This document shows, one piece after another, positions 1 to 64,000 of a DNA stretch of 64,000 nucleotides. Within the stretch, counting starts at the first letter, position 1. Each line of letters begins with the position of its first letter. The notes beneath the pieces were generated by a model. That model was not told the origin of the DNA. It did no database searches and saw only the letters and a list, made by a program, of their open reading frames with translations. The translations under genes and the position numbers were made by a program. This DNA comes from Thiothrix fructosivorans (GTDB lineage Bacteria > Pseudomonadota > Gammaproteobacteria > Thiotrichales > Thiotrichaceae): the NCBI RefSeq assembly GCF_017349355.1, contig NZ_JAFMPM010000006.1, positions 496,001 through 560,000 on the forward strand, written 5' to 3'.

Positions 1-2
1 GC

Positions 3-590
3 GTGGAAGCCACGCTTGGGGTATTCAACCCGCTGGATGGTCAAGAATCCAATGGCAAATCCACGGGTGACGGCGGACAACCGGGCTTGCACGGCAAAAT
101 CAGCTACGACGTGGACAATGGCAATGGAGTCAAAACCCACTTATCTGCCAGCGCCCTGAACCAGAAAGTCAAACTCTCCAACGGTCAGAAGCCTAGCATC
201 CAAGGCACGGATGTCTTTGCACGCGTAGACATCAACAAAGCCAGCCTTGCGGGCGGCTACTTCCAAGGCGAAGGCATGGATACGCTGGGCATTGGCGGTA
301 TCGTGTTCCCCGGCTTCAGCAGCACTACGGGTGAAGCGGAAAAAGCCAAAGGTTACATGGCTCAAGCATCTTACAAGCTCAACAAAACCAAGCTGGGCGT
401 GAACTACGCGCAAAGCAAGCAAACCAACCTCACCAAAGTCAAAAACGACAAGGTAACACTGGGCGCTTACCACAGCTTGACCGATAACCTCACGCTAGTT
501 GGGGAAGTATCGCAACAGAAAAGTGAGCTGGACGGCAAAGGTACGGATAAATCCGGCACGGTCGCCGTGGGCGCAATGTTCTCCTTCTAA
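3..590 (+). CDS. Gram-negative porin, C-terminal part (5' end outside window)
   Basis: The reading frame is open from the window edge, so only the last 195 or so residues are visible. It has alternating polar/apolar strands typical of an outer-membrane beta-barrel (segments such as KGYMAQASYKLNKTKLGVNY and KVTLGAYHSLTDNLTLVGEV) and ends in a terminal phenylalanine (VGAMFSF), the BAM recognition signature of trimeric porins. It would be a diffusion channel in the outer membrane. Substrate specificity cannot be told from this fragment. It lies directly upstream of the PQQ operon. PQQ dehydrogenases act in the periplasm, so co-location may be functional, but that is inference. Confidence 0.8.
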   Translation: MEATLGVFNPLDGQESNGKSTGDGGQPGLHGKISYDVDNGNGVKTHLSASALNQKVKLSNGQKPSIQGTDVFARVDINKASLAGGYFQGEGMDTLGIGGIVFPGFSSTTGEAEKAKGYMAQASYKLNKTKLGVNYAQSKQTNLTKVKNDKVTLGAYHSLTDNLTLVGEVSQQKSELDGKGTDKSGTVAVGAMFSF

Positions 591-624
591 CCAACCTTTC
601 GCCAACCTCATCACGGGCATACTG
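591..624 (+). promoter_or_regulatory. Shared upstream motif, copy 1 (before pqqA)
   Basis: A 34-nt block that begins CCAACCTTTC, continues with CCAACC and ends in CATACTG. It matches a block at 1972-2005 before pqqC at about 26 of 34 positions, with the two ends best conserved. It sits 40 nt upstream of pqqA. It may be a promoter or activator site that co-regulates pqqAB and pqqCDE; its role is inferred only from position and duplication. Confidence 0.4.
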
Positions 625-664
625 TAACCTCACCTTAAACCCTTAATCGAGAAGGAGATAGCTT

Positions 665-751
665 ATGAAAAAGTCACTGAAATGGACTAAGCCAGCATTC
701 AACGAAATGCGCTACGGTTTCGAGATTAACCTGTACATCATGAACCGTTAA
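665..751 (+). CDS. pqqA: PqqA, precursor peptide of PQQ
   Basis: A 28-residue peptide ([20 protein letters not shown] followed by INLYIMNR). It carries the invariant Glu20 and Tyr24 in the E-x-x-x-Y arrangement. In the established pathway these two side chains are cross-linked by PqqE, with PqqD as chaperone, and become the PQQ skeleton. The start follows a strong Shine-Dalgarno sequence (GAAGGAGATAGCTT). It is the first gene of pqqABCDE and ends 2 nt before the pqqB start. The length and motif leave little doubt. Confidence 0.95.
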
Positions 752-753
752 TC

Positions 754-1671
754 TTGTTTACCTTGGTACTCGGTTCTGCGGCGGGGGGTGGATTTCCCCA
801 GTGGAACTGTAATTGCCCAATGTGTACCGGGGAGCGGACGGGTGACATTGTTGCCCGTTCGCGCACCCAGTCCTCGATTGCGGTTTCCACCGACAAAGTG
901 AACTGGTTGCTGGTGAATGCCTCGCCAGACATCCGTACCCAACTCAACGCTAATCACGCATTGCTGCAACCTGCTCGCCACTTACGCGATACAGGCATTG
1001 TGGCGGTGATGCTGGCTGATAGCCAAATTGACCATACCACGGGCTTGCTGATTTTGCGTGAAAGCAAGCAGCCACTGGAATTGTATTGCACCGATAGCGT
1101 CTACGAAGACCTGACCACAGGCTTCCCGATTTTGAACATGCTGGAACATTATTGCGGGGTGAATCGCCACGCGCTGCCGCTGGATGGCGCTGCGTTCAGC
1201 ATTCCCGGTTTGGATAATTTACGCATCACCCCCGTAGGCTTGCACAGCAAAGCGCCGCCGTATTCCCCGCATCGCCATAACCCCGGTATCGGCGATAACG
1301 TTGGCTTCTGGTTTGAAGACACTGCCACAGGCGGCAAGCTGTTTTATGCGCCCGGTTTGGGTGAAATCGAAGCGCACTTGCAACCGTTCTTTGCCAACGC
1401 CGATTGCGTGCTGGTGGATGGGACGTGTTGGACAGATGACGAAATGTTACGCCGTAAAGTCGGCACGAAACCCGCGCTGGACATGGGACACCTGTCGCAA
1501 TCGGGTGAAGGCGGCATGATGGAATGGCTGGCAAACTTCCCCGACACCCGCAAGATTCTGATTCACATCAACAACACCAACCCGATTCTGGAAGAGACTT
1601 CGCCCGAACGTGCTGAACTGGCTGCTGCGGGGATTGAGGTTTCATTTGATGGGATGTTGTTGGCGTTGTAG
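754..1671 (+). CDS. pqqB: PqqB, PQQ biosynthesis metallo-beta-lactamase-fold protein
   Basis: 305 residues opening [20 protein letters not shown], the diagnostic PqqB N-terminus with the CNCxxC cysteines. The family has a metallo-beta-lactamase fold and is thought to hydroxylate a tyrosine-derived intermediate of PQQ synthesis. The start is a TTG at 754; no ATG or GTG lies in frame near the homologous N-terminus. Its ribosome site would be inside the end of pqqA, so translation is probably coupled to pqqA. Length is normal for the family. Confidence 0.95.
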
Positions 1672-1698
1672 GAGCATGAGTTTGCTGGTTGCATTTAC

Positions 1699-1923
1699 CG
1701 CCTCACTCCGAACTTCCCCCCATCCCCAGCCCTTCCCCCGCAAGGGGTGAAGGGAGCTAAGATTTTCAAGTGCTACGGTTCTGGAATCACGAAATCTTGA
1801 ACCATCAAGCAGTCGCCATACAACAAATTCGCCAAGCTCTACACGAGCAGTCGCAGCACCTCTTGCCCCCTTCACCCCTTGCGGGGGAAGGGCTGGGGAT
1901 GGGGGGAAGTTCGGAGTGAGGCG
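1699..1923. repeat. 56-bp perfect inverted repeat element in the pqqB-pqqC gap
   Basis: Arm 1699-1754 (starting CGCCTCACTCCGAACTTCCC) is the exact reverse complement of arm 1868-1923, with a 113-nt spacer. The arms are C-rich/G-rich (CCCTTCACCCCTTGCGGGGG). The right arm recurs at 58771-58821 and the outer tip of the left arm at 58650-58668, so this is a dispersed element of MITE or REP type. It fills most of the 364-nt gene-free stretch between pqqB and pqqC and could fold into a long hairpin in the pqq transcript. Confidence 0.85.
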
Positions 1924-1971
1924 ATGAAGATAACCACCAAACTTGTATAAATACTCATGACCTAATCCCAA

Positions 1972-2005
1972 CCAACCTTTCTCCAACCCCGCCCCTTCCA
2001 TACTG
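1972..2005 (+). promoter_or_regulatory. Shared upstream motif, copy 2 (before pqqC)
   Basis: Second copy of the block seen at 591-624: CCAACCTTTC, then CCAACC, ending CATACTG. It lies 30 nt upstream of the pqqC start and just downstream of the inverted repeat element. It could give pqqCDE its own promoter after the operon was split by the repeat. Confidence 0.4.
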
Positions 2006-2035
2006 CCGGTAATCTTTGGGAGAGGAGACAGACAC

Positions 2036-2779
2036 ATGACAACACCGTGGACACCCGCCGAATTTGAACAGCAATTACGCTCGTTAGGCCGCTATTACCA
2101 CACCCACCACCCGTTCCAAACCATGATGTACGCAGGCAAACTCAATGCCGCACAACTACGGGGTTGGGTAGCAAACCGCTTCTATTATCAGGTGACGATT
2201 CCGCGCAAAGATGCGGCGCTGCTATTTAACTGCCCTGATCGCGAGGTACGCCGCGTGTGGATTCAGCGCATTCTGGATCATGATGGTGGTCCCGCGACTG
2301 ACCACATTTCCAACGGCGGCATTGAAGCGTGGCTGCGCTTGGGTGAAGCTTGTGGCGTGCCGCGTGAGGAATTGCTCGATCAGCGCCACGTATTGCCGGG
2401 GGTGCGTTTCGCGGTGGATGCGTACATCAATTTCGTGCATCAAGCCGATTGGCGCGAAGGCGTGTGTTCCTCGCTGACCGAATTGTTCGCGCCGACCGCA
2501 CACCGCCAACGCCTGCAAAGCTGGCCTGACCATTACCCGTGGATTGATAACGCGGGCTTGCAATATTTCCGTAACCGCTTGACTGAAGCGCACCGCGATG
2601 TCGATCACGGGCTGGCGCTGACCTTGCAGCATTTCACCACCGTGGAACAACAGCAACGCGCCTTGCAAATCCTCAAATTCAAGCTGGATGTGTTGTGGAC
2701 AATGTTGGATGCCATGTATTTGGCGTACATTCAAGACATGCCGCCGTACTTCAATATTGAGGAAACCAACCATGAGTGA
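2036..2779 (+). CDS. pqqC: PqqC, pyrroloquinoline-quinone synthase
   Basis: 247 residues, the usual length. The family catalyses the last step of PQQ synthesis, ring closure and eight-electron oxidation of AHQQ using O2 and no cofactor. The sequence shows the family hallmark stretch [15 protein letters not shown] near residues 19-33, followed by WVANRFYYQ and [10 protein letters not shown] good ribosome site (GGGAGAGGAGAC) precedes the ATG. The stop overlaps the start of pqqD by 8 nt, indicating coupling. Confidence 0.96.
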
Positions 2780-3044
2780 CACGCTCAACAGCAAGCCGGG
2801 AATTGCGCTCGGTTACCGCTTGCAATGGGAAGAAGTGCAGCAATGCCATGTGCTGCTCTACCCCGAAGGCATGGTGCAATTGAACGACACCGCCGCCGCG
2901 ATTCTGGCGTTTTGCGACGGCAAACGTAGCGTGCTTGGCGTGATTGCCGCGCTGGAAAACGAATACGAGGCGGAAGACTTACGCGAAGACGTGGTAGCGT
3001 TCCTGCACGAAGCAGTCGATCGTGGGTGGGTGCGTTATGGCTAA
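2772..3044 (+). CDS. pqqD: PqqD, PqqA-binding chaperone
   Basis: 90 residues beginning [20 protein letters not shown]. PqqD binds the PqqA peptide and presents it to the radical SAM enzyme PqqE. The small winged-helix-like fold with [19 protein letters not shown] and [17 protein letters not shown] matches the family. I chose the ATG at 2772 because it gives the family length, although the frame is open further upstream inside pqqC. It overlaps pqqC by 8 nt and pqqE by 8 nt. Confidence 0.94.
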
Positions 3045-4137
3045 ACCACCTCCACCGCTGTGGCTGCTCGCGGAAGTTACCCATTCCTGCCCGTTGCAAT
3101 GCCCGTATTGCAGCAACCCACTCGATTTGATCCCCAAAAAAGACGAACTCGATACCGAAAACTGGTTGCGCGTCTTGCATGAAGCACGGCAAATTGGCGC
3201 GGCACAACTCGGCTTTTCCGGCGGCGAACCCTTGGTGCGCAAGGATTTGGAAGTGCTGATCGGTGCAGCTCGCAAGCTGGGCTTTTACAGCAACCTGATC
3301 ACCTCCGGTATTGGCATGGATGCGGAACGGGTGGAACGTTTCCGCGAACTGGGGCTGGATCATATTCAGGTCAGCTTCCAAGCCGACGATGCCGTGTTGA
3401 ACGATTATCTGGCAGGCACGCATTCGTTCCAGCACAAGCTCGACATGGCGCGGGCAGTGAAGGCGAACGGCTACCCGATGGTGCTGTGTTTCGTGATTCA
3501 TCGGCAAAATATCGGGCAAGTCCGCCAAATGCTTGATTTAGCCGCCGAATTGCAAGCCGATTACGTGGAACTGGCGACGGCGCAATACGAAGGCTGGGCG
3601 TTGCTCAACCGCGATCACCTGTTGCCCACGCAAGCGCAAGTACGCGAAGCCGAACGCATTGCCCACGAATATCAGGCCAAGCTCAAAGGCAAGATGCGCA
3701 TTTACTACGTGGTGCCGGATTATTACGAAAACCGCCCGAAACCGTGCGTCGGCGGCTGGGGACGGGTGTTTCTGGCAGTTGCGCCGGATGGGTTGGCGTT
3801 GCCGTGCCATTCTGCACGCGGCTTGCCGGGGCTGGAATTGCACAATGTGCGCGAGCGCAGCATTGAGTGGATTTGGAACGAATCGCCCGGTTTCAACCAT
3901 TTCCGAGGCGAAGGCTGGATGAAAGAGCCTTGCCGCACGTGTGATGAGCGCGAAAAGGATTTCGGCGGCTGCCATTGTCAGGCGTTCAAGCTGACTGGCG
4001 ACCCGACCAATGCTGACCCGACTTGCGCGAAATCACCGCACCATCATTTGGTAGAAAAAGCGATTGATACCAGCGAGTTGGGCATCATTACCAGCAAACC
4101 TATCGTGTTCCGGCAACGTAATAAAAATTCAAAATAA
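3037..4137 (+). CDS. pqqE: PqqE, radical SAM enzyme that cross-links PqqA
   Basis: 366 residues from the ATG at 3037 ([18 protein letters not shown]). A GTG 15 nt upstream is possible but less likely. Cys18, Cys22 and Cys25 form the radical SAM CxxxCxxC motif. The C-terminal third is a SPASM domain with its cysteines (PCVGGWG, LPCHSARG, CRTCDE, GGCHCQ, PTCAK) for auxiliary Fe-S clusters. The enzyme makes the Glu-Tyr carbon-carbon bond in PqqA. Past the SPASM domain the tail (ELGIITSKPIVFRQRNKNSK) runs into AT-rich DNA, which may have replaced the original 3' end. A degraded second copy of the region 3889-4069 lies at 6182-6362. Confidence 0.95.
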   Translation: MAKPPPPLWLLAEVTHSCPLQCPYCSNPLDLIPKKDELDTENWLRVLHEARQIGAAQLGFSGGEPLVRKDLEVLIGAARKLGFYSNLITSGIGMDAERVERFRELGLDHIQVSFQADDAVLNDYLAGTHSFQHKLDMARAVKANGYPMVLCFVIHRQNIGQVRQMLDLAAELQADYVELATAQYEGWALLNRDHLLPTQAQVREAERIAHEYQAKLKGKMRIYYVVPDYYENRPKPCVGGWGRVFLAVAPDGLALPCHSARGLPGLELHNVRERSIEWIWNESPGFNHFRGEGWMKEPCRTCDEREKDFGGCHCQAFKLTGDPTNADPTCAKSPHHHLVEKAIDTSELGIITSKPIVFRQRNKNSK

Positions 4138-4154
4138 CAATTTTTACTCATTAT

Positions 4155-4185
4155 AAACCTACTTTTTTAAAGGATCAGTAGGTTT
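4155..4185. terminator. Hairpin between pqqE and the convergent lipoprotein gene
   Basis: AAACCTACT at 4155-4163 pairs perfectly with AGTAGGTTT at 4177-4185 around a 13-nt loop. It lies between convergent genes and contains the stop codon of the minus-strand lipoprotein gene. It may terminate both transcripts, although neither side carries a long T-run. Confidence 0.45.
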
Positions 4186-4419
4186 ATTGCATACAAGTTC
4201 TTGAAAACAACCACAGGCATCCATTTTACTAATTATCTCACCATCTGGACAAAAACTAGGTGCAACGGGTGGTATTTCATGCCTACAACTTGGAGAAATA
4301 GACTGACATGAGGATGGCAACGGTAAAGAATTTGTGTGAGATGATGAAATCATTGGCTCATAACAAGCTGTTAATAAACTTGCTAGCATCAAAAAAATAA
4401 GAACAATCTTATATTTCAT
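4159..4419 (-). CDS. Small cysteine-rich lipoprotein, unknown function
   Basis: 86 residues. The N-terminus is a lipoprotein signal (MKYKIVLIFLMLASLLTAC) with lipobox LLTAC. The mature part is short and cysteine-rich (SCQSISPSCRH, then FCPDGEIISKMDACGCFQEL and VC), which suggests a compact disulfide-bonded domain. The C-x-D-G...D-x-C-G-C pattern faintly recalls small secreted inhibitor folds, but I do not recognise a family. It lies 78 nt downstream of the neprosin-family gene in the same orientation and inside the AT-rich island, so the two may be co-transcribed. An inhibitor or partner role would be speculation. Confidence 0.65.
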   Translation of the reverse strand: MKYKIVLIFLMLASLLTACYEPMISSSHTNSLPLPSSCQSISPSCRHEIPPVAPSFCPDGEIISKMDACGCFQELVCNKPTDPLKK

Positions 4420-4446
4420 CTTGATATTTCCTCATAAAGTTAGTCA

Positions 4447-4480
4447 AACAGGCATTCTAATGCAAGTGAGAATACCTGTT
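4447..4480 (-). terminator. Stem-loop after the neprosin-family gene
   Basis: AACAGGCATTCT at 4447-4458 pairs with AGAATACCTGTT at 4469-4480 (12 bp with one G-U pair, 10-nt loop). It lies just past the stop of the 4498-5811 gene and could attenuate read-through into the small lipoprotein gene. No T-run follows. Confidence 0.4.
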
Positions 4481-4497
4481 TGTTAGAATTAGAACAT

Positions 4498-5811
4498 CTA
4501 TTGGCTCTTACATTGGCTATTATAACCAGAACCACCAAAATAAAAATAAGTACCCCATGAACCAGTACTAGGTGTAACGGTAATATCATAACACTTAGCA
4601 TTTGTTCGTGATACTGTAAGTTTTGACTTTGTCCAAACATTAGATGTATTAAGGTAACGAATATTACGGGTATACGCAGCTTTTTTATAACCTAGTTGAG
4701 GAAATGCACCGCTGCCCATATCAGTACTTGTGTGAGCTTTATCAACAGCATCAAGAATTTCCCCTCCCCAATCAACACTACTTGCTTGATTCTTCAAGCC
4801 ATTACTGTCAAACAACTTGCTTGGGTAATAACCAACCCACATATCACCATACTTTAACCACCAATTTCCATTGACACTATCTCTTTGCCATCTGAGAGTT
4901 ATTTCATACTGATTACCATTTGTAGAGCTATAATTAGAAAACTTACCTCCTAACACAATTGCATTATTAGTTTGAACAAATTTGCCACAATCATGATTGT
5001 AACACCCACCAGTACCATAATTATCTGGTGTAAAATAAATAAATAATCGCGAATTATAATCACCGTATTTTAACTTGTAATTTTGCCATCCTGCTTCAAG
5101 TGTTTCTAAATATTTACCAGTTCCTCTAGTTACCCACGTTTGAGATAAAGAAAATTCTCCTGCAGTCTCGGTATAAGGGCTCCAAAGATTAAAAATTGCT
5201 TCCTGCCCCCAATTACTTATATTTTGATAGGCATGAGCATACTTATGTTTATATGAGGATGCTGCTGAAGAAGACGCATTGCTAGAAGATATTAACTCAC
5301 TCGGTACTTTCTGGAGAAACTCATTGATACTGTTAAAACGTTTTATTTGTTCAACAGTTACCATTAAAATAGGAATAGAATTTTTTGGGCAAGACATCTC
5401 GTTTCCCATTGGATCAAGCCCACCAGTGAGCACAAAAGCTGGCTCTTTTCCATTTGAGGTACTACTGGTATTTGTAGACAACGAATTTACTTTCATATCA
5501 GAATCATCAATAGGATCATCAGGTGGTAAGTCTAACGCAGCCATCGGAGCGGATGATAAACCCACTGTTTTTGATGAACGTAATGCAGGCTGTGAATAAA
5601 TATTTACACAACTGACGGTTTCACCATTTTTAATAAAACGATGAACAACTTGTGTTTCCGTATAAAGATCTATCACATATTGTTGCATTGCTTTAGTTTT
5701 TACAGCATCTGCATTTGCCGAAGTATTTGTTTGTGCATCATTTGCTAATACATTGCCCGTAGCACAAGAGAAACCAATAAACAATATAAGCTTCAAATAA
5801 TCCGCTTTCAT
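4498..5811 (-). CDS. Neprosin-family secreted glutamic peptidase
   Basis: 437 residues with a signal peptide (MKADYLKLILFIGFSCATGN, then VLAND). Residues about 40-80 resemble the neprosin activation peptide (NGETVSCVNIYSQPALR; plant members have a DCVxIxxQPA motif). Residues about 195-437 match the neprosin (DUF239) catalytic domain: LEAGWQ, RLFIYFTPDNYGTGGCYN, CGKFVQT, GNWWLKYGD, GYYPSKLF, DWGGEI, HTSTDMGSGAFP. The two glutamates that are catalytic in characterised neprosin correspond to Glu239 and Glu351 here, spaced as in the family. It is probably an exported proline-cleaving zymogen. Codon and base composition are far more AT-rich than the neighbours, a sign of transfer. Confidence 0.85.
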   Translation of the reverse strand: MKADYLKLILFIGFSCATGNVLANDAQTNTSANADAVKTKAMQQYVIDLYTETQVVHRFIKNGETVSCVNIYSQPALRSSKTVGLSSAPMAALDLPPDDPIDDSDMKVNSLSTNTSSTSNGKEPAFVLTGGLDPMGNEMSCPKNSIPILMVTVEQIKRFNSINEFLQKVPSELISSSNASSSAASSYKHKYAHAYQNISNWGQEAIFNLWSPYTETAGEFSLSQTWVTRGTGKYLETLEAGWQNYKLKYGDYNSRLFIYFTPDNYGTGGCYNHDCGKFVQTNNAIVLGGKFSNYSSTNGNQYEITLRWQRDSVNGNWWLKYGDMWVGYYPSKLFDSNGLKNQASSVDWGGEILDAVDKAHTSTDMGSGAFPQLGYKKAAYTRNIRYLNTSNVWTKSKLTVSRTNAKCYDITVTPSTGSWGTYFYFGGSGYNSQCKSQ

Positions 5812-6144
5812 AAATAAAACCTCAATTAAAAATCAGAGCGATTAACAATAAAATATAATATTCTTCTTATTGAAAAAATACCCCATCATGCCATGAATAA
5901 CTAAAATGACATGCTGACTATTAAAACTGACCTATAAGCAGGATTACATATTGACTTTATAAGGCTTGCACACTAACAAACCATATTCCTTCTTGATTAA
6001 CAAGAGTTACTCTAAATTTACAAAAACATTTATAATCTTTATATATAATAATACATTTAATTACAATGTAATTAATTAGTACATTTTATTAAAAATAATC
6101 TAATAATTGGTATACTTCAGGTTTCTGTCTTTAAGCGGAACGGA
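5812..6144. other. AT-rich gene-free stretch upstream of the neprosin-family gene
   Basis: About 330 nt of very AT-rich DNA. It must hold the promoter of the minus-strand neprosin-family gene. I see runs such as TTTATATATAATAATACATT but no convincing coding frame, tRNA or attachment site. The right edge abuts the pqqC/pqqE pseudogene. Confidence 0.6.
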
Positions 6145-6385
6145 ATCAATAACGCAGACTTGCAATATTTCCGCACCGGATGGTTTCAACCATTTCCGGT
6201 GCGAAGGCGGGATGAAAGAGCCGTGCCGCACGTGTGATGAGCGTGAAAAGGATTTCGGCGGCTACCATTCTCAGGCGTTCAAGCTGACCGGCGACCCGAC
6301 CAATGCTGACCCGACTTGCGCGAAATCACCGCACCATCATTTGGTGGAAAAAGCGATTGATAAATCTAAAAGTAAATTACTGTAA
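6145..6385 (+). pseudogene. Decayed pqqC-pqqE chimera
   Basis: Positions 6145-6174 encode [10 protein letters not shown], matching Pqq[11 protein letters not shown] (2543-2572). Positions 6182-6362 then match pqqE 3889-4069 without indels. The two parts are in different frames, so the piece is non-functional. SPASM cysteines are lost (GGCHCQ became GGYHSQ). The tail diverges after VEKAID. This is a remnant of a second pqq copy with everything between pqqC and late pqqE deleted, and it marks the right edge of the AT-rich island. Confidence 0.85.
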
Positions 6386-6415
6386 CAATCCTTACGGTAA
6401 TCGCTTACTTGAAAC

Positions 6416-6859
6416 TCACGGCATATACTGCGCCCGCATCCCAAACACTGCCCCAATCGCAGGCGGGAATACTGCCGTACTGGGTCCTTTAAATTCAAAC
6501 ACGCCTTTATCGGTCTGCACCGTCAGCGTTTCATTGCCAGCAATCGGCGGCAGATTCAACTCCGTGGATTTTACCCGCGTAAAATCAGCATCGTGCAACG
6601 CCCTCACCAAGCCATCGAATTGCGCCTGTGTAATCGTACCCATTTTGGTTTCCAGCAGCGTACCGCCGTGTATGCTTTTGGTAACGTATTTGGTTTGCAG
6701 CGTATTATTCACAGTCAACGTCCAATCATGCCAATAAGACGGCGCAACTGCCCCCGTGGTGGAGACAAACGCGACCGATTGAATGGTCGGCGCTGGGGCG
6801 GGTGGTGTCACACAGCCCAGCAAGATCAGCGGTAAGCACCACGTAGCTAAGATTTTCAT
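6416..6859 (-). CDS. Small lipoprotein, unknown function
   Basis: 147 residues from the ATG at 6859, which has a GGGAGA ribosome site; the longer upstream frame has none. The N-terminus is a lipoprotein signal (MKILATWCLPLILLGC). The mature domain (YWHDWTLTVNNTLQTKYVTK, later ADFTRVKSTELNLPP, ETLTVQTDKGVFEF) looks like a small beta-rich fold of the kind seen in DUF6438-type proteins, but I cannot assign it firmly. It stands alone between the pqq remnant and the cobalamin remnants. Confidence 0.6.
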   Translation of the reverse strand: MKILATWCLPLILLGCVTPPAPAPTIQSVAFVSTTGAVAPSYWHDWTLTVNNTLQTKYVTKSIHGGTLLETKMGTITQAQFDGLVRALHDADFTRVKSTELNLPPIAGNETLTVQTDKGVFEFKGPSTAVFPPAIGAVFGMRAQYMP

Positions 6860-6962
6860 GAGAATTCTCCCAATGGTTAATAACTTTCCCGCCTCCAATA
6901 TACGCCCCCGACAGGTATGATGCCTCTCCCCAAAACAAGGTAAAGGAAACGTCAGCACTGCA

Positions 6963-7084
6963 TTGTTCACCTACGTTCTACTGACAGAAACAGAGGCATT
7001 ACAAGCATACGAACGGCTCACCCAGCAGGGGATTTTCGTGCGATTGTTCCGGCAACTTTGGGCATTACGCTTCGGGTTGCCGGA
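6963..7084 (+). pseudogene. cobC (threonine-phosphate decarboxylase) C-terminal remnant
   Basis: The frame reads FTYVLLTETEALQAYERLTQ, then QGIFVRLFRQLWALRFGLPD. This matches the C-terminal part of CobC/CobD-type PLP aminotransferases (typical: ALxxxLxxxGILVRxF...LRFGLP). There is no start, no PLP site and no rest of the protein. It abuts the cobQ fragment in opposite orientation, so a deletion or inversion destroyed a cobalamin-synthesis locus here. Confidence 0.65.
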
Positions 7085-7085
7085 T

Positions 7086-7310
7086 TTAAACCTTACTTCG
7101 GCGAGCCTTTTGAACCGCTGCCTGCGCTTGCAAGGCTTGCGACCGCCCAATTTCGCCGCCATCGGGAGTGACGGCGCTATTCAACGCCATATTTTGCGGC
7201 TTAAATGGCACAACAGCTAAGCCGCGCCGTTTGAAGACACGGCACAGCCCCACCACTAACGTGCTTTTGCCAGCATCCGAAGTGCATCCCTGCACCCTCA
7301 AAGTTGGCAT
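7086..7310 (-). pseudogene. cobQ (cobyric acid synthase) N-terminal fragment
   Basis: The first 65 or so residues are clearly Cob[21 protein letters not shown] (P-loop of the dethiobiotin-synthetase-like domain), [12 protein letters not shown] and [15 protein letters not shown]. The frame then diverges and stops at 74 residues, whereas CobQ is normally about 480. Its ATG overlaps the btuM stop (TGATG), so it was once translationally coupled to btuM. It cannot be functional. Confidence 0.85.
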
Positions 7311-7870
7311 CAGACGGCTACATCAGACCGCGTTACCTGACGTACTGCAATGTGCAGCAACGTTGCCACGCTCAGATACAGACTCATTATATACAAACCG
7401 TGCGGCGCGTATTTCAGCAAAGATGCCATGAATCCTGCCACGCTAATCTCGGTAGATGTTCCCGACAGCACATAAAAACTCCCGCTGGAAATCACTTCCG
7501 CCACCGCAAAGCCCGCCACGACTGCTACCATCAACTTGCCCAAAGCCACCAGCGTTTCACCCTGATATTGCCCAGCCAACCAACGCCCCGCTGCAAACAA
7601 CGCACCATAAGCTGGAACTAATGCCACATAGGCTGACGACACACAGAAATTACTGACACCTAATTGCGAAACTGCCACATAGTCAATGGCTACTGCCATC
7701 GCCATGAACACACCAAACGCCAACACATTGCGCAGATAAAAACCTGCCAACAAGAACACCGCCCACGATGCATCCAGCAAATGGTCGCTCACATGAGCGC
7801 GGGTAATCAGCATGACCGCCAGCAAAATGCCGCCGACCAACCATTGGTTTTTCGTTGAAAGGGTAAACAT
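7310..7870 (-). CDS. btuM: BtuM-type vitamin B12 transporter
   Basis: 186 residues from the ATG at 7870. It has an AGGAG site 6 nt upstream, preferred over the in-frame ATGs at 7888 and 7876. About six hydrophobic helices span the protein, as in ECF S-component-like BtuM. The segment [20 protein letters not shown] contains Cys76, which aligns with the B12-coordinating cysteine (Cys80) of characterised BtuM that mediates decyanation. It sits immediately downstream of btuB under the cobalamin riboswitch. It probably moves B12 across the inner membrane in place of BtuCD, which is not in the window. Confidence 0.8.
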
Positions 7871-7887
7871 AAACATCTCCTGTAACA

Positions 7888-9720
7888 TTATTTCGGTGCG
7901 TATTTAACCGTCACCAAACCATTAACACCGTCTTGATTATAGCCGTTGTTGGTTTGGTAATCCTTGCCCAGTACGTTGCCGAGTTTTGCACCCACTGTCC
8001 AGTCTTTCGACACACGGTAATCAGCACGTACATCCAACGTGCCATAACCCGCTAGCTTTTTGCTCTCGGTATTGGCGCTATCGGTGTAACGCTGGCTCTC
8101 GCCACGCACGGTTGCACCAACGCGGAATTTACCCAGCTCACGGTCAATATCGACGTTAGCGTGCTGTTCGGGACGGTAAATCAACTGCTTGCCAGCATCC
8201 ACACCGCTGCGGTTTTCTGGCTGTTGCAAAGTGGCATTGCCGTTCACTTCCCACCCCGCCAATTGCGTCGTGGCACTGAGTTCCAGCCCTTGAATCCGTG
8301 CCTTGTCGGTTTGACTGACTTGGTAATCCGGTGGCGGGTAGCTAATCAGGTTGTTGATTTCATTGCTGAAAACGTTGGCTGACCATTGCGCCTTGCCCCC
8401 CGCTAACTTGCCGGAGATACCGAGTTCGGCATTTTGCGCGGTTTCTGGCGTAAGCGTAGGATCGCCGCTGAACGGGTAGTACAAATCATTGAAATTCGGG
8501 GCTTTGAACGCCGTGCCATACGACCCTGTTACGCGCATTCCGTTGGCAAGGTCACGTCCGATGGCAACAGCGCCCGTGTTGTGCCCACCAAACTGTTCGT
8601 TGTCGTCGTGGCGGGCAGCTATATCCACACGGTTTTTGCCAAAATCGGTCTGGTAATTGGCAAACACTCCAGTATTATCGCGGGAAGTCCGGTCGTAAAC
8701 ACTATCGCTGGTCACTTGGTCATTCTGCCAATCCAGTCCAACAGTAGCAGAACCGTTTTCCCCCACGCCCACATCCGCCTGCACCGCAGCACTGTTCCGC
8801 CGCGTATTGTAGGTGCGGAATGCGGTCAGCGGCTGCCCATTGAGGTAATTGTCAGATTCATCACGCGCCTGCCCAAGTTGCGCCTTGAGCAATACCTTAT
8901 CACTCAGTGCGTGCGTCACTTTCCCGCTCACCACACTTTGGGTGAAATGGGTTTCATTGTTGAAACTGCTATCAAACTGGCTATCGCCAGCAGCGTGCAC
9001 GGCGCTGATTTCCGCCTCCGTGCCATTGGCAAAGCGATGTCCCGCCCTCAACGCAACGCTGTCACGGGCATAACCATCCGCATCCGGCTCTTGGTTATTG
9101 GCAGTGGCATTAAAACCGTCAGTCTGTTCCGTACCCGCATTGAGGTTATACCACGTTGCCTCAGTGCCACCCGCCAGATTGACGTTGGCTTTTTGGGTAT
9201 TGTGGCTACCGACACTCACGCTGACTTCCGGCTGGAAACCGTTACCGCCTTTGCGGGTGAAAATCTGAATCACGCCACCTATCGCTTCCGAACCGTACAA
9301 GCTGGAACGCGGGCCACGCACCACTTCAATGCGTTCCACCTGATCCAGCGGTAAGTCTTCAAACGCGATGCTGCCCGTGGTGGCAGAACCGACTTTGACA
9401 CCATCAACCAGCACCAAAACGTGGCTGGAATTCGTGCCACGCATGAATACCGACGTGGTTTTGCCCGCACCACCGCTGTTACTAAGGGTAATGCCGGGTA
9501 AACGGCGTAATACATCCGGCAAACTCGTCGCCTGATACTGCTCGATGTCTTGGCGGGTAATAATACTGACGGGGGCAAGGGTGGTATCGACACTGCGTGC
9601 TTTGCGGTCAGCAGTCACCACGATGTCATCGAGGGTAGTAGCGTCTTCCGCCAATACAAGGGGGGATCCGAGGCAAATAGCAACAGTGCCACACACGACG
9701 GCAAACGGGAATGATTTCAT
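7888..9720 (-). CDS. btuB: BtuB, TonB-dependent vitamin B12 receptor
   Basis: 610 residues from the ATG at 9720 (MKSFPFAVVCGTVAICLGSP signal peptide). A longer frame starting at a TTG at 9765 runs back into the riboswitch leader and is rejected. A TonB box (DDIVVTAD) is followed by the plug domain (LPDVLRRLPGI, VLVLVDGVKVGS, VERIEVVRGPRSSLYGSEAI) and a 22-strand barrel ending in YAPK. The product imports cobalamin across the outer membrane with TonB-ExbBD energy. It lies downstream of a cobalamin riboswitch and 17 nt before btuM, so one B12-repressed operon is likely. Confidence 0.92.
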   Translation of the reverse strand: MKSFPFAVVCGTVAICLGSPLVLAEDATTLDDIVVTADRKARSVDTTLAPVSIITRQDIEQYQATSLPDVLRRLPGITLSNSGGAGKTTSVFMRGTNSSHVLVLVDGVKVGSATTGSIAFEDLPLDQVERIEVVRGPRSSLYGSEAIGGVIQIFTRKGGNGFQPEVSVSVGSHNTQKANVNLAGGTEATWYNLNAGTEQTDGFNATANNQEPDADGYARDSVALRAGHRFANGTEAEISAVHAAGDSQFDSSFNNETHFTQSVVSGKVTHALSDKVLLKAQLGQARDESDNYLNGQPLTAFRTYNTRRNSAAVQADVGVGENGSATVGLDWQNDQVTSDSVYDRTSRDNTGVFANYQTDFGKNRVDIAARHDDNEQFGGHNTGAVAIGRDLANGMRVTGSYGTAFKAPNFNDLYYPFSGDPTLTPETAQNAELGISGKLAGGKAQWSANVFSNEINNLISYPPPDYQVSQTDKARIQGLELSATTQLAGWEVNGNATLQQPENRSGVDAGKQLIYRPEQHANVDIDRELGKFRVGATVRGESQRYTDSANTESKKLAGYGTLDVRADYRVSKDWTVGAKLGNVLGKDYQTNNGYNQDGVNGLVTVKYAPK

Positions 9721-9784
9721 AGGAGGTATGTCCGTAACGGTGCGCCCATCGCGCACGTTGACCAAACGACCGGGGTAAGGTCGT

Positions 9785-9905
9785 GCCTTGTTAGGCCGGT
9801 ATCGGACTTATCAGGTGGATTAAACCTGCTTACCGTTGCGAGGGCAGCGTTGGTCTTGCACCAACTTCCCGTTTAACGCCTGTCGAAACAGGCGCACCTG
9901 AACAG
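9785..9905 (-). promoter_or_regulatory. Cobalamin riboswitch
   Basis: On the minus strand the leader carries the conserved core of the AdoCbl aptamer: AAACGGGAAGTTGGTG, then the B12 box GCTGCCCTCGCAACGGT (9832-9848), then GATAAGTCCGATACCGGCC. A 5' hairpin (CGCCTGTTTCGACAGGCG) precedes the core. Downstream, ACGACC and GGTCGT (9766-9784) can pair as part of the expression platform. It lies 65-185 nt upstream of the btuB ATG and should repress btuB-btuM when B12 is plentiful. Confidence 0.92.
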
Positions 9906-9936
9906 CGCAGCACGGTACGGGATTCGCGAATAACTG

Positions 9937-10761
9937 TCAAATAGAGTCTATGGCATGATCATGCACAATAAAAGACAAATAATGCACAGTGGTTTCCACA
10001 CTGCCATCGGTTAACAGCGCAATATCGCGCCACGCGGGTAAGGTATGGTCGAATTCGATGTTTTTGCGCACGGGCTTCATCTGCACACAGGTTGCGGGTG
10101 TACCATGAACTGCCACGCTGCGCCCTGTCGCGTATGCATGTTGCCCGTTGAATTCCTGATGAATATGCCCGTTGAACACCACTTTGACTTGTGGGAAGTG
10201 CTCTACCAATTGCCAAAAATAATTTTTTTGCTGCAAGCCCATCACATCCATCCACTCACTATCAATCGGCACGGGATGATGGTGCATAAAAACGGCAGCA
10301 AAATGGTCATCTGGAATACTCGCAAGCTTGCTTTCAAAACGCTCGAATTGTGCATCGGTCAAACGCCCATCGGGCTTACCGTCGGAATGCGTATCCAGTA
10401 ACAACAAATGCCAGTTACCTAGCACAACGTGATCCGCTAGCTGCACGTTACCGTTCAGGTTTTCATGCATCATCTGGGGAATGTCGTGATTACCCGGAAT
10501 CGCGTAGACAGGCAACGGAAATTGATTCAACAGAGCATTCACCCGCTGATAGGTTTCAGGAGTTTCTTCCTGCGCCAAGTCGCCCGTGAGCATTAGTGCC
10601 TGATAGCCATCGCTACGTGCACCCAAATGTGCCAACATCGCCATTAAGGAAAGGTTGGGATAAATGGGCATATCTGTCCACGTTAAGCGACTATCATCGC
10701 TGGCGTAGCAGTGACTATCCGTTACCTGAAATAGACGCACTGCGTCAGGTGTTTTTTTCAT
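9937..10761 (-). CDS. cpdA: CpdA, 3',5'-cAMP phosphodiesterase
   Basis: 274 residues with all calcineurin-like metallophosphoesterase motifs: D15-x-H17 (TDSHC), GDLAQ, GNHD, MHHHP and GHIH. This order and length fit class III cyclic-nucleotide phosphodiesterases of the CpdA type, which hydrolyse cAMP to AMP in the cytoplasm. It stands alone upstream of the btuB leader. Other class III phosphodiesterases share these motifs, so the cAMP substrate is by family resemblance. Confidence 0.85.
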   Translation of the reverse strand: MKKTPDAVRLFQVTDSHCYASDDSRLTWTDMPIYPNLSLMAMLAHLGARSDGYQALMLTGDLAQEETPETYQRVNALLNQFPLPVYAIPGNHDIPQMMHENLNGNVQLADHVVLGNWHLLLLDTHSDGKPDGRLTDAQFERFESKLASIPDDHFAAVFMHHHPVPIDSEWMDVMGLQQKNYFWQLVEHFPQVKVVFNGHIHQEFNGQHAYATGRSVAVHGTPATCVQMKPVRKNIEFDHTLPAWRDIALLTDGSVETTVHYLSFIVHDHAIDSI

Positions 10762-10935
10762 AGTTCATAGCCCCCTCACAGAGCCTGTTTTTAGCATAAC
10801 TGACCATATAACCTTATCTTATAGGTATTTTAGTCGCCTTGGCTAGTTCCTTTTTCAGGTAACAATATTCTCGGGATTCTCATTTACCATGCACAGCATC
10901 CCATTCATTACACTGACAATAGCATCTTACTGCAA

Positions 10936-11748
10936 ATGAAACTAATCGACACACACTGCCACTTTGATGAACCCGACTTTGACGACGAACGGTCATCATT
11001 AGCAGACAAAATTCAGCAAGCAGGCGTAGCTGGGCTTATTTTCCCAGCAACCAGCGCGAAGCACTGGCCGCGATTGCGTGATATTTGCGTCACATCACCA
11101 CATTTTCATGCAACTTATGGCTTGCATCCCGTTTGTTTAGCAGAACATACTCCCCAAGATCTTGCCGCATTACCCCACTGGCTGGCACAGGAACGCCCTG
11201 TTGCTGTGGGTGAATGCGGGCTAGATTTCTTTCTCCCGCAATTGGACATCCAACAGCAAGAAGCGTTATTTATCGCGCACCTAAAACTTGCCCGCGAATT
11301 CGAGCTGCCGCTGATTATCCATGCCAGACGCTCGCTTGACTGTGTTCTCAAACACATTCGGCGTTTTTCTGGAAAAAATACTGGGGTAACAGGCGTGATT
11401 CATAGCTTTGCAGGCAGTCAGCAGCAAGCGGAACAACTGATCAATCTGGGGTTTTATTTGGGCGTGGGGGGAACGTGTACCTATCCTCGTGCACAACGCT
11501 TACGTACCGTACTCAGCCATGTCCCCCTAGAAACACTGCTATTGGAAACCGACGCGCCCGATCAACCTGACAGCGCATGGCGCGGCAAACGCAATGATTC
11601 CACCCGCTTGCCAGTCATTGCCCAAACATTAGCCGAGCTACGTGGCGAAAGTCTGGAACAGATTGCTGAAGTCACCACCGCCAATGCGATACACTTATTC
11701 AAACTGCAAATTGACTTCCTCCCCTCCCTGAAGGAAGGGGATTCCTAA
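10936..11748 (+). CDS. TatD-family metal-dependent hydrolase (YjjV-like)
   Basis: 270 residues with the TatD metal ligands in order: DTHCHFDEP, GECGLDFF, IIHARR, VIHSFAGS and LETDAPDQP. Family members are Mg-dependent 3'-5' DNases or deoxyribonuclease-like hydrolases in the cytoplasm. The family core ends at ANAIHLFKLQ. The last residues (IDFLPSLKEGDS) and the stop codon come from the right end of the adjacent TnpB insertion element. The element therefore inserted in the last codons and supplies a new C-terminus. Function is probably retained. Confidence 0.85.
   Translation: MKLIDTHCHFDEPDFDDERSSLADKIQQAGVAGLIFPATSAKHWPRLRDICVTSPHFHATYGLHPVCLAEHTPQDLAALPHWLAQERPVAVGECGLDFFLPQLDIQQQEALFIAHLKLAREFELPLIIHARRSLDCVLKHIRRFSGKNTGVTGVIHSFAGSQQQAEQLINLGFYLGVGGTCTYPRAQRLRTVLSHVPLETLLLETDAPDQPDSAWRGKRNDSTRLPVIAQTLAELRGESLEQIAEVTTANAIHLFKLQIDFLPSLKEGDS
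11716..11748 (-). repeat. Right-end hairpin (omegaRNA 3' scaffold) of TnpB element
   Basis: On the minus strand the sequence downstream of tnpB reads GAATCCCCTTCCTTCAGGGA then GGGGAGGAAG. This matches the usual right-end stem-loop of IS605-type TnpB elements, where the omegaRNA scaffold ends just before the guide. The guide would be read from the 3' end of the TatD-family gene. No matching tnpA is present. Confidence 0.7.
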
Positions 11749-11749
11749 T

Positions 11750-12707
11750 TCATCGAGAACCGGACGAATACACCGAAATGCACGCGCCACTGACATTCTC
11801 TCCAAAGGCTAACACCGCCCGTCCGGCGGCTAAAATATTGCGAGCAGCGTTTACGTCACGGTCGTGGATTACCTTGCATTCAGGGCATTCCCAGACACGT
11901 ACTGCCAATAGCAAACGATCAACTACACATCCACAACCACTGCACCGCTTACTGGAGGGGAAAAATCTGCCGATTTCGACATACGTTCTGCCCGCCCAGT
12001 TGGCTTTGTACGCAAGCTGGCGGGTAAATTCACCCCAGCTTGCATCGGCAATGTGTTTGGCTAATGTGGGGTTTTTAATCATGTTTTTCACGGCGAGATT
12101 TTCAGCGCAAACCACTTGGTTCTCGTTAATCAGTTTGCGGGACAGCTTGTGCAAGTTGTCCGAACGGCAATCGGCGATTTTCGCGTGAATACGGGCAACC
12201 TTGCGTTTGGCTTTCAGCCGGTTCTTGCTGCCGAGTTTCTTCTTGGCAAGACGACGTTGGTATTTCGCAAGTTTAGCCGCGTATTCTGCGGTATGGCGGG
12301 GATTGCCGGATTTAAAACCGTCAGAAGTGACGAACAAATCCTTGATGCCCACGTCGATGCCCACCTTTTTATCGGTAACGGGCAACAACGTGGAGTCGAA
12401 TTCACACAGGCAAGACACGAAGTAGCGCCCTGCATGATCTTTGGAAACGGTGATGGTGGTCGGGTCAGACGGAAGCGACTGACTCCATTTAATCGCCAAT
12501 GGCTGAGCACACTTCGCCAGCTTCAATTCACCGTTCTTAAAGGTGAACGCGCGGTAAGTGAATTCGGCTGATTGGCGGTGCTTTTTGGATTTAAAGACAG
12601 GATATTTCGCCCGACCTTCAAAGAAGTTTTTGAACGCGGTTTGCTGATTTCGTAAGCATTGTTGCGTCGGGATAAAACCTGAACTTGTAGGCACGTTTCG
12701 TTTGCAT
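11750..12707 (-). pseudogene. TnpB (IS200/IS605 family), N-terminally deleted
   Basis: The C-terminal 290 or so residues are intact TnpB: QCLRNQQTAFKNFFEGRAKY, RuvC-I Asp in VGIDVGIKDL, RuvC-II Glu in VCAENLAVKN, zinc finger CSGC...CPEC, RuvC-III Asp in HDRDVNAARNIL. The genuine start (ATG at 12707, MQTKRAYKFRFYPD) is in another frame. About 60 codons of the WED/REC region are missing and a frameshift separates the two parts. An internal TTG/ATG start could still give a 314-residue protein, but without the N-terminal nucleic-acid-binding part RNA-guided cleavage is unlikely. Confidence 0.85.
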
Positions 12708-12783
12708 GGCTCTCAGTATAGTTGATGCGGTGAGTTATGCGTGTTTAACCAAGATAGCTTAACGAAAGAGGAGCGAGAAGAGG

Positions 12784-12835
12784 GTCGGCTACCGCCGACG
12801 CGCTATCCCTCCCCGACCTAAAGGACGGGGTATCT
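12784..12835. repeat. Insertion-element end hairpins
   Basis: GTCGGC-TACC-GCCGAC forms a perfect hairpin (12784-12799), and CCCCGACCTAAAGGACGGGG follows (12811-12830). The second is of the same design and orientation as the right-end hairpin at 11720. It could be the left end of this element or the right end of another lost TnpB element. It ends 13 nt before the next gene. Confidence 0.55.
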
Positions 12836-12847
12836 CGCGCAAGATGG

Positions 12848-13342
12848 ATGAAATACTTTTTCCCCCTGCTGATGGCACTGGTCATCCTTGCGGGTGTCAG
12901 CCTAGTCGTGACCCCCTACATTGCTGAGTATATTTTCCCCGCATCGAAAACAACCTTACGAGCGGCTGACCCCAAAGAAGCCACACAAGCCCTCGCCGAT
13001 TGGTTTGGTACGCCACTGAACAGCCTGTCGGGTGTACAAGCGATCAAACAAGTTTCCACGCAAGGCAATACCTCGTGGTTTACGTTTATGCTGGAACGCA
13101 CGCCGGTGGAACATTTCATCGTTCAGAACCAACTCAAGCAGCAAGCGTTAACGCCAGACATCTTGCAAAATACGTTCATGGCGCAAACACCCCCGATAGC
13201 GTGGTGGCAACCGGCTCAATTGCAGCGTGAAACGTGTTTCATTGGAAAAGTGGAAGAGCGTGAAATGGGGTTGGTTTATGATGCGGAACGGCAAGTAGGC
13301 TTTTTGATCTTGCGCACTTACGTCAAACCTGCCAAGTTTTAA
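12848..13342 (+). CDS. Membrane-anchored protein of unknown function
   Basis: 164 residues with one N-terminal hydrophobic segment (FFPLLMALVILAGVSLVVTP) that is either an anchor or an uncleaved signal. The rest is soluble and probably periplasmic, with NTSWFTFMLERTPVEHFI and AWWQPAQLQRETCFIGKVEE as its most distinctive stretches. I recognise no family. The IS hairpin ends 13 nt upstream, so the original promoter or 5' region may have been replaced. The gene points toward the minus-strand cluster and converges with it. Confidence 0.6.
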   Translation: MKYFFPLLMALVILAGVSLVVTPYIAEYIFPASKTTLRAADPKEATQALADWFGTPLNSLSGVQAIKQVSTQGNTSWFTFMLERTPVEHFIVQNQLKQQALTPDILQNTFMAQTPPIAWWQPAQLQRETCFIGKVEEREMGLVYDAERQVGFLILRTYVKPAKF

Positions 13343-13353
13343 CGTATCGTATG

Positions 13354-14031
13354 CTAAACAGGTTGCGCCTGCTGAAACAAAGCACGGGCACTCTGTGCCC
13401 AGCCTTCTGGCGGCGCAGCAAGCTCTGTACCAATAATCTGTTGGATATGACTCACATCATCCGAGGTAAATTCAGCAACTTGGCGATACGTCACAATGCC
13501 TAGCGCCTGTAATTTGCTGGCTAAACGCTGGTTAATCCCCTGAATCCGCGTCAAATCATCACGTTTAGCCGAGCGTAAATCCAGCAGTTCACGCGAGCTA
13601 GACTCACACAACCCAGCCAATGGCGCTTGTGGCGCTGTCTGTAACGCTGCTAATACCTGCTGACTAGTGTGCAACTCTGCTTGCAAGTGCTGCACTGTAT
13701 TTTGCTGCTGATGGCATTGATCCAACAGACCTTGGTATTGTAATCGGGTTTTTTCCAGTGCTTTGCGCAGTTGTAAAAATTGACCGTAATCAGCCTCTGA
13801 CGGAGGCGTGGTGACTTTGTGCAAAACCTTTTCCAATTGCTGCAATTTATTGCGCAAATTAACATTGTCCAGCGCACGATCTTCGTAATTGCGCCGTAAG
13901 CTACTGAGTTCAATGCGACACTGTGCGGTCGCCTGACGATACACCAAACGAGCACCCCACCAACCGACCAAACTCCCCAGCGCAGCAGCCAGCACTAACA
14001 ACGATGACACCTGAATGGCGAGATACCCCAT
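13354..14031 (-). CDS. Membrane-anchored coiled-coil protein with helix-hairpin-helix domain
   Basis: 225 residues. A single N-terminal membrane helix ends in the motif GWWGARLVYR. Residues about 30-140 are coiled coil (LRNKLQQLEKVLHKV, LRKALEKTRLQYQGLLDQC). The C-terminus (DDLTRIQGINQRLASKLQAL, then GIVTYRQVAEFTSDDVSHI) is a helix-hairpin-helix domain as in predicted 5' nuclease/DUF4332-like proteins. It may tie DNA or protein partners to the inner membrane. It is the last gene of the minus-strand cluster and its N-terminal architecture echoes the 21214 protein (GWWVRNK). Confidence 0.7.
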   Translation of the reverse strand: MGYLAIQVSSLLVLAAALGSLVGWWGARLVYRQATAQCRIELSSLRRNYEDRALDNVNLRNKLQQLEKVLHKVTTPPSEADYGQFLQLRKALEKTRLQYQGLLDQCHQQQNTVQHLQAELHTSQQVLAALQTAPQAPLAGLCESSSRELLDLRSAKRDDLTRIQGINQRLASKLQALGIVTYRQVAEFTSDDVSHIQQIIGTELAAPPEGWAQSARALFQQAQPV

Positions 14032-14034
14032 ACA

Positions 14035-14775
14035 CTACTCCTGCAAGACTGTTATCTCGATACGTCGATTTTTGCTCGCGCTATCAGCGTTGGCATGATC
14101 CACGATGGGACGGGTAGAACCATAGCCTTTCGCCACCACTTGTTTGGCTTCAATGCCTTGCGAGAGCAGGTAATCATGCACGACATCTGCACGCGCCTGA
14201 CTCACTGACATATTCCCCAACGCCGTGCCAGCGTGTTCAGTATGCGCAGACACCTCAATGACCATACTAGGGTGTTGACGTAACTCAGCCAGTACTTGCG
14301 CCAATACCGTCATACTCGGCTCATTCAACTCAGCGCGGGCATACTCAAACTGGATGACCCCAAGATCGACTTGCTCAATAGGGTATTTTTTAGCAGGGGT
14401 ATGTAGACCTACCGAAGCATTCGGGGATAAGGTTTCCGCGAGAATCTGGTGTGCGGTTGCCGTGCTCACTGGCATCAAATGATTTTCCACTTGGCGAACG
14501 CCATAAACGTTACTGACAATCACGGGTAAGCGTGCAGCATCGGCTTCGGCAACTGTGCCAGTCAGTACGCCATCACGTCCATCAAACTGGATAAGATGAG
14601 TAGGCAAACCCGCCTCAGCCAAGGCTTGACGGGTTCGCTGTAACAAATCGGTTTCAATCGTAGGTTGTTGTATCAGCAGGCTCAACGACGTCAAAACGGT
14701 GACTGTCACCAGCACCACTAACGCGACGAACGGAAGGACTTGCTGTTTGCTCACAGCGAAAGCAGGAAAAGCCAT
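14035..14775 (-). CDS. OmpA-like peptidoglycan-binding protein with BON-like domain
   Basis: 246 residues. An N-terminal inner-membrane helix (LPFVALVVLVTVTVLTSLSL) is followed by a BON-like domain (GLPTHLIQFDGRDGVLTGTV, VYGVRQVENHL). The C-terminal OmpA domain (IQFEYARAELNEPSMTVLAQ, IEVSAHTEHAG, SQARADVVHDYLLSQGI, VVAKGYGSTRPI, NRRIEITV) has the residues that bind diaminopimelate in peptidoglycan. The product links the inner membrane to the cell wall. It ends 3 nt before the next gene, so it is co-transcribed with the HhH protein. Confidence 0.8.
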   Translation of the reverse strand: MAFPAFAVSKQQVLPFVALVVLVTVTVLTSLSLLIQQPTIETDLLQRTRQALAEAGLPTHLIQFDGRDGVLTGTVAEADAARLPVIVSNVYGVRQVENHLMPVSTATAHQILAETLSPNASVGLHTPAKKYPIEQVDLGVIQFEYARAELNEPSMTVLAQVLAELRQHPSMVIEVSAHTEHAGTALGNMSVSQARADVVHDYLLSQGIEAKQVVAKGYGSTRPIVDHANADSASKNRRIEITVLQE

Positions 14776-14937
14776 TCAACACTCCAAAATCATTGCTCAA
14801 GCCATAGAATATAGACCAATGGTTGAGCATTAAGATTAGAAAGTTTGACGCTTGTCAGCCAGTGCTAGCTGGATAGAGGGGAATAATGAGCAGATTAGCA
14901 GGATAACCTGTTCATTTCTAATGATTAGCGGAAGGTA

Positions 14938-15966
14938 TCACGTAATGAAGGAAAGAATTTCACGGGCTTCCTGACGCTGTTGCTCACCGCCTTCTGCCAA
15001 CACATCTTGCAAAATATCCGCCGCCGCTTCTGAATCGCGTAAATCCAAATATGCGCGTGCAATATCCAGCTTAAGTGCAGCATCTGGGTTTTCATCCGCG
15101 AGCGCTGGCATCACAGGCATCACCACACCCGCTTCACTGCTGACAGCAGGTGCAGGCGGCAAATCCGGCATAAAGCTAGACAAATCCTCGTCAACCGCCA
15201 CGGGTGTAACAGGCGCAGCCGTCTGCGTAGCAACCAGCGGGGCAAACTCACGTTTACGCCGCAATAACCAGATCAGTGGCAAAGCTAATAAAGCAAGCAA
15301 GCCCAACAATATCCACGGCATATTCCCTGTACTGGCGGCATTGTTCTCAGCCAAGGTAGCCGCTGCACGAATTTGCTGTAAATCATTCTGTAGGGTTTCG
15401 TTATCGCGCTTAGCCGTCGCGAGTTGTTCTTCTAACGCCCGTTGCGCTTTTTCACTGTCATCCAGTGCTTGTTTGCTGGTATCTACTTGTTTTTGCAACG
15501 CCTCAATAGCGCCTGTATCGGGAGTAGGCGCTTCCACATACCCTTTGAGGGTTTCCTGCAAACCGGCGTTTTCATCTTCCAGCAAAGCCACCGTATCTTT
15601 CAACTCGGTCACTTCGGTTTCTAGTGCGGTTATTTTGGTTTGCAGAGCAGGGTCAGCACCCGCAACTGGCTTAGGGGCAGGTGGTTGTAGGTTGGGAATA
15701 TCTTTCGCATCAGGCAGTTTGATGGTTTTGCCAACAATCAAGCTATTCACGTTTTTATTGCTGAAAGCTTCAGGATTACGCGTGAGGACTTCCTGCATAA
15801 TCGCCTGACGGTTCGGGTAATCGGGGTAATGCTCTGCAATAATCTTACCCAGAACATTGCCCGGCTTAACCTCTACCGATTTTTCCTCAGCCCACGCGAC
15901 ACTGGCTAAGCCAGCACTCAGCAAGACAGCAAGCGTCGCTTGGTTGAATAGCATCAATTTTTTCAT
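14938..15966 (-). CDS. FimV-like protein with LysM-like domain
   Basis: 342 residues. A signal peptide (ATLAVLLSAGLASVAWA) is followed by a FimV N-terminal LysM-like region (VKPGNVLGKIIAEHYPDYPN, LIVGKTIKLPD), a coiled coil (115-215), and a membrane helix (PWILLGLLALLALPLIWLLR). The C-terminal FimV motif (AALKLDIARAYLDLRDSEAA, ADILQDVLAEG) is cytoplasmic. FimV proteins organise the cell pole for type IV pili and twitching. It is shorter than typical FimV (600-900 residues). It sits in the GTPase/roadblock cluster, which supports a polarity role by inference. Confidence 0.78.
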   Translation of the reverse strand: MKKLMLFNQATLAVLLSAGLASVAWAEEKSVEVKPGNVLGKIIAEHYPDYPNRQAIMQEVLTRNPEAFSNKNVNSLIVGKTIKLPDAKDIPNLQPPAPKPVAGADPALQTKITALETEVTELKDTVALLEDENAGLQETLKGYVEAPTPDTGAIEALQKQVDTSKQALDDSEKAQRALEEQLATAKRDNETLQNDLQQIRAAATLAENNAASTGNMPWILLGLLALLALPLIWLLRRKREFAPLVATQTAAPVTPVAVDEDLSSFMPDLPPAPAVSSEAGVVMPVMPALADENPDAALKLDIARAYLDLRDSEAAADILQDVLAEGGEQQRQEAREILSFIT

Positions 15967-15968
15967 GG

Positions 15969-16715
15969 TTAGCTAACCAGTGTATCCATCAAGTCAATCA
16001 TAAATTCCGTGTCTTCCTGTTCCTGCACTTCCCAACCCACTAAGCCGAGGCTCTGCAACACACTACTGCCTTTAACATCGTTACCCATCTCCGGCAAAAG
16101 ACGCTGTAAATCCGCTTGCATCGCCAGCATTCGCGGGCTAGCCAATAACACATGCCGAATGACGTGTATTTCACTGCGGATCACCTCGCGTAACTGGCGC
16201 TGAATCATGCCAGACAAGGTTTCAAACGCATCCCGCAAGAAAAAACCCACATCCGCCTTGCCTTGCAATAACTGCTTAGCAACCAACACATACGAATCCA
16301 CCGTTTGCGTCAGTACATTCTGCGCGGACAAGTCGGCTGGCTCTAACATAATCATGGAGATCAGATTGACATCGGGGTCATCCGTAGTAGCGATACGCGT
16401 ACCAGGTTGCAAATCTTCGATATGATGTACGGGCGAATCAATGGCAACCGCAATCACGGCTTCATCGGATTTATGCAGCGGTGTCGCAATCGCCTTAAAC
16501 CCTTTTTCGCGCACCAACATGGCGGCATCGAAGGGATTGGCGTAAATCAGGTCGATACTATCGTTTTGAATCGCCAGACGCTGGCTCGCAAAATTGGGGT
16601 ATAACTCCACATGGATCTGCACGCCCAACTGGCGCTGTAACCATGTATTAAAAATATACCAACCTGCAATCTGTGCAGGCGGAAAGTCAGGGCTGATCGT
16701 CATCACATAACGCAT
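15969..16715 (-). CDS. PhnD-like substrate-binding domain protein without signal peptide
   Basis: 248 residues with the periplasmic-binding-protein fold of the phosphate/phosphonate PhnD class (NFASQRLAIQNDSIDLIYAN, PFDAAMLVREKGFKAIA, DLQPGTRIATTDDPDVNLIS, VLVAKQLLQGKADVGFFLRD). There is no signal peptide or lipobox, so it probably acts as a cytoplasmic sensor domain. No transporter genes are adjacent. It lies 3 nt upstream of the FimV-like gene and 5 nt downstream of the PAS gene, inside one tight operon. Confidence 0.75.
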   Translation of the reverse strand: MRYVMTISPDFPPAQIAGWYIFNTWLQRQLGVQIHVELYPNFASQRLAIQNDSIDLIYANPFDAAMLVREKGFKAIATPLHKSDEAVIAVAIDSPVHHIEDLQPGTRIATTDDPDVNLISMIMLEPADLSAQNVLTQTVDSYVLVAKQLLQGKADVGFFLRDAFETLSGMIQRQLREVIRSEIHVIRHVLLASPRMLAMQADLQRLLPEMGNDVKGSSVLQSLGLVGWEVQEQEDTEFMIDLMDTLVS

Positions 16716-16719
16716 AACT

Positions 16720-17208
16720 TTACGCCTCTTCTGCTTGTTTTAATTGCGCATACAGTGCCATGCACGCTTCCACTTGAGTGCGGGACGGTTTACGACGCAC
16801 GGAGGTACAACTGACCGCATCACCATTGCGCATATTCAAAATAATGGTGGCATAGACCCAATAGTAGCGTCCGTCTTTGCGTAAATTTTTAACATAACCA
16901 TGCCATTTACGTCCTTGTAGCACCGTATCCCAAGCATCCTTAAACGCCGCTTTGGGCATATCAGGATGTCTCAAAATATAATGCGGCTGTCCCAGCAATT
17001 CGGCTTCTGTGTAACCGGACATTTCGACAAATGCCTGATTACATTCCGTAATAATGCCTTGCAGGTTCGTTCGAGAAACGATCAATTTCCCTTCAGGAAA
17101 CGGGACCTCCTCATCACTCACCAATACACGCCGCGAAGTACCATCATGGTAATGCAGCACATGCTCGGTATAAGCACCTTGCACATCCTGAGTCGTCATA
17201 TCTTCCAT
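16720..17208 (-). CDS. Single PAS-domain protein (Aer-type)
   Basis: 162 residues from the ATG at 17208 (GGAG 7 nt upstream); a longer frame exists but lacks a ribosome site. A PAS domain fills most of the protein: LIVSRTNLQGIITECNQAFV, EMSGYTEAELLGQPHYILRH, PDMPKAAFKDAWDTVLQGRK, then W-HGYVKNLRKDGRYYWVYA. This is the Aer/PAS_3-like signature seen in redox or energy-taxis sensors. No output domain is attached, so it would signal through partners, plausibly the GTPase/roadblock proteins encoded alongside. Confidence 0.8.
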   Translation of the reverse strand: MEDMTTQDVQGAYTEHVLHYHDGTSRRVLVSDEEVPFPEGKLIVSRTNLQGIITECNQAFVEMSGYTEAELLGQPHYILRHPDMPKAAFKDAWDTVLQGRKWHGYVKNLRKDGRYYWVYATIILNMRNGDAVSCTSVRRKPSRTQVEACMALYAQLKQAEEA

Positions 17209-17320
17209 CGCCTGTCTCCGTGTTGACCCCCTGCAACCCCGTGCGGCACACCCATACACCGCACACACCAGACTGCATTAACTGAGCAACTTTTTATTCT
17301 TCTGTTATCGGAATCAATGC

Positions 17321-17683
17321 TTAGATAATTTTGCCGATGTTTTCAGCCGCGCGTTTGACATCCAAAAAGATCAGACCCAAACGGGCATTCGGTTTAGCAA
17401 GCACTGTCACTACGGCTTCATTACCCGCGTGTGTCATCAAAATGTAACCGCGAGCGCCTTTAATCAGCACTTGTTCGAGCGCACCACGCGCCAGTTCTTC
17501 AGCGGTACGATCCCCTAATGACAACATCGCGGCACTCATTGCACCCACGCGGTCTTCGTCCATCCCGCTAGGCAACATAGAAGCCATCATTAAGCCATCT
17601 GTGGACAAGACAGCAGAAGCTTCGATGTCCGCAGAAGAACCATTCAGGTCACTCAGGATGGAGTTCAGCATTTCAGAGCGCAT
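17321..17683 (-). CDS. Roadblock/LC7 domain protein (MglB-like)
   Basis: 120 residues, all roadblock/LC7: LNSILSDLNGSSADIEASAV, LSTDGLMMASMLPSGMDEDR, VGAMSAAMLSLGDRTAEELA, VLIKGARGYILMTHAGNEAV. Bacterial roadblock proteins form dimers that bind and regulate small Ras-like GTPases, as MglB does for MglA. The GTPase is encoded two genes upstream in the same operon. Length and the complete fold make the call strong; the GAP or scaffold role is inference. Confidence 0.88.
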   Translation of the reverse strand: MRSEMLNSILSDLNGSSADIEASAVLSTDGLMMASMLPSGMDEDRVGAMSAAMLSLGDRTAEELARGALEQVLIKGARGYILMTHAGNEAVVTVLAKPNARLGLIFLDVKRAAENIGKII

Positions 17684-17716
17684 GTCGTTTTCTCTCCTTG
17701 GTTATAAATATTGATG

Positions 17717-18364
17717 TTAAACTGGTATTTCGGTATTACCGTAACGCATTTCCAACGCCCATACCAAGCGTTTGAAATCAGGCTGGTTGAATTGTGGAAT
17801 CCCACCAATGATCAAGGTAAAGCGATTTTGCCCGATGTATAACGGCCAAAAACCCACTTCACTGTTGCCACTCGCATCCACCAAACCCCAAGCACGTTGA
17901 CGATAACCCAAATTACCGTGCAGTAATTCTTTGTGACGTGCGTACACCGCCGTCAGGTTAGCACTGAGTGCCGCCAGTTCTTCGGCAGCCTCGTGGGTAA
18001 ACCCTGCACTACCAAGGTATAACCCTCGGCTTTCCGCCAAGATAGCTTTACCTTCATCGGAGAGGGTACGCAATAATTTCGGCAACAAGCGTTCCAGTGT
18101 TTCCGTAGGCGCAGCTTCGCTGTGCTCTTGACCGAGAATCAGACCGGCTTCCTGCATCCAGTGCACAAACTCTAGCGCACGCTTTTTCTTGTAACCGCTG
18201 AGTTCGCACGCCACCTCCACCGTAAACAATGGAGTCACGGCTTCCTGAAGCAAACGGTGTAAAAACAATCGTCCCGGCTCTTCCGTATGGTCTTGCACGG
18301 CATAATACGTACCCGCTGGGGTCATGCCTAAGTGCAAATTTTCCGTGAGAATGTATTCACTCAT
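17717..18364 (-). CDS. Uncharacterised partner protein of the GTPase/roadblock cluster
   Basis: 215 residues. The N-terminal half (HRLLQEAVTPLFTVEVACEL, SGYKKKRALEFVHWMQEAGL) looks like a winged-helix-type module. The C-terminal half (AAEELAALSANLTAVYARHK, NSEVGFWPLYIGQNRFTLII, then GGIPQFNQPDFKRLVWALEM) is compatible with a degenerate roadblock fold. I recognise no named family. Its start overlaps the GTPase stop by 1 nt and the roadblock gene follows by 33 nt, so it almost certainly acts with both. Confidence 0.65.
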   Translation of the reverse strand: MSEYILTENLHLGMTPAGTYYAVQDHTEEPGRLFLHRLLQEAVTPLFTVEVACELSGYKKKRALEFVHWMQEAGLILGQEHSEAAPTETLERLLPKLLRTLSDEGKAILAESRGLYLGSAGFTHEAAEELAALSANLTAVYARHKELLHGNLGYRQRAWGLVDASGNSEVGFWPLYIGQNRFTLIIGGIPQFNQPDFKRLVWALEMRYGNTEIPV

Positions 18365-18906
18365 CAGTTGATTACCCCCGGATCAAGCGAGAACAGCAGT
18401 GCCTGAAGTAACATCGTAATATCCTTGTGACTGCGGGCATCGACCTCAAACACGGGGGCTTGCAGTGACAACGATTCCAAATACTGGCGGTATTCCGGTA
18501 AACCCGGTCTACGTTGCAGATCCATGCGTGTCACACCCACGACCATCTGCTGCTTTTCGATAAAGTCACGAAACGCATTCGTATAAAAACGAATGTCTTG
18601 AAACGGGTCTTTACGGGTATTGTCCAGTAAGAGAATCAGACCAATGCCGCCTTTCGTGAGGATGTCCCACATAAAATCGAAGCGTTCCTGACCGGGTGTA
18701 CCGTACAAGTGTACCCGTTCATTATCGCTCAGGCGAATCAGACCATAGTCCATCGCTACCGTGGTTTGCGGCTTACGACTCTTGGTCATATCCGAGGCGT
18801 ATTCATCGGTGGCAATCGGTTTTATATCACTGATAGCAGCAATCGCGGTGGTTTTGCCTGCACCCACGGGGCCGGTAAAGATGATTTTACGGTTGATCAT
18901 ACTCAT
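18364..18906 (-). CDS. Small Ras-like GTPase (MglA-related)
   Basis: 180 residues. Residues 9-20 (IFTGPVGAGKTT) are the P-loop; VHLYGTPGQERFDFMWDILT is the G3 region in the TPGQ form found in bacterial MglA-like and roadblock-associated GTPases; VGVTRMDLQ replaces the canonical NKxD. It should switch between GDP and GTP states under control of the roadblock proteins. In Myxococcus the related MglA directs cell polarity and gliding. Here the neighbours (PAS, FimV-like, bactofilin) point to a pole-organising switch, which is inference. Confidence 0.85.
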   Translation of the reverse strand: MSMINRKIIFTGPVGAGKTTAIAAISDIKPIATDEYASDMTKSRKPQTTVAMDYGLIRLSDNERVHLYGTPGQERFDFMWDILTKGGIGLILLLDNTRKDPFQDIRFYTNAFRDFIEKQQMVVGVTRMDLQRRPGLPEYRQYLESLSLQAPVFEVDARSHKDITMLLQALLFSLDPGVIN

Positions 18907-18910
18907 AAGG

Positions 18911-20284
18911 CTATTTCGTCCCCCCTCCCAACAAACGCTTCAACAAGCGCGAGAAGAAGCCACGGTTTTCTTGCTTTGGCATCTCTTTTTCACGACTCTT
19001 GAGTTTGTTCTGATCCATTTCAAACAGGTTAAGTGCATTGGCTGCCGTGTGGAATGCGAACACATATCGCTGCGGAATATCCAATGCCTTGGCAATGTCT
19101 AATGCACTGGCAGGGCGCTGATTCCACAGAGCGGCAATGCGCATAGCATGGGGGAACGACTCTAAACGCGTCAGGTTAGGCCAGTATTTCAGGGAAACCT
19201 TTTGCGCTATATCGACACCACGTCCCAAACGTCCTCGCGCAGTCAACAAACTACTTACCCACACAAACGCTTCTAAATCGAGCAACGCATCAGCATCGCC
19301 TTCGGCTTGCTTTTCCAATTGCTCAAGTTCAGTTGCACTGGGTATATGTAGCGCAAACTGCCCTGTTTGTACGGGATTATTGCACAAGGCGCGGAATTCT
19401 TCTGACAGGGTGTCTATCGTAGAATAAGCCAACCCTTGTTTAGGCATAAGCAGCACAAATTCTTGCGGCGCCAGTGTGAGATATACGGTCTGTTGCGTAT
19501 CCCGTGCCATCCGTCCCGCTTCCAATACGCTGGCTAACAAATAATTTTCGGGGGTAAACAACGCCACCTCGGCGACCGTTTGCACATCATCCTGCTCACC
19601 ACATAAAGCTTTCCAACGGCGTTCAGCCTCTTCTTGCGACACGACTGACGCGACAGGGCGATCAATCTCTTCCAAGGGAATATCGGCTTCGGCGGGATCA
19701 AAGACCTCAGTAGGCACCACTGGCTCTGGTGACGCTTTATGCGGCACTACCGCCTCATCCACCTCATCCTCATCCGGCAAGCTGATCACTAGGGAGCGTA
19801 ACGTCTTGGCACTACGCTCTGTGCGGGCAGGAACGCCGAAAGGCTGTGCCAAATCACGAAAATGTGCTTCCGCATGTTTCACTAAAGGCGGCTCAAGTTC
19901 CACCACCGTCGGACTAATCACCGGACGCTGCACGGCAGGCGCGTGGGTCACTTCGCGACTTGCCATTAACTCATAAACGCGATCAACCGCATCGGTTAGC
20001 GCCCGTGAGGTTAACGGTTTGGGAATCCAAATGCAGTTGGGTAACTCGGCCTGATGCACGGATAGCACCACGCCGGGCTTATGCAAAGCCTCACGTTTTT
20101 GCCAATCGTCTTTCGCATCGGGGTGATCAAAATCGAGAATAAAAGCATCAGCCTCCGCTTCGGCAACCACTCTGAACAGATTTCGACCCGCACCTGAAAA
20201 GAAAAATTCAAGAATTGCTCTGTTGTGCGGGCTAATCGCCAGAAGTGCCACTTTTAGCGGGCCTGATTTGGAATGTTTCAGCAT
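18911..20284 (-). CDS. Large cytoplasmic protein of the GTPase cluster, unknown function
   Basis: 457 residues. The first 110 or so (LKVALLAISPHNRAILEFFF, EADAFILDFDHPDAKDDW, IPKPLTSRALTDAVDRVYEL) read like a degenerate response-regulator receiver domain. A proline-rich acidic linker covers 115-215. The second half (EVALFTPENYLLASVLEAGR, YLTLAPQEFVLLMPKQGLAY, RIAALWNQRPASALDIAKAL) ends with a basic tail (GFFSRLLKRLLGGG), a possible amphipathic membrane-binding helix. No named family recognised. It ends 4 nt before the GTPase start, so it is translationally close to it. Confidence 0.65.
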   Translation of the reverse strand: MLKHSKSGPLKVALLAISPHNRAILEFFFSGAGRNLFRVVAEAEADAFILDFDHPDAKDDWQKREALHKPGVVLSVHQAELPNCIWIPKPLTSRALTDAVDRVYELMASREVTHAPAVQRPVISPTVVELEPPLVKHAEAHFRDLAQPFGVPARTERSAKTLRSLVISLPDEDEVDEAVVPHKASPEPVVPTEVFDPAEADIPLEEIDRPVASVVSQEEAERRWKALCGEQDDVQTVAEVALFTPENYLLASVLEAGRMARDTQQTVYLTLAPQEFVLLMPKQGLAYSTIDTLSEEFRALCNNPVQTGQFALHIPSATELEQLEKQAEGDADALLDLEAFVWVSSLLTARGRLGRGVDIAQKVSLKYWPNLTRLESFPHAMRIAALWNQRPASALDIAKALDIPQRYVFAFHTAANALNLFEMDQNKLKSREKEMPKQENRGFFSRLLKRLLGGGTK

Positions 20285-20311
20285 AAATCCAGCCTGCCTA
20301 TCGTTATTCTT

Positions 20312-21028
20312 TTACCATTGTTCGGATTCCTGCTGCTTTTCCAGCCATAAAGCCGAAACCTCGCGTCCTGTTTCTTGTATTTTTTTGATCATAATTGCCA
20401 GCCCATCCTTGCTGCGCGTGTACTGATAAATGTTCACTAGCTCCTGATCCATCGCATCATCTGAACGACCCGCAATCACCTCGTCTTCCAATAGCGTTTG
20501 TGCGGTATCCACTTGTCCGTATTCCAGACAAGCAAACACTTCCTCCATGACTGTAGAGTATGCAGCCGCTGTTTGGCTACGCTCGACGGATAATAATTTG
20601 AGGGAGGTTACGTCTTGCCCTGTCGACAACACTGAACCCTCATGCCACTGCTGATGAGCATCAACCGCCGTTTGCGTTTGCAACCACTGCTCAAAAAACA
20701 GCTCATCCGCACGACTCAAATCGTCTTTGACGAGATTGAACAAGCGTTCACGTAAGAGATGCCCGGCATCGCCTAACGCTAAAAACACATCTTGAAGAGT
20801 ACCTGCCAGACGGCTACGTAACACTTCTTGCTGTGCTAAAAGAACACGCTGGGTGTGTGCACGCAAATCCTGTGGATAGCGCCGAACATGGTGCGAAAGA
20901 AATCGCCATATTGCTAACGCGTCGGCATAATGCTGAACACGGAGTTGCCGCTCAGACGCGAGGCTAAACGCTAATGGCAATTCCGGCGGGGGCTGTGCAT
21001 TCCCGCTACGCAATAATTTTCCTAGCAT
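20312..21028 (-). CDS. Helical protein at the head of the GTPase cluster, unknown function
   Basis: 238 residues from the ATG at 21028; a TTG 24 nt upstream is an alternative. It is mostly helical (LRVQHYADALAIWRFLSHHV, LRAHTQRVLLAQQEVLRSRL, VMEEVFACLEYGQVDTAQTL) and ends LDAxx-free with WLEKQQESEQW. A TPR-like C-terminal region is possible. It is the first gene of the minus-strand cluster, 28 nt before the 457-residue protein. The 160-nt gap upstream is shared with the divergent 21214 gene and should hold both promoters. Confidence 0.6.
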   Translation of the reverse strand: MLGKLLRSGNAQPPPELPLAFSLASERQLRVQHYADALAIWRFLSHHVRRYPQDLRAHTQRVLLAQQEVLRSRLAGTLQDVFLALGDAGHLLRERLFNLVKDDLSRADELFFEQWLQTQTAVDAHQQWHEGSVLSTGQDVTSLKLLSVERSQTAAAYSTVMEEVFACLEYGQVDTAQTLLEDEVIAGRSDDAMDQELVNIYQYTRSKDGLAIMIKKIQETGREVSALWLEKQQESEQW

Positions 21029-21213
21029 AATTTCAGGGTCACACAAAAACACTCAACGGTTGTTTATAGTATATTCTATCGGGATACTAGAAGACTTTTT
21101 AATCATAGTCTACAAACGTTCGGGAAAAATATTTTTCTGATGAAAGGTGAAGTTCTCTATTGGCGTGATACTGCTACAATAGAGTCGCCAGAACTTAAGG
21201 CGAGAGGGAGTCG

Positions 21214-21621
21214 ATGTTTTATTTAACTGTACAAATTGCTTTCCTTTTAACCATTGCAGCCCTTATTGGGTTAGCGGTGGGTTGGTGGGTGCGCAATAAA
21301 ATCACTCAATTGCGCCCCATATTAACCACTGATACCTCGGAAAACCCGTTTGATGCGCGGTTTCGCTTAGAGCAATGTCATCGCGACAATGCTACGCTGC
21401 GCCGTGATTTAAAAGAAACGGAAGAACGCGCCGAAAAACTGCAAACCCGCATAGACAACGGCACTCAGCAGGATAGTGACATGCTAGAACGCCTAGAGAT
21501 GTATGAAATTCGTGTGCAAGCTTTGATGGACGACTTGCAAATGCGGGATGACACCATTGCCGTCCTTGAAAATGAACTCGAACAACTGCGCGACCAGATA
21601 CCGCACAGCAATAATACATGA
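21214..21621 (+). CDS. Single-pass membrane protein with coiled coil
   Basis: 135 residues. One N-terminal helix (VQIAFLLTIAALIGLAVGWW) is followed by a long coiled coil (CHRDNATLRRDLKETEERAE, MLERLEMYEIRVQALMDDLQ, DTIAVLENELEQLRDQI). The GWW after the helix and the order helix-then-coil match the 13354 protein at the far end of the minus cluster, which also has a helix-hairpin-helix domain. The two are probably paralogous N-terminal modules. It is divergent from the GTPase cluster and 70 nt upstream of the bactofilin gene. Confidence 0.65.
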   Translation: MFYLTVQIAFLLTIAALIGLAVGWWVRNKITQLRPILTTDTSENPFDARFRLEQCHRDNATLRRDLKETEERAEKLQTRIDNGTQQDSDMLERLEMYEIRVQALMDDLQMRDDTIAVLENELEQLRDQIPHSNNT

Positions 21622-21691
21622 TGTTTCAGATAACACCTGCTACTATCGCCCGATTACCTTGATTTTCAGAACCCATAAATAAGATAAAACC

Positions 21692-22054
21692 ATGACAACC
21701 AGAAATACCTCTTCAGCCTCGTTGCTTGAAAAAGACCTGGAAATTGTTGGCAACGTGGCCTTCCAAAATAATTTATATGTGCATGGAAAAGTTAATGGCA
21801 ATATTAGTGCCCCAACTGACTCCCGCGCAGCCTTATATATTCAAGCGGATAGTGAAGTGATCGGCGAAATCCGTGCACCGTTGGTGATCGTTTCAGGCAG
21901 AATCTGCGGTGATGTGTTTGCGTCACGCCGTATTTCCTTAAAGTCCACGGCACAGGTAATGGGCAACATTCACTACGCCGAAATACAGATGGATGAAGGG
22001 GCGGAGATCAACGGCGTACTGGCCAGCTTAAACAGTATTTCTAATACCCAATAA
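21692..22054 (+). CDS. Bactofilin (DUF583)
   Basis: 120 residues with the bactofilin beta-helix pattern: SLLEKDLEIVGNVAFQNNLY, VHGKVNGNISAP, LYIQADSEVIGEIRAPLVIV, SGRICGDVFASRRISLKSTA, QVMGNIHYAEIQMDEGAEIN. Bactofilins polymerise into cytoskeletal scaffolds that position polar or cell-wall proteins. It follows the coiled-coil membrane protein and faces the MglA-like cluster. In myxobacteria bactofilins and small GTPases both act at the poles, which supports a common function here by inference. Confidence 0.9.
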   Translation: MTTRNTSSASLLEKDLEIVGNVAFQNNLYVHGKVNGNISAPTDSRAALYIQADSEVIGEIRAPLVIVSGRICGDVFASRRISLKSTAQVMGNIHYAEIQMDEGAEINGVLASLNSISNTQ

Positions 22055-22268
22055 GCGAACATTAACATTTCATTAAAAACTTATACATAAATTCCAAAAC
22101 AGTGCTAGCATTAGCGGTGTAGGAATCCCCATCACAGGGAAGCAAGGATCGCTCATATAGACAGGTGGTTTTCAAGGAATAATGAAGATCATCGAGTGAA
22201 AGGTAGGTGCACAACACTGCCGACACTTAACTATTTTTTTCAAAGTCAACTTTTGTGGAGATAAAACA

Positions 22269-22469
22269 ATGACTCAATATCGTCTGCTGATCGCTGCGCT
22301 GCTGGCTGCTTTCGCTCTGACTGCTTGTGGCGAAAAAGCTGCTGAAGCACCTAAGACTGATGCTGCTCCTGCTGCTGCCGCCGCACCTGCTGCTGAACAA
22401 GCTGCGCCTGCTCAAGCTGCGCCTGCTGCACCTGCCGCTGACGCTGCTGCACCTGCTGCACCAAAGTGA
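22269..22469 (+). CDS. Small alanine/proline-rich lipoprotein
   Basis: 66 residues: lipoprotein signal (MTQYRLLIAALLAAFALTAC) with lipobox LTAC, then a low-complexity tail of Ala, Pro, Lys and Gln. A TGGAG site precedes the ATG and a strong terminator follows, so it is a one-gene transcript with a 200-nt leader of unknown content. It could be an abundant outer-membrane spacer lipoprotein. Function unknown. Confidence 0.75.
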   Translation: MTQYRLLIAALLAAFALTACGEKAAEAPKTDAAPAAAAAPAAEQAAPAQAAPAAPAADAAAPAAPK

Positions 22470-22497
22470 TCACTAGCCGTTAGGCTGATGAATACGA

Positions 22498-22530
22498 AAC
22501 AGGGCGGATTTTTCCGCCCTGTTTTATTTT
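22498..22530 (+). terminator. Rho-independent terminator
   Basis: AACAGGGCGGA-TTTT-TCCGCCCTGTT forms an 11-bp stem followed by TTATTTT. It lies 28 nt after the small lipoprotein gene. Confidence 0.92.
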
Positions 22531-22588
22531 GTGGGTATCCTTTCCTCTGGCATAATTACCCTAATCTTCTTTAGGCAAGTCATTACCC

Positions 22589-22906
22589 ATGAGTTACTAC
22601 CAACACCACGTCTTTTTCTGTACCAATCAACGTGAAAACGGGGACGCCTGTTGCGCCACGTTCGACGCGCAAGCCATGCGTGACTATGCCAAACAACGTA
22701 CCAAAGAACTTGGTTTACACAAAGACGGGCAATCCCGTATCAATTCTGCCGGATGCCTCAACCGTTGCGCCGAAGGCCCAGTCATCGTCGTTTACCCCGA
22801 AGCTATCTGGTACACCTACGTCGATAAAGAAGACATTGACGAAATCATCACCAGTCACTTGCAAAACGGCATTCCCGTGGAACGCTTAATGCTTGACCCG
22901 CAATGA
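22589..22906 (+). CDS. Thioredoxin-like [2Fe-2S] ferredoxin
   Basis: 105 residues opening [20 protein letters not shown], followed by [20 protein letters not shown]. The cysteine pattern (C...C then CxxxC) and length match single-domain thioredoxin-like 2Fe-2S ferredoxins related to the NuoE/Shethna type. It would carry single electrons in the cytoplasm. Its stop overlaps the ubiA start (ATGA), so it is translationally coupled to ubiquinone synthesis. A partner enzyme cannot be named from the sequence. Confidence 0.85.
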
Positions 22907-23817
22907 GGGAAAAACTGCATCATTACGCGCACCTAGTACGCCTTGATCGCCCTATCGGTATTTACCTACTACTCTGGCCTACGCTGTGGGCATTGTGGAT
23001 TGCGGCTGAAGGTGTGCCTGATTTTACTATTTTGCTGGTTTTCATCGCGGGTGTGGTACTGATGCGCTCGGCGGGCTGTGCCATCAACGATTACGCGGAT
23101 CGTAACGTTGACCCACACGTTGCTCGCACCAAAACCCGCCCCCTTGCCGCAGGTTTGATTACCCCGCAAGAAGCCTTAGGTGTCTTTGCTGCCTTAAGTA
23201 TCAGTGCCTTGTTGTTAGCACTGCTGCTGAATAGCTTGACCATTGCTCTGTCAATCGTCGCCGTCGTGCTGGCGGCAACCTATCCCTTCATGAAACGTTT
23301 CCACCATTTGCCGCAAGTGCATTTAGGCGCAGCGTTTGCATGGGCGATTCCGATGGCGTTCACGGCAGTAACGGGCGTAATGCCGCCGTTGGTAGCGTGG
23401 TTACTGTTTCTAGCAGCGGTATTATGGACAACCGCCTACGACACCATGTATGCCATGTGTGACCGTGACGATGATGTGAAAATCGGTGTTAAATCCAGCG
23501 CGATTTTGTTTGGGCAACACGACCGTTTGATCATTGGCATCCTGCAACTCTGCACGCTGCTCTTGCTCGCGGGGGTCGGCATTCTCAGCGGCTTAGGCAT
23601 GAGCTACTGGTTGGGTTTGCTGGTTGCCGTGGGCTTCTCGATTTACCAGCAATGGCTGATTCGCCACCGTGAACCCATGCCCAGTTTGCACGCCTTCCTC
23701 AACAACCATTGGTTGGGCATGGCGGTGTTTCTTGGGATTGCAGTCGATTATGCTTCTAAAGCAGATTCCGTTACAATTGGCGCTTTTATGACACTCTTGA
23801 GCTTGCACTATGTCTAG
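22903..23817 (+). CDS. ubiA: UbiA, 4-hydroxybenzoate polyprenyltransferase
   Basis: 304 residues, polytopic. It carries both Asp-rich Mg-diphosphate motifs of Ubi[21 protein letters not shown] and [20 protein letters not shown]. The N-terminus ([20 protein letters not shown]) is also diagnostic. It attaches the polyprenyl tail to 4-hydroxybenzoate in the inner membrane, the first membrane step of ubiquinone synthesis. It overlaps the ferredoxin gene by 4 nt and fabA by 8 nt. Confidence 0.95.
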
Positions 23818-24325
23818 ACAATCCAGTTTTACCCGTGAAGAACTCCTGCAATGTGGTCGTGGCGAGATGTTTGGCCCCGGCAATGCACAATTGCCCACGC
23901 CGAATATGCTGATGATGGATCGTGTCGTCGAAATCAGTGCAGACGGCGGCAAGCACGGTAAAGGTCATATTCTCGCCGAACTGGATATTACCCCCGACTT
24001 GTGGTTCTTTGATTGCCATTTCCCCGGCGACCCGGTAATGCCCGGCTGTTTGGGTTTGGATGCGATGTGGCAAATCATCGGCTTCTACCTTGCGTGGCTC
24101 GGCAACCCCGGTCATGGACGAGCACTTGGCGTGGGCGAAGTCAAATTCTTCGGACAAGTCTTACCCAAAGCCAAGAAAGTCACTTACAAAGTCGAGCTAT
24201 CCCGCGTGATTACGCGCAAACTGGTGATGGGCATTGGCGACGCAAGCATGGAAGTGGATGGGCGCGAAATTTACACCGCCAAAGATTTGCGCGTCGGCTT
24301 GTTTACCTCCACCGATAATTTCTAA
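23810..24325 (+). CDS. fabA: FabA, 3-hydroxydecanoyl-ACP dehydratase/isomerase
   Basis: 171 residues, the standard FabA length. Catalytic His70 lies in [14 protein letters not shown] and Asp84 in LGLDAMWQ, at the same numbers as in E. coli FabA. The enzyme dehydrates 3-hydroxyacyl-ACP and isomerises trans-2- to cis-3-decenoyl-ACP, starting unsaturated fatty acid synthesis. It overlaps ubiA by 8 nt. The usual partner fabB is not adjacent in this window. Confidence 0.95.
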
Positions 24326-24351
24326 GAACCAGCCGCTCCTGTGCTGAACTT

Positions 24352-24380
24352 CCTGCCCGAACAGTGTCCAATCGGGCAGG
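24352..24380 (+). terminator. Hairpin after fabA
   Basis: CCTGCCCGA at 24352-24360 pairs with TCGGGCAGG at 24372-24380 around an 11-nt loop. There is no T-run, so it is a weak or Rho-dependent terminator, or a leader hairpin of the next gene. Confidence 0.5.
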
Positions 24381-24410
24381 ACAATTCCATCCATCCCCTA
24401 CAGGAGAATC

Positions 24411-25112
24411 ATGATGAAAGCTTACCTTGCGGCATTACTACTCGGTTTATCCGTATTGAGTGTTGCTCATGCTGAACAAGCGCCCACCTATGAGCGCATT
24501 GCCTTTTCTGTCAAAGCCGCCCAAGAAGTACCCAATGATATGCTGACAGCCGTGTTGTATGCAGAACAGCAAGGGCAGGACACGGCAGCGCTGGCGAATA
24601 CTGTCAACCAAACCACCACATGGGCACTCGACATTGCCAAGCAAGCCAATACCGTCACAAGCCGCACACTGGATTACACCACTAATCCCATTTACGGTGA
24701 AAATGGTAAAGTATCCGGCTGGCAAGTACGCCAAAGCATCCAGCTTAAAAGCCAAGACAGCAAAGCCCTGAGTGGTTTATTAGGGCAGTTGCAAGAAAAA
24801 TTACGCATCGAAGGCATCAGCTACAGCGTTTCCCCAGAAGTGCAAGCCAGCACCGAAAAAGCCCTCATCGACCAAGCCCTGAAAACTTTCAAAGAACGCG
24901 CCGAGCAAATGAAAACGGGAATGGGTCGGCATGAATACCGCGTCGTTAGGTTAGATGTACAAGCCGCCAATGATTACTTCCAACCCCCGATCATGATGCG
25001 TGCTATGGCAGATGCAGCTCCCGCCGCCGCGCCTGCACCACCAGCGTTGGAAGGCGGTAAACAAAACTTGCAAGTGAATGTACAAGCCGAGATTGAACTT
25101 TCCATTAATTAA
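24411..25112 (+). CDS. SIMPL (DUF541) periplasmic protein
   Basis: 233 residues with a cleavable signal peptide (YLAALLLGLSVLSVAHA). The mature protein has the SIMPL/DUF541 pattern: FSVKAAQEVPNDMLTAVLYA, TSRTLDYTTNPIYGENGKVS, GWQVRQSIQLKSQDSKALSG, IDQALKTFKERAEQM. Family members are oligomeric periplasmic proteins of uncertain function. A ribosome site (CAGGAG) serves either ATG at 24411 or 24414. An Ala-Pro-rich linker near 205 precedes the final strand. Confidence 0.8.
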   Translation: MMKAYLAALLLGLSVLSVAHAEQAPTYERIAFSVKAAQEVPNDMLTAVLYAEQQGQDTAALANTVNQTTTWALDIAKQANTVTSRTLDYTTNPIYGENGKVSGWQVRQSIQLKSQDSKALSGLLGQLQEKLRIEGISYSVSPEVQASTEKALIDQALKTFKERAEQMKTGMGRHEYRVVRLDVQAANDYFQPPIMMRAMADAAPAAAPAPPALEGGKQNLQVNVQAEIELSIN

Positions 25113-25163
25113 CGCTACTATGTTGCGCTTTTCGCTATACCCGAATAACTTGAGGATTTCAAC

Positions 25164-25415
25164 ATGAAGCCCGGCATTCATCCAAACTACAGAGAAGTCG
25201 TCTTTCAAGACCTGACTAGCGGCTTCGCGTTCCTGACCCGCTCCACGGTCAACACCCGTGAAAATATTGCTTGGGAAGATGGTAAAGAATATCCACTGGT
25301 CAAAGTGGAAATTTCTAGCCAATCTCACCCGTTCTACACCGGCAAACAAGCGGTTAGCACAACCGCAGGCCGCGTGGAAAAGTTCAAGAACCGTTATGCG
25401 CGTACTGGCAAGTAA
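25164..25415 (+). CDS. rpmE2: Ribosomal protein L31 type B (zinc-independent)
   Basis: 83 residues: [32 protein letters not shown] and [15 protein letters not shown] are typical of type B L31. The CxxC zinc-binding pair of type A L31 is absent. Type B paralogues usually replace the zinc form on the ribosome under zinc limitation and are often under Zur control. I see no obvious Zur box here. A terminator follows at 25451. Confidence 0.93.
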
Positions 25416-25450
25416 GCCCTAGCAGACTGTTCCAGAATGATGCATTATTA

Positions 25451-25478
25451 AAAGGCGCTCGCAAGAGCGCCTTTTTTG
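25451..25478 (+). terminator. Rho-independent terminator of the L31 gene
   Basis: AAGGCGCTC-GCAA-GAGCGCCTT forms a 9-bp stem with a tetraloop, followed by TTTTGTTTTT. Confidence 0.93.
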
Positions 25479-25497
25479 TTTTTGACGGAGAAATATA

Positions 25498-26481
25498 ATG
25501 CGGCTAATCCCTGTTCTTACCAGCCTCCTCCTCAGCGGCACCGCCCTGCTGGCAGGCTGTTCTGCTAACCCCGTATCCGGTGAAAATCAACTGGCACTGA
25601 TGTCCGAAGCCGAAGAAGTGCAAGCTGGGCAACAAGCCCACCGTGACATCCTTGCCAAAAATCCCCCCTATCAAGATGCCGCTGTGCAAGCCTATGTCAG
25701 CCGCATTGGGCAACTCATGGCGGCGCAAAGCCATCGCAACAACTTGCGCTTTACCTTCACGGTGCTGGATGATCCCGCTGTGAATGCGTTTGCCTTGCCG
25801 GGTGGTTATATCTACATCACCACGGGCTTAATGGCGTATTTGAATTCCGAAGCCGAACTTGCGGGTGTGTTAGGGCATGAAATCGGTCACGTTTCTGCCC
25901 GTCACAATGTCAGCCAAGCCTCATGGAGCGCAGTTGGTGGCATTCTTGCTTCGGTTGCTGGTGAAAAGTTGGGTAACAAAGAGTTGATTAATACCCTCGG
26001 CGAACTCGGTTTAAGCAATTACAGCCGTAACCAAGAACTTGACGCAGACGGTTTAGGTGCGGAATACCTCGCCCGTGCCGGTTACGACCCCGCGAACATG
26101 GCAAATGTGATTGCTACTTTGCAAGCCTATGATCAATTCAAAGGCAATACCTCTGACCCCTACCGTGATCTGTTCTCGACCCACCCGAACAATGATCAAC
26201 GCTTGCAACAGCTCATCGGGCAAGCACGGCGTTATGGTAGTGGCACACGCGATGCCGGACACGACAGCTATTTACGCCAAACCGACGGCATACGTTTACC
26301 CCTCGGTAACGGGCAAACGGTGCAAGTGCGCCTGATCACCGCCAACGCGGGCGATACTTTCGACACCTTGGCACGCTCCAGCCGCCTGAGTAACAACGCC
26401 GCCATGCACTTACGAGTGCTGAACGGCATGTTCCCGACGGGCGAACCGCGCCCCGGTCAATTGCTCAAAACCATACAATAA
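25498..26481 (+). CDS. M48-family zinc metalloprotease lipoprotein
   Basis: 327 residues. Lipoprotein signal with lipobox LLAGC (Cys21). The zinc site HEIGH is at residues 127-131 (VLGHEIGHVSARHN), with the third ligand in NQELDADGLGAEYL. The C-terminal region (LRLITANAGDTFDTLA-type, then LRVLNGMFPTGEPRPGQLLK) fits BepA/LoiP-like proteases. These act in the periplasm on misfolded outer-membrane proteins. It is shorter than BepA, which has a TPR domain, so it is closer to LoiP/YfgC-like short forms. Confidence 0.85.
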   Translation: MRLIPVLTSLLLSGTALLAGCSANPVSGENQLALMSEAEEVQAGQQAHRDILAKNPPYQDAAVQAYVSRIGQLMAAQSHRNNLRFTFTVLDDPAVNAFALPGGYIYITTGLMAYLNSEAELAGVLGHEIGHVSARHNVSQASWSAVGGILASVAGEKLGNKELINTLGELGLSNYSRNQELDADGLGAEYLARAGYDPANMANVIATLQAYDQFKGNTSDPYRDLFSTHPNNDQRLQQLIGQARRYGSGTRDAGHDSYLRQTDGIRLPLGNGQTVQVRLITANAGDTFDTLARSSRLSNNAAMHLRVLNGMFPTGEPRPGQLLKTIQ

Positions 26482-26550
26482 GATGATACTGCACCCAGTT
26501 AGCCCAGCACCTGTTTAATCGAACAACTATACGGCGGAGGAGCCATAGCC

Positions 26551-27780
26551 ATGTCAACGTTAAAAGAAGATGCGCTGAAATATCACGCAGAACCACGTCC
26601 CGGCAAAATTGCCACTCACATTACCAAGCCCACCGCCACACAACGCGATTTGGCACTGGCTTATTCACCGGGCGTTGCCGAACCCGTGCGTGAAATCCAC
26701 AAAGACCCCGAAGCCGCGTACCTGTATACCGGCAAAGGCAATCTGGTCGCCGTCATTTCCGACGGTTCGGCAGTCTTGGGTTTAGGCAATGTCGGCGCAC
26801 TCGCAGGTAAGCCGGTCATGGAAGGTAAGGGCTTGCTGTTCAAGCGCTTTGCTGACATCGACGTATTCGACATCGAAGTTGCCACCCAAGACGTGGAAGA
26901 ATTCATCACTGTGGTGAAGAATATCGCGGGTACTTTCGGCGGGATCAATCTGGAAGACATTTCCGCGCCACGTTGTTTTGAGATCGAAAAACGCTTACAA
27001 GCCATGCTCGACATTCCGGTCTTTCACGACGACCAACACGGCACAGCGGTGATTATTGCAGCGGGCTTGATGAATGCGTTGGAAATCCAAGGCAAAAAAA
27101 TCGGTGACGTGAACATTGTGTGCGTGGGCGCAGGCGCGGCAGGCATTGCCTCCATGAACTTGCTGGGCGCATTGGGTGCTGATAAGCAAAAGCTGCTGAT
27201 GGTCGATAGCAAAGGCGTGTTGCACACTGGACGTACCGACCTGAATGCGTTCAAACGTGAATACGCGGTCGATACCGACAAACACACCTTGGCGGATGCG
27301 TGCCGTGACGCGGATGTGTTCATTGGTCTGTCAGGGCCGAACATTATGAGCGTCGATATGCTCAATAGCATGGCAGCCAACCCGGTGGTGTTTGCGCTGT
27401 CGAACCCTGACCCAGAAATCAACCCGTCCGTGGCATTAGCAGCACGCAGCGATTTGATCATTGCTACTGGGCGCAGCGATTACCCCAACCAAATCAACAA
27501 TGTGTTGTGCTTCCCGTTCCTGTTCCGTGGCGCGTTGGATGTCCGCGCCCGCTGCATCAATATCGAGATGTTGAAAGCAGCGGTTTACACCTTGGCTAAA
27601 TTGGCGCGTGAACCCGTGCCACAAGACGTGCTGGATGCTTACGGGCTGGAATCACTGAGCTTCGGCAAAGCCTCCATCATTCCTAAACCCTTCGACGCCC
27701 GCTTACGTGAGCGCGTGCCGAAGGCAGTTGCCCAAGCCGCCATCGACTCCGGCGTTGCTCGCTTGCCGTTACCGTTATAA
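26551..27780 (+). CDS. NADP-type malic enzyme, short form
   Basis: 409 residues: LKYHAEPRPGKIATHITKPT, LALAYSPGVAEPVREI, GNLVAVISDGSAVLGLGNVG, VFHDDQHGTAVIIAAGLMNA, VGAGAAGIASMNLLGALGAD. It decarboxylates malate to pyruvate with NAD(P)H formation. E. coli MaeB has an extra C-terminal phosphotransacetylase domain of about 330 residues that is absent here, so allosteric control by acetyl-CoA is probably different. The gene meets hemY tail to tail with a 6-nt overlap. Confidence 0.92.
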   Translation: MSTLKEDALKYHAEPRPGKIATHITKPTATQRDLALAYSPGVAEPVREIHKDPEAAYLYTGKGNLVAVISDGSAVLGLGNVGALAGKPVMEGKGLLFKRFADIDVFDIEVATQDVEEFITVVKNIAGTFGGINLEDISAPRCFEIEKRLQAMLDIPVFHDDQHGTAVIIAAGLMNALEIQGKKIGDVNIVCVGAGAAGIASMNLLGALGADKQKLLMVDSKGVLHTGRTDLNAFKREYAVDTDKHTLADACRDADVFIGLSGPNIMSVDMLNSMAANPVVFALSNPDPEINPSVALAARSDLIIATGRSDYPNQINNVLCFPFLFRGALDVRARCINIEMLKAAVYTLAKLAREPVPQDVLDAYGLESLSFGKASIIPKPFDARLRERVPKAVAQAAIDSGVARLPLPL

Positions 27781-29058
27781 GCCATTGTAAGGCGTTAACA
27801 ACGGCTGCGCCTGCGGAGCATGACTACTCTGCGGGCGTTGCGTCGGAATCAGGCTCAATTTCTCACCTTCCGTGCGGATGCAATAGCGCAAACCTAAACG
27901 ATAGCAGCGCTGCGCATTTTCCGGCTCTTTCATGGTTTCCAGCAATTCGGCCAATTCCAAATAGCCTTCCGCATTTGGCGCTTGATTGAGGCTGGATTCG
28001 TAATAGCTTTTCGCCATCCCCCACAATTTTTGCTGGTTGTAAAGACGCGCCAGCAACAGCAATAACGCGGGGTTGTTACCTGCCTGCCCTAACTGCCATT
28101 TTTCCGCTTGCTGAATCGTATTCCCCAAGCTGTGATGCTGAGTGCGCCCGAACAAATCCGCCAAGCCATCATCCCAACGCTTGCTCAGAATGCCACTGAT
28201 CAAGCTATTGCACGCTAAATCATCACCCGCCGTATGTAAGGCTTGCGCAAACAAGACAATTGCCGCGTGATTTTCACGGATAGGCGTCGGTAACTTCTTC
28301 CACATCGACTGCAATTTATCGGTCTGCCCATCCTTCGCATACTGCTGGAACATGGCTTGCAGCGTTGCGCCTTGTACCGCGTTCATTTCAGCGTTTTTGA
28401 GCAAGTTTTGCTTAGCTAAATCGGGCAGCAAACCCAGCAAGGCTTCCCAGTTTTCTTGGCGATACAAAACTTTTGCCAGCAATTTCAACACATACGGGTG
28501 TTTAGGCGAGAGTTCACGCAAGCGTGCCAAGGTGGCGTAGGCTTGTTCCAGTTGCCCACTACCAAACTGCATTTCAGCTTGGGAAACACCGACAGCGACA
28601 TTGGCTTTGCTATCGCTTTCAATGGCTTGCTTGAGCAATTCATCACGGCGATCATAGGCTTCACGCATGTGTGCCGCACGTGCTGCCGCCAAGTAATTCA
28701 GCAACGGGGTATCGCTGTAAGGGGCGTGATCGACCAACAGCTTTTCCGCCTTATCCCAATGCCCTTCCGTTAACTGGATCAAGCCTTGCGTCAAAGCACG
28801 ATTGGCTCTGCTGCCTAAACGGGCGGCGCGAAAACGGTTAAAACTACGGCGCAACCCAAAACCGTGGCGCAATAACGCCACAAACACATAAAAGCCTACA
28901 CATGCCAGCAAGACGAGCGCGGCAAGTGTTGCCGTTTTCATCTCCAGACTCCAGACACCCCACGTAATCATGGTCAGCCCCGGATTCGATAAGACCAACT
29001 GCCCCAGCCAAAACACTGCCGCAATGACGATCAGCAACACGATCAGGTAAAAGATCAT
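27775..29058 (-). CDS. hemY: HemY, inner-membrane TPR protein of the hem operon
   Basis: 427 residues. Two membrane helices at the N-terminus (MIFYLIVLLIVIAAVFWLGQ and ATLAALVLLACVGFYVFVAL) are followed by TPR-type helices (LRELSPKHPYVLKLLAKVLY, LLARLYNQQKLWGMAKSYYE, LAELLETMKEPENAQRCYRL). This is the proteobacterial HemY_N architecture, not the Bacillus protoporphyrinogen oxidase of the same name. Its exact role in tetrapyrrole synthesis is unresolved. It overlaps hemX by 4 nt as the last gene of hemCDXY. Confidence 0.88.
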   Translation of the reverse strand: MIFYLIVLLIVIAAVFWLGQLVLSNPGLTMITWGVWSLEMKTATLAALVLLACVGFYVFVALLRHGFGLRRSFNRFRAARLGSRANRALTQGLIQLTEGHWDKAEKLLVDHAPYSDTPLLNYLAAARAAHMREAYDRRDELLKQAIESDSKANVAVGVSQAEMQFGSGQLEQAYATLARLRELSPKHPYVLKLLAKVLYRQENWEALLGLLPDLAKQNLLKNAEMNAVQGATLQAMFQQYAKDGQTDKLQSMWKKLPTPIRENHAAIVLFAQALHTAGDDLACNSLISGILSKRWDDGLADLFGRTQHHSLGNTIQQAEKWQLGQAGNNPALLLLLARLYNQQKLWGMAKSYYESSLNQAPNAEGYLELAELLETMKEPENAQRCYRLGLRYCIRTEGEKLSLIPTQRPQSSHAPQAQPLLTPYNGL

Positions 29059-30356
29059 TCGCGTTTGCCTCCCTCTTTTTTGGCCTTATCGGTGGGTTTT
29101 GCTTCCGCTTTTGCATTGGTGGGGACATCGACGGGAGCATCCGTGGTCACGGGCGCAACCTCCGGCGCGGCTTGTCCCTGCACCGCTTCGGCGTGACGCG
29201 CACTTTCCAACTGCTTGAGGCTCGCCGAAATATCAGGAATCGCAGGCTGTAAATCGTGTTTACCCAACGCATCCAATTCACTCAGCAAGGGCTTGGCTTG
29301 CTCGGCGGGGTAGTAGGTACGCAAGGTTTCACGCACTACATCCAACTGCGCACGGTAGCTCGTGTTATCGCGCTGAAGCACCAATAAGCGTAACGTTTCT
29401 AAGCGCAAATGCAGCAATTGGAACACATTCAAGCGTGCATCCGCATCCATTTGCATCTGAATGGGTTGATCATGCTGACGAATCACAATTGCCTGATCCA
29501 GTGCATCCAACGCCTTACGCTTATAGCCTGCCCAGATGGAAGCGTCGGTATCATCACCTTCTACAGGGGGGGCGGAAGCCTCAGCCTTATCCGCAACAGG
29601 GGAAGTATTCAAGGCGGGTAGGGGCTTTAAACCTAACATTAGCCCCGTGATTTGCTGCGAAATCGCCGAAATATCCGGTACAGCCACCGCTTCTAAGGTG
29701 GAAATATCCCGCGCCACTTGCTGGCGTACTGGCAAGTAATTCACCGAGCCTGCTTTGGCTAATAACGCATCCGCTTCTTTCAATGCCGTAATGGCGGTGC
29801 GCGTATCCTGCGCTAAATGCACTTGGCGAATCGCTAATTTCAACAGGAAATCGACTTCCGCAATCTGCCATTCACTCGCACTCGCGGGGGCAGCACTCTG
29901 CTGCATTTTGGCTTGCAAAAACGTCACCTGCTCCACTTGTGAAGCGACCGTATCCGCAAACTGGCGGGTTTGATTTTGAATCCGCGCCATTTCCTGAATC
30001 ACTTGGTCATTGGCGGTCTGCGATTGTGCTGTTTTCGCGGCAACTTCTTTGCGTAAGCTATCCAGCGCATCATTGGCAGGCACGGCTTGCAATTGTTGAC
30101 GCAACGTTTCGATTTCAGCCGCATTCGTGCGGGCGCGGTCATTCATACGCTGCCAATGCTTGTAGCCTGCGGCGATACCGATGGCGGTAAACGATAAGGC
30201 TAACAGAGCAATAAAAAGAGCAAAACGCGCCCCCCCAGACCGTGAATTTTCTGCTTTACCCGCATCGGGGCTGTGCGTGTCGACTGCATCAACCGTGGTA
30301 TCAAACGTCGTATGATCAGCTTCGTGTGTCGCTGCTTTATCAATCATTATTGTCAT
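29055..30356 (-). CDS. hemX: HemX family protein
   Basis: 433 residues from the ATG at 30356, which overlaps the hemD stop (ATGA). One membrane helix (FALFIALLALSFTAIGIAAG) follows an acidic N-terminus. The rest is coiled coil and helical (LRQQLQAVPANDALDSLRKE, WQIAEVDFLLKLAIRQVHLA, VARDISTLEAVAVPDI), the HemX pattern. Often misannotated as uroporphyrinogen methyltransferase, it has no methyltransferase domain. It probably scaffolds the hem enzymes at the membrane. Confidence 0.88.
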   Translation of the reverse strand: MTIMIDKAATHEADHTTFDTTVDAVDTHSPDAGKAENSRSGGARFALFIALLALSFTAIGIAAGYKHWQRMNDRARTNAAEIETLRQQLQAVPANDALDSLRKEVAAKTAQSQTANDQVIQEMARIQNQTRQFADTVASQVEQVTFLQAKMQQSAAPASASEWQIAEVDFLLKLAIRQVHLAQDTRTAITALKEADALLAKAGSVNYLPVRQQVARDISTLEAVAVPDISAISQQITGLMLGLKPLPALNTSPVADKAEASAPPVEGDDTDASIWAGYKRKALDALDQAIVIRQHDQPIQMQMDADARLNVFQLLHLRLETLRLLVLQRDNTSYRAQLDVVRETLRTYYPAEQAKPLLSELDALGKHDLQPAIPDISASLKQLESARHAEAVQGQAAPEVAPVTTDAPVDVPTNAKAEAKPTDKAKKEGGKRE

Positions 30357-31117
30357 TCCTGTGCCCACTGTATGAGCGCTTGCAACATAGCCTCATCACT
30401 GGGATTGTCTGCCATGATGAGCGTTCCGTCGAATCCGGCTTGCCGTGCCGTTTCCCGCATACGCGGGCTACCAACCAAGAGGGAAAGCGTTTTTATCCAC
30501 GCGGGATTATCCAGCATTGCCACTAAGTTCAGAATCCCCTCGCTGCTCGTGACCGCGATTATATCAAGCTGCTGCTGTTCATGGTGTTGTTTCAGTTGGC
30601 TGACCGCTATTTTCGGGCAAACTCGCTGATAAACGTCGACCTGCGTCACCGTCGCACCACGTTGGCGCAAGGTATCGGCTAATAGTTCCCGTCCACCCGC
30701 CCCGCGAAAAATCAGGATACGTCTGCCTGCCAACTGCTGCGTTTGCGGCAATGCTAACCAATCTTCACTGGTAAACCCTGCCGTCGGCACCCATTGCGCC
30801 GTAAAGCCGTGCTGCTGCAAAGCTTGCGCGGTCTTTTTCCCAATCGCACCGAGTGTCAGGTGATGCAATATCTGGGGCGTTGCCAGTGCTTTCAAACCAT
30901 AGTCGACCGCATTGGCGCTGATAAACAACGCGGTATCATAAGTGGCAATGTCCACAAGTTGGGCTGTCAGTGCGGCTAAGTCATCCGGTGGGCATATTTC
31001 CACCACCGGAAACAAAACGGCGTGCGCCCCTTCAGCCGCTAACAATTGCTGGAAACGACTGGCTTGATGCGCAGGACGCGTCACCAACACCGTCAAACCC
31101 TGCAAGGATTTAGGCAT
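30353..31117 (-). CDS. hemD: HemD, uroporphyrinogen-III synthase
   Basis: 254 residues from the ATG at 31117, which overlaps the hemC stop. The family hallmarks are present: [99 protein letters not shown]. The enzyme inverts ring D and closes hydroxymethylbilane. The longer frame upstream lies within hemC and is rejected. Confidence 0.9.
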
Positions 31118-32039
31118 GAATACCCAAGGAAGCAAGCACTTTATCGCCCCCCTGTGCCAACAAGTCTTCCGCCACCGCCACGCCAAGGGCTTCTGGGTCA
31201 ACCACACAGCCGCGCTGTTCACAGGTGTACACCGCTGAACCATCGGGGAAACCAATCAAGCCCCGCAAGCGCAAAGCACCGTCTTCCAGTTCCGCAAAGC
31301 CTGCCACCGGAATCTGACAACCGCCGTTGAGACGGTTATTCATGGCGCGTTCCGCACGTACTCGCACCGTGGTTTCGGCATGGCGCAAGGGCGCGAGCAA
31401 GTTTTCCACACGCGGATCGTTGCGACGGCATTCAATGCCGACTGCACCTTGCCCAATCGCGGGCAAACTTTGTTCAGTCGATAGGTAAGTGGTAATGCGT
31501 GACTGGAATTCGAGGCGAATCAAACCAGCAGCAGCGAGAATAATCGCATCGTACTCGCCGTTATCCAACTTCGCCAAACGCGTATTGACGTTGCCGCGCA
31601 AATCCTTGATCTGTAAATGCGGGTAACGCGCCCGAATCTGGGTTTGGCGGCGCAAGCTGGATGTGCCTACAATCGCGCCAATCGGCAGTGCGTCGAGCGT
31701 TGGGTAACGGTTAGAAACAAACGCATCACGCGGGTCTTCGCGCTCCAGAATAATTGGCAAGTGCAAACCTTCAGGGAATTCCATCGGTACGTCTTTCATG
31801 GAATGCACGGCGATGTCGGCACTGCCTTCCAGCATCCCGACTTCGAGTTCCTTGACGAATAAGCCTTTGCCACCGATTTTGGAGAGCGGGCTGTCGAGGA
31901 TTTTGTCACCACGCGTGACCATACCGACCATTTCGATGTGAAGACCGGGGTGAAGTTCCTGCAAACGGCGAGCGACATGTTCAGCTTGCCACATAGCGAG
32001 GGGACTGGTGCGCGTTGCGATACGGATAATCTCGACCAT
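31110..32039 (-). CDS. hemC: HemC, porphobilinogen deaminase
   Basis: 309 residues from the ATG at 32039. Typical motifs are [87 protein letters not shown] and the cofactor cysteine in [11 protein letters not shown], to which dipyrromethane is attached. It polymerises four porphobilinogens to hydroxymethylbilane. First gene of hemCDXY; the promoter must lie in the 300-nt gap upstream. Confidence 0.96.
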
Positions 32040-32289
32040 GATTCCTGTGGGTGTTTGCGTCAATAATACCTTGGCACTTTACGGCAAACGCGGGGCAACT
32101 TCCATCCTTGGCAAATATTTACGAAGAAACTTTGCACATAACCCTTGTATTTTTTCTGATTCAGGCTACATTAAGGTTACGACCAACGGAATGTAAAAAT
32201 AACATGGAAGTTATCCTTATCTCTTCCTCTTAACGTGGTTGTTCGGGGACAGGCGAGATGATCAGCCCCCATAATGTCTCGTTTGCAAC

Positions 32290-32318
32290 GTGCCGGATCT
32301 TTAGCCCGGATCCGGCAC
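32290..32318. repeat. Perfect 10-bp hairpin between hemC and the truncated gene
   Basis: GTGCCGGATC at 32290-32299 pairs perfectly with GATCCGGCAC at 32309-32318 around a 9-nt loop. It lies in the 300-nt gap 32040-32339, which otherwise holds only the divergent hemC leader. It may act as a terminator for neighbouring transcripts, but there is no T-run. Confidence 0.6.
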
Positions 32319-32339
32319 ATCCCTGATTACTTATCGGTG

Positions 32340-33065
32340 TCACTGCACCTTGTTGGTCGCATCCTTCACCCGCTCCACCCCATACCTCCCCTTAAATTCC
32401 TTATCCAACGCTTTATAATGCTTAATCATGCTGATCGTCCAGCTCAACCGCTGGCGCACCGCATCCGCGTCGGAACGGGATTGAATCGCTACCTGCCAGC
32501 TTTCCAATGACGCTAACGCCTTGTCATCCGCAGCGGTTTCCAGCCGGGTCAACGCCTTATCAATGGCGTGGAAAACCGCTTGCTGGAACAGCGGTTCAGC
32601 CGTCTTACGCTGACCTTGCGCAGCATCCAACACCTGTAACGTGTCAGGAGTCGCCGCCAACGCAAAACCGATACTCGCGCCTTCGCGCACATCCGCCAGA
32701 TCGTGGGCAAGGGCTTGCATCCCCTTAGCGCGGTCAATTTGTGCCAAGGCATAGCCGTAATGTGCTGCTAGGTAAGCGTGTTTCGGCGTGGCTTTTTTCA
32801 CCGCCTGCTGCCACTGCGCGAAGGTTTCACTATCCGCATCATCCGCCGGATGCTGATCACGGCTGTCGCGCCACGCACGGTATTCCTGTTCCAGTGTTTG
32901 CAAACTGGACTCCAGCAAGGGCAATGCCTCGGTGGCTTGCAGCTTGCCCAAAAGCTGGAACGCGGCGGGGTGTAACGGGTTGGCTTCATCCTTAGCTAGT
33001 GCCAGCAAGGCAGTAATCGCTTCTTGCCGAGGGACAGTCTCCGCAAAACGGGTCAGGGTTAAAGC
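32340..33065 (-). pseudogene. HEAT-repeat-like protein, 5' end removed by IS insertion
   Basis: The frame encodes at least 222 residues from an internal TTG at 33008 and stays open upstream (LTRFAETVPRQEAITALLAL). It enters the insertion-element end near 33065 without a start codon. Helical repeats such as HPAAFQLLGKLQATEALPLL and PKHAYLAAHYGYALAQIDRA suggest a HEAT/TPR-like C-terminal domain. The missing 5' part is not recognisable on the other side of the element, so a deletion accompanied insertion. The original function is unknown. Confidence 0.6.
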
Positions 33066-33210
33066 AGTTACTATAAAATCTACTCAAATCTATCCACTAT
33101 TATCCATTTTGGATAGTTTTTAAAAAACCAGTTACCGTTTATCCGCGAATAGTAGCAGCAAGAATACCCTTGACTAGACAACTATCACGCTGCATTGCAT
33201 TCTGTCAGCC

Positions 33211-34362
33211 ATGATCATCAGCCACAAAATCCGCCTTGCCCCTAACAACCAGCAAGCCACGTACTTGGCGAAAGCCGCCGGTACGGCGCGTTTTGCTTAC
33301 AACTGGGCATTGGCGGAATGGCAAACCCAATACGCGGCATGGCAAGACGACAACACCCAGCCCAAACCCAACCAAATGAGCTTGCGCCGTCAATTGAATG
33401 CCATCAAGCGCGAGCAATTCCCGTGGATGCTGGAAGTCACCAAAAATGCCCCACAAATGGCGATCATCCAACTCGGTGCAGCGTTCAAGAACTTCTTTGC
33501 TGGGCGTGCCCAGTACCCGCGATTCAAAAAGAAAAGCAAAAGCCGCGACAGTTTCACCCTCACCAACGACCAATTTAGCATCGACGCTTGCCGCATCCGC
33601 ATTCCCAACCTTGGGTTAGTGCGAATGCGGGAAACGTTACGCTTTTCCGGCAAAATCCTCTCTGCCACGGTTTCCCGTACCGCTGACCAGTGGTTCGCCA
33701 GTATCACCGTGGATACGCAAGACTATCACCACCTGCCGCCTACCGAAAACCAAGGTACGGTGGGGGTGGATTTGGGCGTATCCGCACTGGCAACCCTGTC
33801 AACGGGGGAAAAAGTGGCAGGGGCGAAGCCGCATAAAGCCTTGCTTTCCCGTCTAAGACGACTATCTCGCCGCCTGTCCCGCAAGATCAAAGGCAGTGCC
33901 AACCGCCACAAAGCGCAACAGAAGCTGGCAAAACTTCACGCACGTATTGCCAACATCCGCCAAGACAGTTTGCACCAACTCACCACCGACCTAACCCGTC
34001 GTTTCCACACCATCGGTATTGAAGATTTAAACGTGTCCGGCATGGTCAAGAACCGCCATTTATCCCGTGCGATCAGTGACATGGGCTTTTTTGAGTTCCG
34101 CCGCCAACTGGAATACAAGGCGGGGATGCGCGGAGCAGTAGTCGTGGTGGCTGATCGGTTTTTTGCCTCCAGCAAAACCTGTTTTGCCCCCGGTTGTGGG
34201 TATAAAGTGGACAAGCTGCCGCTGTCGATACGTGAATGGACTTGCCCCGTTTGCGGTGCAGTTCATGATCGTGACATAAACGCCACCAAGAATTTAGAAG
34301 GATATGCCGTGAGTTACACGGTGTCTGCCTGTGGAGGGTGCGACCTGATGCCTCTTAAGTGA
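33211..34362 (+). CDS. tnpB: TnpB RNA-guided nuclease family protein, exon 1 plus read-through
   Basis: The unspliced frame gives 383 residues. It has the complete TnpB N-terminus (MIISHKIRLAPNNQQATYLA), RuvC-I Asp in VGVDLGVSAL, RuvC-II Glu in IGIEDLNVSGM, a zinc finger (CFAPGC...CPVC) and RuvC-III Asp in AVHDRDINATKNL. The true coding sequence stops being TnpB at 34337, where the intron begins. The last eight codons (DLMPLK end) are intron sequence. Splicing to 36714-36798 gives a 403-residue protein ending in the family tail CGGDGSGLGRKPKTKPA. TnpB is the ancestor of Cas12 and uses an omegaRNA from the 3' end of its own element. Confidence 0.92.
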   Translation: MIISHKIRLAPNNQQATYLAKAAGTARFAYNWALAEWQTQYAAWQDDNTQPKPNQMSLRRQLNAIKREQFPWMLEVTKNAPQMAIIQLGAAFKNFFAGRAQYPRFKKKSKSRDSFTLTNDQFSIDACRIRIPNLGLVRMRETLRFSGKILSATVSRTADQWFASITVDTQDYHHLPPTENQGTVGVDLGVSALATLSTGEKVAGAKPHKALLSRLRRLSRRLSRKIKGSANRHKAQQKLAKLHARIANIRQDSLHQLTTDLTRRFHTIGIEDLNVSGMVKNRHLSRAISDMGFFEFRRQLEYKAGMRGAVVVVADRFFASSKTCFAPGCGYKVDKLPLSIREWTCPVCGAVHDRDINATKNLEGYAVSYTVSACGGCDLMPLK

Positions 34363-36713
34363 TTGTTTCATTTGTCAAAAGCAAAAGAGAAACCTGGTGT
34401 TTCGCCACCAGTAGCCTACTGACCCATGCGGTGCTGGTAACGGTGCGGTGTGAAGCGGTCAGGACAAAGTAACCTGCCATAAGGCGGCGTAGGTTTCGTG
34501 AGGAAACACGCTATCTGTAAGCATCAATGCGGATGGGAGCTAGGCTTGATGGTATGACTAACGAAAGTGAACTGCTGATAAACATCGTAAAGCAGAACGA
34601 GCTAAAGATGCTGACAAGCTTGAGCCAAAAGGCAAATGGCTGGTTAATCCCCTCCTCCATGGGATTACGCGGACACAACAGCCATCGGTGAACAGGCAGG
34701 GTCTACCCCATCATTGTCACTCAAGTGGAACAGGATAAGCCCGTATCCCCGCCAGCAATGGCAAGCCGACCGTAAGGGAAGCCGATGGGAATGCGGGTAT
34801 GGGATGCCAGAAAAAGCGAATGCCACTCTGTAATGGGGTGGACAGGGGTTGAAACATCACCCTGCCCAAAAGGGTGCAGACTTCTGGCGGGTCTCTCTTT
34901 GCAGGAGAGTTTGTAGGACTTTTACAGGAGGTTGGACAAATGAACGAAGCGCAAGCCAAGTGTGCCACCCCCGATGGCGTGGTGGATTGGCACGGAATTG
35001 ACCGGGCAAAAGCACATCAGGCCACCCAAAAGCTGCAAGTGCGTATTGCAAAGGCAATCCGGGAAGGGAAGCACCGCAAGGCAAAATCCTTGCAATGGCT
35101 ACTGACCCACTCGTTTTACGCCAAATGCATGGCGGTCAAACGTGTCACGGAAAACAGCGGCAAAAAGACTGCCGGGGTGGACAATGAAACTTGGGACACT
35201 CCACCGGCCAAAGCCAAAGCAATAGTGGGTCTCAAACGCAGGGGCTACAAGCCCCAGCCACTGAGACGGGTATATATTCCCAAAGCAAACGGCAAGCAAC
35301 GCCCGTTAGGCATCCCGACGATGAAAGACAGGGCTATGCAAGCACTTCACTTGCTTGCCCTTGAACCCATCTCGGAAACCACAGCCGACCCGAACTCATA
35401 CGGGTTCAGGCCAAAACGGGGTTGCAAGGACGCAGCGGAACAGATATTCATCAGCATGGCGCAAAAAACGCAGGCAAAGTGGGTATTGGAGGCAGACATC
35501 GCCGGGTGCTTTGATAACATTAGCCATGAATGGTTGCTCGCCAACATCCCTACGGATACGGCGATACTCAGGAAATGGCTGAAGGCAGGGTTCGTGTGGA
35601 AAGGGGTGCGCTCCGATACGGAAGCAGGCACTCCACAGGGCGGTATCATATCCCCCGTACTGGCAAACATGGCACTGGACGGATTGGCGGGTAAACTGGC
35701 TAAAGCCTTCCCAAAAATCACTGGACGTGGCAGGGCGACCAAGGTCAATTATATCCGATATGCCGATGACTTCATCATCACGGGCACAAGCCCGGAAGTG
35801 CTGGAAGAAGCCAAAACCATCACTGAACGGTTTCTGGAGGCAAGGGGACTAATCCTCTCACCGGAAAAGACCAAGGTGGTGAACATCTCAGAAGGTTTCG
35901 ACTTTCTGGGCTGGAATTTCCGCAAGTACAACGGGAAGATGATGATCAAACCTGCCAAGAAGAACGTTAAAAACTTCTTGGCAGGCATCAGGCAACTGAT
36001 AGACAGTAATAAGACCGCCACACAGGAAAACCTGATCCGCCTCCTCAACCCCAAAATACGGGGATGGACGGAGTACCACAAAAACCAAGTGGCAAAGGAA
36101 ACATTTTCCGATGTTGATCATGCCATCTGGAAAAAGCTATGGAAATGGGCAAGACGGCGACACCCCAACAAACCCAAAATGTGGGTCAAGGCTAAGTATT
36201 GGCCTCACCACAATGGGTGTAACTGGACGTTTAGGGTAAAGGTGCTGGACAGGAAAGGGAATGGGGTGTGGCTTGACCTGTTCAAGGCATCCTCTGTTCC
36301 CATTGTCCGGCATGTCAAGATTAAGGCAGATGCGAACCCCTATGACCCGGCGCAGGAAGAATACTTTGAGGAGCGGTTTCAACGCCACTTCAAGGAGGAA
36401 GCCCACGGCGCTAGGATCAAATACCTCTGGCACTCACAGGACGGCAAGTGTACCGCTTGTGGGCAAAACCTGACCAAGCAAACAGGGTGGCACGTCCACC
36501 ATGTTATATGGCGGGTAAAAGGGGGTACGGATGACTCGCGGAACTTGGTCTTAATGCACCCGGACTGTCACCGACAATTACACAGCCGTGTAAACCGTGG
36601 GTTGCCGACCACCCTGAAAAGTGGCTGAAGAGAGGCTTGAGCCGTATGTGGTGAAAATCACAAGTACGGTTCTTAGGGGAGGATGGTGCAGTAATGTACT
36701 GTTCTTACCCGAC
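34338..36713 (+). mobile_element. Group II intron with LtrA-type ORF
   Basis: The 5' end GTGCGACC fits the GUGYG consensus. At the 3' end domain V is visible as GAGCCGTATGTGGTGAAAAT followed by CACAAGTACGGTTC, then a domain VI hairpin (GATGGTGCAGTAATGTACTG) and the terminal CCCGAC. Positions 34338-34939 are ribozyme domains I-IV with no other gene. The length is 2376 nt. Removal joins TGTGGAGG to GGACGGCTCTGG and restores the tnpB frame, which supports both boundaries. It should be both a self-splicing ribozyme and a retroelement. Confidence 0.93.
34940..36628 (+). CDS. ltrA: Group II intron reverse transcriptase/maturase with HNH endonuclease
   Basis: 562 residues from the ATG at 34940, which has an excellent AGGAGGT site; the longer frame from 34874 lacks one. 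Reverse transcriptase motifs include VYIPKANGKQRPLGIPTMKD, ADIAGCFDNISHEWLL, GTPQGGIISPVLANMAL and YADD at residues 274-277. The maturase X domain follows (LLNPKIRGWTEYHKNQ). A C-terminal HNH domain starts near residue 504 (CTACGQ, HVHHVIWRVKGGTDDSRNLV, HPDCHRQLH). All catalytic motifs are intact, so the intron is probably mobile. Confidence 0.95.
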   Translation: MNEAQAKCATPDGVVDWHGIDRAKAHQATQKLQVRIAKAIREGKHRKAKSLQWLLTHSFYAKCMAVKRVTENSGKKTAGVDNETWDTPPAKAKAIVGLKRRGYKPQPLRRVYIPKANGKQRPLGIPTMKDRAMQALHLLALEPISETTADPNSYGFRPKRGCKDAAEQIFISMAQKTQAKWVLEADIAGCFDNISHEWLLANIPTDTAILRKWLKAGFVWKGVRSDTEAGTPQGGIISPVLANMALDGLAGKLAKAFPKITGRGRATKVNYIRYADDFIITGTSPEVLEEAKTITERFLEARGLILSPEKTKVVNISEGFDFLGWNFRKYNGKMMIKPAKKNVKNFLAGIRQLIDSNKTATQENLIRLLNPKIRGWTEYHKNQVAKETFSDVDHAIWKKLWKWARRRHPNKPKMWVKAKYWPHHNGCNWTFRVKVLDRKGNGVWLDLFKASSVPIVRHVKIKADANPYDPAQEEYFEERFQRHFKEEAHGARIKYLWHSQDGKCTACGQNLTKQTGWHVHHVIWRVKGGTDDSRNLVLMHPDCHRQLHSRVNRGLPTTLKSG

Positions 36714-36798
36714 GGACGGCTCTGGTCTTGGGCGCAAGCCGAAGACGAAACCAGCCCCCGTGAAGCAGGAATTCAACACCATGACTACTTTTAGTTAG
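36714..36798 (+). CDS. tnpB: TnpB exon 2 (C-terminal 27 residues)
   Basis: Joined in frame to exon 1 ending at 34337, this encodes GDGSGLGRKPKTKPAPVKQE then FNTMTTFS and a TAG stop. That is the conserved tail of IS1341-type TnpB proteins, normally continuous with SACGG. In this family the omegaRNA overlaps the end of the gene and the right end of the element, so the intron separates most of tnpB from the omegaRNA region. Confidence 0.88.
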
Positions 36799-36928
36799 CT
36801 ATAGGTAGATTTGGATAGGTTTGAAATAACGGATTTTGTTCCCCACACCAAAGCAAGCGCGGCTTACTTAATGCCTACCAGTCGGTTACTATCTTCAGCA
36901 CCTACAATCACGATCAAGAGCGAATAGC

Positions 36929-37161
36929 ATGGACATGATGGAACGCCTCAATGTACTCGGTACGGAACTGGAAGAATGCGGGGTCAAATCCATCACCGGA
37001 TTTTTCCGCGACGGCTCTTGCAACACCAACAAGCAAGACGCTGGCAAGAAGCCTTCAAAGCCGGAAAAGCACCACGTGTCGTAGTACGCGCCACGCATCA
37101 AGCCTGCTTACAAGTCCTGTCATTGGATGACCTAAAAAATCATGCCATCGACTTATCGTAA
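36929..37161 (+). pseudogene. Frameshifted small gene, unknown function
   Basis: One frame from ATG 36929 reads MDMMERLNVLGTELEECGVK then SITGFFRDGSCNT before going out of phase. A second frame continues RRWQEAFKAGKAPRVVVRAT, HQACLQVLSLDDLKNHAIDL and ends at 37161. Together they look like one protein of about 77 residues with a single-base shift near 37030-37040. It could be a real mutation next to the IS or a sequencing error. No family recognised. Confidence 0.5.
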
Positions 37162-37194
37162 ACCTAACACCGAGAAAAATAAGGTCAGAAGCAC

Positions 37195-37629
37195 ATGACG
37201 TTACCCCAGCATGACCAAGCAGCCCGTGTATTACTTCAGCAATCCAACGGGCGAATTACCCCCGCCAGAATTGGGGTGTTGGGGATTCTGCTCGCAGCCA
37301 ACGCCGCCCTGAGCCATCAGGAAATTGAACAGCTCGCACTGCAACAGGGTTACACGTTTGACCGCGTGACCTTGTATCGAGCGTTAGACTGGTTGGTGGA
37401 ACAAGGCATGGCGCACAAGATCAGCGGCGCAGACCGCACCTGGCGCTACAACGCCCAAGCAGGCATTCCGCACCAGCACGCGCACTTCCATTGTAAGCAA
37501 TGCGAACAAGTGTTTTGTTTAGAAAATTTGCAACCCGCGTTCTTGTTTGCACTGCCACCGGGCTACCAGCTTGAGCAAGTGGACGTGACCCTACAAGGGC
37601 GTTGCCCTGCCTGCACACAACAGTCTTAA
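37195..37629 (+). CDS. Fur-family regulator, Zur-like
   Basis: 144 residues. A winged helix with VTLYRALDWLVEQGMAHKIS is followed by the Fur dimerisation domain with HQHAHFHCKQCEQVFCLEN and the second CxxC (GRCPACTQQ) for structural zinc. The gene stands directly before a zinc-uptake cluster (CobW, ZrgA, ABC transporter), which makes Zur the best guess over Fur or PerR. It probably represses the downstream operon when zinc is plentiful. Confidence 0.82.
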   Translation: MTLPQHDQAARVLLQQSNGRITPARIGVLGILLAANAALSHQEIEQLALQQGYTFDRVTLYRALDWLVEQGMAHKISGADRTWRYNAQAGIPHQHAHFHCKQCEQVFCLENLQPAFLFALPPGYQLEQVDVTLQGRCPACTQQS

Positions 37630-37654
37630 ACACCACCCCTCTTTCTGTAGGAGC

Positions 37655-37700
37655 TTGCCCTGCAAGCGATCACCCGCTATATTAATGCAATCTTGTTGCA
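37655..37700 (+). promoter_or_regulatory. Promoter with palindromic candidate Zur operator
   Basis: TTGCCC (37655-37660) and TATATT (37678-37683) are spaced 17 nt, a good sigma-70 pair. TGCAA-TCTTG-TTGCA at 37686-37700 is a perfect 5-bp inverted repeat just downstream of the -10 box, where a repressor would block transcription of the cobW-zrgA operon. Assignment to Zur rests on context. GCTTGC-CCT-GCAAGC overlaps the -35 region as a second hairpin. Confidence 0.45.
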
Positions 37701-37725
37701 AAAGAGATCCGTATGAGAATCCACC

Positions 37726-38832
37726 ATGACTGACGCGGTAGATGCACGCATCCCCATCACCTTGCTCACCGGCTTTCTCGGCAGCGGCAAAACCACGGTA
37801 CTCAACAACCTGCTGAAACCCTCGTTCTGGGAACGCTTGCTACGTGCGCCGCCCTTGACCGCCGTCATCATGAACGAATTCGGCAGTATCGGGCTGGATC
37901 ACCAACTGGTCGATAACACCCAAGGCACGATGGCACTGCTGTCCGGCGGGTGCGTGTGCTGCGAAATCCAAGGTTCACTCGTCCCCACCCTGAAAAATCT
38001 GTGGATGGGGCGGCGCGATGGCAAAATCCCCCCCTATGAACGCATTATCATCGAAACCACTGGCATTGCCGACCCCACGCCGATCCTCGAAACCCTGCTG
38101 CGTTCCGACTGGGTAGCCAAACGCCATTATCTGGATGGGGTTGTTACCACGGTGGATGCGGTATTCGGTAATGGTCAACTCGACCAGCACTTTGAAGCCG
38201 TGCGCCAAGTGGCGGGTGCAGACCGTTTGCTGCTGACCAAAACCGACCTTGCGGATGCTGCCATCATCCAACAGCTCGAAAGCCGCCTTGCCAGCCTCAA
38301 TCCATCCGCACCGCTCGTGCATGTTCAGCACGGCAACGTTGACCCCGACCATGTGTTCAAACTCCGCGCTTACCACCAATCCGAACCTGTCAAAGCCAAG
38401 CGGTGGCTTGCGGCAGAAAACTTCCGCGTCGTCAGTGCGAGTTTACCACTCAAACAACCCAGCATCCTCAACCCCAGCCCCCCCACGCACGGTAGCACGG
38501 ATGGGCGCATCCGCAGCTTTTCCCTGCAATTCGACCAGCCCTTGCCGTGGGCAGGTGTCTCCGAAGCACTCGACACGCTGGTGGAATTTTGCAGCGCCCG
38601 TCTGTTACGCATGAAAGCCATCGTCAACGTGCAAGAATATCCCGGTCGCCCCATCGTGCTACACGCGGTGCAACACCTGTTTTACCCCTCGGTGGAACTT
38701 CCCGCATGGCCTGACGCTGACCAACGCAGTCGCTTTGTATTCATCACCGCCGATCTCGACGAAGCTTTTGTCAGTAACTTGCTGACCTCGTTTACCCAAA
38801 CCGTCACCCCTTCACCGTCCACTGGAGAATAA
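37726..38832 (+). CDS. CobW/COG0523 family GTPase (zinc chaperone type)
   Basis: 368 residues: P-loop LLTGFLGSGKTTVLNNLLK, the metal-binding CxCC motif in LLSGGCVCCEIQGSLV, IIIETTGIADPTPILETLLR and the base-recognition LLTKTDLAD. A C-terminal CobW_C domain ends the protein. COG0523 GTPases of the ZigA/ZNG1 type deliver zinc to client enzymes under deficiency. Being first in an operon with zrgA and behind a Zur-like gene supports zinc over cobalt. Confidence 0.88.
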   Translation: MTDAVDARIPITLLTGFLGSGKTTVLNNLLKPSFWERLLRAPPLTAVIMNEFGSIGLDHQLVDNTQGTMALLSGGCVCCEIQGSLVPTLKNLWMGRRDGKIPPYERIIIETTGIADPTPILETLLRSDWVAKRHYLDGVVTTVDAVFGNGQLDQHFEAVRQVAGADRLLLTKTDLADAAIIQQLESRLASLNPSAPLVHVQHGNVDPDHVFKLRAYHQSEPVKAKRWLAAENFRVVSASLPLKQPSILNPSPPTHGSTDGRIRSFSLQFDQPLPWAGVSEALDTLVEFCSARLLRMKAIVNVQEYPGRPIVLHAVQHLFYPSVELPAWPDADQRSRFVFITADLDEAFVSNLLTSFTQTVTPSPSTGE

Positions 38833-38833
38833 T

Positions 38834-39382
38834 ATGAACTACCCTAGCATCCTCCTCAGCCTGTGCCTGACACTGTCCACCAGCAACCTTTACGCTGATG
38901 ACCACACGCACGAACACGAAGAACACGGCGCACACGAACACGGTGCTGCCACCCTCGCCCTCGCGGTTGGCGAGGAAGGGCTGGAAATCATGCTCGAATC
39001 CCCCGCCGCCAATATTGTCGGCTTTGAACATGCCGCCACTACCGATGCGGACAAGCAAAAACTCGCTGATGCGGTGAAAAAGCTCAAAGCAGGGGCAGAA
39101 TTATTCAGCATGAATACCGAAGCGGGTTGCACGCTCAAAAGTGCCGAAGTTGTCTCCGCTCTGTTGGGAAATGCCGCCGAGACTGCTAATGAAGCCCACA
39201 ACGATATGGACGTCACTTGGTCATTTGCCTGCACCCAACCCGCCGAACTGAAAGAAGTGGCGGTGAAACTCTTCGCCGCGTTCCCCGACGGTTTCCAGCA
39301 CATCAAAGCGGAATGGGTAACGGATAAAGGCGCATCAGCGGTGGAATTGGACAAGGATGACACCCTCAAGCTGACCCCATGA
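38834..39382 (+). CDS. zrgA: ZrgA-like periplasmic zinc-binding protein (DUF2796)
   Basis: 182 residues. Signal peptide, then a His/Glu-rich stretch (DDHTHEHEEHGAHEHG) that would bind zinc, then the DUF2796 domain (LALAVGEEGLEIMLESPAAN, IVGFEHAA, CTLKSAEVVS, FPDGFQHIKAEWVTDKGASA). In Vibrio, ZrgA belongs to the ZrgABCDE zinc uptake system. The start is 2 nt after the CobW stop and the end overlaps the ATPase gene by 4 nt. Confidence 0.85.
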   Translation: MNYPSILLSLCLTLSTSNLYADDHTHEHEEHGAHEHGAATLALAVGEEGLEIMLESPAANIVGFEHAATTDADKQKLADAVKKLKAGAELFSMNTEAGCTLKSAEVVSALLGNAAETANEAHNDMDVTWSFACTQPAELKEVAVKLFAAFPDGFQHIKAEWVTDKGASAVELDKDDTLKLTP

Positions 39383-40080
39383 ACGTCATCGAACTACGCA
39401 ACCTGCACTATCGCTGGCAAGGGCAAAGCCGCGACACGCTGGCTATTGCCGAACTGCACGTTGCCCAAGGCGAACACCTATTTATTCGCGGCGCAAGCGG
39501 CAGCGGTAAAACCACATTCCTCAACCTGTTGGCTGGAATTCTGCACCCCGCCAGCGGTAGCTTGACTATTCTGGGGCAAGCCTTGCACAGCATGGATAAT
39601 GCCGCCCGCGACCGGTTTCGTGCGGATCACATGGGCGTGATCTTCCAGCAGTTCAACCTGTTGCCGTATCTATCGGTGCGCGAAAATGTGCAGTTACCTT
39701 GCCATTTTTCCACGCGGCGCAAGCAACAGGCAGGGGATATGCAAGCCACCACCAACCGCTTGTTGGAACATCTGGGGCTAGATCGCAACTTGTGGGAACG
39801 CCCCGTCACCGACCTGAGCGTGGGGCAACAACAGCGCGTCGCCGTCGCCCGCGCCCTGATCGGCAGCCCCGAACTGATTATTGCGGATGAACCCACGTCG
39901 GCGTTGGATACGGATACCCGTGATGGTTTCCTGAACTTGTTGTTCCAAGAAGCGGCAGCGCAGGGCAGTACCATTGTGTTCGTGAGCCATGATCCTCACA
40001 TTGCCAGCCACTTTCCACGAGTGGTGGATTTGGCTAAAGTGAATCAAACGCTAATCCCATCAACACCCAACCCAAAGTGA
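39379..40080 (+). CDS. ABC transporter ATPase of LolD/MacB type (zinc operon)
   Basis: 233 residues: Walker [18 protein letters not shown]-loop [20 protein letters not shown], signature [15 protein letters not shown] and Walker [13 protein letters not shown]. It groups by motif with LolD-type ATPases that pair with FtsX-like permeases. The permease partner is encoded at 40343. Together with ZrgA it should form the zinc-linked transporter, an inference from the operon. Confidence 0.88.
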
Positions 40081-40088
40081 AACCGCGC

Positions 40089-40346
40089 ATGACATCACCC
40101 ACTGACCAACCACCCCGAAAGCAAAACAACAACCCACTGCACGGTCTGACCCTGCAAACTATCCTCACCGAATTGGTAGACTACTTCGGCTGGGAAGGCT
40201 TAGCGGAACGCATCCCCGTGCGCTGTTTTGCCAGTGACCCCAGCATTGCCTCCAGCCTGAAATTCTTGCGCAAAACTCCATGGGCGCGGGAAAAAGTCGA
40301 AGGGCTGTATGGCTTTATGTTGCGCGAAAAACGCCGCGAATCATGA
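40089..40346 (+). CDS. VF530-family (DUF2132) DNA-binding protein
   Basis: 85 residues from the ATG at 40089; a GTG at 40077 overlapping the ATPase stop is an alternative. The sequence [34 protein letters not shown] and [20 protein letters not shown] matches the small VF530 family, whose structure suggests DNA binding. It is inserted between the ATPase and permease genes and overlaps the permease start (ATGA), so it is in the same transcript. A role in zinc uptake is unclear. Confidence 0.85.
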
Positions 40347-41602
40347 TCCTACTCCACCTCACCCTCCGCAGCCTGTGGAATCGCCGCGCCAGCCTGCTGC
40401 TCACGCTGTTTTCCATCGCCATCAGCGTTTCGCTATTATTAGGCGTGGAATACATCCGCAAGGAAGCCAAAAGCAGTTTCCTCAGCACCATTTCCGGCAC
40501 GGATTTAGTGGTGGGCGCACGCAGCGGCCCGGTGCAATTGCTGCTTTACAGCGTGTTCCGCATTGGCAACGCCACCAATAATATCAGTTGGCAGTCGTAC
40601 CAAGACGTCGCCAGCAAGCCGCTAGTGGAATGGACAATCCCCATTAGCCTCGGCGATTCGCATCAAGGCTATCGCGTACTGGGTACGAATCAGGATTATT
40701 TTCGCTACTACCGCCACGGCGATAAACGCTTGCTGGAATTCGCTGAAGGCAAGCCGTTTGCAGGCGTGTTTGATGCCGTCTTGGGTGCAGAAGTGGCTCG
40801 CAAACTTGGCTACCAACTCAACGACAACATCGTGATTGCGCACGGCGCGGCAGCCACCCGTTTCACCTTGCACGACGATAAGCCTTTCCATGTTGTCGGC
40901 ATCCTCAAACCCACAGGCACGCCCATCGACCGCACCGTACACGTCTCACTGGAAGGTATCGAAGCCATCCATGTTGACTGGGTAGGCGGAACCAAAGTCC
41001 CCGGCTACCAAATCAGTGCAGTAGACGCCTTGCAGAAAAACCTGCAACCGAAAGTGATCACCGCCTTCATGGTCGGGCTGAAAAACCGTGCCGCCGCGTT
41101 CCGGGTGCAACGTGAGATCAACGATTACCAGCGCGAACCCTTGCTGGCAACCGTCCCTGGCATTGCCCTCGCCGAACTCTGGCAAGCGATTGGCATGTTT
41201 GAAACCGTGTTGCGAATTATCACCGGTTTTGTGGTGGTGGCGGGCTTGCTCGGCATGTTGACCACGCTGCTATCCACCCTGAACGAGCGGCGGCGCGAAA
41301 TGGCGATCTTGCGAGCGGTCGGCGCACACCCACGCCACGTATTTTTGCTGTTCGTGCTGGAAGCATCGGTCATTGCAGTACTGGGTTGCTTATTGGGGGC
41401 AGGGCTGGTATTCATCGGACTATTAGCCGCCCGCCCGTGGGTAATGGCGGAATACGGTTTTTACTTGAGGACGTGGATTCCTGATCTGAATGACGGCTTG
41501 TTGCTTGCAGTGGTAGCGGTGCTTGCGCTACTGTTTAGCCTGATTCCGGGAGCAATTGCCTACCGCCGTTCCCTGCAAGATGGTTTGACTGTAAGAGTTT
41601 AA
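40343..41602 (+). CDS. FtsX-like ABC transporter permease (zinc operon)
   Basis: 419 residues from the ATG at 40343, which overlaps the preceding stop. One N-terminal helix ([20 protein letters not shown]), a large periplasmic MacB-like domain ([34 protein letters not shown]) and three C-terminal helices ([60 protein letters not shown]) make the FtsX/MacB permease layout. Partner of the 39379 ATPase. Confidence 0.88.
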
Positions 41603-42384
41603 TGATGAAGACAACAATTCTGCCCGTATTGGTGCTCGCTAGCCTATTAGTTGCTTGTGGTGAAGAAAAGCCTGCCATAGATGCCACACCACCCACCACC
41701 ACTGCACCCGCCATTGTGGCGAAACCAAGCATCGCAGACACTGATAAAGATACCCCCGCACTCTCACCTGCTGCCGAGGCATTAGCGACCGCACAAGCCG
41801 AATTGCCCGTGGATGCGCCCGCGATTGGCACGCCAATCCAAGAGATGACTAAACCAACGGAGGGAGGTGCAGCCCCCAAACAAGACGGCGAATTCACCGA
41901 AATCGAGTGGGAAAATCTGGAGATGCCGGGACAAGGCTTGGCAGACATCATGAAAAAATACCAGCCCCAGATTGATGCCATCCCCGAAGGCGATCCCGCT
42001 GAAGATGCTATGATGGAAAAAGTGCAAGCTGAACTCAATTCAGCCCCCGTCAACGCCGCACTGAACGGCAAAAAGATCAAAATCCCCGGCTTTATCTCGC
42101 CCTTAGAAGCCGATGACAAACAAGGCATGGTCAAAGAATTCCTGCTCGTGCCTTACTTTGGCGCGTGCATTCACGTACCACCGCCACCACTCAACCAAAC
42201 CTTGTTGGTCAAACCCTTGGAAGGCAAAAGCATCGGCATGGAACGCATGTACGAACCTGTTTGGGTATCCGGCACGATTGTGACGGAGCAAGTCCACACC
42301 GATTTAGCAGAAGCGGGCTACCAAATCAAAGATGCGTCTGTCGAAGTCTATGAGGAAGACGAAAGCACGGCGCGTCAAGACTAA
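41602..42384 (+). CDS. DUF3299 lipoprotein of the zinc operon
   Basis: 260 residues. Lipoprotein signal with lipobox LLVAC. A 60-residue Pro/Ala/Thr-rich linker precedes the DUF3299 domain (KKIKIPGFISPLEADDKQGM, VKEFLLVPYFGACIHVPPPP, NQTLLVKP, VWVSGTIVTEQVHTDLAEAG, YQIKDASVEVYEEDE). The conserved CIHVPPPP motif contains possible metal ligands. It is the last gene of the operon and overlaps the permease stop by 1 nt. DUF3299 proteins commonly accompany ZrgA-type transporters. Confidence 0.82.
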   Translation: MMKTTILPVLVLASLLVACGEEKPAIDATPPTTTAPAIVAKPSIADTDKDTPALSPAAEALATAQAELPVDAPAIGTPIQEMTKPTEGGAAPKQDGEFTEIEWENLEMPGQGLADIMKKYQPQIDAIPEGDPAEDAMMEKVQAELNSAPVNAALNGKKIKIPGFISPLEADDKQGMVKEFLLVPYFGACIHVPPPPLNQTLLVKPLEGKSIGMERMYEPVWVSGTIVTEQVHTDLAEAGYQIKDASVEVYEEDESTARQD

Positions 42385-42395
42385 ACGGCAGCGAT

Positions 42396-42788
42396 TCAGC
42401 CATTGTTGTGCGGCACAAGGCGTTGTAACGCCAGCCGCCACACCACCCAATACAACAGAATACCGCCCGCATCTGCCGCCAAATCTGCCAGCGAAGCCGA
42501 ACGCCATGTCGTCAGGCTTTGCACGACTTCAATCAGCGCCCCATACCCCAGCAACACCGGCACTTTCCAACGCCAGAAATGACGGGGCGTTGCCAAATCC
42601 AGTAACACCGCGAAACCAAACAACGCGCCTGCATGTAAGAATTTGTCAGTATAGGGCAGTAAACTTTCGCCACTGCTGGGCAGTAAGGCTGCAACGATGC
42701 CTAATAACATCAACGCAACAAATAAAAATTTCAGAATAAGGCGAGTGCGAGGCGCGTTCAGCCTAAATCGCGCGAGAATAGCTTGCAT
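42396..42788 (-). CDS. VanZ-like membrane protein
   Basis: 130 residues with about four membrane helices. The VanZ signature is visible: DKFLHAGALFGFAVLLDLAT, GYGALIEVVQSLTTWRSASL, ADLAADAGGILLYWVVW, with the conserved D-K-x-x-H and E...R...D residues. VanZ-like proteins affect glycopeptide/teicoplanin sensitivity in some bacteria; here the role is unknown. It converges with the zinc operon. Confidence 0.8.
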   Translation of the reverse strand: MQAILARFRLNAPRTRLILKFLFVALMLLGIVAALLPSSGESLLPYTDKFLHAGALFGFAVLLDLATPRHFWRWKVPVLLGYGALIEVVQSLTTWRSASLADLAADAGGILLYWVVWRLALQRLVPHNNG

Positions 42789-42832
42789 GGGAATATAGCT
42801 TCTTTATCAGAGTTAGAGCGCCAGCATACCGA

Positions 42833-43672
42833 TTAATCCATCGCAATGACAATCTGATTACGGGTATCCGTCAACACCGTGAAGCTGCGGCGGCGTTCCA
42901 AACCATTCAAATTGGCGACGGCTTCGTAATGCCCCGGCGATACTTCTAAGGTCGCCGAATGGCGGCGGGGGGCTGCCACTAGTTGTTTCGCCCCATCCAA
43001 GCGATACACCGTCCATGTCATCGGGCGCAACGCGGGGGCATCCCCCAATGTCGCAATCAAACTGACTTTACCGGTGGGAATCTGGATACTGGCAGCCGTC
43101 AACATCCCCGCTGTTACCGAGAGGCGTTGCTTATAGCTAATCCCAAACGGACGCTTGGCTTCCACCTCATAATCACCGGCTGCCACCAACGTGTCGAGTT
43201 GCGTGCTGTGCGGGTAAGCACGTGCTGACGCACCCACCGCCACTGCGGTGACTTGCCAATCCGCTGTTGTCAGACTCCTCACCCGCAAACGCCCAACCTT
43301 GGGGGAGAAGGGCAAGGTGGTGACTTGCCCTGCGTTCACTTGCACGGTTTTATGTTCAGTATAGCCACCGACCGACAACTGCACCTCATACGTGCCGTTG
43401 GGTAAGGTGACTTGCGGGGAAGCACCGACGAGAGGCGGTGCTACTTGAGTGCCATCCTGTGTACGAATCTGCCACGCAATGTCACTCGCTTTAACGTGCA
43501 ATACTTCCGGTAATTCCGCCGACAGGTCGAGATTATGCGACAGCGAAAGAGGAATATCAGCCATGCTTGGCATAGTGCCCATGAAAAATAGGGTAGCGCA
43601 CAGGGCTTGCGTGCAACGCAATACACTGCACTTCAAGGCGTGAAGTTGCTTATTCTTGTTATGGCTTGGCAT
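42833..43672 (-). CDS. Exported beta-sandwich repeat protein, unknown function
   Basis: 279 residues from the ATG at 43672. A signal peptide (TQALCATLFFMGTMPSMA) precedes at least three similar beta domains, each of the type LPNGTYEVQLSVGGYTEHKT, VAAGDYEVEAKRPFGISYKQ, VSPGHYEAVANLNGLERRRS. The G-x-Y-E motif in each suggests PEGA- or carboxypeptidase-regulatory-like folds. It is probably periplasmic and carbohydrate- or protein-binding. Nothing in the neighbourhood defines its role. Confidence 0.65.
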   Translation of the reverse strand: MPSHNKNKQLHALKCSVLRCTQALCATLFFMGTMPSMADIPLSLSHNLDLSAELPEVLHVKASDIAWQIRTQDGTQVAPPLVGASPQVTLPNGTYEVQLSVGGYTEHKTVQVNAGQVTTLPFSPKVGRLRVRSLTTADWQVTAVAVGASARAYPHSTQLDTLVAAGDYEVEAKRPFGISYKQRLSVTAGMLTAASIQIPTGKVSLIATLGDAPALRPMTWTVYRLDGAKQLVAAPRRHSATLEVSPGHYEAVANLNGLERRRSFTVLTDTRNQIVIAMD

Positions 43673-43792
43673 CGAGTTTCTAACCGCGTTCTGACAGAAC
43701 ACCCATGAAAAGCGATTATTGACTGAATAACAACGTTAAGCAGATGGGTAAGGGGGTTTTTACGCCCGACGGATACGGGTTAATTATTTTGA

Positions 43793-44299
43793 TTACTTAT
43801 CAAGCAATTGTTGATTGAATGGAGGGAGGGGCGTATTGCTAACGGTCGTGAATGGGATAGTTGCCTGAACCTTCGCGGTGGGTGTTAATGCATCCAATGT
43901 CGCTAACCATTGCATCTTTTCCAAAGTGCAAACGGGCAAGATCAGTTTGCCTTGAAAATGCCCTGTACCAACCGTTTGCAAATCCGCGTACTGATAGCCC
44001 ATGAACATATTCACGCCTACCACCGTCAGGCGCATACTGGTGACATCCGGCAAGCCCGTCGTTTCCACCTGCACGGTCAGTTCTTGCATTAACGGAATAG
44101 TGGGCGGGTTGATGCTGAAGCGAATGCTACGCCCTTGGCTGTCGCTTGCCACACACGGCGCTTGCTGTAAATCGCAGGGGATTTGCAGCGTCAGCGCAGC
44201 CACTGGCACAGCGGGTGAAGTGCTGCGACTCTCCCACAGCACTTTACCTGCCACGGTCACAGCAAACACCACCACGCCCAGCAGCAAATAAGCCTTCAT
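43793..44299 (-). CDS. Membrane-anchored periplasmic protein, FixH/YtkA-like
   Basis: 168 residues from the ATG at 44299, which overlaps the xth stop by 4 nt. One N-terminal helix (AYLLLGVVVFAVTVAGKVLW) is followed by a single beta domain: ELTVQVETTGLPDVTSMRLT, VVGVNMFMGYQYADLQTVGT, GHFQGKLILPVCTLEKMQWL. The NMxMG...GxFxGxxxLPxC pattern resembles YtkA/FixH-like domains, some of which bind copper. The match is loose; no assembly genes are adjacent. Confidence 0.55.
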   Translation of the reverse strand: MKAYLLLGVVVFAVTVAGKVLWESRSTSPAVPVAALTLQIPCDLQQAPCVASDSQGRSIRFSINPPTIPLMQELTVQVETTGLPDVTSMRLTVVGVNMFMGYQYADLQTVGTGHFQGKLILPVCTLEKMQWLATLDALTPTAKVQATIPFTTVSNTPLPPFNQQLLDK

Positions 44300-45063
44300 C
44301 CCGCAAACTCGGCAATGACGGGCGTATGGTCGGAGGGCTTTTCCCAAGTACGCGGTTCACGGTCAATCACGCACGACTGGCAAGCGTCAGCTAACGGTTT
44401 ACTGGCAAGAATGAGGTCAATCCGCAAGCCGTGATTGCGGCGGAAACCCGCCGCACGGTAATCCCACCAGCTAAAACTTTTCTCCGGCTGCGCAAACTGG
44501 CGGAAGGTATCGCTTAAGCCCACGGCTTGAATCGCTTGCAACGCGGCACGTTCTGGTGGAGAGCAGAGAATGCCGTCTCCCCACGCTATGGGATCATGCA
44601 CGTCACGGTCTTCAGGAGCAATGTTGAAATCACCTAGCACCACGAGCTTCGGATAAAGTGCCGCTTGTTGCTGCAACCACGCGGTCACTTGCGCCAACCA
44701 GTCAAGCTTGTACGCGTATTTATCCGAACCAACTTCCGAACCGTTGACCACGTACAAATTCACCACGCGCACCCCGTCGAGCGTAGCGGCAAGGATGCGG
44801 CGTTGCGGATCGTCTAAATCAGGGATGTCAGTCATCACGTCCGTCGCGGGTGATTTGCTGAGGATTGCCACGCCGTTATAGGTTTTCTGCCCAGCAAACA
44901 CGGTGTGATAACCTGCCGCTTGCAATTCCACCAACGGGAACTGTGCATCCACCGTTTTGGTTTCCTGAATCGCCAACACGTCCGGTTGCACGGCTGCCAG
45001 CCATTGCAAGACGTGGGGTAGGCGCACCCGTAGCGAATTGACGTTCCATGTCGCGATTTTCAT
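44296..45063 (-). CDS. xth: Exodeoxyribonuclease III (AP endonuclease)
   Basis: 255 residues with the full ExoIII set: MKIATWNVNSLRVRLPHVLQ, DVLAIQETKTVDAQFP, NGVAILSKSP, VVNLYVVNGSEVGSDKYAYK, LVVLGDFNIAPEDRDVHDP, RIDLILAS and EKPSDHTPVIAEF. It cleaves DNA at abasic sites and degrades duplex DNA 3'-5'. It overlaps prlC by 4 nt. Confidence 0.95.
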   Translation of the reverse strand: MKIATWNVNSLRVRLPHVLQWLAAVQPDVLAIQETKTVDAQFPLVELQAAGYHTVFAGQKTYNGVAILSKSPATDVMTDIPDLDDPQRRILAATLDGVRVVNLYVVNGSEVGSDKYAYKLDWLAQVTAWLQQQAALYPKLVVLGDFNIAPEDRDVHDPIAWGDGILCSPPERAALQAIQAVGLSDTFRQFAQPEKSFSWWDYRAAGFRRNHGLRIDLILASKPLADACQSCVIDREPRTWEKPSDHTPVIAEFAG

Positions 45064-47099
45064 ACAGCAAGACCGCTGTGGCGGAGCAGAGCATCCGCTG
45101 AAGGTTTACGCCCACGGAAGGCAACAAACGATTCCATTGCTTTGCGTGAACCACCGACTTGCAATACTTCTTTCAGAAACGCTTCGCCCACGCCCGCATC
45201 AAACAAGCCTTCTTCTTCAAAGCGCGCAAACGCATCTGCCGACAATACTTCCGCCCACTTGTAACTGTAATAGCCTGCCGCGTAACCACCGGCAAAAACG
45301 TGGGTAAAGCTGTTCGGCATCCGGTTAAAAGCAGGGGGTTTGATCACCGCGACCTGTTCCAATACCGCCTGACGAATCGCTGCGACTTTGCCGGGTTCTG
45401 CGGCTTGCGGGTCAAGGTGTAGCTTCATATCAAACAGCGCAAATTCCAATTGGCGCACTGTCGCCATCGCGGTTTGGAAATGCCGCGCTGCTTGCATTTT
45501 TTGGAACAAGGCTTCCGGAAAGGCTGCGCCCGTTTCCCAATGCGCCGCGATCATGTCCAGCACGCTGCGTTCCCAGCACCAGTTTTCCATGAACTGGCTC
45601 GGCAGCTCGACCGCATCCCATTCCACGCCATTGATACCCGCGACATCGGGATAATCGACCTGCGTGAGCATGTGGTGCAAACCGTGCCCAAATTCGTGGA
45701 ACAACGTCACCACTTCATCGTGAGTAAACAGCGCAGGCTTGTCACCGACAGGAGCGCTGCTATTGCACGTCATGAATGCCACCGGAATCTGCACGCCATC
45801 GGCACGCCGAAAACGTCCGCAGAAATCGCTCATCCACGCCCCACCACGCTTGTGCTGACGGGCGTATAAATCGAGGTAGAAACACGCTTGCACCGCACCG
45901 CTACGGTCATACACCAGATAGAAACGCACGTCGTTATGCCATAGATCAATGTGACCAGCTTGCTGCTCGATGCGCACACCGAAGAGTTTTTCCACCAAGG
46001 TAAACAAGCCGCTGATCACACGGGCAGCAGGGAAGTAGGGCTTCAAATCTTCTTCGCTGAAATCGAAACGCGCTTGTTTCATCTTCTCGCTGACGTAACC
46101 CACGTCCCACGCTTGCACATCGTCCAGCCCCAACTGGTCACGCGCAAAGGTTTGGATCTCGGCAAATTCGGTTTTCGCAAATGCCTTGGATTTACGTGCT
46201 AGGTCTTCGAGGAAATCCAGCACTTGCTGCGGGCTTTCAGCCATCTTGGTTGCCAAGGAGAGTTCAGCAAAATTGGCGTACCCCAGCAAACTGGCTTCTT
46301 CCTGACGCAAGCGCAGAATGTCGCACATCACTTGCGTGTTATCCCATTCCGCATTCGCACCGAGTTCCGAAGCACGCGTGGTGTATGCCCGATACACTTC
46401 CGCTCGCAATTCGCGGTTATCGGCATACGTCATCACCGGGAAGTAAGAAGGGAATTGCAGGGTAATCACCCAGCCTTCCATATCACGCTGTTTGGCGGTT
46501 TGGGCTGCCATTTCCAATGCGGATTCAGGTAAACCTGCCAACGCGTTCACATCCAGAATCTGCTTCGTCCACGCATTTGTCGCATCCAACACATTGTCGG
46601 AAAAGCGCGAAGTCAGTTGTGAGAGTTCCTGACTGATGGCACGGAAACGCTCTTTTTGCGCTTCCGGCAAAGCTACACCGGATAGCGTGAAACCTAGCAA
46701 GCTATCATCCAAACTCTTCTGTTGCGCCGTATCCAACCCCGTTTCACTATCACGCACGGACTGCATGGCTTGATACAACTTCGCGTTCTGACCTAACTCC
46801 GTGTGGTAATCACTCAGCCGCGACAGGTTATCGTTGTATGCCTTACGTAATTCCTCGGTGTTGACCACCGCGTTCATGTGACTCACGGGCGACCACATGC
46901 GATCCAAGCGATTACCTGCTTCGTTCATCGGCGCAACCAGATTGTTCCACGTGAAACGTGTTTCAGTATCCAGCGTTTGGTCTAACCATGCGCGGTTGTC
47001 TTGCAACACCACGTCTAACGCAGGGGTAATGTGCTCCGGCTTGATTTGCGAGAACAGCGGCAGGTTGCTGATGTCCAGCAAGGGATTTTCTTGTTTCAC
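45060..47099 (-). CDS. prlC: Oligopeptidase A
   Basis: 679 residues from a GTG at 47099 (MKQENPLLD); a GTG 12 nt upstream that overlaps the gyrB stop is an alternative. The M3 family zinc site is HEFGHGLHH, with ARQHKRGGAWMSDFCGRFRR and GYAAGYYSYKWAEVLSADAF as further signatures. It degrades signal peptides and other short peptides in the cytoplasm. The chosen start codon lies inside a parS-like palindrome (47092-47107), and a second one is at 46943. Confidence 0.93.
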   Translation of the reverse strand: MKQENPLLDISNLPLFSQIKPEHITPALDVVLQDNRAWLDQTLDTETRFTWNNLVAPMNEAGNRLDRMWSPVSHMNAVVNTEELRKAYNDNLSRLSDYHTELGQNAKLYQAMQSVRDSETGLDTAQQKSLDDSLLGFTLSGVALPEAQKERFRAISQELSQLTSRFSDNVLDATNAWTKQILDVNALAGLPESALEMAAQTAKQRDMEGWVITLQFPSYFPVMTYADNRELRAEVYRAYTTRASELGANAEWDNTQVMCDILRLRQEEASLLGYANFAELSLATKMAESPQQVLDFLEDLARKSKAFAKTEFAEIQTFARDQLGLDDVQAWDVGYVSEKMKQARFDFSEEDLKPYFPAARVISGLFTLVEKLFGVRIEQQAGHIDLWHNDVRFYLVYDRSGAVQACFYLDLYARQHKRGGAWMSDFCGRFRRADGVQIPVAFMTCNSSAPVGDKPALFTHDEVVTLFHEFGHGLHHMLTQVDYPDVAGINGVEWDAVELPSQFMENWCWERSVLDMIAAHWETGAAFPEALFQKMQAARHFQTAMATVRQLEFALFDMKLHLDPQAAEPGKVAAIRQAVLEQVAVIKPPAFNRMPNSFTHVFAGGYAAGYYSYKWAEVLSADAFARFEEEGLFDAGVGEAFLKEVLQVGGSRKAMESFVAFRGRKPSADALLRHSGLAV
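46943..46958. promoter_or_regulatory. parS-like site 1
   Basis: TGTTCCACGTGAAACG differs from the parS consensus TGTTTCACGTGAAACA at two positions, one of which is variable in known parS sites. It lies inside prlC, 5 kb from oriC, as expected for ParB-binding centromere sites. Confidence 0.7.
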
Positions 47100-47107
47100 G
47101 TGAAACC
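47092..47107. promoter_or_regulatory. parS-like site 2
   Basis: TGTTTCACGTGAAACC matches the parS consensus at 15 of 16 positions. It spans the prlC start region, between prlC and gyrB. Confidence 0.85.
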
Positions 47108-49573
<2,466 letters not shown>

Positions 49574-50671
49574 TCAGTTTGCGGCAAATACTTGCCCGTG
49601 TTTCACTTGAAACGCCTGCGCGTCTGCCACCCAATTCTTCAGGGGTTGGTGATGTGTGCCGGTTATGATTAATTGTTGCTGCGTCGTGCGCAGGGTATTG
49701 TACAACGCTTGCTGGTTTTGCTCATCCAGTTCTGATGCCAAGTCGTCAATGGCGATTATACCGCGTTTTGTGGCGTTATCGGCAATGGCATGACTTTGGG
49801 CTAACAATAAAGCCACAGCGAGTACTTTAAGCTGCCCGCGTGACGCAATCCGTAGCGCAGGAACGCCCTCCAGCAAGATGTGCAAATCTGCCCGGTGTGC
49901 ACCGTACAAGGTGAAACCTTGCTTGCATTCTTGTTCGGTTTTTTCGCTTAAAAATTGTGCTATTTGCGATTCATCCTGTGGATTAATCCCCACCGGAAAG
50001 CCACTACTGAGCACAAGCTGTGGATAACTTACCGCTGAGAGTAACTCGGCGCAATCTTGTAACACGGTTTGCAATGCTGTTAATGCATCCATCCTGTAAC
50101 GCCACAGAATCGGCTGTAAGGCGATTAACTGCCGTGTCCACTGTGGTAGGGCTTGACGTTGCTTAGAGTCGCGTAGACAAGCATTGCGTTGCTTTAACAC
50201 CCGTTGGTAGTCTCGCCATGCCCGATTGAATTCAGCAAAGCGATAAAACGCAATCCAATCCAAAAATGCGCGGCGGGCGGTGGGGCTGCCTGTGAGTAAC
50301 TCGACCGAACCGGGGTGAATGAGGGTAAGCGGAACGTGCGTACTGAGTTCCGCTTGCTGTTGTACATCGGCGTGGTTGATACGAATACGCGTTTCTGCCG
50401 CACTTTTCGTGATGCCCAGTGGATAACTTTGCAGAATGATGCCTTGTTCCACGCTGGCAGCAACGGTGAGTTCGTTTTCCCCACGAGTAATGACTTCCGC
50501 AATCCGTGGGGTACGAAACGAGCGTCCCCGCGATAACACCGCGAGCGCTTCTAGCAAACTGGACTTGCCGGAAGCGTTGTCCCCATATAGCACATTCGCG
50601 TGTGCACTTAATGCTAACGCGGTGCTGTGGATAACTCGGCAATGTTGGACGTTAAGACGACTTATCCACAC
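49574..50671 (-). CDS. recF: RecF, DNA gap-repair ATPase
   Basis: 365 residues. Walker A is VLYGDNASGKSSLLEALAVL; LTLIHPGSVELLTGSPTARR and RAFLDWIAFYRFAEFNRAWR are RecF-specific; Walker B is GIIAIDDLASELDEQNQQAL with the signature upstream at IASRGQLKVLAVALLLAQSH. It loads RecA at gaps with RecOR. It lies 17 nt from dnaN. Two DnaA boxes fall in its first codons and another at 50019; a parS-like site lies near its end. Confidence 0.96.
   Translation of the reverse strand: MWISRLNVQHCRVIHSTALALSAHANVLYGDNASGKSSLLEALAVLSRGRSFRTPRIAEVITRGENELTVAASVEQGIILQSYPLGITKSAAETRIRINHADVQQQAELSTHVPLTLIHPGSVELLTGSPTARRAFLDWIAFYRFAEFNRAWRDYQRVLKQRNACLRDSKQRQALPQWTRQLIALQPILWRYRMDALTALQTVLQDCAELLSAVSYPQLVLSSGFPVGINPQDESQIAQFLSEKTEQECKQGFTLYGAHRADLHILLEGVPALRIASRGQLKVLAVALLLAQSHAIADNATKRGIIAIDDLASELDEQNQQALYNTLRTTQQQLIITGTHHQPLKNWVADAQAFQVKHGQVFAAN
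49599..49614. promoter_or_regulatory. parS-like site 3
   Basis: TGTTTCACTTGAAACG matches the parS consensus at 14 of 16 positions, with one change in the central CACGTG core that would weaken binding. It lies in the 3' end of recF. Confidence 0.5.
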
Positions 50672-50688
50672 CCTATTGGTTCTCGCAT

Positions 50689-51798
50689 TTACAAACGGAT
50701 CGGCATAATAACATTACGCACCGTGTCATCGTCGGGGTCTGTGAGTAACACACTGCTTTCAGGTGCATTGCAATGCAGGCGTAGGGTTTCACCGCTTAAG
50801 TGGTTCACTGCATCCAGTAAATACGTGACGTTGAAACCAATGCTGAAATCCTTACCTGCGTAATGCACATCCAATTCGTCAGTAGCAACTTCCTGCTCAG
50901 GGTTGTTGGCTTCGACTTTTAAGCGGTTTTCGCTCAAAGATAGGCGTACCCCCCTGAACTTCTCATTGGAGAGGATAGCGACCCTGCTGAGGGTCTCCTT
51001 GAAGGCTTTACGGTCGAGGTCTACTTGGATTTGTCCACCGCCGGGTACGGCAGCACGGTAATCAGGGTAACGCCCATCAACCAGTTTCGAAGTAAACCGT
51101 AAGTTATCCAGTTGTACGCGCAAATGATTCTGGCTGCTTTGCAATTGTAACGGTACTTGGCAATCACTACGCAGCAATCGGGATAATTCCAACACACCTT
51201 TGCGGGGGATAATCATCTGGCGACTTTGTTCGATATGTGGCATGTCCACCGTATGGAAACACAAGGATAAACGATGCCCATCTGTAGCGACGGTGCGAAT
51301 ACCATCCGCATTGACTTCAAGCAATAAACCATTGAGGTAGTAACGCACGTCTTGGTTTGCCATTGCATAAGCCACGCTTTCCAACAAATGTTTCAACACG
51401 TTCTCAGGCAATTCCAAGGTATGAACATCCCCAATGTCTTCGAGTTCGGGGAATTCGCTAGCCGGTAAGGTAGCTAATTCAAAGCGGCTACGTCCTGCAC
51501 TGATCCGCGCTCGCTTGTCATCTTGCACCTCAAGATTGACGATGCTCTCTGACGGCAAGGATTTGCAGATGTCAGCCAATTTGCGAGCAGGTAGGGTAAT
51601 TTCCCCGTCAGCGCCATCCATGATCGGTGCATGGGTAGCAATTTCCAGCTCAAGGTCTGTACCACGCCAAAAAGATTGATTGTCTTTGATACGCAGTAAC
51701 ACGTTTTCCAAAATGGGAGCGGTGTGACGTTTTTCGATAGCCCCCAAGGTAGCTTGCAGGGATTCGAGTAGGTGTTCGCGGGTCTGGGTTAGTCTCAT
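50689..51798 (-). CDS. dnaN: DNA polymerase III beta sliding clamp
   Basis: 369 residues: LLESLQATLGAIEKRHTAPI, LENVLLRIKDNQ, LTGTDLELEI-type stretch WRGTDLELEIATHAPIMDGA, RTVATDGHRLSLCFHTVDMP, VDGRYPDYRAAVPGG, NNPEQEVATDELDVHYAGKD and the terminal NVIMPIRL. It forms the ring clamp for replicative polymerase. Typical position between dnaA and recF, with oriC on its 5' side. Confidence 0.97.
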   Translation of the reverse strand: MRLTQTREHLLESLQATLGAIEKRHTAPILENVLLRIKDNQSFWRGTDLELEIATHAPIMDGADGEITLPARKLADICKSLPSESIVNLEVQDDKRARISAGRSRFELATLPASEFPELEDIGDVHTLELPENVLKHLLESVAYAMANQDVRYYLNGLLLEVNADGIRTVATDGHRLSLCFHTVDMPHIEQSRQMIIPRKGVLELSRLLRSDCQVPLQLQSSQNHLRVQLDNLRFTSKLVDGRYPDYRAAVPGGGQIQVDLDRKAFKETLSRVAILSNEKFRGVRLSLSENRLKVEANNPEQEVATDELDVHYAGKDFSIGFNVTYLLDAVNHLSGETLRLHCNAPESSVLLTDPDDDTVRNVIMPIRL

Positions 51799-52042
51799 TA
51801 CTTAATATATCTTAAATGTATTTAAAGAATAGTAATCATAGTAAGGGAAGGCACTTTCTGTGGATAACTTTCCAATCCTATTGATTACCAAGGCTAATTT
51901 AACACTTTCTCACTGTGGATAAGCTGTGGATAAGTATGTGGATAAGCTGTTAGTATCTTGTGGATAATTTTAGGGGTAAAGTTATCCACAGTTTATCCAC
52001 AGCTTATCCACAGGGTTATACCGTACTTATGCACAGGTAATT
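51799..52042. other. oriC, chromosomal replication origin (dnaA-dnaN gap)
   Basis: Eight perfect DnaA boxes lie within 155 nt. Five are TGTGGATAA at 51859, 51914, 51925, 51937 and 51959; three are TTATCCACA at 51982, 51993 and 52004. An AT-rich stretch (51799-51840, TTAATATATCTTAAATGTAT) next to dnaN is the likely unwinding element. Boxes change orientation between 51967 and 51982. Together with dnaA, dnaN, gyrB and nearby parS this is the origin. Confidence 0.92.
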
Positions 52043-53461
52043 TCAGCTTGTTAACGTCCTAAATAGGATGCGGTACTCCTCTTCGATTTTGGGATCTGAC
52101 TCCCGCAATTCGACCACTTTACGTTGAGCGTGCAAGACGGTCGTATGGTCACGACCTCCGAATTCATCACCAATTTCCGGCAAGCTGTGGTTGGTCAGTT
52201 CTTTGGACAGTGCCATCGCAATTTGGCGTGGACGAGCAAAGCATCGTGCGCGATTTTTGGAATCCATATCGGTTAAGCGAATGTTGTAGTACTGCGCCAC
52301 GATTTTTTTGATGTTGCTCATCGACACCATTTTGTCTTGGCTGGCTAATTGGTCACGCAGCGCGTTATGCACAAAATCCATGCTGATGGTGGTGACGCAC
52401 TTGAGGCGCATACTGGCAATCACGCGTTGCAGTGCACCCTCCAGATCCCGAATATTGGAGTGAAACCGCTTGCCAATGAAAAAACTCACGTCATTGGGCA
52501 GGTGCAAGCCCACATCCTCGGCTTTCTTGCGCAGGATAGCCACGCGGGTTTCCAGATCGGGGGATTCAATTTGCACGGTTAAGCCCCAGTTGAAGCGCGT
52601 TTTCAAGCGGTCTTCAATGCCATCCAGATCACGTGGAAATTTGTCGCTGGCAAGGATAATGCGTTTCTGCCCTTCCAAGAGCGCATTGAAGGTGTGGAAA
52701 AATTCTTCCATCGAACGGTCTTTGCCCGCAAAAAACTGGATGTCGTCAATCAGCAGCGCATCCAGACTGCGGTAATGCTGCTTGAATTCTTCCATGCGTG
52801 AATTGCGGATGGCGGAAATCATGTCATTGACGAAGCGTTCCGCGTACACATAGATCACCCGTGCGCCCGGTTCGCGTTCGAGAATGCGATTGCCAATGGC
52901 GTGCATGAGGTGGGTTTTACCCAAACCTACCCCGCCGTAAATAAACATGGGGTTGTAGGTGGTATCGGCTTGATCGCCTACCTGTTGTGCGGCGGCACAC
53001 GCGAGTTGGTTGGATTTGCCTTCGACGAAATTGGCAAACGCCATGCGCGGATTCAGCGAATTGGTAAAGCGTTCGCTGATGGGGGCGGGGGTTGGCGCGG
53101 CGGCAGTGGCTTGGGTATGGGTCAGTGGGACGGGATTCCACTCATCGTGAGGCGACAGAGCTTGTGCCTGTGGATAACGCGGCTGCTGGAGCGGTGTTGT
53201 TAATAACGCAGGTGGTGCGGTGGGGACGGATGAGCCAATTTGTAACATCACGTCAAATTCATTATCACCCGTGATAATGCGTGAATGGAACAGAATGCGC
53301 GGCAAATATTGTTCATGGACTTGTTGCAGCACGATAGTGTTAGGCGCGAGCAAATACAGCGCTTGGCGCTTCTCCACCGCGTGTAACGCACGTAGCCAAG
53401 TATTGATTTCGCTGTCAGGAACTTCCTGTTCGAGTTGCTGTAAACATTGTTGCCAAAGCAT
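52043..53461 (-). CDS. dnaA: DnaA, replication initiator
   Basis: 472 residues with four-domain layout: domain I (LEQEVPDSEINTWLRALHAV), a Pro/Ala-rich linker, the AAA+ domain with Walker A in FIYGGVGLGKTHLMHAIGNR and Walker B in LDALLIDDIQFFAGKDRSME, and domain IV (ALSKELTNHSLPEIGDEFGG, RDHTTVLHAQRKV) that reads DnaA boxes. It starts the dnaA-dnaN-recF-gyrB run. A DnaA box at 53540 upstream of its start suggests autoregulation. Confidence 0.98.
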   Translation of the reverse strand: MLWQQCLQQLEQEVPDSEINTWLRALHAVEKRQALYLLAPNTIVLQQVHEQYLPRILFHSRIITGDNEFDVMLQIGSSVPTAPPALLTTPLQQPRYPQAQALSPHDEWNPVPLTHTQATAAAPTPAPISERFTNSLNPRMAFANFVEGKSNQLACAAAQQVGDQADTTYNPMFIYGGVGLGKTHLMHAIGNRILEREPGARVIYVYAERFVNDMISAIRNSRMEEFKQHYRSLDALLIDDIQFFAGKDRSMEEFFHTFNALLEGQKRIILASDKFPRDLDGIEDRLKTRFNWGLTVQIESPDLETRVAILRKKAEDVGLHLPNDVSFFIGKRFHSNIRDLEGALQRVIASMRLKCVTTISMDFVHNALRDQLASQDKMVSMSNIKKIVAQYYNIRLTDMDSKNRARCFARPRQIAMALSKELTNHSLPEIGDEFGGRDHTTVLHAQRKVVELRESDPKIEEEYRILFRTLTS

Positions 53462-53539
53462 AGAGGGGCAGTTCCAAAAGGGTTGAAACGAGGCATGACG
53501 CAGGTTTTTGGAACGTCCAATTATAGACGCGCAGCCAAG

Positions 53540-53548
53540 TTATCCACA
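53540..53548. promoter_or_regulatory. DnaA box upstream of dnaA
   Basis: A perfect TTATCCACA in the 235-nt gap between divergent dnaA and rpmH, 79 nt before the dnaA start. It is well placed for autorepression of dnaA. Confidence 0.75.
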
Positions 53549-53581
53549 AGCGCAAGCTCTGAGCATTGCCGGATAACGGTG

Positions 53582-53610
53582 TTGACAAAACTAACGCAAT
53601 CCCTTAATGT
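53582..53610 (+). promoter_or_regulatory. Promoter of rpmH
   Basis: TTGACA at 53582-53587 and TAATGT at 53605-53610, spaced 17 nt: a near-consensus sigma-70 promoter about 87 nt before the rpmH start. Confidence 0.75.
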
Positions 53611-53696
53611 GCCTCACCTTTTTGGCTGTCCCTGAACCCGTAAAATTTTTAGGGCATGGGCAGTGATTGACTTAATGAATTAATTGGTGACTTGTC

Positions 53697-53831
53697 ATGA
53701 AAAGAACCTTCCAACCTAGCAAAATCCACCGCGCTCGTACCCACGGTTTCCGCGCTCGTATGGCAACCGCTGATGGTCGTAAAGTATTGAGCGCACGTCG
53801 TGCTAAGGGTCGTGCACGTCTGATCCCTTAA
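53697..53831 (+). CDS. rpmH: Ribosomal protein L34
   Basis: 44 residues: [44 protein letters not shown]. This is the complete L34 sequence of proteobacterial length, a very basic protein of the large subunit. It opens the conserved rpmH-rnpA-yidC-mnmE run divergent from dnaA and is 7 nt from rnpA. It was too short for simple ORF finding but is unmistakable. Confidence 0.98.
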
Positions 53832-53838
53832 GATTATT

Positions 53839-54216
53839 TTGGATGCAGGTTCGCTAGGGGCTGACAGCTTCCCACGCCATGTACGTCTAACCCGTGGAAT
53901 TGATTTTCAACGGGTTTTTCAGCATGGCAAACGCCTGCATGCTACTGGCTTGAATGCCCGCGCTGCTGCCAACACCGTTGGCTTTCCGCGTTTGGGCATG
54001 GCAATCGCCAAAAAAGCCTTGCGGCGAGCGCATGAGCGTAACCGCATTCGGCGTTTGGTACGCGAAAGTTTCCGCCACCATCAAGCCACTTTGCCCCCTG
54101 TCGATTTGGTGCTGATGTGCCGTTCTGATGTCCTCACTATGAGCAACGCCGAACTATTCCTGCAATTGGACAGTTTGTGGTTGCGCTTGCACAAGCTATA
54201 CTCTGCCCTACCCTAA
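53839..54216 (+). CDS. rnpA: Ribonuclease P protein component
   Basis: 125 residues from a TTG at 53839, the only plausible start in this frame after rpmH. RnpA features are FPRHVRLTRGIDFQRVFQHG, LGMAIAKKALRRAHERNRIR and RLVRESFRHHQATLPPVDLV, containing the RNR signature (ERNRIRRLVRE) that binds the RNase P RNA. It cleaves pre-tRNA 5' leaders with M1 RNA. Confidence 0.93.
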   Translation: MDAGSLGADSFPRHVRLTRGIDFQRVFQHGKRLHATGLNARAAANTVGFPRLGMAIAKKALRRAHERNRIRRLVRESFRHHQATLPPVDLVLMCRSDVLTMSNAELFLQLDSLWLRLHKLYSALP

Positions 54217-54242
54217 TCGTCACTAACCGGATTGCATTACTC

Positions 54243-55919
54243 ATGGATTCGCAACGTCCTTTCTTGTATCTCACCCTGTTATTCATGCTGTTTCTGATTT
54301 GGACGACATGGCAACAGGATCATGCACCCAAACCCCCTGTTACGGCAGCTAGTACCGTCAGCGCTCCCGCGATACCGGGCGGCAATGCCCAAGAAGTACC
54401 GGCACAAAGTGCAGCTACCCCTGCGACGCAAGCCGGACAAATGACGCCGACGGCTGATAATAGTGCTGCTGGGCAGACGGTTACTGTGCGTACCGATAAG
54501 CTGGTATTGAAGATCAATACCCGTGGCGGTGAAGTACTGGAAACCGATTTGCCAACCTACCCCATCAGCCTCGACACACCGGATAAACCCGTCAAAATTC
54601 TTGACTTGAACGGGCGCAATTACGTTGCACAATCCGGTTTGCAACACCAAGTCGTGGCTGGTTTGGAGGCGCAAACCCTCGCACCGGATCATTTGGCGAC
54701 CTATACCGCTGCTCAAACCGAATACACCTTGGCAGATGGGCAGAACGAACTGGTTGTTCCGCTCACTTGGCAAGGTGCGAACGGCATCAGTGTTACCAAG
54801 CGTTTCGTCTTTAAGCGCGGTAGCTTCTTGGTCAATGTTGAGCACGAGGTCAATAACCAATCCACCAATATCTGGAATGGCACAGAATACCGTCAGCTTA
54901 AGCACGGCTATGCGGCAAACGCGGGCAGTTTGTTGGGTGGTGTGCAAGCCTATGTCGGCGGTGCCTATTACCACGAAGGCAAATACACCAAACTGTCATT
55001 CAGTGATATGGATGACAAGCCGATCAAAGAAACCGTCAATGGCGGTTGGGTGGCGATGCAGGAACATTACTTCCTGAGCGCATGGATTCCGCCACAGAAT
55101 CAAGAAACCGAGTATTACAGTCGCGTTGTGCCCGGCCAAGACGTGAAAGGCTATGTGTTGGGAATGCGCAGTGCTGCACAGCAAATTGCCCCGGGTGCGA
55201 AAGGCGTGTTTAAGTCGGATTTCTATGTCGGGCCTAAAGACCAAGATACCTTGGAAGGGATTGCGGAAGGACTGGATTTGACCGTCGATTACGGTATTTT
55301 CGCGTTTATCTCTAAGCCGATTTTCTGGTTGATGCAGGTTATCCACAGCGTGCTAGGTAACTGGGGCTGGACGATTATTTTCCTCACCATCTTTATCAAG
55401 CTGGCATTTTTCTATCCTTCCGCCATGAGCTATAAGTCGATGGCGAAAATGAAGGCAGTTTCCCCTAAACTCAAAGACATCAATGAACGTTTTGCGGATG
55501 ACCCACCCGGTAAGCAGAAGGCGATGATGGAGCTGTATCGCAAGGAAAAGATCAATCCGATTGGGGGGTGCTTGCCGATGTTGATCCAGATTCCGGTGTT
55601 TATGGGGCTGTATTGGGTGTTGCAGGAAAGCGTGGAATTGCGGCAAGCACCGTGGTTGCTGTGGTACAAAGATTTGTCGATTATGGACCCGTACTACATC
55701 CTGCCGTTGCTAATGGGCGCGTCGATGTTCTTCCAACAGAAGCTCAATCCGCCGCAAGCGGACCCGATGCAGCAAAAAATCTTCCAATTCATGCCGATTA
55801 TTTTCACGGTGATGTTCTTGTTCTTCCCCGCAGGCTTGGTGCTGTACTGGGTCGTGAACAACATTTTGTCGATGGCGCAACAGTGGTACATCAATAAGCA
55901 AATTGTAGGGCACGCCTAA
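54243..55919 (+). CDS. yidC: Membrane protein insertase YidC
   Basis: 558 residues from the ATG at 54243; the frame extends upstream into rnpA without a good start. The N-terminal anchor (FLYLTLLFMLFLIWTTWQ) is followed by a large periplasmic domain and the five-helix insertase core (VLGNWGWTIIFLTIFIKLAF, INPIGGCLPMLIQIPVFMGL, FMPIIFTVMFLFFPAGLVLY, WVVNNILSMAQQWYINKQI). Gram-negative type with the P1 domain. The yidD gene usually found before it is missing. Confidence 0.97.
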   Translation: MDSQRPFLYLTLLFMLFLIWTTWQQDHAPKPPVTAASTVSAPAIPGGNAQEVPAQSAATPATQAGQMTPTADNSAAGQTVTVRTDKLVLKINTRGGEVLETDLPTYPISLDTPDKPVKILDLNGRNYVAQSGLQHQVVAGLEAQTLAPDHLATYTAAQTEYTLADGQNELVVPLTWQGANGISVTKRFVFKRGSFLVNVEHEVNNQSTNIWNGTEYRQLKHGYAANAGSLLGGVQAYVGGAYYHEGKYTKLSFSDMDDKPIKETVNGGWVAMQEHYFLSAWIPPQNQETEYYSRVVPGQDVKGYVLGMRSAAQQIAPGAKGVFKSDFYVGPKDQDTLEGIAEGLDLTVDYGIFAFISKPIFWLMQVIHSVLGNWGWTIIFLTIFIKLAFFYPSAMSYKSMAKMKAVSPKLKDINERFADDPPGKQKAMMELYRKEKINPIGGCLPMLIQIPVFMGLYWVLQESVELRQAPWLLWYKDLSIMDPYYILPLLMGASMFFQQKLNPPQADPMQQKIFQFMPIIFTVMFLFFPAGLVLYWVVNNILSMAQQWYINKQIVGHA

Positions 55920-55933
55920 GAGGTTGACTGTTT

Positions 55934-57274
55934 ATGTGGAATAATCCTGACACTATCGCTGCCGTAGCTACACCGCCGGGGCGCGGTGGGGTTGGGATTA
56001 TCCGACTCTCCGGCAAGCACGTTCCTGAGCTTGCCGTCGCTCTGCTCGGTTCACTTCCCTCCCCGCGTAAAGCCGTACACCGTTTGTTCAAAGCTGCCGA
56101 TGGCGCGGCGTTGGATGACGGCATCGCGTTGTATTTCCCCGCCCCACATTCGTTTACCGGCGAAGACGTTCTAGAGTTGCAAGGGCATGGCGGCACGGTG
56201 GTCCTCGACATGCTGCTCAAACGCTGTGTCGAATTGGGTGCGCGGCTGGCTCGCCCCGGTGAATTTTCCGAACGGGCTTTCCTCAATGACAAGCTGGACT
56301 TGGCGCAAGCCGAAGCGATTGCCGACCTGATTGATTCGGGGTCGGAACAGGCGGCGCGGTCGGCGTTACGTTCCTTGCAGGGCGAGTTTTCCGCTGCGGT
56401 GAATGTGTTACTCACGGGTTTGATTGAGTTGCGGGTGTACGTGGAAGCGGCGTTGGATTTTCCTGATGAGGAAATCGACTTTCTTGCGGATGTCGCTGTG
56501 ACGAATCGGCTGGAAGCGATTAAGCAGCAATTGCACACCATTTTCCAAAAAGCACGCCAAGGCAGCTTATTGCGGGATGGGATGCACTTGGTGATTGTGG
56601 GCAGGCCGAATGCGGGTAAATCCAGCTTGCTGAATGCGCTGGCGGGGCAGGAAACGGCGATTGTCACCGCGATTGCGGGCACGACCCGCGACGTATTGCG
56701 CGAACGTATTAACCTTGAGGGGATGCCGTTACACATTGTCGATACCGCTGGTTTGCGCGAGAGTGATGATCCGGTAGAAAAGATTGGGATTGAACGCGCT
56801 TGGGCGGAAGTGGCTAAGGCGGATTTGATTTTGCTGCTGGTCGATGATACCCATCCTGATGCGTTGGAAAATGCGGCGATTTTGGCGAAATTGCCTGCGA
56901 CTGTGCCGCGCATGACGGTGCATAACAAGGTGGATTTGAGCGGCAAGGCGGTCGGTAAACAGGGCGAACACTTGTATATTTCCGCCAAACACGCGCAGGG
57001 CATCGAGGCGTTGCGGGCAGAATTGAAAACGCGCATGGGCTATCAGGGCGAGGCGGACGATACGTTCATGGCGCGGCGGCGGCATTTGCAGGCGTTGGAA
57101 GCGACGCAGGCGGCGGTGGAACGGGCGGAGTTGCAGTTGCGTGAATTCAATGCGGGGGAATTGATGGCGGAGGAATTGCGTACTGCGCAGGATGCGTTGG
57201 GGCAAATTACAGGGCGGTTTACGCCGGATGATTTGCTAGGCGAGATCTTCGGCTCGTTTTGCATAGGTAAATAA
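55934..57274 (+). CDS. mnmE: MnmE, tRNA modification GTPase
   Basis: 446 residues. The N-terminal tetrahydrofolate-binding domain ([20 protein letters not shown]) precedes a G domain with G1 [16 protein letters not shown]2/G3 [15 protein letters not shown] and [20 protein letters not shown], and G4 HNKVD. The C-terminal FCIGK cysteine motif is intact. With MnmG it makes the cmnm5U34 modification. It ends the rpmH operon. Confidence 0.97.
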
Positions 57275-57276
57275 TT

Positions 57277-57351
57277 ATGCAAAACCCTGTATTACCCACC
57301 CACGAAACCCTGATCATCGAATTCAAAAGCGACCGCAAGAAACTGATCTAG
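57277..57351 (+). pseudogene. Truncated gene, AlbA_2/AAA-4-like N-terminus
   Basis: MQNPVLPTHETLIIEFKSDR then KKLI and a stop supplied by the IS3 end. The phrase ExLxxEFKxxRxxL resembles the start of the Schlafen/AlbA_2 domain of predicted transcriptional regulators. The IS3 element is inserted at the GATC in codon 23-24. The downstream flank does not continue the protein, so the rest was lost. Confidence 0.5.
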
Positions 57352-57370
57352 CCCATTAAACCCGGACACC

Positions 57371-58240
57371 TCAACTTGTGAGGAATTGTGCTTCAAAGTC
57401 CAGCGGGCTGAGATAGCCCAAGGAACTGTGCAAGCGGTCACGGTTGTAATCGGTTTCGATGTACTCGAAAACGGTTTGTTTCATGGTCTCCCGTGTAGCA
57501 AATCGTTCGCCGTGGATGCATTCTACTTTCATGGAATGGAAAAAGCTCTCAGCGCAGGCATTATCATAGCAATTGCTTTTGGCACTCATGCTGCCATACA
57601 GTTGGTGCTGTTGTATCAGTTGTTGATAAGCGTGAGAGCAATATTGGCTGCCACGGTCGGAATGGACAATCACGCCCTTAGGATGTTTACGCTTCCAGAG
57701 TGCCATTTGCAGGGCATCACACACCAAATCAGCGGTCATGCGTTGATCCATTGCCCAACCAATCACTTGGCGGGAAAATAAGTCCATGATAACAGCCAGA
57801 TACAGCCAGCCTTCGTCTGTCCACAAATAAGTGATGTCACCGACCCACTTCTGATTTGGGGCAGTCGCGGTAAAGTTCTGTTCCAGCAGGTTGGGCGACA
57901 CGGGCAATGAATGGCGGCTATGGGTGGTTGCCTTGAATTTCCGTGCCGCCTTGGCGACTAATCCTTGACGTTTCATGCTGTTGGCAATGGTTTTACGGTT
58001 GTAACACCATCCATCCTTCGCCAGTAATTGACATAAGCGCCAGGCACCATAGCAGCTTTTTTTGACCTGAAAAGCGGTGGCTACTCGTGTATCGAGCATT
58101 GCCTGGCGTTGCTCACGTTGCCGGGGTTTGGATTGCCGCTCCAGCCATTCATAGTAACTACTACGGGCAACACCCAACGCCTGACATAAACGGGGAATGC
58201 AGAATTCACGGCTATGTTGTTGAATAAACGCGTACTTCAC
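57371..58240 (-). CDS. IS3-family transposase OrfB (DDE integrase domain)
   Basis: 289 residues. HTH_21 region (CIPRLCQALGVARSSYYEWL) and integrase core: VGDITYLWTDEGWLYLAVIM (first Asp), VIVHSDRGSQYCSHAY (second Asp), NCYDNACAESFFHSMKVE (Glu), ending IETDYNRDRLHSSLGYLSPL. The DDE triad is complete. It starts at a GTG overlapping the orfA stop and is normally made as an OrfAB fusion by -1 frameshifting. Confidence 0.95.
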   Translation of the reverse strand: MKYAFIQQHSREFCIPRLCQALGVARSSYYEWLERQSKPRQREQRQAMLDTRVATAFQVKKSCYGAWRLCQLLAKDGWCYNRKTIANSMKRQGLVAKAARKFKATTHSRHSLPVSPNLLEQNFTATAPNQKWVGDITYLWTDEGWLYLAVIMDLFSRQVIGWAMDQRMTADLVCDALQMALWKRKHPKGVIVHSDRGSQYCSHAYQQLIQQHQLYGSMSAKSNCYDNACAESFFHSMKVECIHGERFATRETMKQTVFEYIETDYNRDRLHSSLGYLSPLDFEAQFLTS

Positions 58241-58533
58241 TTGAGCTGTCTCGCAAAGTACGCGCTGGCCTTTTTTAGGATGGCGACCTCTTCTTGGGCG
58301 ATCAGCAGTTCGCGTTTGAGTTTGGCTATTTCAGCCGCTTGCTCTTGTTCACGGCTGTTAACCGTTTGCTGCTGCGTTTGTTTGGCTCGCCAGCCGTAGA
58401 GTTGCGATTCATGTAAACCCAGTTGATGTGCTGCTTTTGCGTAACCAATGCGATCGGCTAGCTTCAGGGCTTCCTCTTTGTAGCTTGCGGAACGCCGTGT
58501 GTAAGGCTTGGTGGTTGGTTTGCTTGGTTTCAT
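58237..58533 (-). CDS. IS3-family OrfA (helix-turn-helix)
   Basis: 98 residues. The HTH_Tnp_1 domain (YKEEALKLADRIGYAKAAHQ, LGLHESQLYGWRAKQ) binds the IS ends. A leucine-zipper-like coil follows (AEIAKLKRELLIAQEEVAIL). The slippery heptamer A-AAA-AAG (CTTTTTT on the plus strand, 58270-58276) is in the correct phase near the end of orfA, and the -1 frame continues straight into orfB. Confidence 0.93.
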   Translation of the reverse strand: MKPSKPTTKPYTRRSASYKEEALKLADRIGYAKAAHQLGLHESQLYGWRAKQTQQQTVNSREQEQAAEIAKLKRELLIAQEEVAILKKASAYFARQLK

Positions 58534-58649
58534 CTTTTACCTCAAGTGTCGAGTATAGTGTACTCACTTCTTGCGGTGTCCGGGTTTGCTGGGCTAGATC
58601 GGGGGCTGGTGGGCTAGGTACTACCTGAGTTTAGGGAAATATTTTCATT

Positions 58650-58821
58650 GCCTCACTCCGAACTTCCCGTGATTGTTCGTGCAGATCACGGTGAATTTTA
58701 TTGTTTTGTTTCTCCATTCCATCAATATCAGCAACCTTGTTCCATCACGCAACATTCACCGATAAGCAGTACCTCTTGCCCCCTTCACCCCTTGCGGGGG
58801 AAGGGTTGGGGATGGGGGGAA
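58650..58821. repeat. Second, partly eroded copy of the C-rich inverted repeat element
   Basis: GCCTCACTCCGAACTTCCC (58650-58668) matches the outer end of the left arm at 1700. The stretch 58771-58821 (ACCTCTTGCCCCCTTCACCC, then CTTGCGGGGGAAGGG) matches the right arm at about 1859-1909 with one change. The inner part of the left arm and the spacer differ. It lies in the 268-nt gap after the IS3 element. Confidence 0.8.
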
Positions 58822-58864
58822 TTCGATTTTCGCGTAACAGCAAACCATGATTTAAGGAGCATTC

Positions 58865-59209
58865 TTGAAACTCACCACCCTCACCCAAACCCCTCTCACC
58901 ACCGTCAGCCACAACGCTCGCATCACCAAGCAAGCGCTCATCCACTCCGGCGAATTCCCCCCACTCACCAACTTCTCGCAAGCGCGTTTCCCCCCTAACG
59001 CCATCGCGTTCGCCCACCACCACACCGATATGCTAGAAGTTTTTTTCATCCAATCCGGCAACGCCGCCATCACGGTTGACGGCATCGACTATCCCCTCCC
59101 CGCCGGAAGTTGCATCACCATCGAACCCGGCGAAACCCACGAATTACGTAACGCCAGCGCCACCGAAGACATGCTCGTGACGTACTTCGGCATTCAAATT
59201 AATCGTTAA
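58865..59209 (+). CDS. Small cupin-domain protein
   Basis: 114 residues from a TTG at 58865 with an AAGGAG site 7 nt upstream. A single cupin barrel: FAHHHTDMLEVFFIQSGNAA (metal ligands HxH...E), ITVDGIDYPLPAGSCITIEP, GETHELRNAS (second His). Such small cupins are sugar isomerase-like, sensory or storage proteins; the substrate is unknown. Confidence 0.8.
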   Translation: MKLTTLTQTPLTTVSHNARITKQALIHSGEFPPLTNFSQARFPPNAIAFAHHHTDMLEVFFIQSGNAAITVDGIDYPLPAGSCITIEPGETHELRNASATEDMLVTYFGIQINR

Positions 59210-59234
59210 TTTTCTACCGCTCATCGGCAAAATC

Positions 59235-59249
59235 GAACATAAAACGAAT
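59235..59249. promoter_or_regulatory. Candidate LexA site 1
   Basis: GAACATAAAACGAAT, that is GAAC-N7-GAAT, lies 90 nt before lexA. Its complement matches the second site at 59301 in 12 of 14 core positions. The direct-repeat design recalls alphaproteobacterial SOS boxes. Confidence 0.4.
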
Positions 59250-59300
59250 AAACAGCAAGTATTTTTGATTTGCCTGTGGCAGCACGACACCGTATATTTG

Positions 59301-59315
59301 GTTCGTGTTTTGTTC
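59301..59315. promoter_or_regulatory. Candidate LexA site 2
   Basis: GTTCGTGTTTTGTTC is an exact GTTC-N7-GTTC, the LexA operator known from Alphaproteobacteria. It lies 24 nt before the lexA start codon. No E. coli type CTGT-N8-ACAG palindrome is seen here. Confidence 0.5.
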
Positions 59316-59338
59316 GGTTTGTAAAAGAGGAGCGTGTC

Positions 59339-59950
59339 ATGCTGACCCGACGACAACAACAGATTATGGACATCATCCAGTCCCTGTACGCCCGTAACGG
59401 CTACACCCCTACTTTGGATGAAATCGCCAGTGCGGGCGGTATTTCTACCCGCAGTACTGTGCATCAACATGTGCAGGCACTGATCCGGGAAGGTCGCCTG
59501 CAAGCAACGTCGGGCAAGCGTGCCTACCGGATGCCCGAAGCGGCAGTGGCGCGTCACCCGCAAATGCCCCTGAGTTTGGGCTTACCGCTGGCGGGACGTA
59601 TCGCCGCCGGTAAACCCATCGAAGCCATCGCGGGCAAGGATGAAATTAACCCCAGCGATTTGTTCGGTGGCAATGGGCGTTACGTGCTGGAAGTACGCGG
59701 CGAATCCATGATCGACATCGGCATTATGGATGGTGATTTCGTGGTGATCCAACAACAGACTGATGCGCGTGACGGTGACATCGTAGTGGCATTAGTGGAA
59801 CGTGAAGAAGCCACCCTCAAACGCCTCTACCGCTTACCCGATGGACAAATCGAATTACGCCCCGAAAACCACACCATGCACCCGATGGTTTACCCAGCAG
59901 AAAGCGTACAGGTACAGGGCAAAATGGTGGGCTTGTTCCGCAGTTATTAG
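59339..59950 (+). CDS. lexA: LexA, SOS repressor
   Basis: 203 residues from the ATG at 59339 with an AGAGGAG site. The winged helix (RQQQIMDIIQSLYARNGYTP, LDEIASAGGISTRSTVHQHV) is followed by the Ala85-Gly86 autocleavage site (GLPLAGRIAAGKP) and the Ser123 (GESMIDIGI) / Lys161 (ATLKRLYRL) catalytic dyad. On RecA activation it cleaves itself. The recognition-helix residues (STRSTVHQHV) differ from E. coli, consistent with a different operator. Confidence 0.95.
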   Translation: MLTRRQQQIMDIIQSLYARNGYTPTLDEIASAGGISTRSTVHQHVQALIREGRLQATSGKRAYRMPEAAVARHPQMPLSLGLPLAGRIAAGKPIEAIAGKDEINPSDLFGGNGRYVLEVRGESMIDIGIMDGDFVVIQQQTDARDGDIVVALVEREEATLKRLYRLPDGQIELRPENHTMHPMVYPAESVQVQGKMVGLFRSY

Positions 59951-59982
59951 CCCGACAGCAACCATACAAAGGAGTAACAAGA

Positions 59983-60279
59983 ATGAATACTGACAGGATA
60001 AATCCCGCGCTTGCAGCACCCGCGAAACCTGAATGGGGGCAGGTGTGGCACGTGACCCGCGCTGTGCTCGTGGTGTGGGCAGTCGCGGTATGGGCTTTGC
60101 TGATTCTCTTGCCGGGGATGGAGCAAATTAAGGACATGGAAACCGCTACGCTGCATTTGCCTTACGTGCTGATGGGGCTGGTGTTTGTCGGGGCGGTGGT
60201 TGCCGCACACAATTTACGAGCCGATCGGCATTTGCTGTGGTTTCTCGGCGTGCTGTTGCTGCTGGCAGGCTGGATGTGA
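59983..60279 (+). CDS. Two-to-three-helix membrane protein, unknown function
   Basis: 98 residues with an AAAGGAG site. Helices AVLVVWAVAVWALLILLPG, LPYVLMGLVFVGAVVAAHNL and LLWFLGVLLLLAGWM span the membrane. It begins 33 nt after lexA in the same direction, so it may share the SOS-controlled transcript. No family recognised. Confidence 0.65.
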   Translation: MNTDRINPALAAPAKPEWGQVWHVTRAVLVVWAVAVWALLILLPGMEQIKDMETATLHLPYVLMGLVFVGAVVAAHNLRADRHLLWFLGVLLLLAGWM

Positions 60280-60384
60280 GTGCTGCTTTGCAGGCATAAA
60301 AATGGCGTGATGAAAGTTGCCGCTTCCAACACGCCTGAGAGTTCCCGCTATCACTGGTTAAGCGTTTGACAGGAAGGATTGATT

Positions 60385-61821
60385 ATGACGGATTCCACTC
60401 CAAATACCAACTTAGATCGACCAGCGCATCTGGTCGCCACCAAATCACTACGCGATATTGTCAGCGATTTACGCAAAGCAGAGGCATGGCTGTTAATGGC
60501 TGCGTTTGCCGCGTTCCTCGCTTCGGCATTTTTCGTGGTGAAATACTTTGTCGGCGGGGATATGAACCCTGCCGCATGGACGGGCGAACAATGGGCGAAT
60601 GCCCTGCTAGGCTTAGGCATTACGGCGGTGATTACGGCGGCGCAAGCCTTGCTGTATGCCAGCGGTTATAAAGGCCCTGCGGCGGTTGCTGCCACGGTTA
60701 TCGTGGTATTTTTCGGCTTATTTTCGGAAGTCGCGCAATCAATGGAGCGTGAAGATGCCACGGTGCGCCACCGTTCCGAAACTTCGCCGGTGTTCCAAGC
60801 GGCGTTGGGCAGTATTCAGAACTTGAGTGCGCAAGCCGCCGCGCCTTCTGGTGCAACTTCGCAACTGGGTACAGCGCGTGGCAAGGTGGCGCAACACGAA
60901 GCTGAATTAGCCGCTTGCCGTGCGAAATACCGTACCGATACACGCATCCAGCAGTGCGAACGTTACGAACACAGCAAAATTGCCGAAGCGCGTGGCAATC
61001 TTGCGGCTGCCGAAGTGGCGGCAACAGGTTCAGCGGCGGTGGTCGGCTCGGCGTTAAGTGCGGCGATTACACAGGCGAAAACGCTGGAATACGACGAAGA
61101 TAAACATTACGCGATGATTCGCCTGATCAAAGATTTGTTCAACGTCGGTGGTGTGTGGGCATCGTTTATGTTTTCGATGATTATTATTGGCACGTTTGAA
61201 TATGCTTTTCATTTTGTGGGCAGTCATGTGGCGGATCATCGGCGTGCATTGTTGCTGCTGGGGCGTGATACGCACGGCGATTTAATCGTTGCACCTGAAG
61301 CCGATACTGCTTTAAGCAATAGCGGGGCAAGCGGTATTCCACGCGATTTCGGCAATACCGAACGCGAGCAATACCTCAATAAACTGACACCGGAACGTAC
61401 CACCCCCACGAATACCGTACCGGTACACCCCGAACCGTTGACGGCACCGGAGGATTCACGACCTGATCCGCCGGATTCCAAGGTGCATGATCTGACCCGC
61501 GAACGCTTTTTCAAGCTGATCTACAGCGAATTGCGTACCCGCATTCTCAACGGGGAAGTCAAACCCACGGTACGTCCGGTGACGGATGCGGTGACCGAGG
61601 TGATTCGCCAGCACACCAAAGTGCTCGGTTTACAGCCATCACTGATTGGTAAACCGGAACGCCAGAAAATCGCGGAAAAAATCCTCGAAAAGCTGGAGCG
61701 CGAAACCGTGTTGGAACTCAACCCCGAAAGCGGTGTCGGAAAGTCCAAGTACCTGTTGGCTAGCCGTTGGGCAACGCCGCTTACACCGGAAATCTTTGGG
61801 CAGGAACACGCTGTCCGGTAA
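60385..61821 (+). CDS. Large membrane protein with cytoplasmic C-terminal domain, unknown function
   Basis: 478 residues from the ATG at 60385. Three N-terminal helices (AWLLMAAFAAFLASAFFVVK, LLGLGITAVITAAQALLYAS, AVAATVIVVFFGLFSEVAQS), a soluble helical segment rich in Ala/Gln (120-250), another helix (WASFMFSMIIIGTFEYAFHF), a Pro-rich linker and a C-terminal domain (FFKLIYSELRTRILNGEVKP, VTDAVTEVIRQHTKVLGLQP, ERQKIAEKILEKLE). That last domain looks like a helical DNA- or protein-binding module. Such layouts occur in phage/plasmid-linked proteins. Not recognised. Confidence 0.6.
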   Translation: MTDSTPNTNLDRPAHLVATKSLRDIVSDLRKAEAWLLMAAFAAFLASAFFVVKYFVGGDMNPAAWTGEQWANALLGLGITAVITAAQALLYASGYKGPAAVAATVIVVFFGLFSEVAQSMEREDATVRHRSETSPVFQAALGSIQNLSAQAAAPSGATSQLGTARGKVAQHEAELAACRAKYRTDTRIQQCERYEHSKIAEARGNLAAAEVAATGSAAVVGSALSAAITQAKTLEYDEDKHYAMIRLIKDLFNVGGVWASFMFSMIIIGTFEYAFHFVGSHVADHRRALLLLGRDTHGDLIVAPEADTALSNSGASGIPRDFGNTEREQYLNKLTPERTTPTNTVPVHPEPLTAPEDSRPDPPDSKVHDLTRERFFKLIYSELRTRILNGEVKPTVRPVTDAVTEVIRQHTKVLGLQPSLIGKPERQKIAEKILEKLERETVLELNPESGVGKSKYLLASRWATPLTPEIFGQEHAVR

Positions 61822-61939
61822 ACCGTGCAGAGCGGCAAACATCGGGTTATGATAATTGGGGCTATTGGCGATCCGGCGGCATTTTCAGCCGGAATCGTCT
61901 ATATAAAAGATTAACTTAGATTGTCTGCGCGGAACTGTC

Positions 61940-63103
61940 ATGAAACACAAAACACTTGCCGTTGCCACGGGGCTGTTGCTGGCGGCAACGCTTTCCTTAC
62001 AACCTGTTAGCGTTCACGCTGGCACGTCTTATGGACCGGTAAAAAACAATGACACCTTATGGGACATTGCCAGCCGTCGCCGTCCTTCCTACGACATTAG
62101 CGTACCACAAATGATGGCTGCGATTCAGGCACAAAACCCTGATGCGTTTGTGGCGGGCGACATGAATCACCTGCGCAAAGGTGTTTACCTGAACATTCCG
62201 GTACTGCCAGAAGTGACGCAAGCAGCGGGTAAGCAAGCCAGTCAAGCCAGCCTGCAAGGTGAAATCAGCCAATTGCGCACCCAGCTTCAAGAGGAACAAG
62301 CACGCAGTGCTACGCTCACCGAGCAAATTAAGCAATTACAGGTGGTGTCCACATCCGCCGCACCTGCACAGGCAACGGTTGCCACTTTGCAAAATGAGCT
62401 GCTGGTGAAATTGCAAACCGAATTAGTCGAACTAAAGCAGCAATTACAAAGCAAAGATGCTCGGATTGCTGAGCTAGAAACCGCCTCGCAACAAGTCGCC
62501 GCGCTGCCAACCACCACGGCTGACCCTGCCGCGAATTCTGCGCAAGCCAAACAAGCGGATAGTGCGATGCAGGCAGAATTGGCAGAACTCAAGCAATTGT
62601 TGGAACAGCGCGATACGCACATTCAAAACCTGCAAGCCTCGTTGCGTGAAGCCAGTATTTCCATCAAACGCCAGTACACTGAAAGCCAAGCCTTACACGC
62701 CCGCCTCAAAGAGCTCGAACCCGGCAATACCAGCGCACCGCCGCCGCCCCCGCTTGAACCCGGTGCAACGACACCCCCTAGCTTGACCTTGGCAGGAGAG
62801 AGCGAAGCACCTCAGATTACCGCAACACCTGCTACGCCGCCTGTGTTCGTCGATCAGGTTGCGACACCAGCAGCGGATACGGCAGGCAATGCGCCGCCTG
62901 TTTCCTTGCAAAACATGCTGGAACAGAATGGAGCGAGCAATGTTGGCAGCGATAATAGCAAATTACCCACACCATCGCGGGTATCCTTAATCGTGGCGTT
63001 GGTGTCGCTGATGTTTATTTTGGCGTTGCTGTGGCGCTCTTTCTCGCAACGTAACGCGTTGAACAAAGAAGAAGCGCGGCTGCGGGCAGAACTGGAAGTC
63101 TAA
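61940..63103 (+). CDS. FimV/TspA-like LysM protein with C-terminal anchor
   Basis: 387 residues. Signal peptide (LAVATGLLLAATLSLQPVSV), FimV-type LysM region (YGPVKNNDTLWDIASRRRPS, MMAAIQAQNPDAFVAGDMNH, LRKGVYLNIP), long coiled coils (100-255), a Pro-rich linker and one C-terminal membrane helix (VSLIVALVSLMFILALLWRS). It lacks the cytoplasmic FimV C-terminal domain. It is the second FimV-like protein in the window and may have a peptidoglycan-linked polar role. Confidence 0.75.
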   Translation: MKHKTLAVATGLLLAATLSLQPVSVHAGTSYGPVKNNDTLWDIASRRRPSYDISVPQMMAAIQAQNPDAFVAGDMNHLRKGVYLNIPVLPEVTQAAGKQASQASLQGEISQLRTQLQEEQARSATLTEQIKQLQVVSTSAAPAQATVATLQNELLVKLQTELVELKQQLQSKDARIAELETASQQVAALPTTTADPAANSAQAKQADSAMQAELAELKQLLEQRDTHIQNLQASLREASISIKRQYTESQALHARLKELEPGNTSAPPPPPLEPGATTPPSLTLAGESEAPQITATPATPPVFVDQVATPAADTAGNAPPVSLQNMLEQNGASNVGSDNSKLPTPSRVSLIVALVSLMFILALLWRSFSQRNALNKEEARLRAELEV

Positions 63104-63129
63104 CCATCGTTACCGAAACGGTCATTTTA

Positions 63130-63753
63130 TTGCATGGCATTTGGATGCGTCCGCTAGTACTGCAAGTACTGGCGGGGCGTTTACGGCGGGCGGGGTATAT
63201 GGTGCATGTTCCGGCGTATGCCTCGGTTACGCTGACACCTGCACAAAATGCTGAACGTTTACATCTGGTTATCAAAGATTTTCCTACTGAGCGGTTGCAC
63301 ATCGTCGCGCACAGCTTGGGGGGTATCGTTGCACTTCATCTCCTTGAAAAATATCCTGATTTACCGATGGGGCGTTTGGTAACGTTGGGAACGCCCGCGC
63401 AAGGCAGCAAAATTGCCCGCCTGATTAAGCCTTTGCCCGTGTTGGGTAGAGCGTTCGGCAAGAGCATGGTGGCGGGGTTGTCCGGCGCTGGTGTGCCGCA
63501 GCACATCGGGCGTGAGTGGGGAGCGGTGATTGGCACATTGTCGGTGGGTTTGGGTATGCCGTTTTTACGCGGTGACGCCAACGATGGCGCGGTACGCGTT
63601 TGCGAAGCCGAACATCCGGCACAAACGGCGCGTATTCAGCAGCATGTTTCACATACTGGCATGTTGTTTTCGCCGCTGACGTTTACCTCTATTCTGCGTT
63701 TTCTTCAGACAGGGCAATTCAGCCCGCCACTAATGCCAGCAAACGGTGCGTAA
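63130..63753 (+). CDS. Alpha/beta hydrolase, lipase-like
   Basis: 207 residues as opened at a TTG. The oxyanion HG lies in LLHGIWMRPLVLQVLAGRLR and the nucleophile elbow is HSLGG in LHIVAHSLGGIVALHLLEKY; VTLGTPAQGSKIARL follows, as in PGAP1/LipA-like esterases. The preceding strand (TETVILLHG) is encoded upstream of the TTG in frame, with no ATG/GTG start before the 61940 gene stop, so the true start is unclear (ATT or ATC is possible). Confidence 0.75.
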   Translation: MHGIWMRPLVLQVLAGRLRRAGYMVHVPAYASVTLTPAQNAERLHLVIKDFPTERLHIVAHSLGGIVALHLLEKYPDLPMGRLVTLGTPAQGSKIARLIKPLPVLGRAFGKSMVAGLSGAGVPQHIGREWGAVIGTLSVGLGMPFLRGDANDGAVRVCEAEHPAQTARIQQHVSHTGMLFSPLTFTSILRFLQTGQFSPPLMPANGA

Positions 63754-64000
63754 CGGCTGCGGCATCCTGTGTCTCTAGCCCGCTAATATTTTCTAGCCGA
63801 TTGCTGCTGTTGCTGTTGCCTTGTACGCCCGTCAGTGCGGGTTTGGTCACGGGGTACAATGCCAACCCCGGTTTATCGAGTGCGGCGGCAATGTGCATTA
63901 AACCCGTGTCCATACCGATCACCCCTAAGGATTGTTGCAAGATGGCGGCTAATTCGCCTAAACGGCTGCGCGGCAGTACCTTTACGCTGGGCGAGGTGTG
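63719..64000 (-). CDS. LPS heptosyltransferase (GT9), C-terminal part (5' end outside window)
   Basis: The frame is open to the window edge. It reads VLPRSRLGELAAILQQSLGV, IGMDTGLMHIAAALDKPGLA, LYPVTKP. This is the C-terminal donor-binding part of glycosyltransferase family 9, closest in wording to heptosyltransferase I (WaaC: GVDTGLxHLAAAL). It adds heptose to the LPS inner core. It overlaps the lipase gene tail to tail by 35 nt. Confidence 0.82.
   Translation of the reverse strand, partial: HTSPSVKVLPRSRLGELAAILQQSLGVIGMDTGLMHIAAALDKPGLALYPVTKPALTGVQGNSNSSNRLENISGLETQDAAAVTHRLLALVAG

Follow-up and report, generated by a model that had tools for sequence, protein, structure and literature searches.

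Neprosin is the prey-digesting enzyme of pitcher plants and cuts proteins after proline. The protein of Nepenthes x ventrata, solved in PDB entries 7zu8, 7zva, 7zvb and 7zvc, is classified as an eelysin, a classification that a 2026 follow-up retains (PMC13269764). Its catalytic pair is E188/E297, and seven active-site residues, namely H134, Y136, Q173, W175, E188, Y214 and E297, have been mutated and tested, while maturation takes place at P128-S129 (PMC9343461). The described chain has three disulfides (C52-C98, C219-C224 and C358-C379). The family is characterised by Pro-X endopeptidase activity that is highest near pH 3 and by auto-activation at acid pH. The eqolisins (MEROPS G1, e.g., SCP-B) are also glutamic peptidases with a beta-sandwich fold, but differ from neprosin in having a Glu-Gln dyad and share 11% identity with it (PMC9343461). 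It has been proposed that the neprosin family derived from an eqolisin transferred to plants, and its orthologues are said to be restricted to plants (PMC9343461).

The window analysed here, a stretch of 64,000 nucleotides of the Thiothrix fructosivorans genome, contains a gene whose product matches almost the whole Pfam profile PF03080 (Neprosin; 217.9 bits, E 1.3e-64, profile positions 2-213/214, with a cut-off of 22 bits). When all solved structures were searched with this frame, the Nepenthes neprosin entries were recovered with E values of 1.4e-49 to 6.5e-46 (1.9e-49 for pro-neprosin, 7zu8), followed by chance matches only, and a profile built from bacterial relatives likewise retrieved neprosin entries only from the PDB; no eqolisin appeared as a sequence match among the searches with this protein. 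The first-pass annotation had proposed an exported protein of the neprosin family, and both proposals hold, the former through a putative Sec-type signal, MKADYLKLILFIGFSCATGNVLA, read off the sequence. On these matches, the gene, which is single-copy in the genome, encodes a full-length neprosin and is a fresh bacterial member of an already known family. The NCBI annotation "neprosin family prolyl endopeptidase" is already in use for bacterial proteins, and no description of a characterised bacterial neprosin was found in the literature searched. The features of the locus are collected in Table 1.

Table 1. Features of the neprosin locus of T. fructosivorans (positions refer to the window; residues to the encoded protein).
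Feature	Position	Strand	Remarks
Presumed pqqE, intact	3022-4137	plus	Left island edge; protein 97% identical to nearest congener
AT-rich island holding neprosin and lipoprotein genes	4138-6105		33.6% GC, lowest-GC part of the window
Small Cys-rich lipoprotein	4159-4419	minus	86 aa; lipobox LTAC; 78 bp downstream of neprosin gene
Spacer between lipoprotein and neprosin genes	4420-4500	minus	Stable 14-bp hairpin, z -3.6, no T run after it
Neprosin-family glutamic endopeptidase gene	4498-5811	minus	ATG start; 437 aa (437 codons), stop-free frame
Domains of the protein	Residues about 1-23/24; about 25-170; about 185-437		Signal peptide; activation peptide; catalytic domain
Codon of catalytic E351 (= neprosin E297)	4759-4761	minus	From alignment; counted from ORF start 5811
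Codon of catalytic E239 (= neprosin E188)	5095-5097	minus	From alignment; counted from ORF start 5811
Codons of predicted autolytic maturation site P170-S171	5299-5304	minus	By analogy with neprosin P128-S129
Partial, decayed second copy of pqqE 3' part	6182-6362	plus	181 bp; 95% identity to 3889-4069; right island edge

The catalytic domain is 41% identical to that of Nepenthes neprosin. Since the search output numbers the crystallised chain in the same way as PMC9343461, the residues described there can be transferred to the T. fructosivorans protein. The two glutamates that had been picked out as catalytic, E239 and E351, align with the neprosin pair and are unchanged throughout the aligned bacterial and plant sequences, and together with H189, Y191, Q224, W226 and Y265, the counterparts of H134, Y136, Q173, W175 and Y214, they make all seven tested active-site residues identical. 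The S1 subsite (L222, Q224, E239, F257 and Y259, for neprosin L171, Q173, E188, F206 and Y208) and the S3 subsite (F220, Q243 and Y245, for F169, Q192 and Y194) are unchanged, while in S3' neprosin E293 is replaced by D347; the S1 and S3 residues follow PMC9343461, where residue 206 is printed as Y and is F in the solved chain. Moreover, the six Cys residues needed for all three neprosin disulfides are present (C68, C141, C270, C275, C407 and C434). The putative proline specificity suggested earlier for this enzyme is well supported by these identical S1 and S3 pockets, and the protein is probably an active post-proline glutamic endopeptidase.

Structure prediction was performed twice from alignments of seven sequences, for the full-length protein and for the catalytic domain, and gave low mean pLDDT values of 37 and 47, respectively. 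In a Foldseek search with the second model, the five best matches were neprosin entries (E 7e-10 to 2e-8, TM about 0.41) and these were the sole matches with E < 0.001; the rmsd of 14-16 Å in these matches of a low-confidence model is too large to read the geometry of the glutamates. Nevertheless, because the protein shares about 40% identity with the solved enzyme and aligns with few gaps, it is very likely that E239 and E351 would face each other as in neprosin.

The protein probably has a zymogen architecture like that of Nepenthes neprosin, with a more divergent pro-part. The activation-peptide motif claimed in the first-pass annotation stands in part: the motifs GETVSCVNIYSQPAL and CPKNSIPI, with two Cys, are kept, but the HPxLxNH-like motif located after QPA/S in Nepenthes and in two gammaproteobacterial relatives (L021 and L046) is absent, and the score against PF14365 (Neprosin_AP; 37.4 bits, E 4.2e-9) lies slightly below the cut-off of 39.2 bits, which both relatives exceed (53.7 bits for L021 and 59.3 bits for L046). 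A genuine, though divergent, activation peptide is probably present. K157-R158-F159 aligns with the neprosin latency segment K118-Q119-F120, and the linker between the pro-part and the catalytic domain has one proline, P170, followed by Ser. Since P170 is the sole linker proline and Ser comes next, as in the P128-S129 site, we predict self-cleavage at P170/S171 by analogy. The charges of the two parts are reversed with respect to the plant enzyme: the catalytic domain has a pI of 8.9 and the pro-part of 4.9, versus 4.3 and 9.5 in the structural paper on Nepenthes neprosin (4.30 when the catalytic domain was recomputed), and among 14 catalytic domains this is the only one with a net positive charge. 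Thus, the pH-3 optimum is not to be assumed here, the acid pH expected beforehand becomes doubtful, and the pH switch may differ from that of the plant zymogen.

The closest relative found is a gammaproteobacterial protein (L021, from MAG Ch67, JABLXQ010000004.1) of the same architecture, 49% identical overall and 59% in the catalytic domain, which is near-neutral (pI 6.8); its gene lies in DNA of 57% GC among unrelated neighbours, with no adjoining Cys-rich lipoprotein. Two further gammaproteobacterial proteins, L046 (genome G067) and L070 (genome G1563), are 45-46% identical to the T. fructosivorans protein over the catalytic domain and, at 47-49%, are nearer to Nepenthes neprosin than it is, exceeding the 35-40% that the structural paper quotes for plant orthologues. 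L046 combines an acidic catalytic domain with a basic pro-part, as Nepenthes does. In L070, the pro-part (about 2205-2480) and the catalytic part (1474-2253, both minus) occupy different reading frames, and because they are out of frame and a second signal peptide is lacking, this looks more like a broken gene. A different arrangement is found in two other gammaproteobacterial loci that form one clade (support 97/97), where the activation-peptide and catalytic parts are neighbouring separate ORFs (L025, 4806-5402 and 5415-6230, plus; L069, about 2325-2951 and 1489-2328, minus), each with a signal-like N-terminus, and the catalytic part of L069 resembles a lipoprotein. Such an arrangement might point to a two-gene neprosin with a pro-part acting in trans, a frameshift being the alternative. 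More distant relatives, with the same architecture and 31-33% identity, are annotated as "neprosin family prolyl endopeptidase" on two Novosphingobium plasmids (NC_015579.1 and NZ_CP009295.1), where the next gene encodes a 1161-aa protein without a Pfam match. One of these plasmids is conjugative and carries its 31%-identical relative beside an IS21 element, which indicates that the family rides mobile DNA. Other bacterial relatives come from Gammaproteobacteria MAGs, Dyella, and MAGs of Anaerolineae, Rokubacteria and Actinomycetes.

The family is rare among bacteria. PF03080 was absent from all 15 congeners and from 20 other genomes of the same bacterial family. Wider draws, each counted without its central genome, gave one carrier among 368 genomes of the class and one among 250 from the phylum of locus L022, and none among 397 genomes of the phylum or 345 from the phylum of locus L026; of 43 genomes from the order of G067, 4 match, one of them with a fragment and one below the cut-off. 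In a tree of catalytic domains, the T. fructosivorans protein, L021, L046, L070 and Nepenthes fall on one side, separated from the other bacteria, including the Novosphingobium proteins, with a support of 100/99, and Nepenthes groups with L046 and L070 at 98/98; these values refer to the tree with two long branches left out and become 97/97 and 96/98 when both are included. Excluding Nepenthes from the four bacterial proteins costs 12.3 log units (p-AU 0.07), so that a bacteria-only group is disfavoured, short of formal rejection. Since Nepenthes is the sole plant sequence in the tree, this plant-type clade gives no direction of transfer between plants and gammaproteobacteria, and the plant origin implied by the first-pass annotation does not follow, as other bacteria carry the family too. 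It is possible, and we suggest it tentatively, that a neprosin gene passed between plants and gammaproteobacteria in either direction, instead of the family having the published eqolisin origin, in which the Glu-Glu dyad arose within plants. If true, the gene in the window would be a bacterial representative of the plant-type clade in which the charge of the zymogen is reversed.

The gene lies in an island of about 2 kb with 33.6% GC, versus 54.8% upstream and 51.8% in the window as a whole, and its GC3 is 0.235, compared with 0.648 for the adjoining gene, which, judging by its sequence, we take to be pqqE. The latter is conserved with its congeners nearly to its end. On the other side of the island, the decayed fragment differs from the intact pqqE at nine sites, at four of which the difference is silent and the fragment agrees with the nearest congener (G014), while the other five, two Cys codons among them, are private to the fragment. 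Because the fragment keeps the G014 state at four of the nine sites, the duplication seems to date from around the time at which this lineage and its nearest sampled congener separated, and a recent local duplication is disfavoured. Clearly, the island was inserted beside pqqE with partial duplication of this gene. The island showed no integrase, transposase or terminal repeat, a nucleotide search for a plasmid copy gave no match, and a viral origin was rejected, with no relatives of the gene in viral contigs or phage records. No donor was found. The foreign look of this AT-rich DNA and its acquisition by transfer, both suggested beforehand, agree with its composition, the lack of the family among the congeners and its patchy distribution; horizontal transfer fits a gene that is rare, scattered and sometimes plasmid-borne, and horizontal gain by the T. 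fructosivorans lineage, in preference to multiple losses elsewhere, is the best reading of distribution and composition.

Several other elements were observed in the window. Directly after the pqqE fragment, a palindromic repeat, AAATTACTGTAACAATCCTTACGGTAAT, occurs at 6374-6401, with near-identical copies in three congeners (L034 and L035, 1506-1528 in each; L036, 1502-1524), in two of them right at the start of the same type of ATPase-like gene. To the right of the island, a truncated CobQ/CobB-type ATPase of 74 aa (7086-7310), which may be left over from a cobalamin locus, lies near a TonB-receptor-like gene (7888-9765). Further away are two OrfB/TnpB-type genes (11750-12694 and 33211-34362) and a group II intron reverse transcriptase/maturase with an HNH domain (34874-36628).

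It could be argued that the neprosin gene is a passenger, transferred and readable but silent or inactive in its host. The strong mismatch in composition, the decaying pqqE fragment alongside, promoter-like sites that are no commoner at the locus than expected by chance, and the absence of the family from all congeners sampled would fit such a gene. Nevertheless, the frame has stayed intact over 437 codons while the flanking fragment decays, and the active-site, pocket and disulfide residues have all been kept despite the 5% divergence of the pqqE copies, which renders a silent passenger unlikely.

Another explanation is that an active neprosin has a specific job, either in processing surface proteins of its own cell or in attacking neighbours, with the adjacent lipoprotein serving as inhibitor, immunity protein or anchor. 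The small Cys-rich lipoprotein noted by the first-pass annotation is indeed there, on the same strand and in the same island as the neprosin gene, with six Cys besides that of the lipobox, and protease inhibitors are common among small, Cys-rich secreted proteins. However, Pfam and the PDB contain no relative of it, plasmids gave no meaningful match, its matches in 40 related genomes are weak and none is convincing, and its motif matched none of the other loci compared. A known inhibitor was rejected on these grounds. Since no relatives of the lipoprotein can be recognised, and since it was missing next to the neprosin homologues in the neighbourhoods read, a functional link with the enzyme is unsupported; moreover, a hairpin separates the two genes. 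A specific job of this kind is rather improbable. No RNA element or intrinsic terminator was found at the locus, and an attC site of an integron was dropped for the hairpin, as visual inspection showed no fitting core boxes. Finally, contamination of the assembly, to which an AT-rich insert unlike its surroundings might point, is highly improbable, given that the island sits within a contig of 1.94 Mb with pqqE sequence of this genus on both sides and that the closest neprosin homologue is also gammaproteobacterial.

The explanation that we very much favour on the sequence evidence is that of a horizontally gained member of the neprosin (eelysin) family that is secreted, activates itself and works as a post-proline endopeptidase. 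The gene would have arrived within the AT-rich insert adjoining pqqE, and its product would be exported via Sec as a zymogen that folds with the activation peptide over the active-site cleft. Other molecules of the same enzyme would then cut the linker after proline, most likely at V169-P170/S171, releasing a mature enzyme of about 30 kDa, in which E239 and E351 would act with a bridging water and with Q224, W226, H189, Y191 and Y265 outside the cytoplasm, cleaving proteins C-terminal to proline. From this we infer activity, proline specificity, auto-activation and a role in extracellular protein degradation for nutrition, while a digestive or competition role would be a guess.

What lifts the T. 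fructosivorans neprosin above routine interest is its place in the plant-type clade. Bacteria have proteins in which the active site is complete, certain of them 47-49% identical to Nepenthes neprosin, and these contradict the view that the family is restricted to plants (PMC9343461), and through such bacterial neprosins the origin of the Glu-Glu dyad becomes testable by phylogeny. Moreover, these homologues are possible post-proline proteases with other pH ranges, which could be of use in proteomics and gluten degradation.
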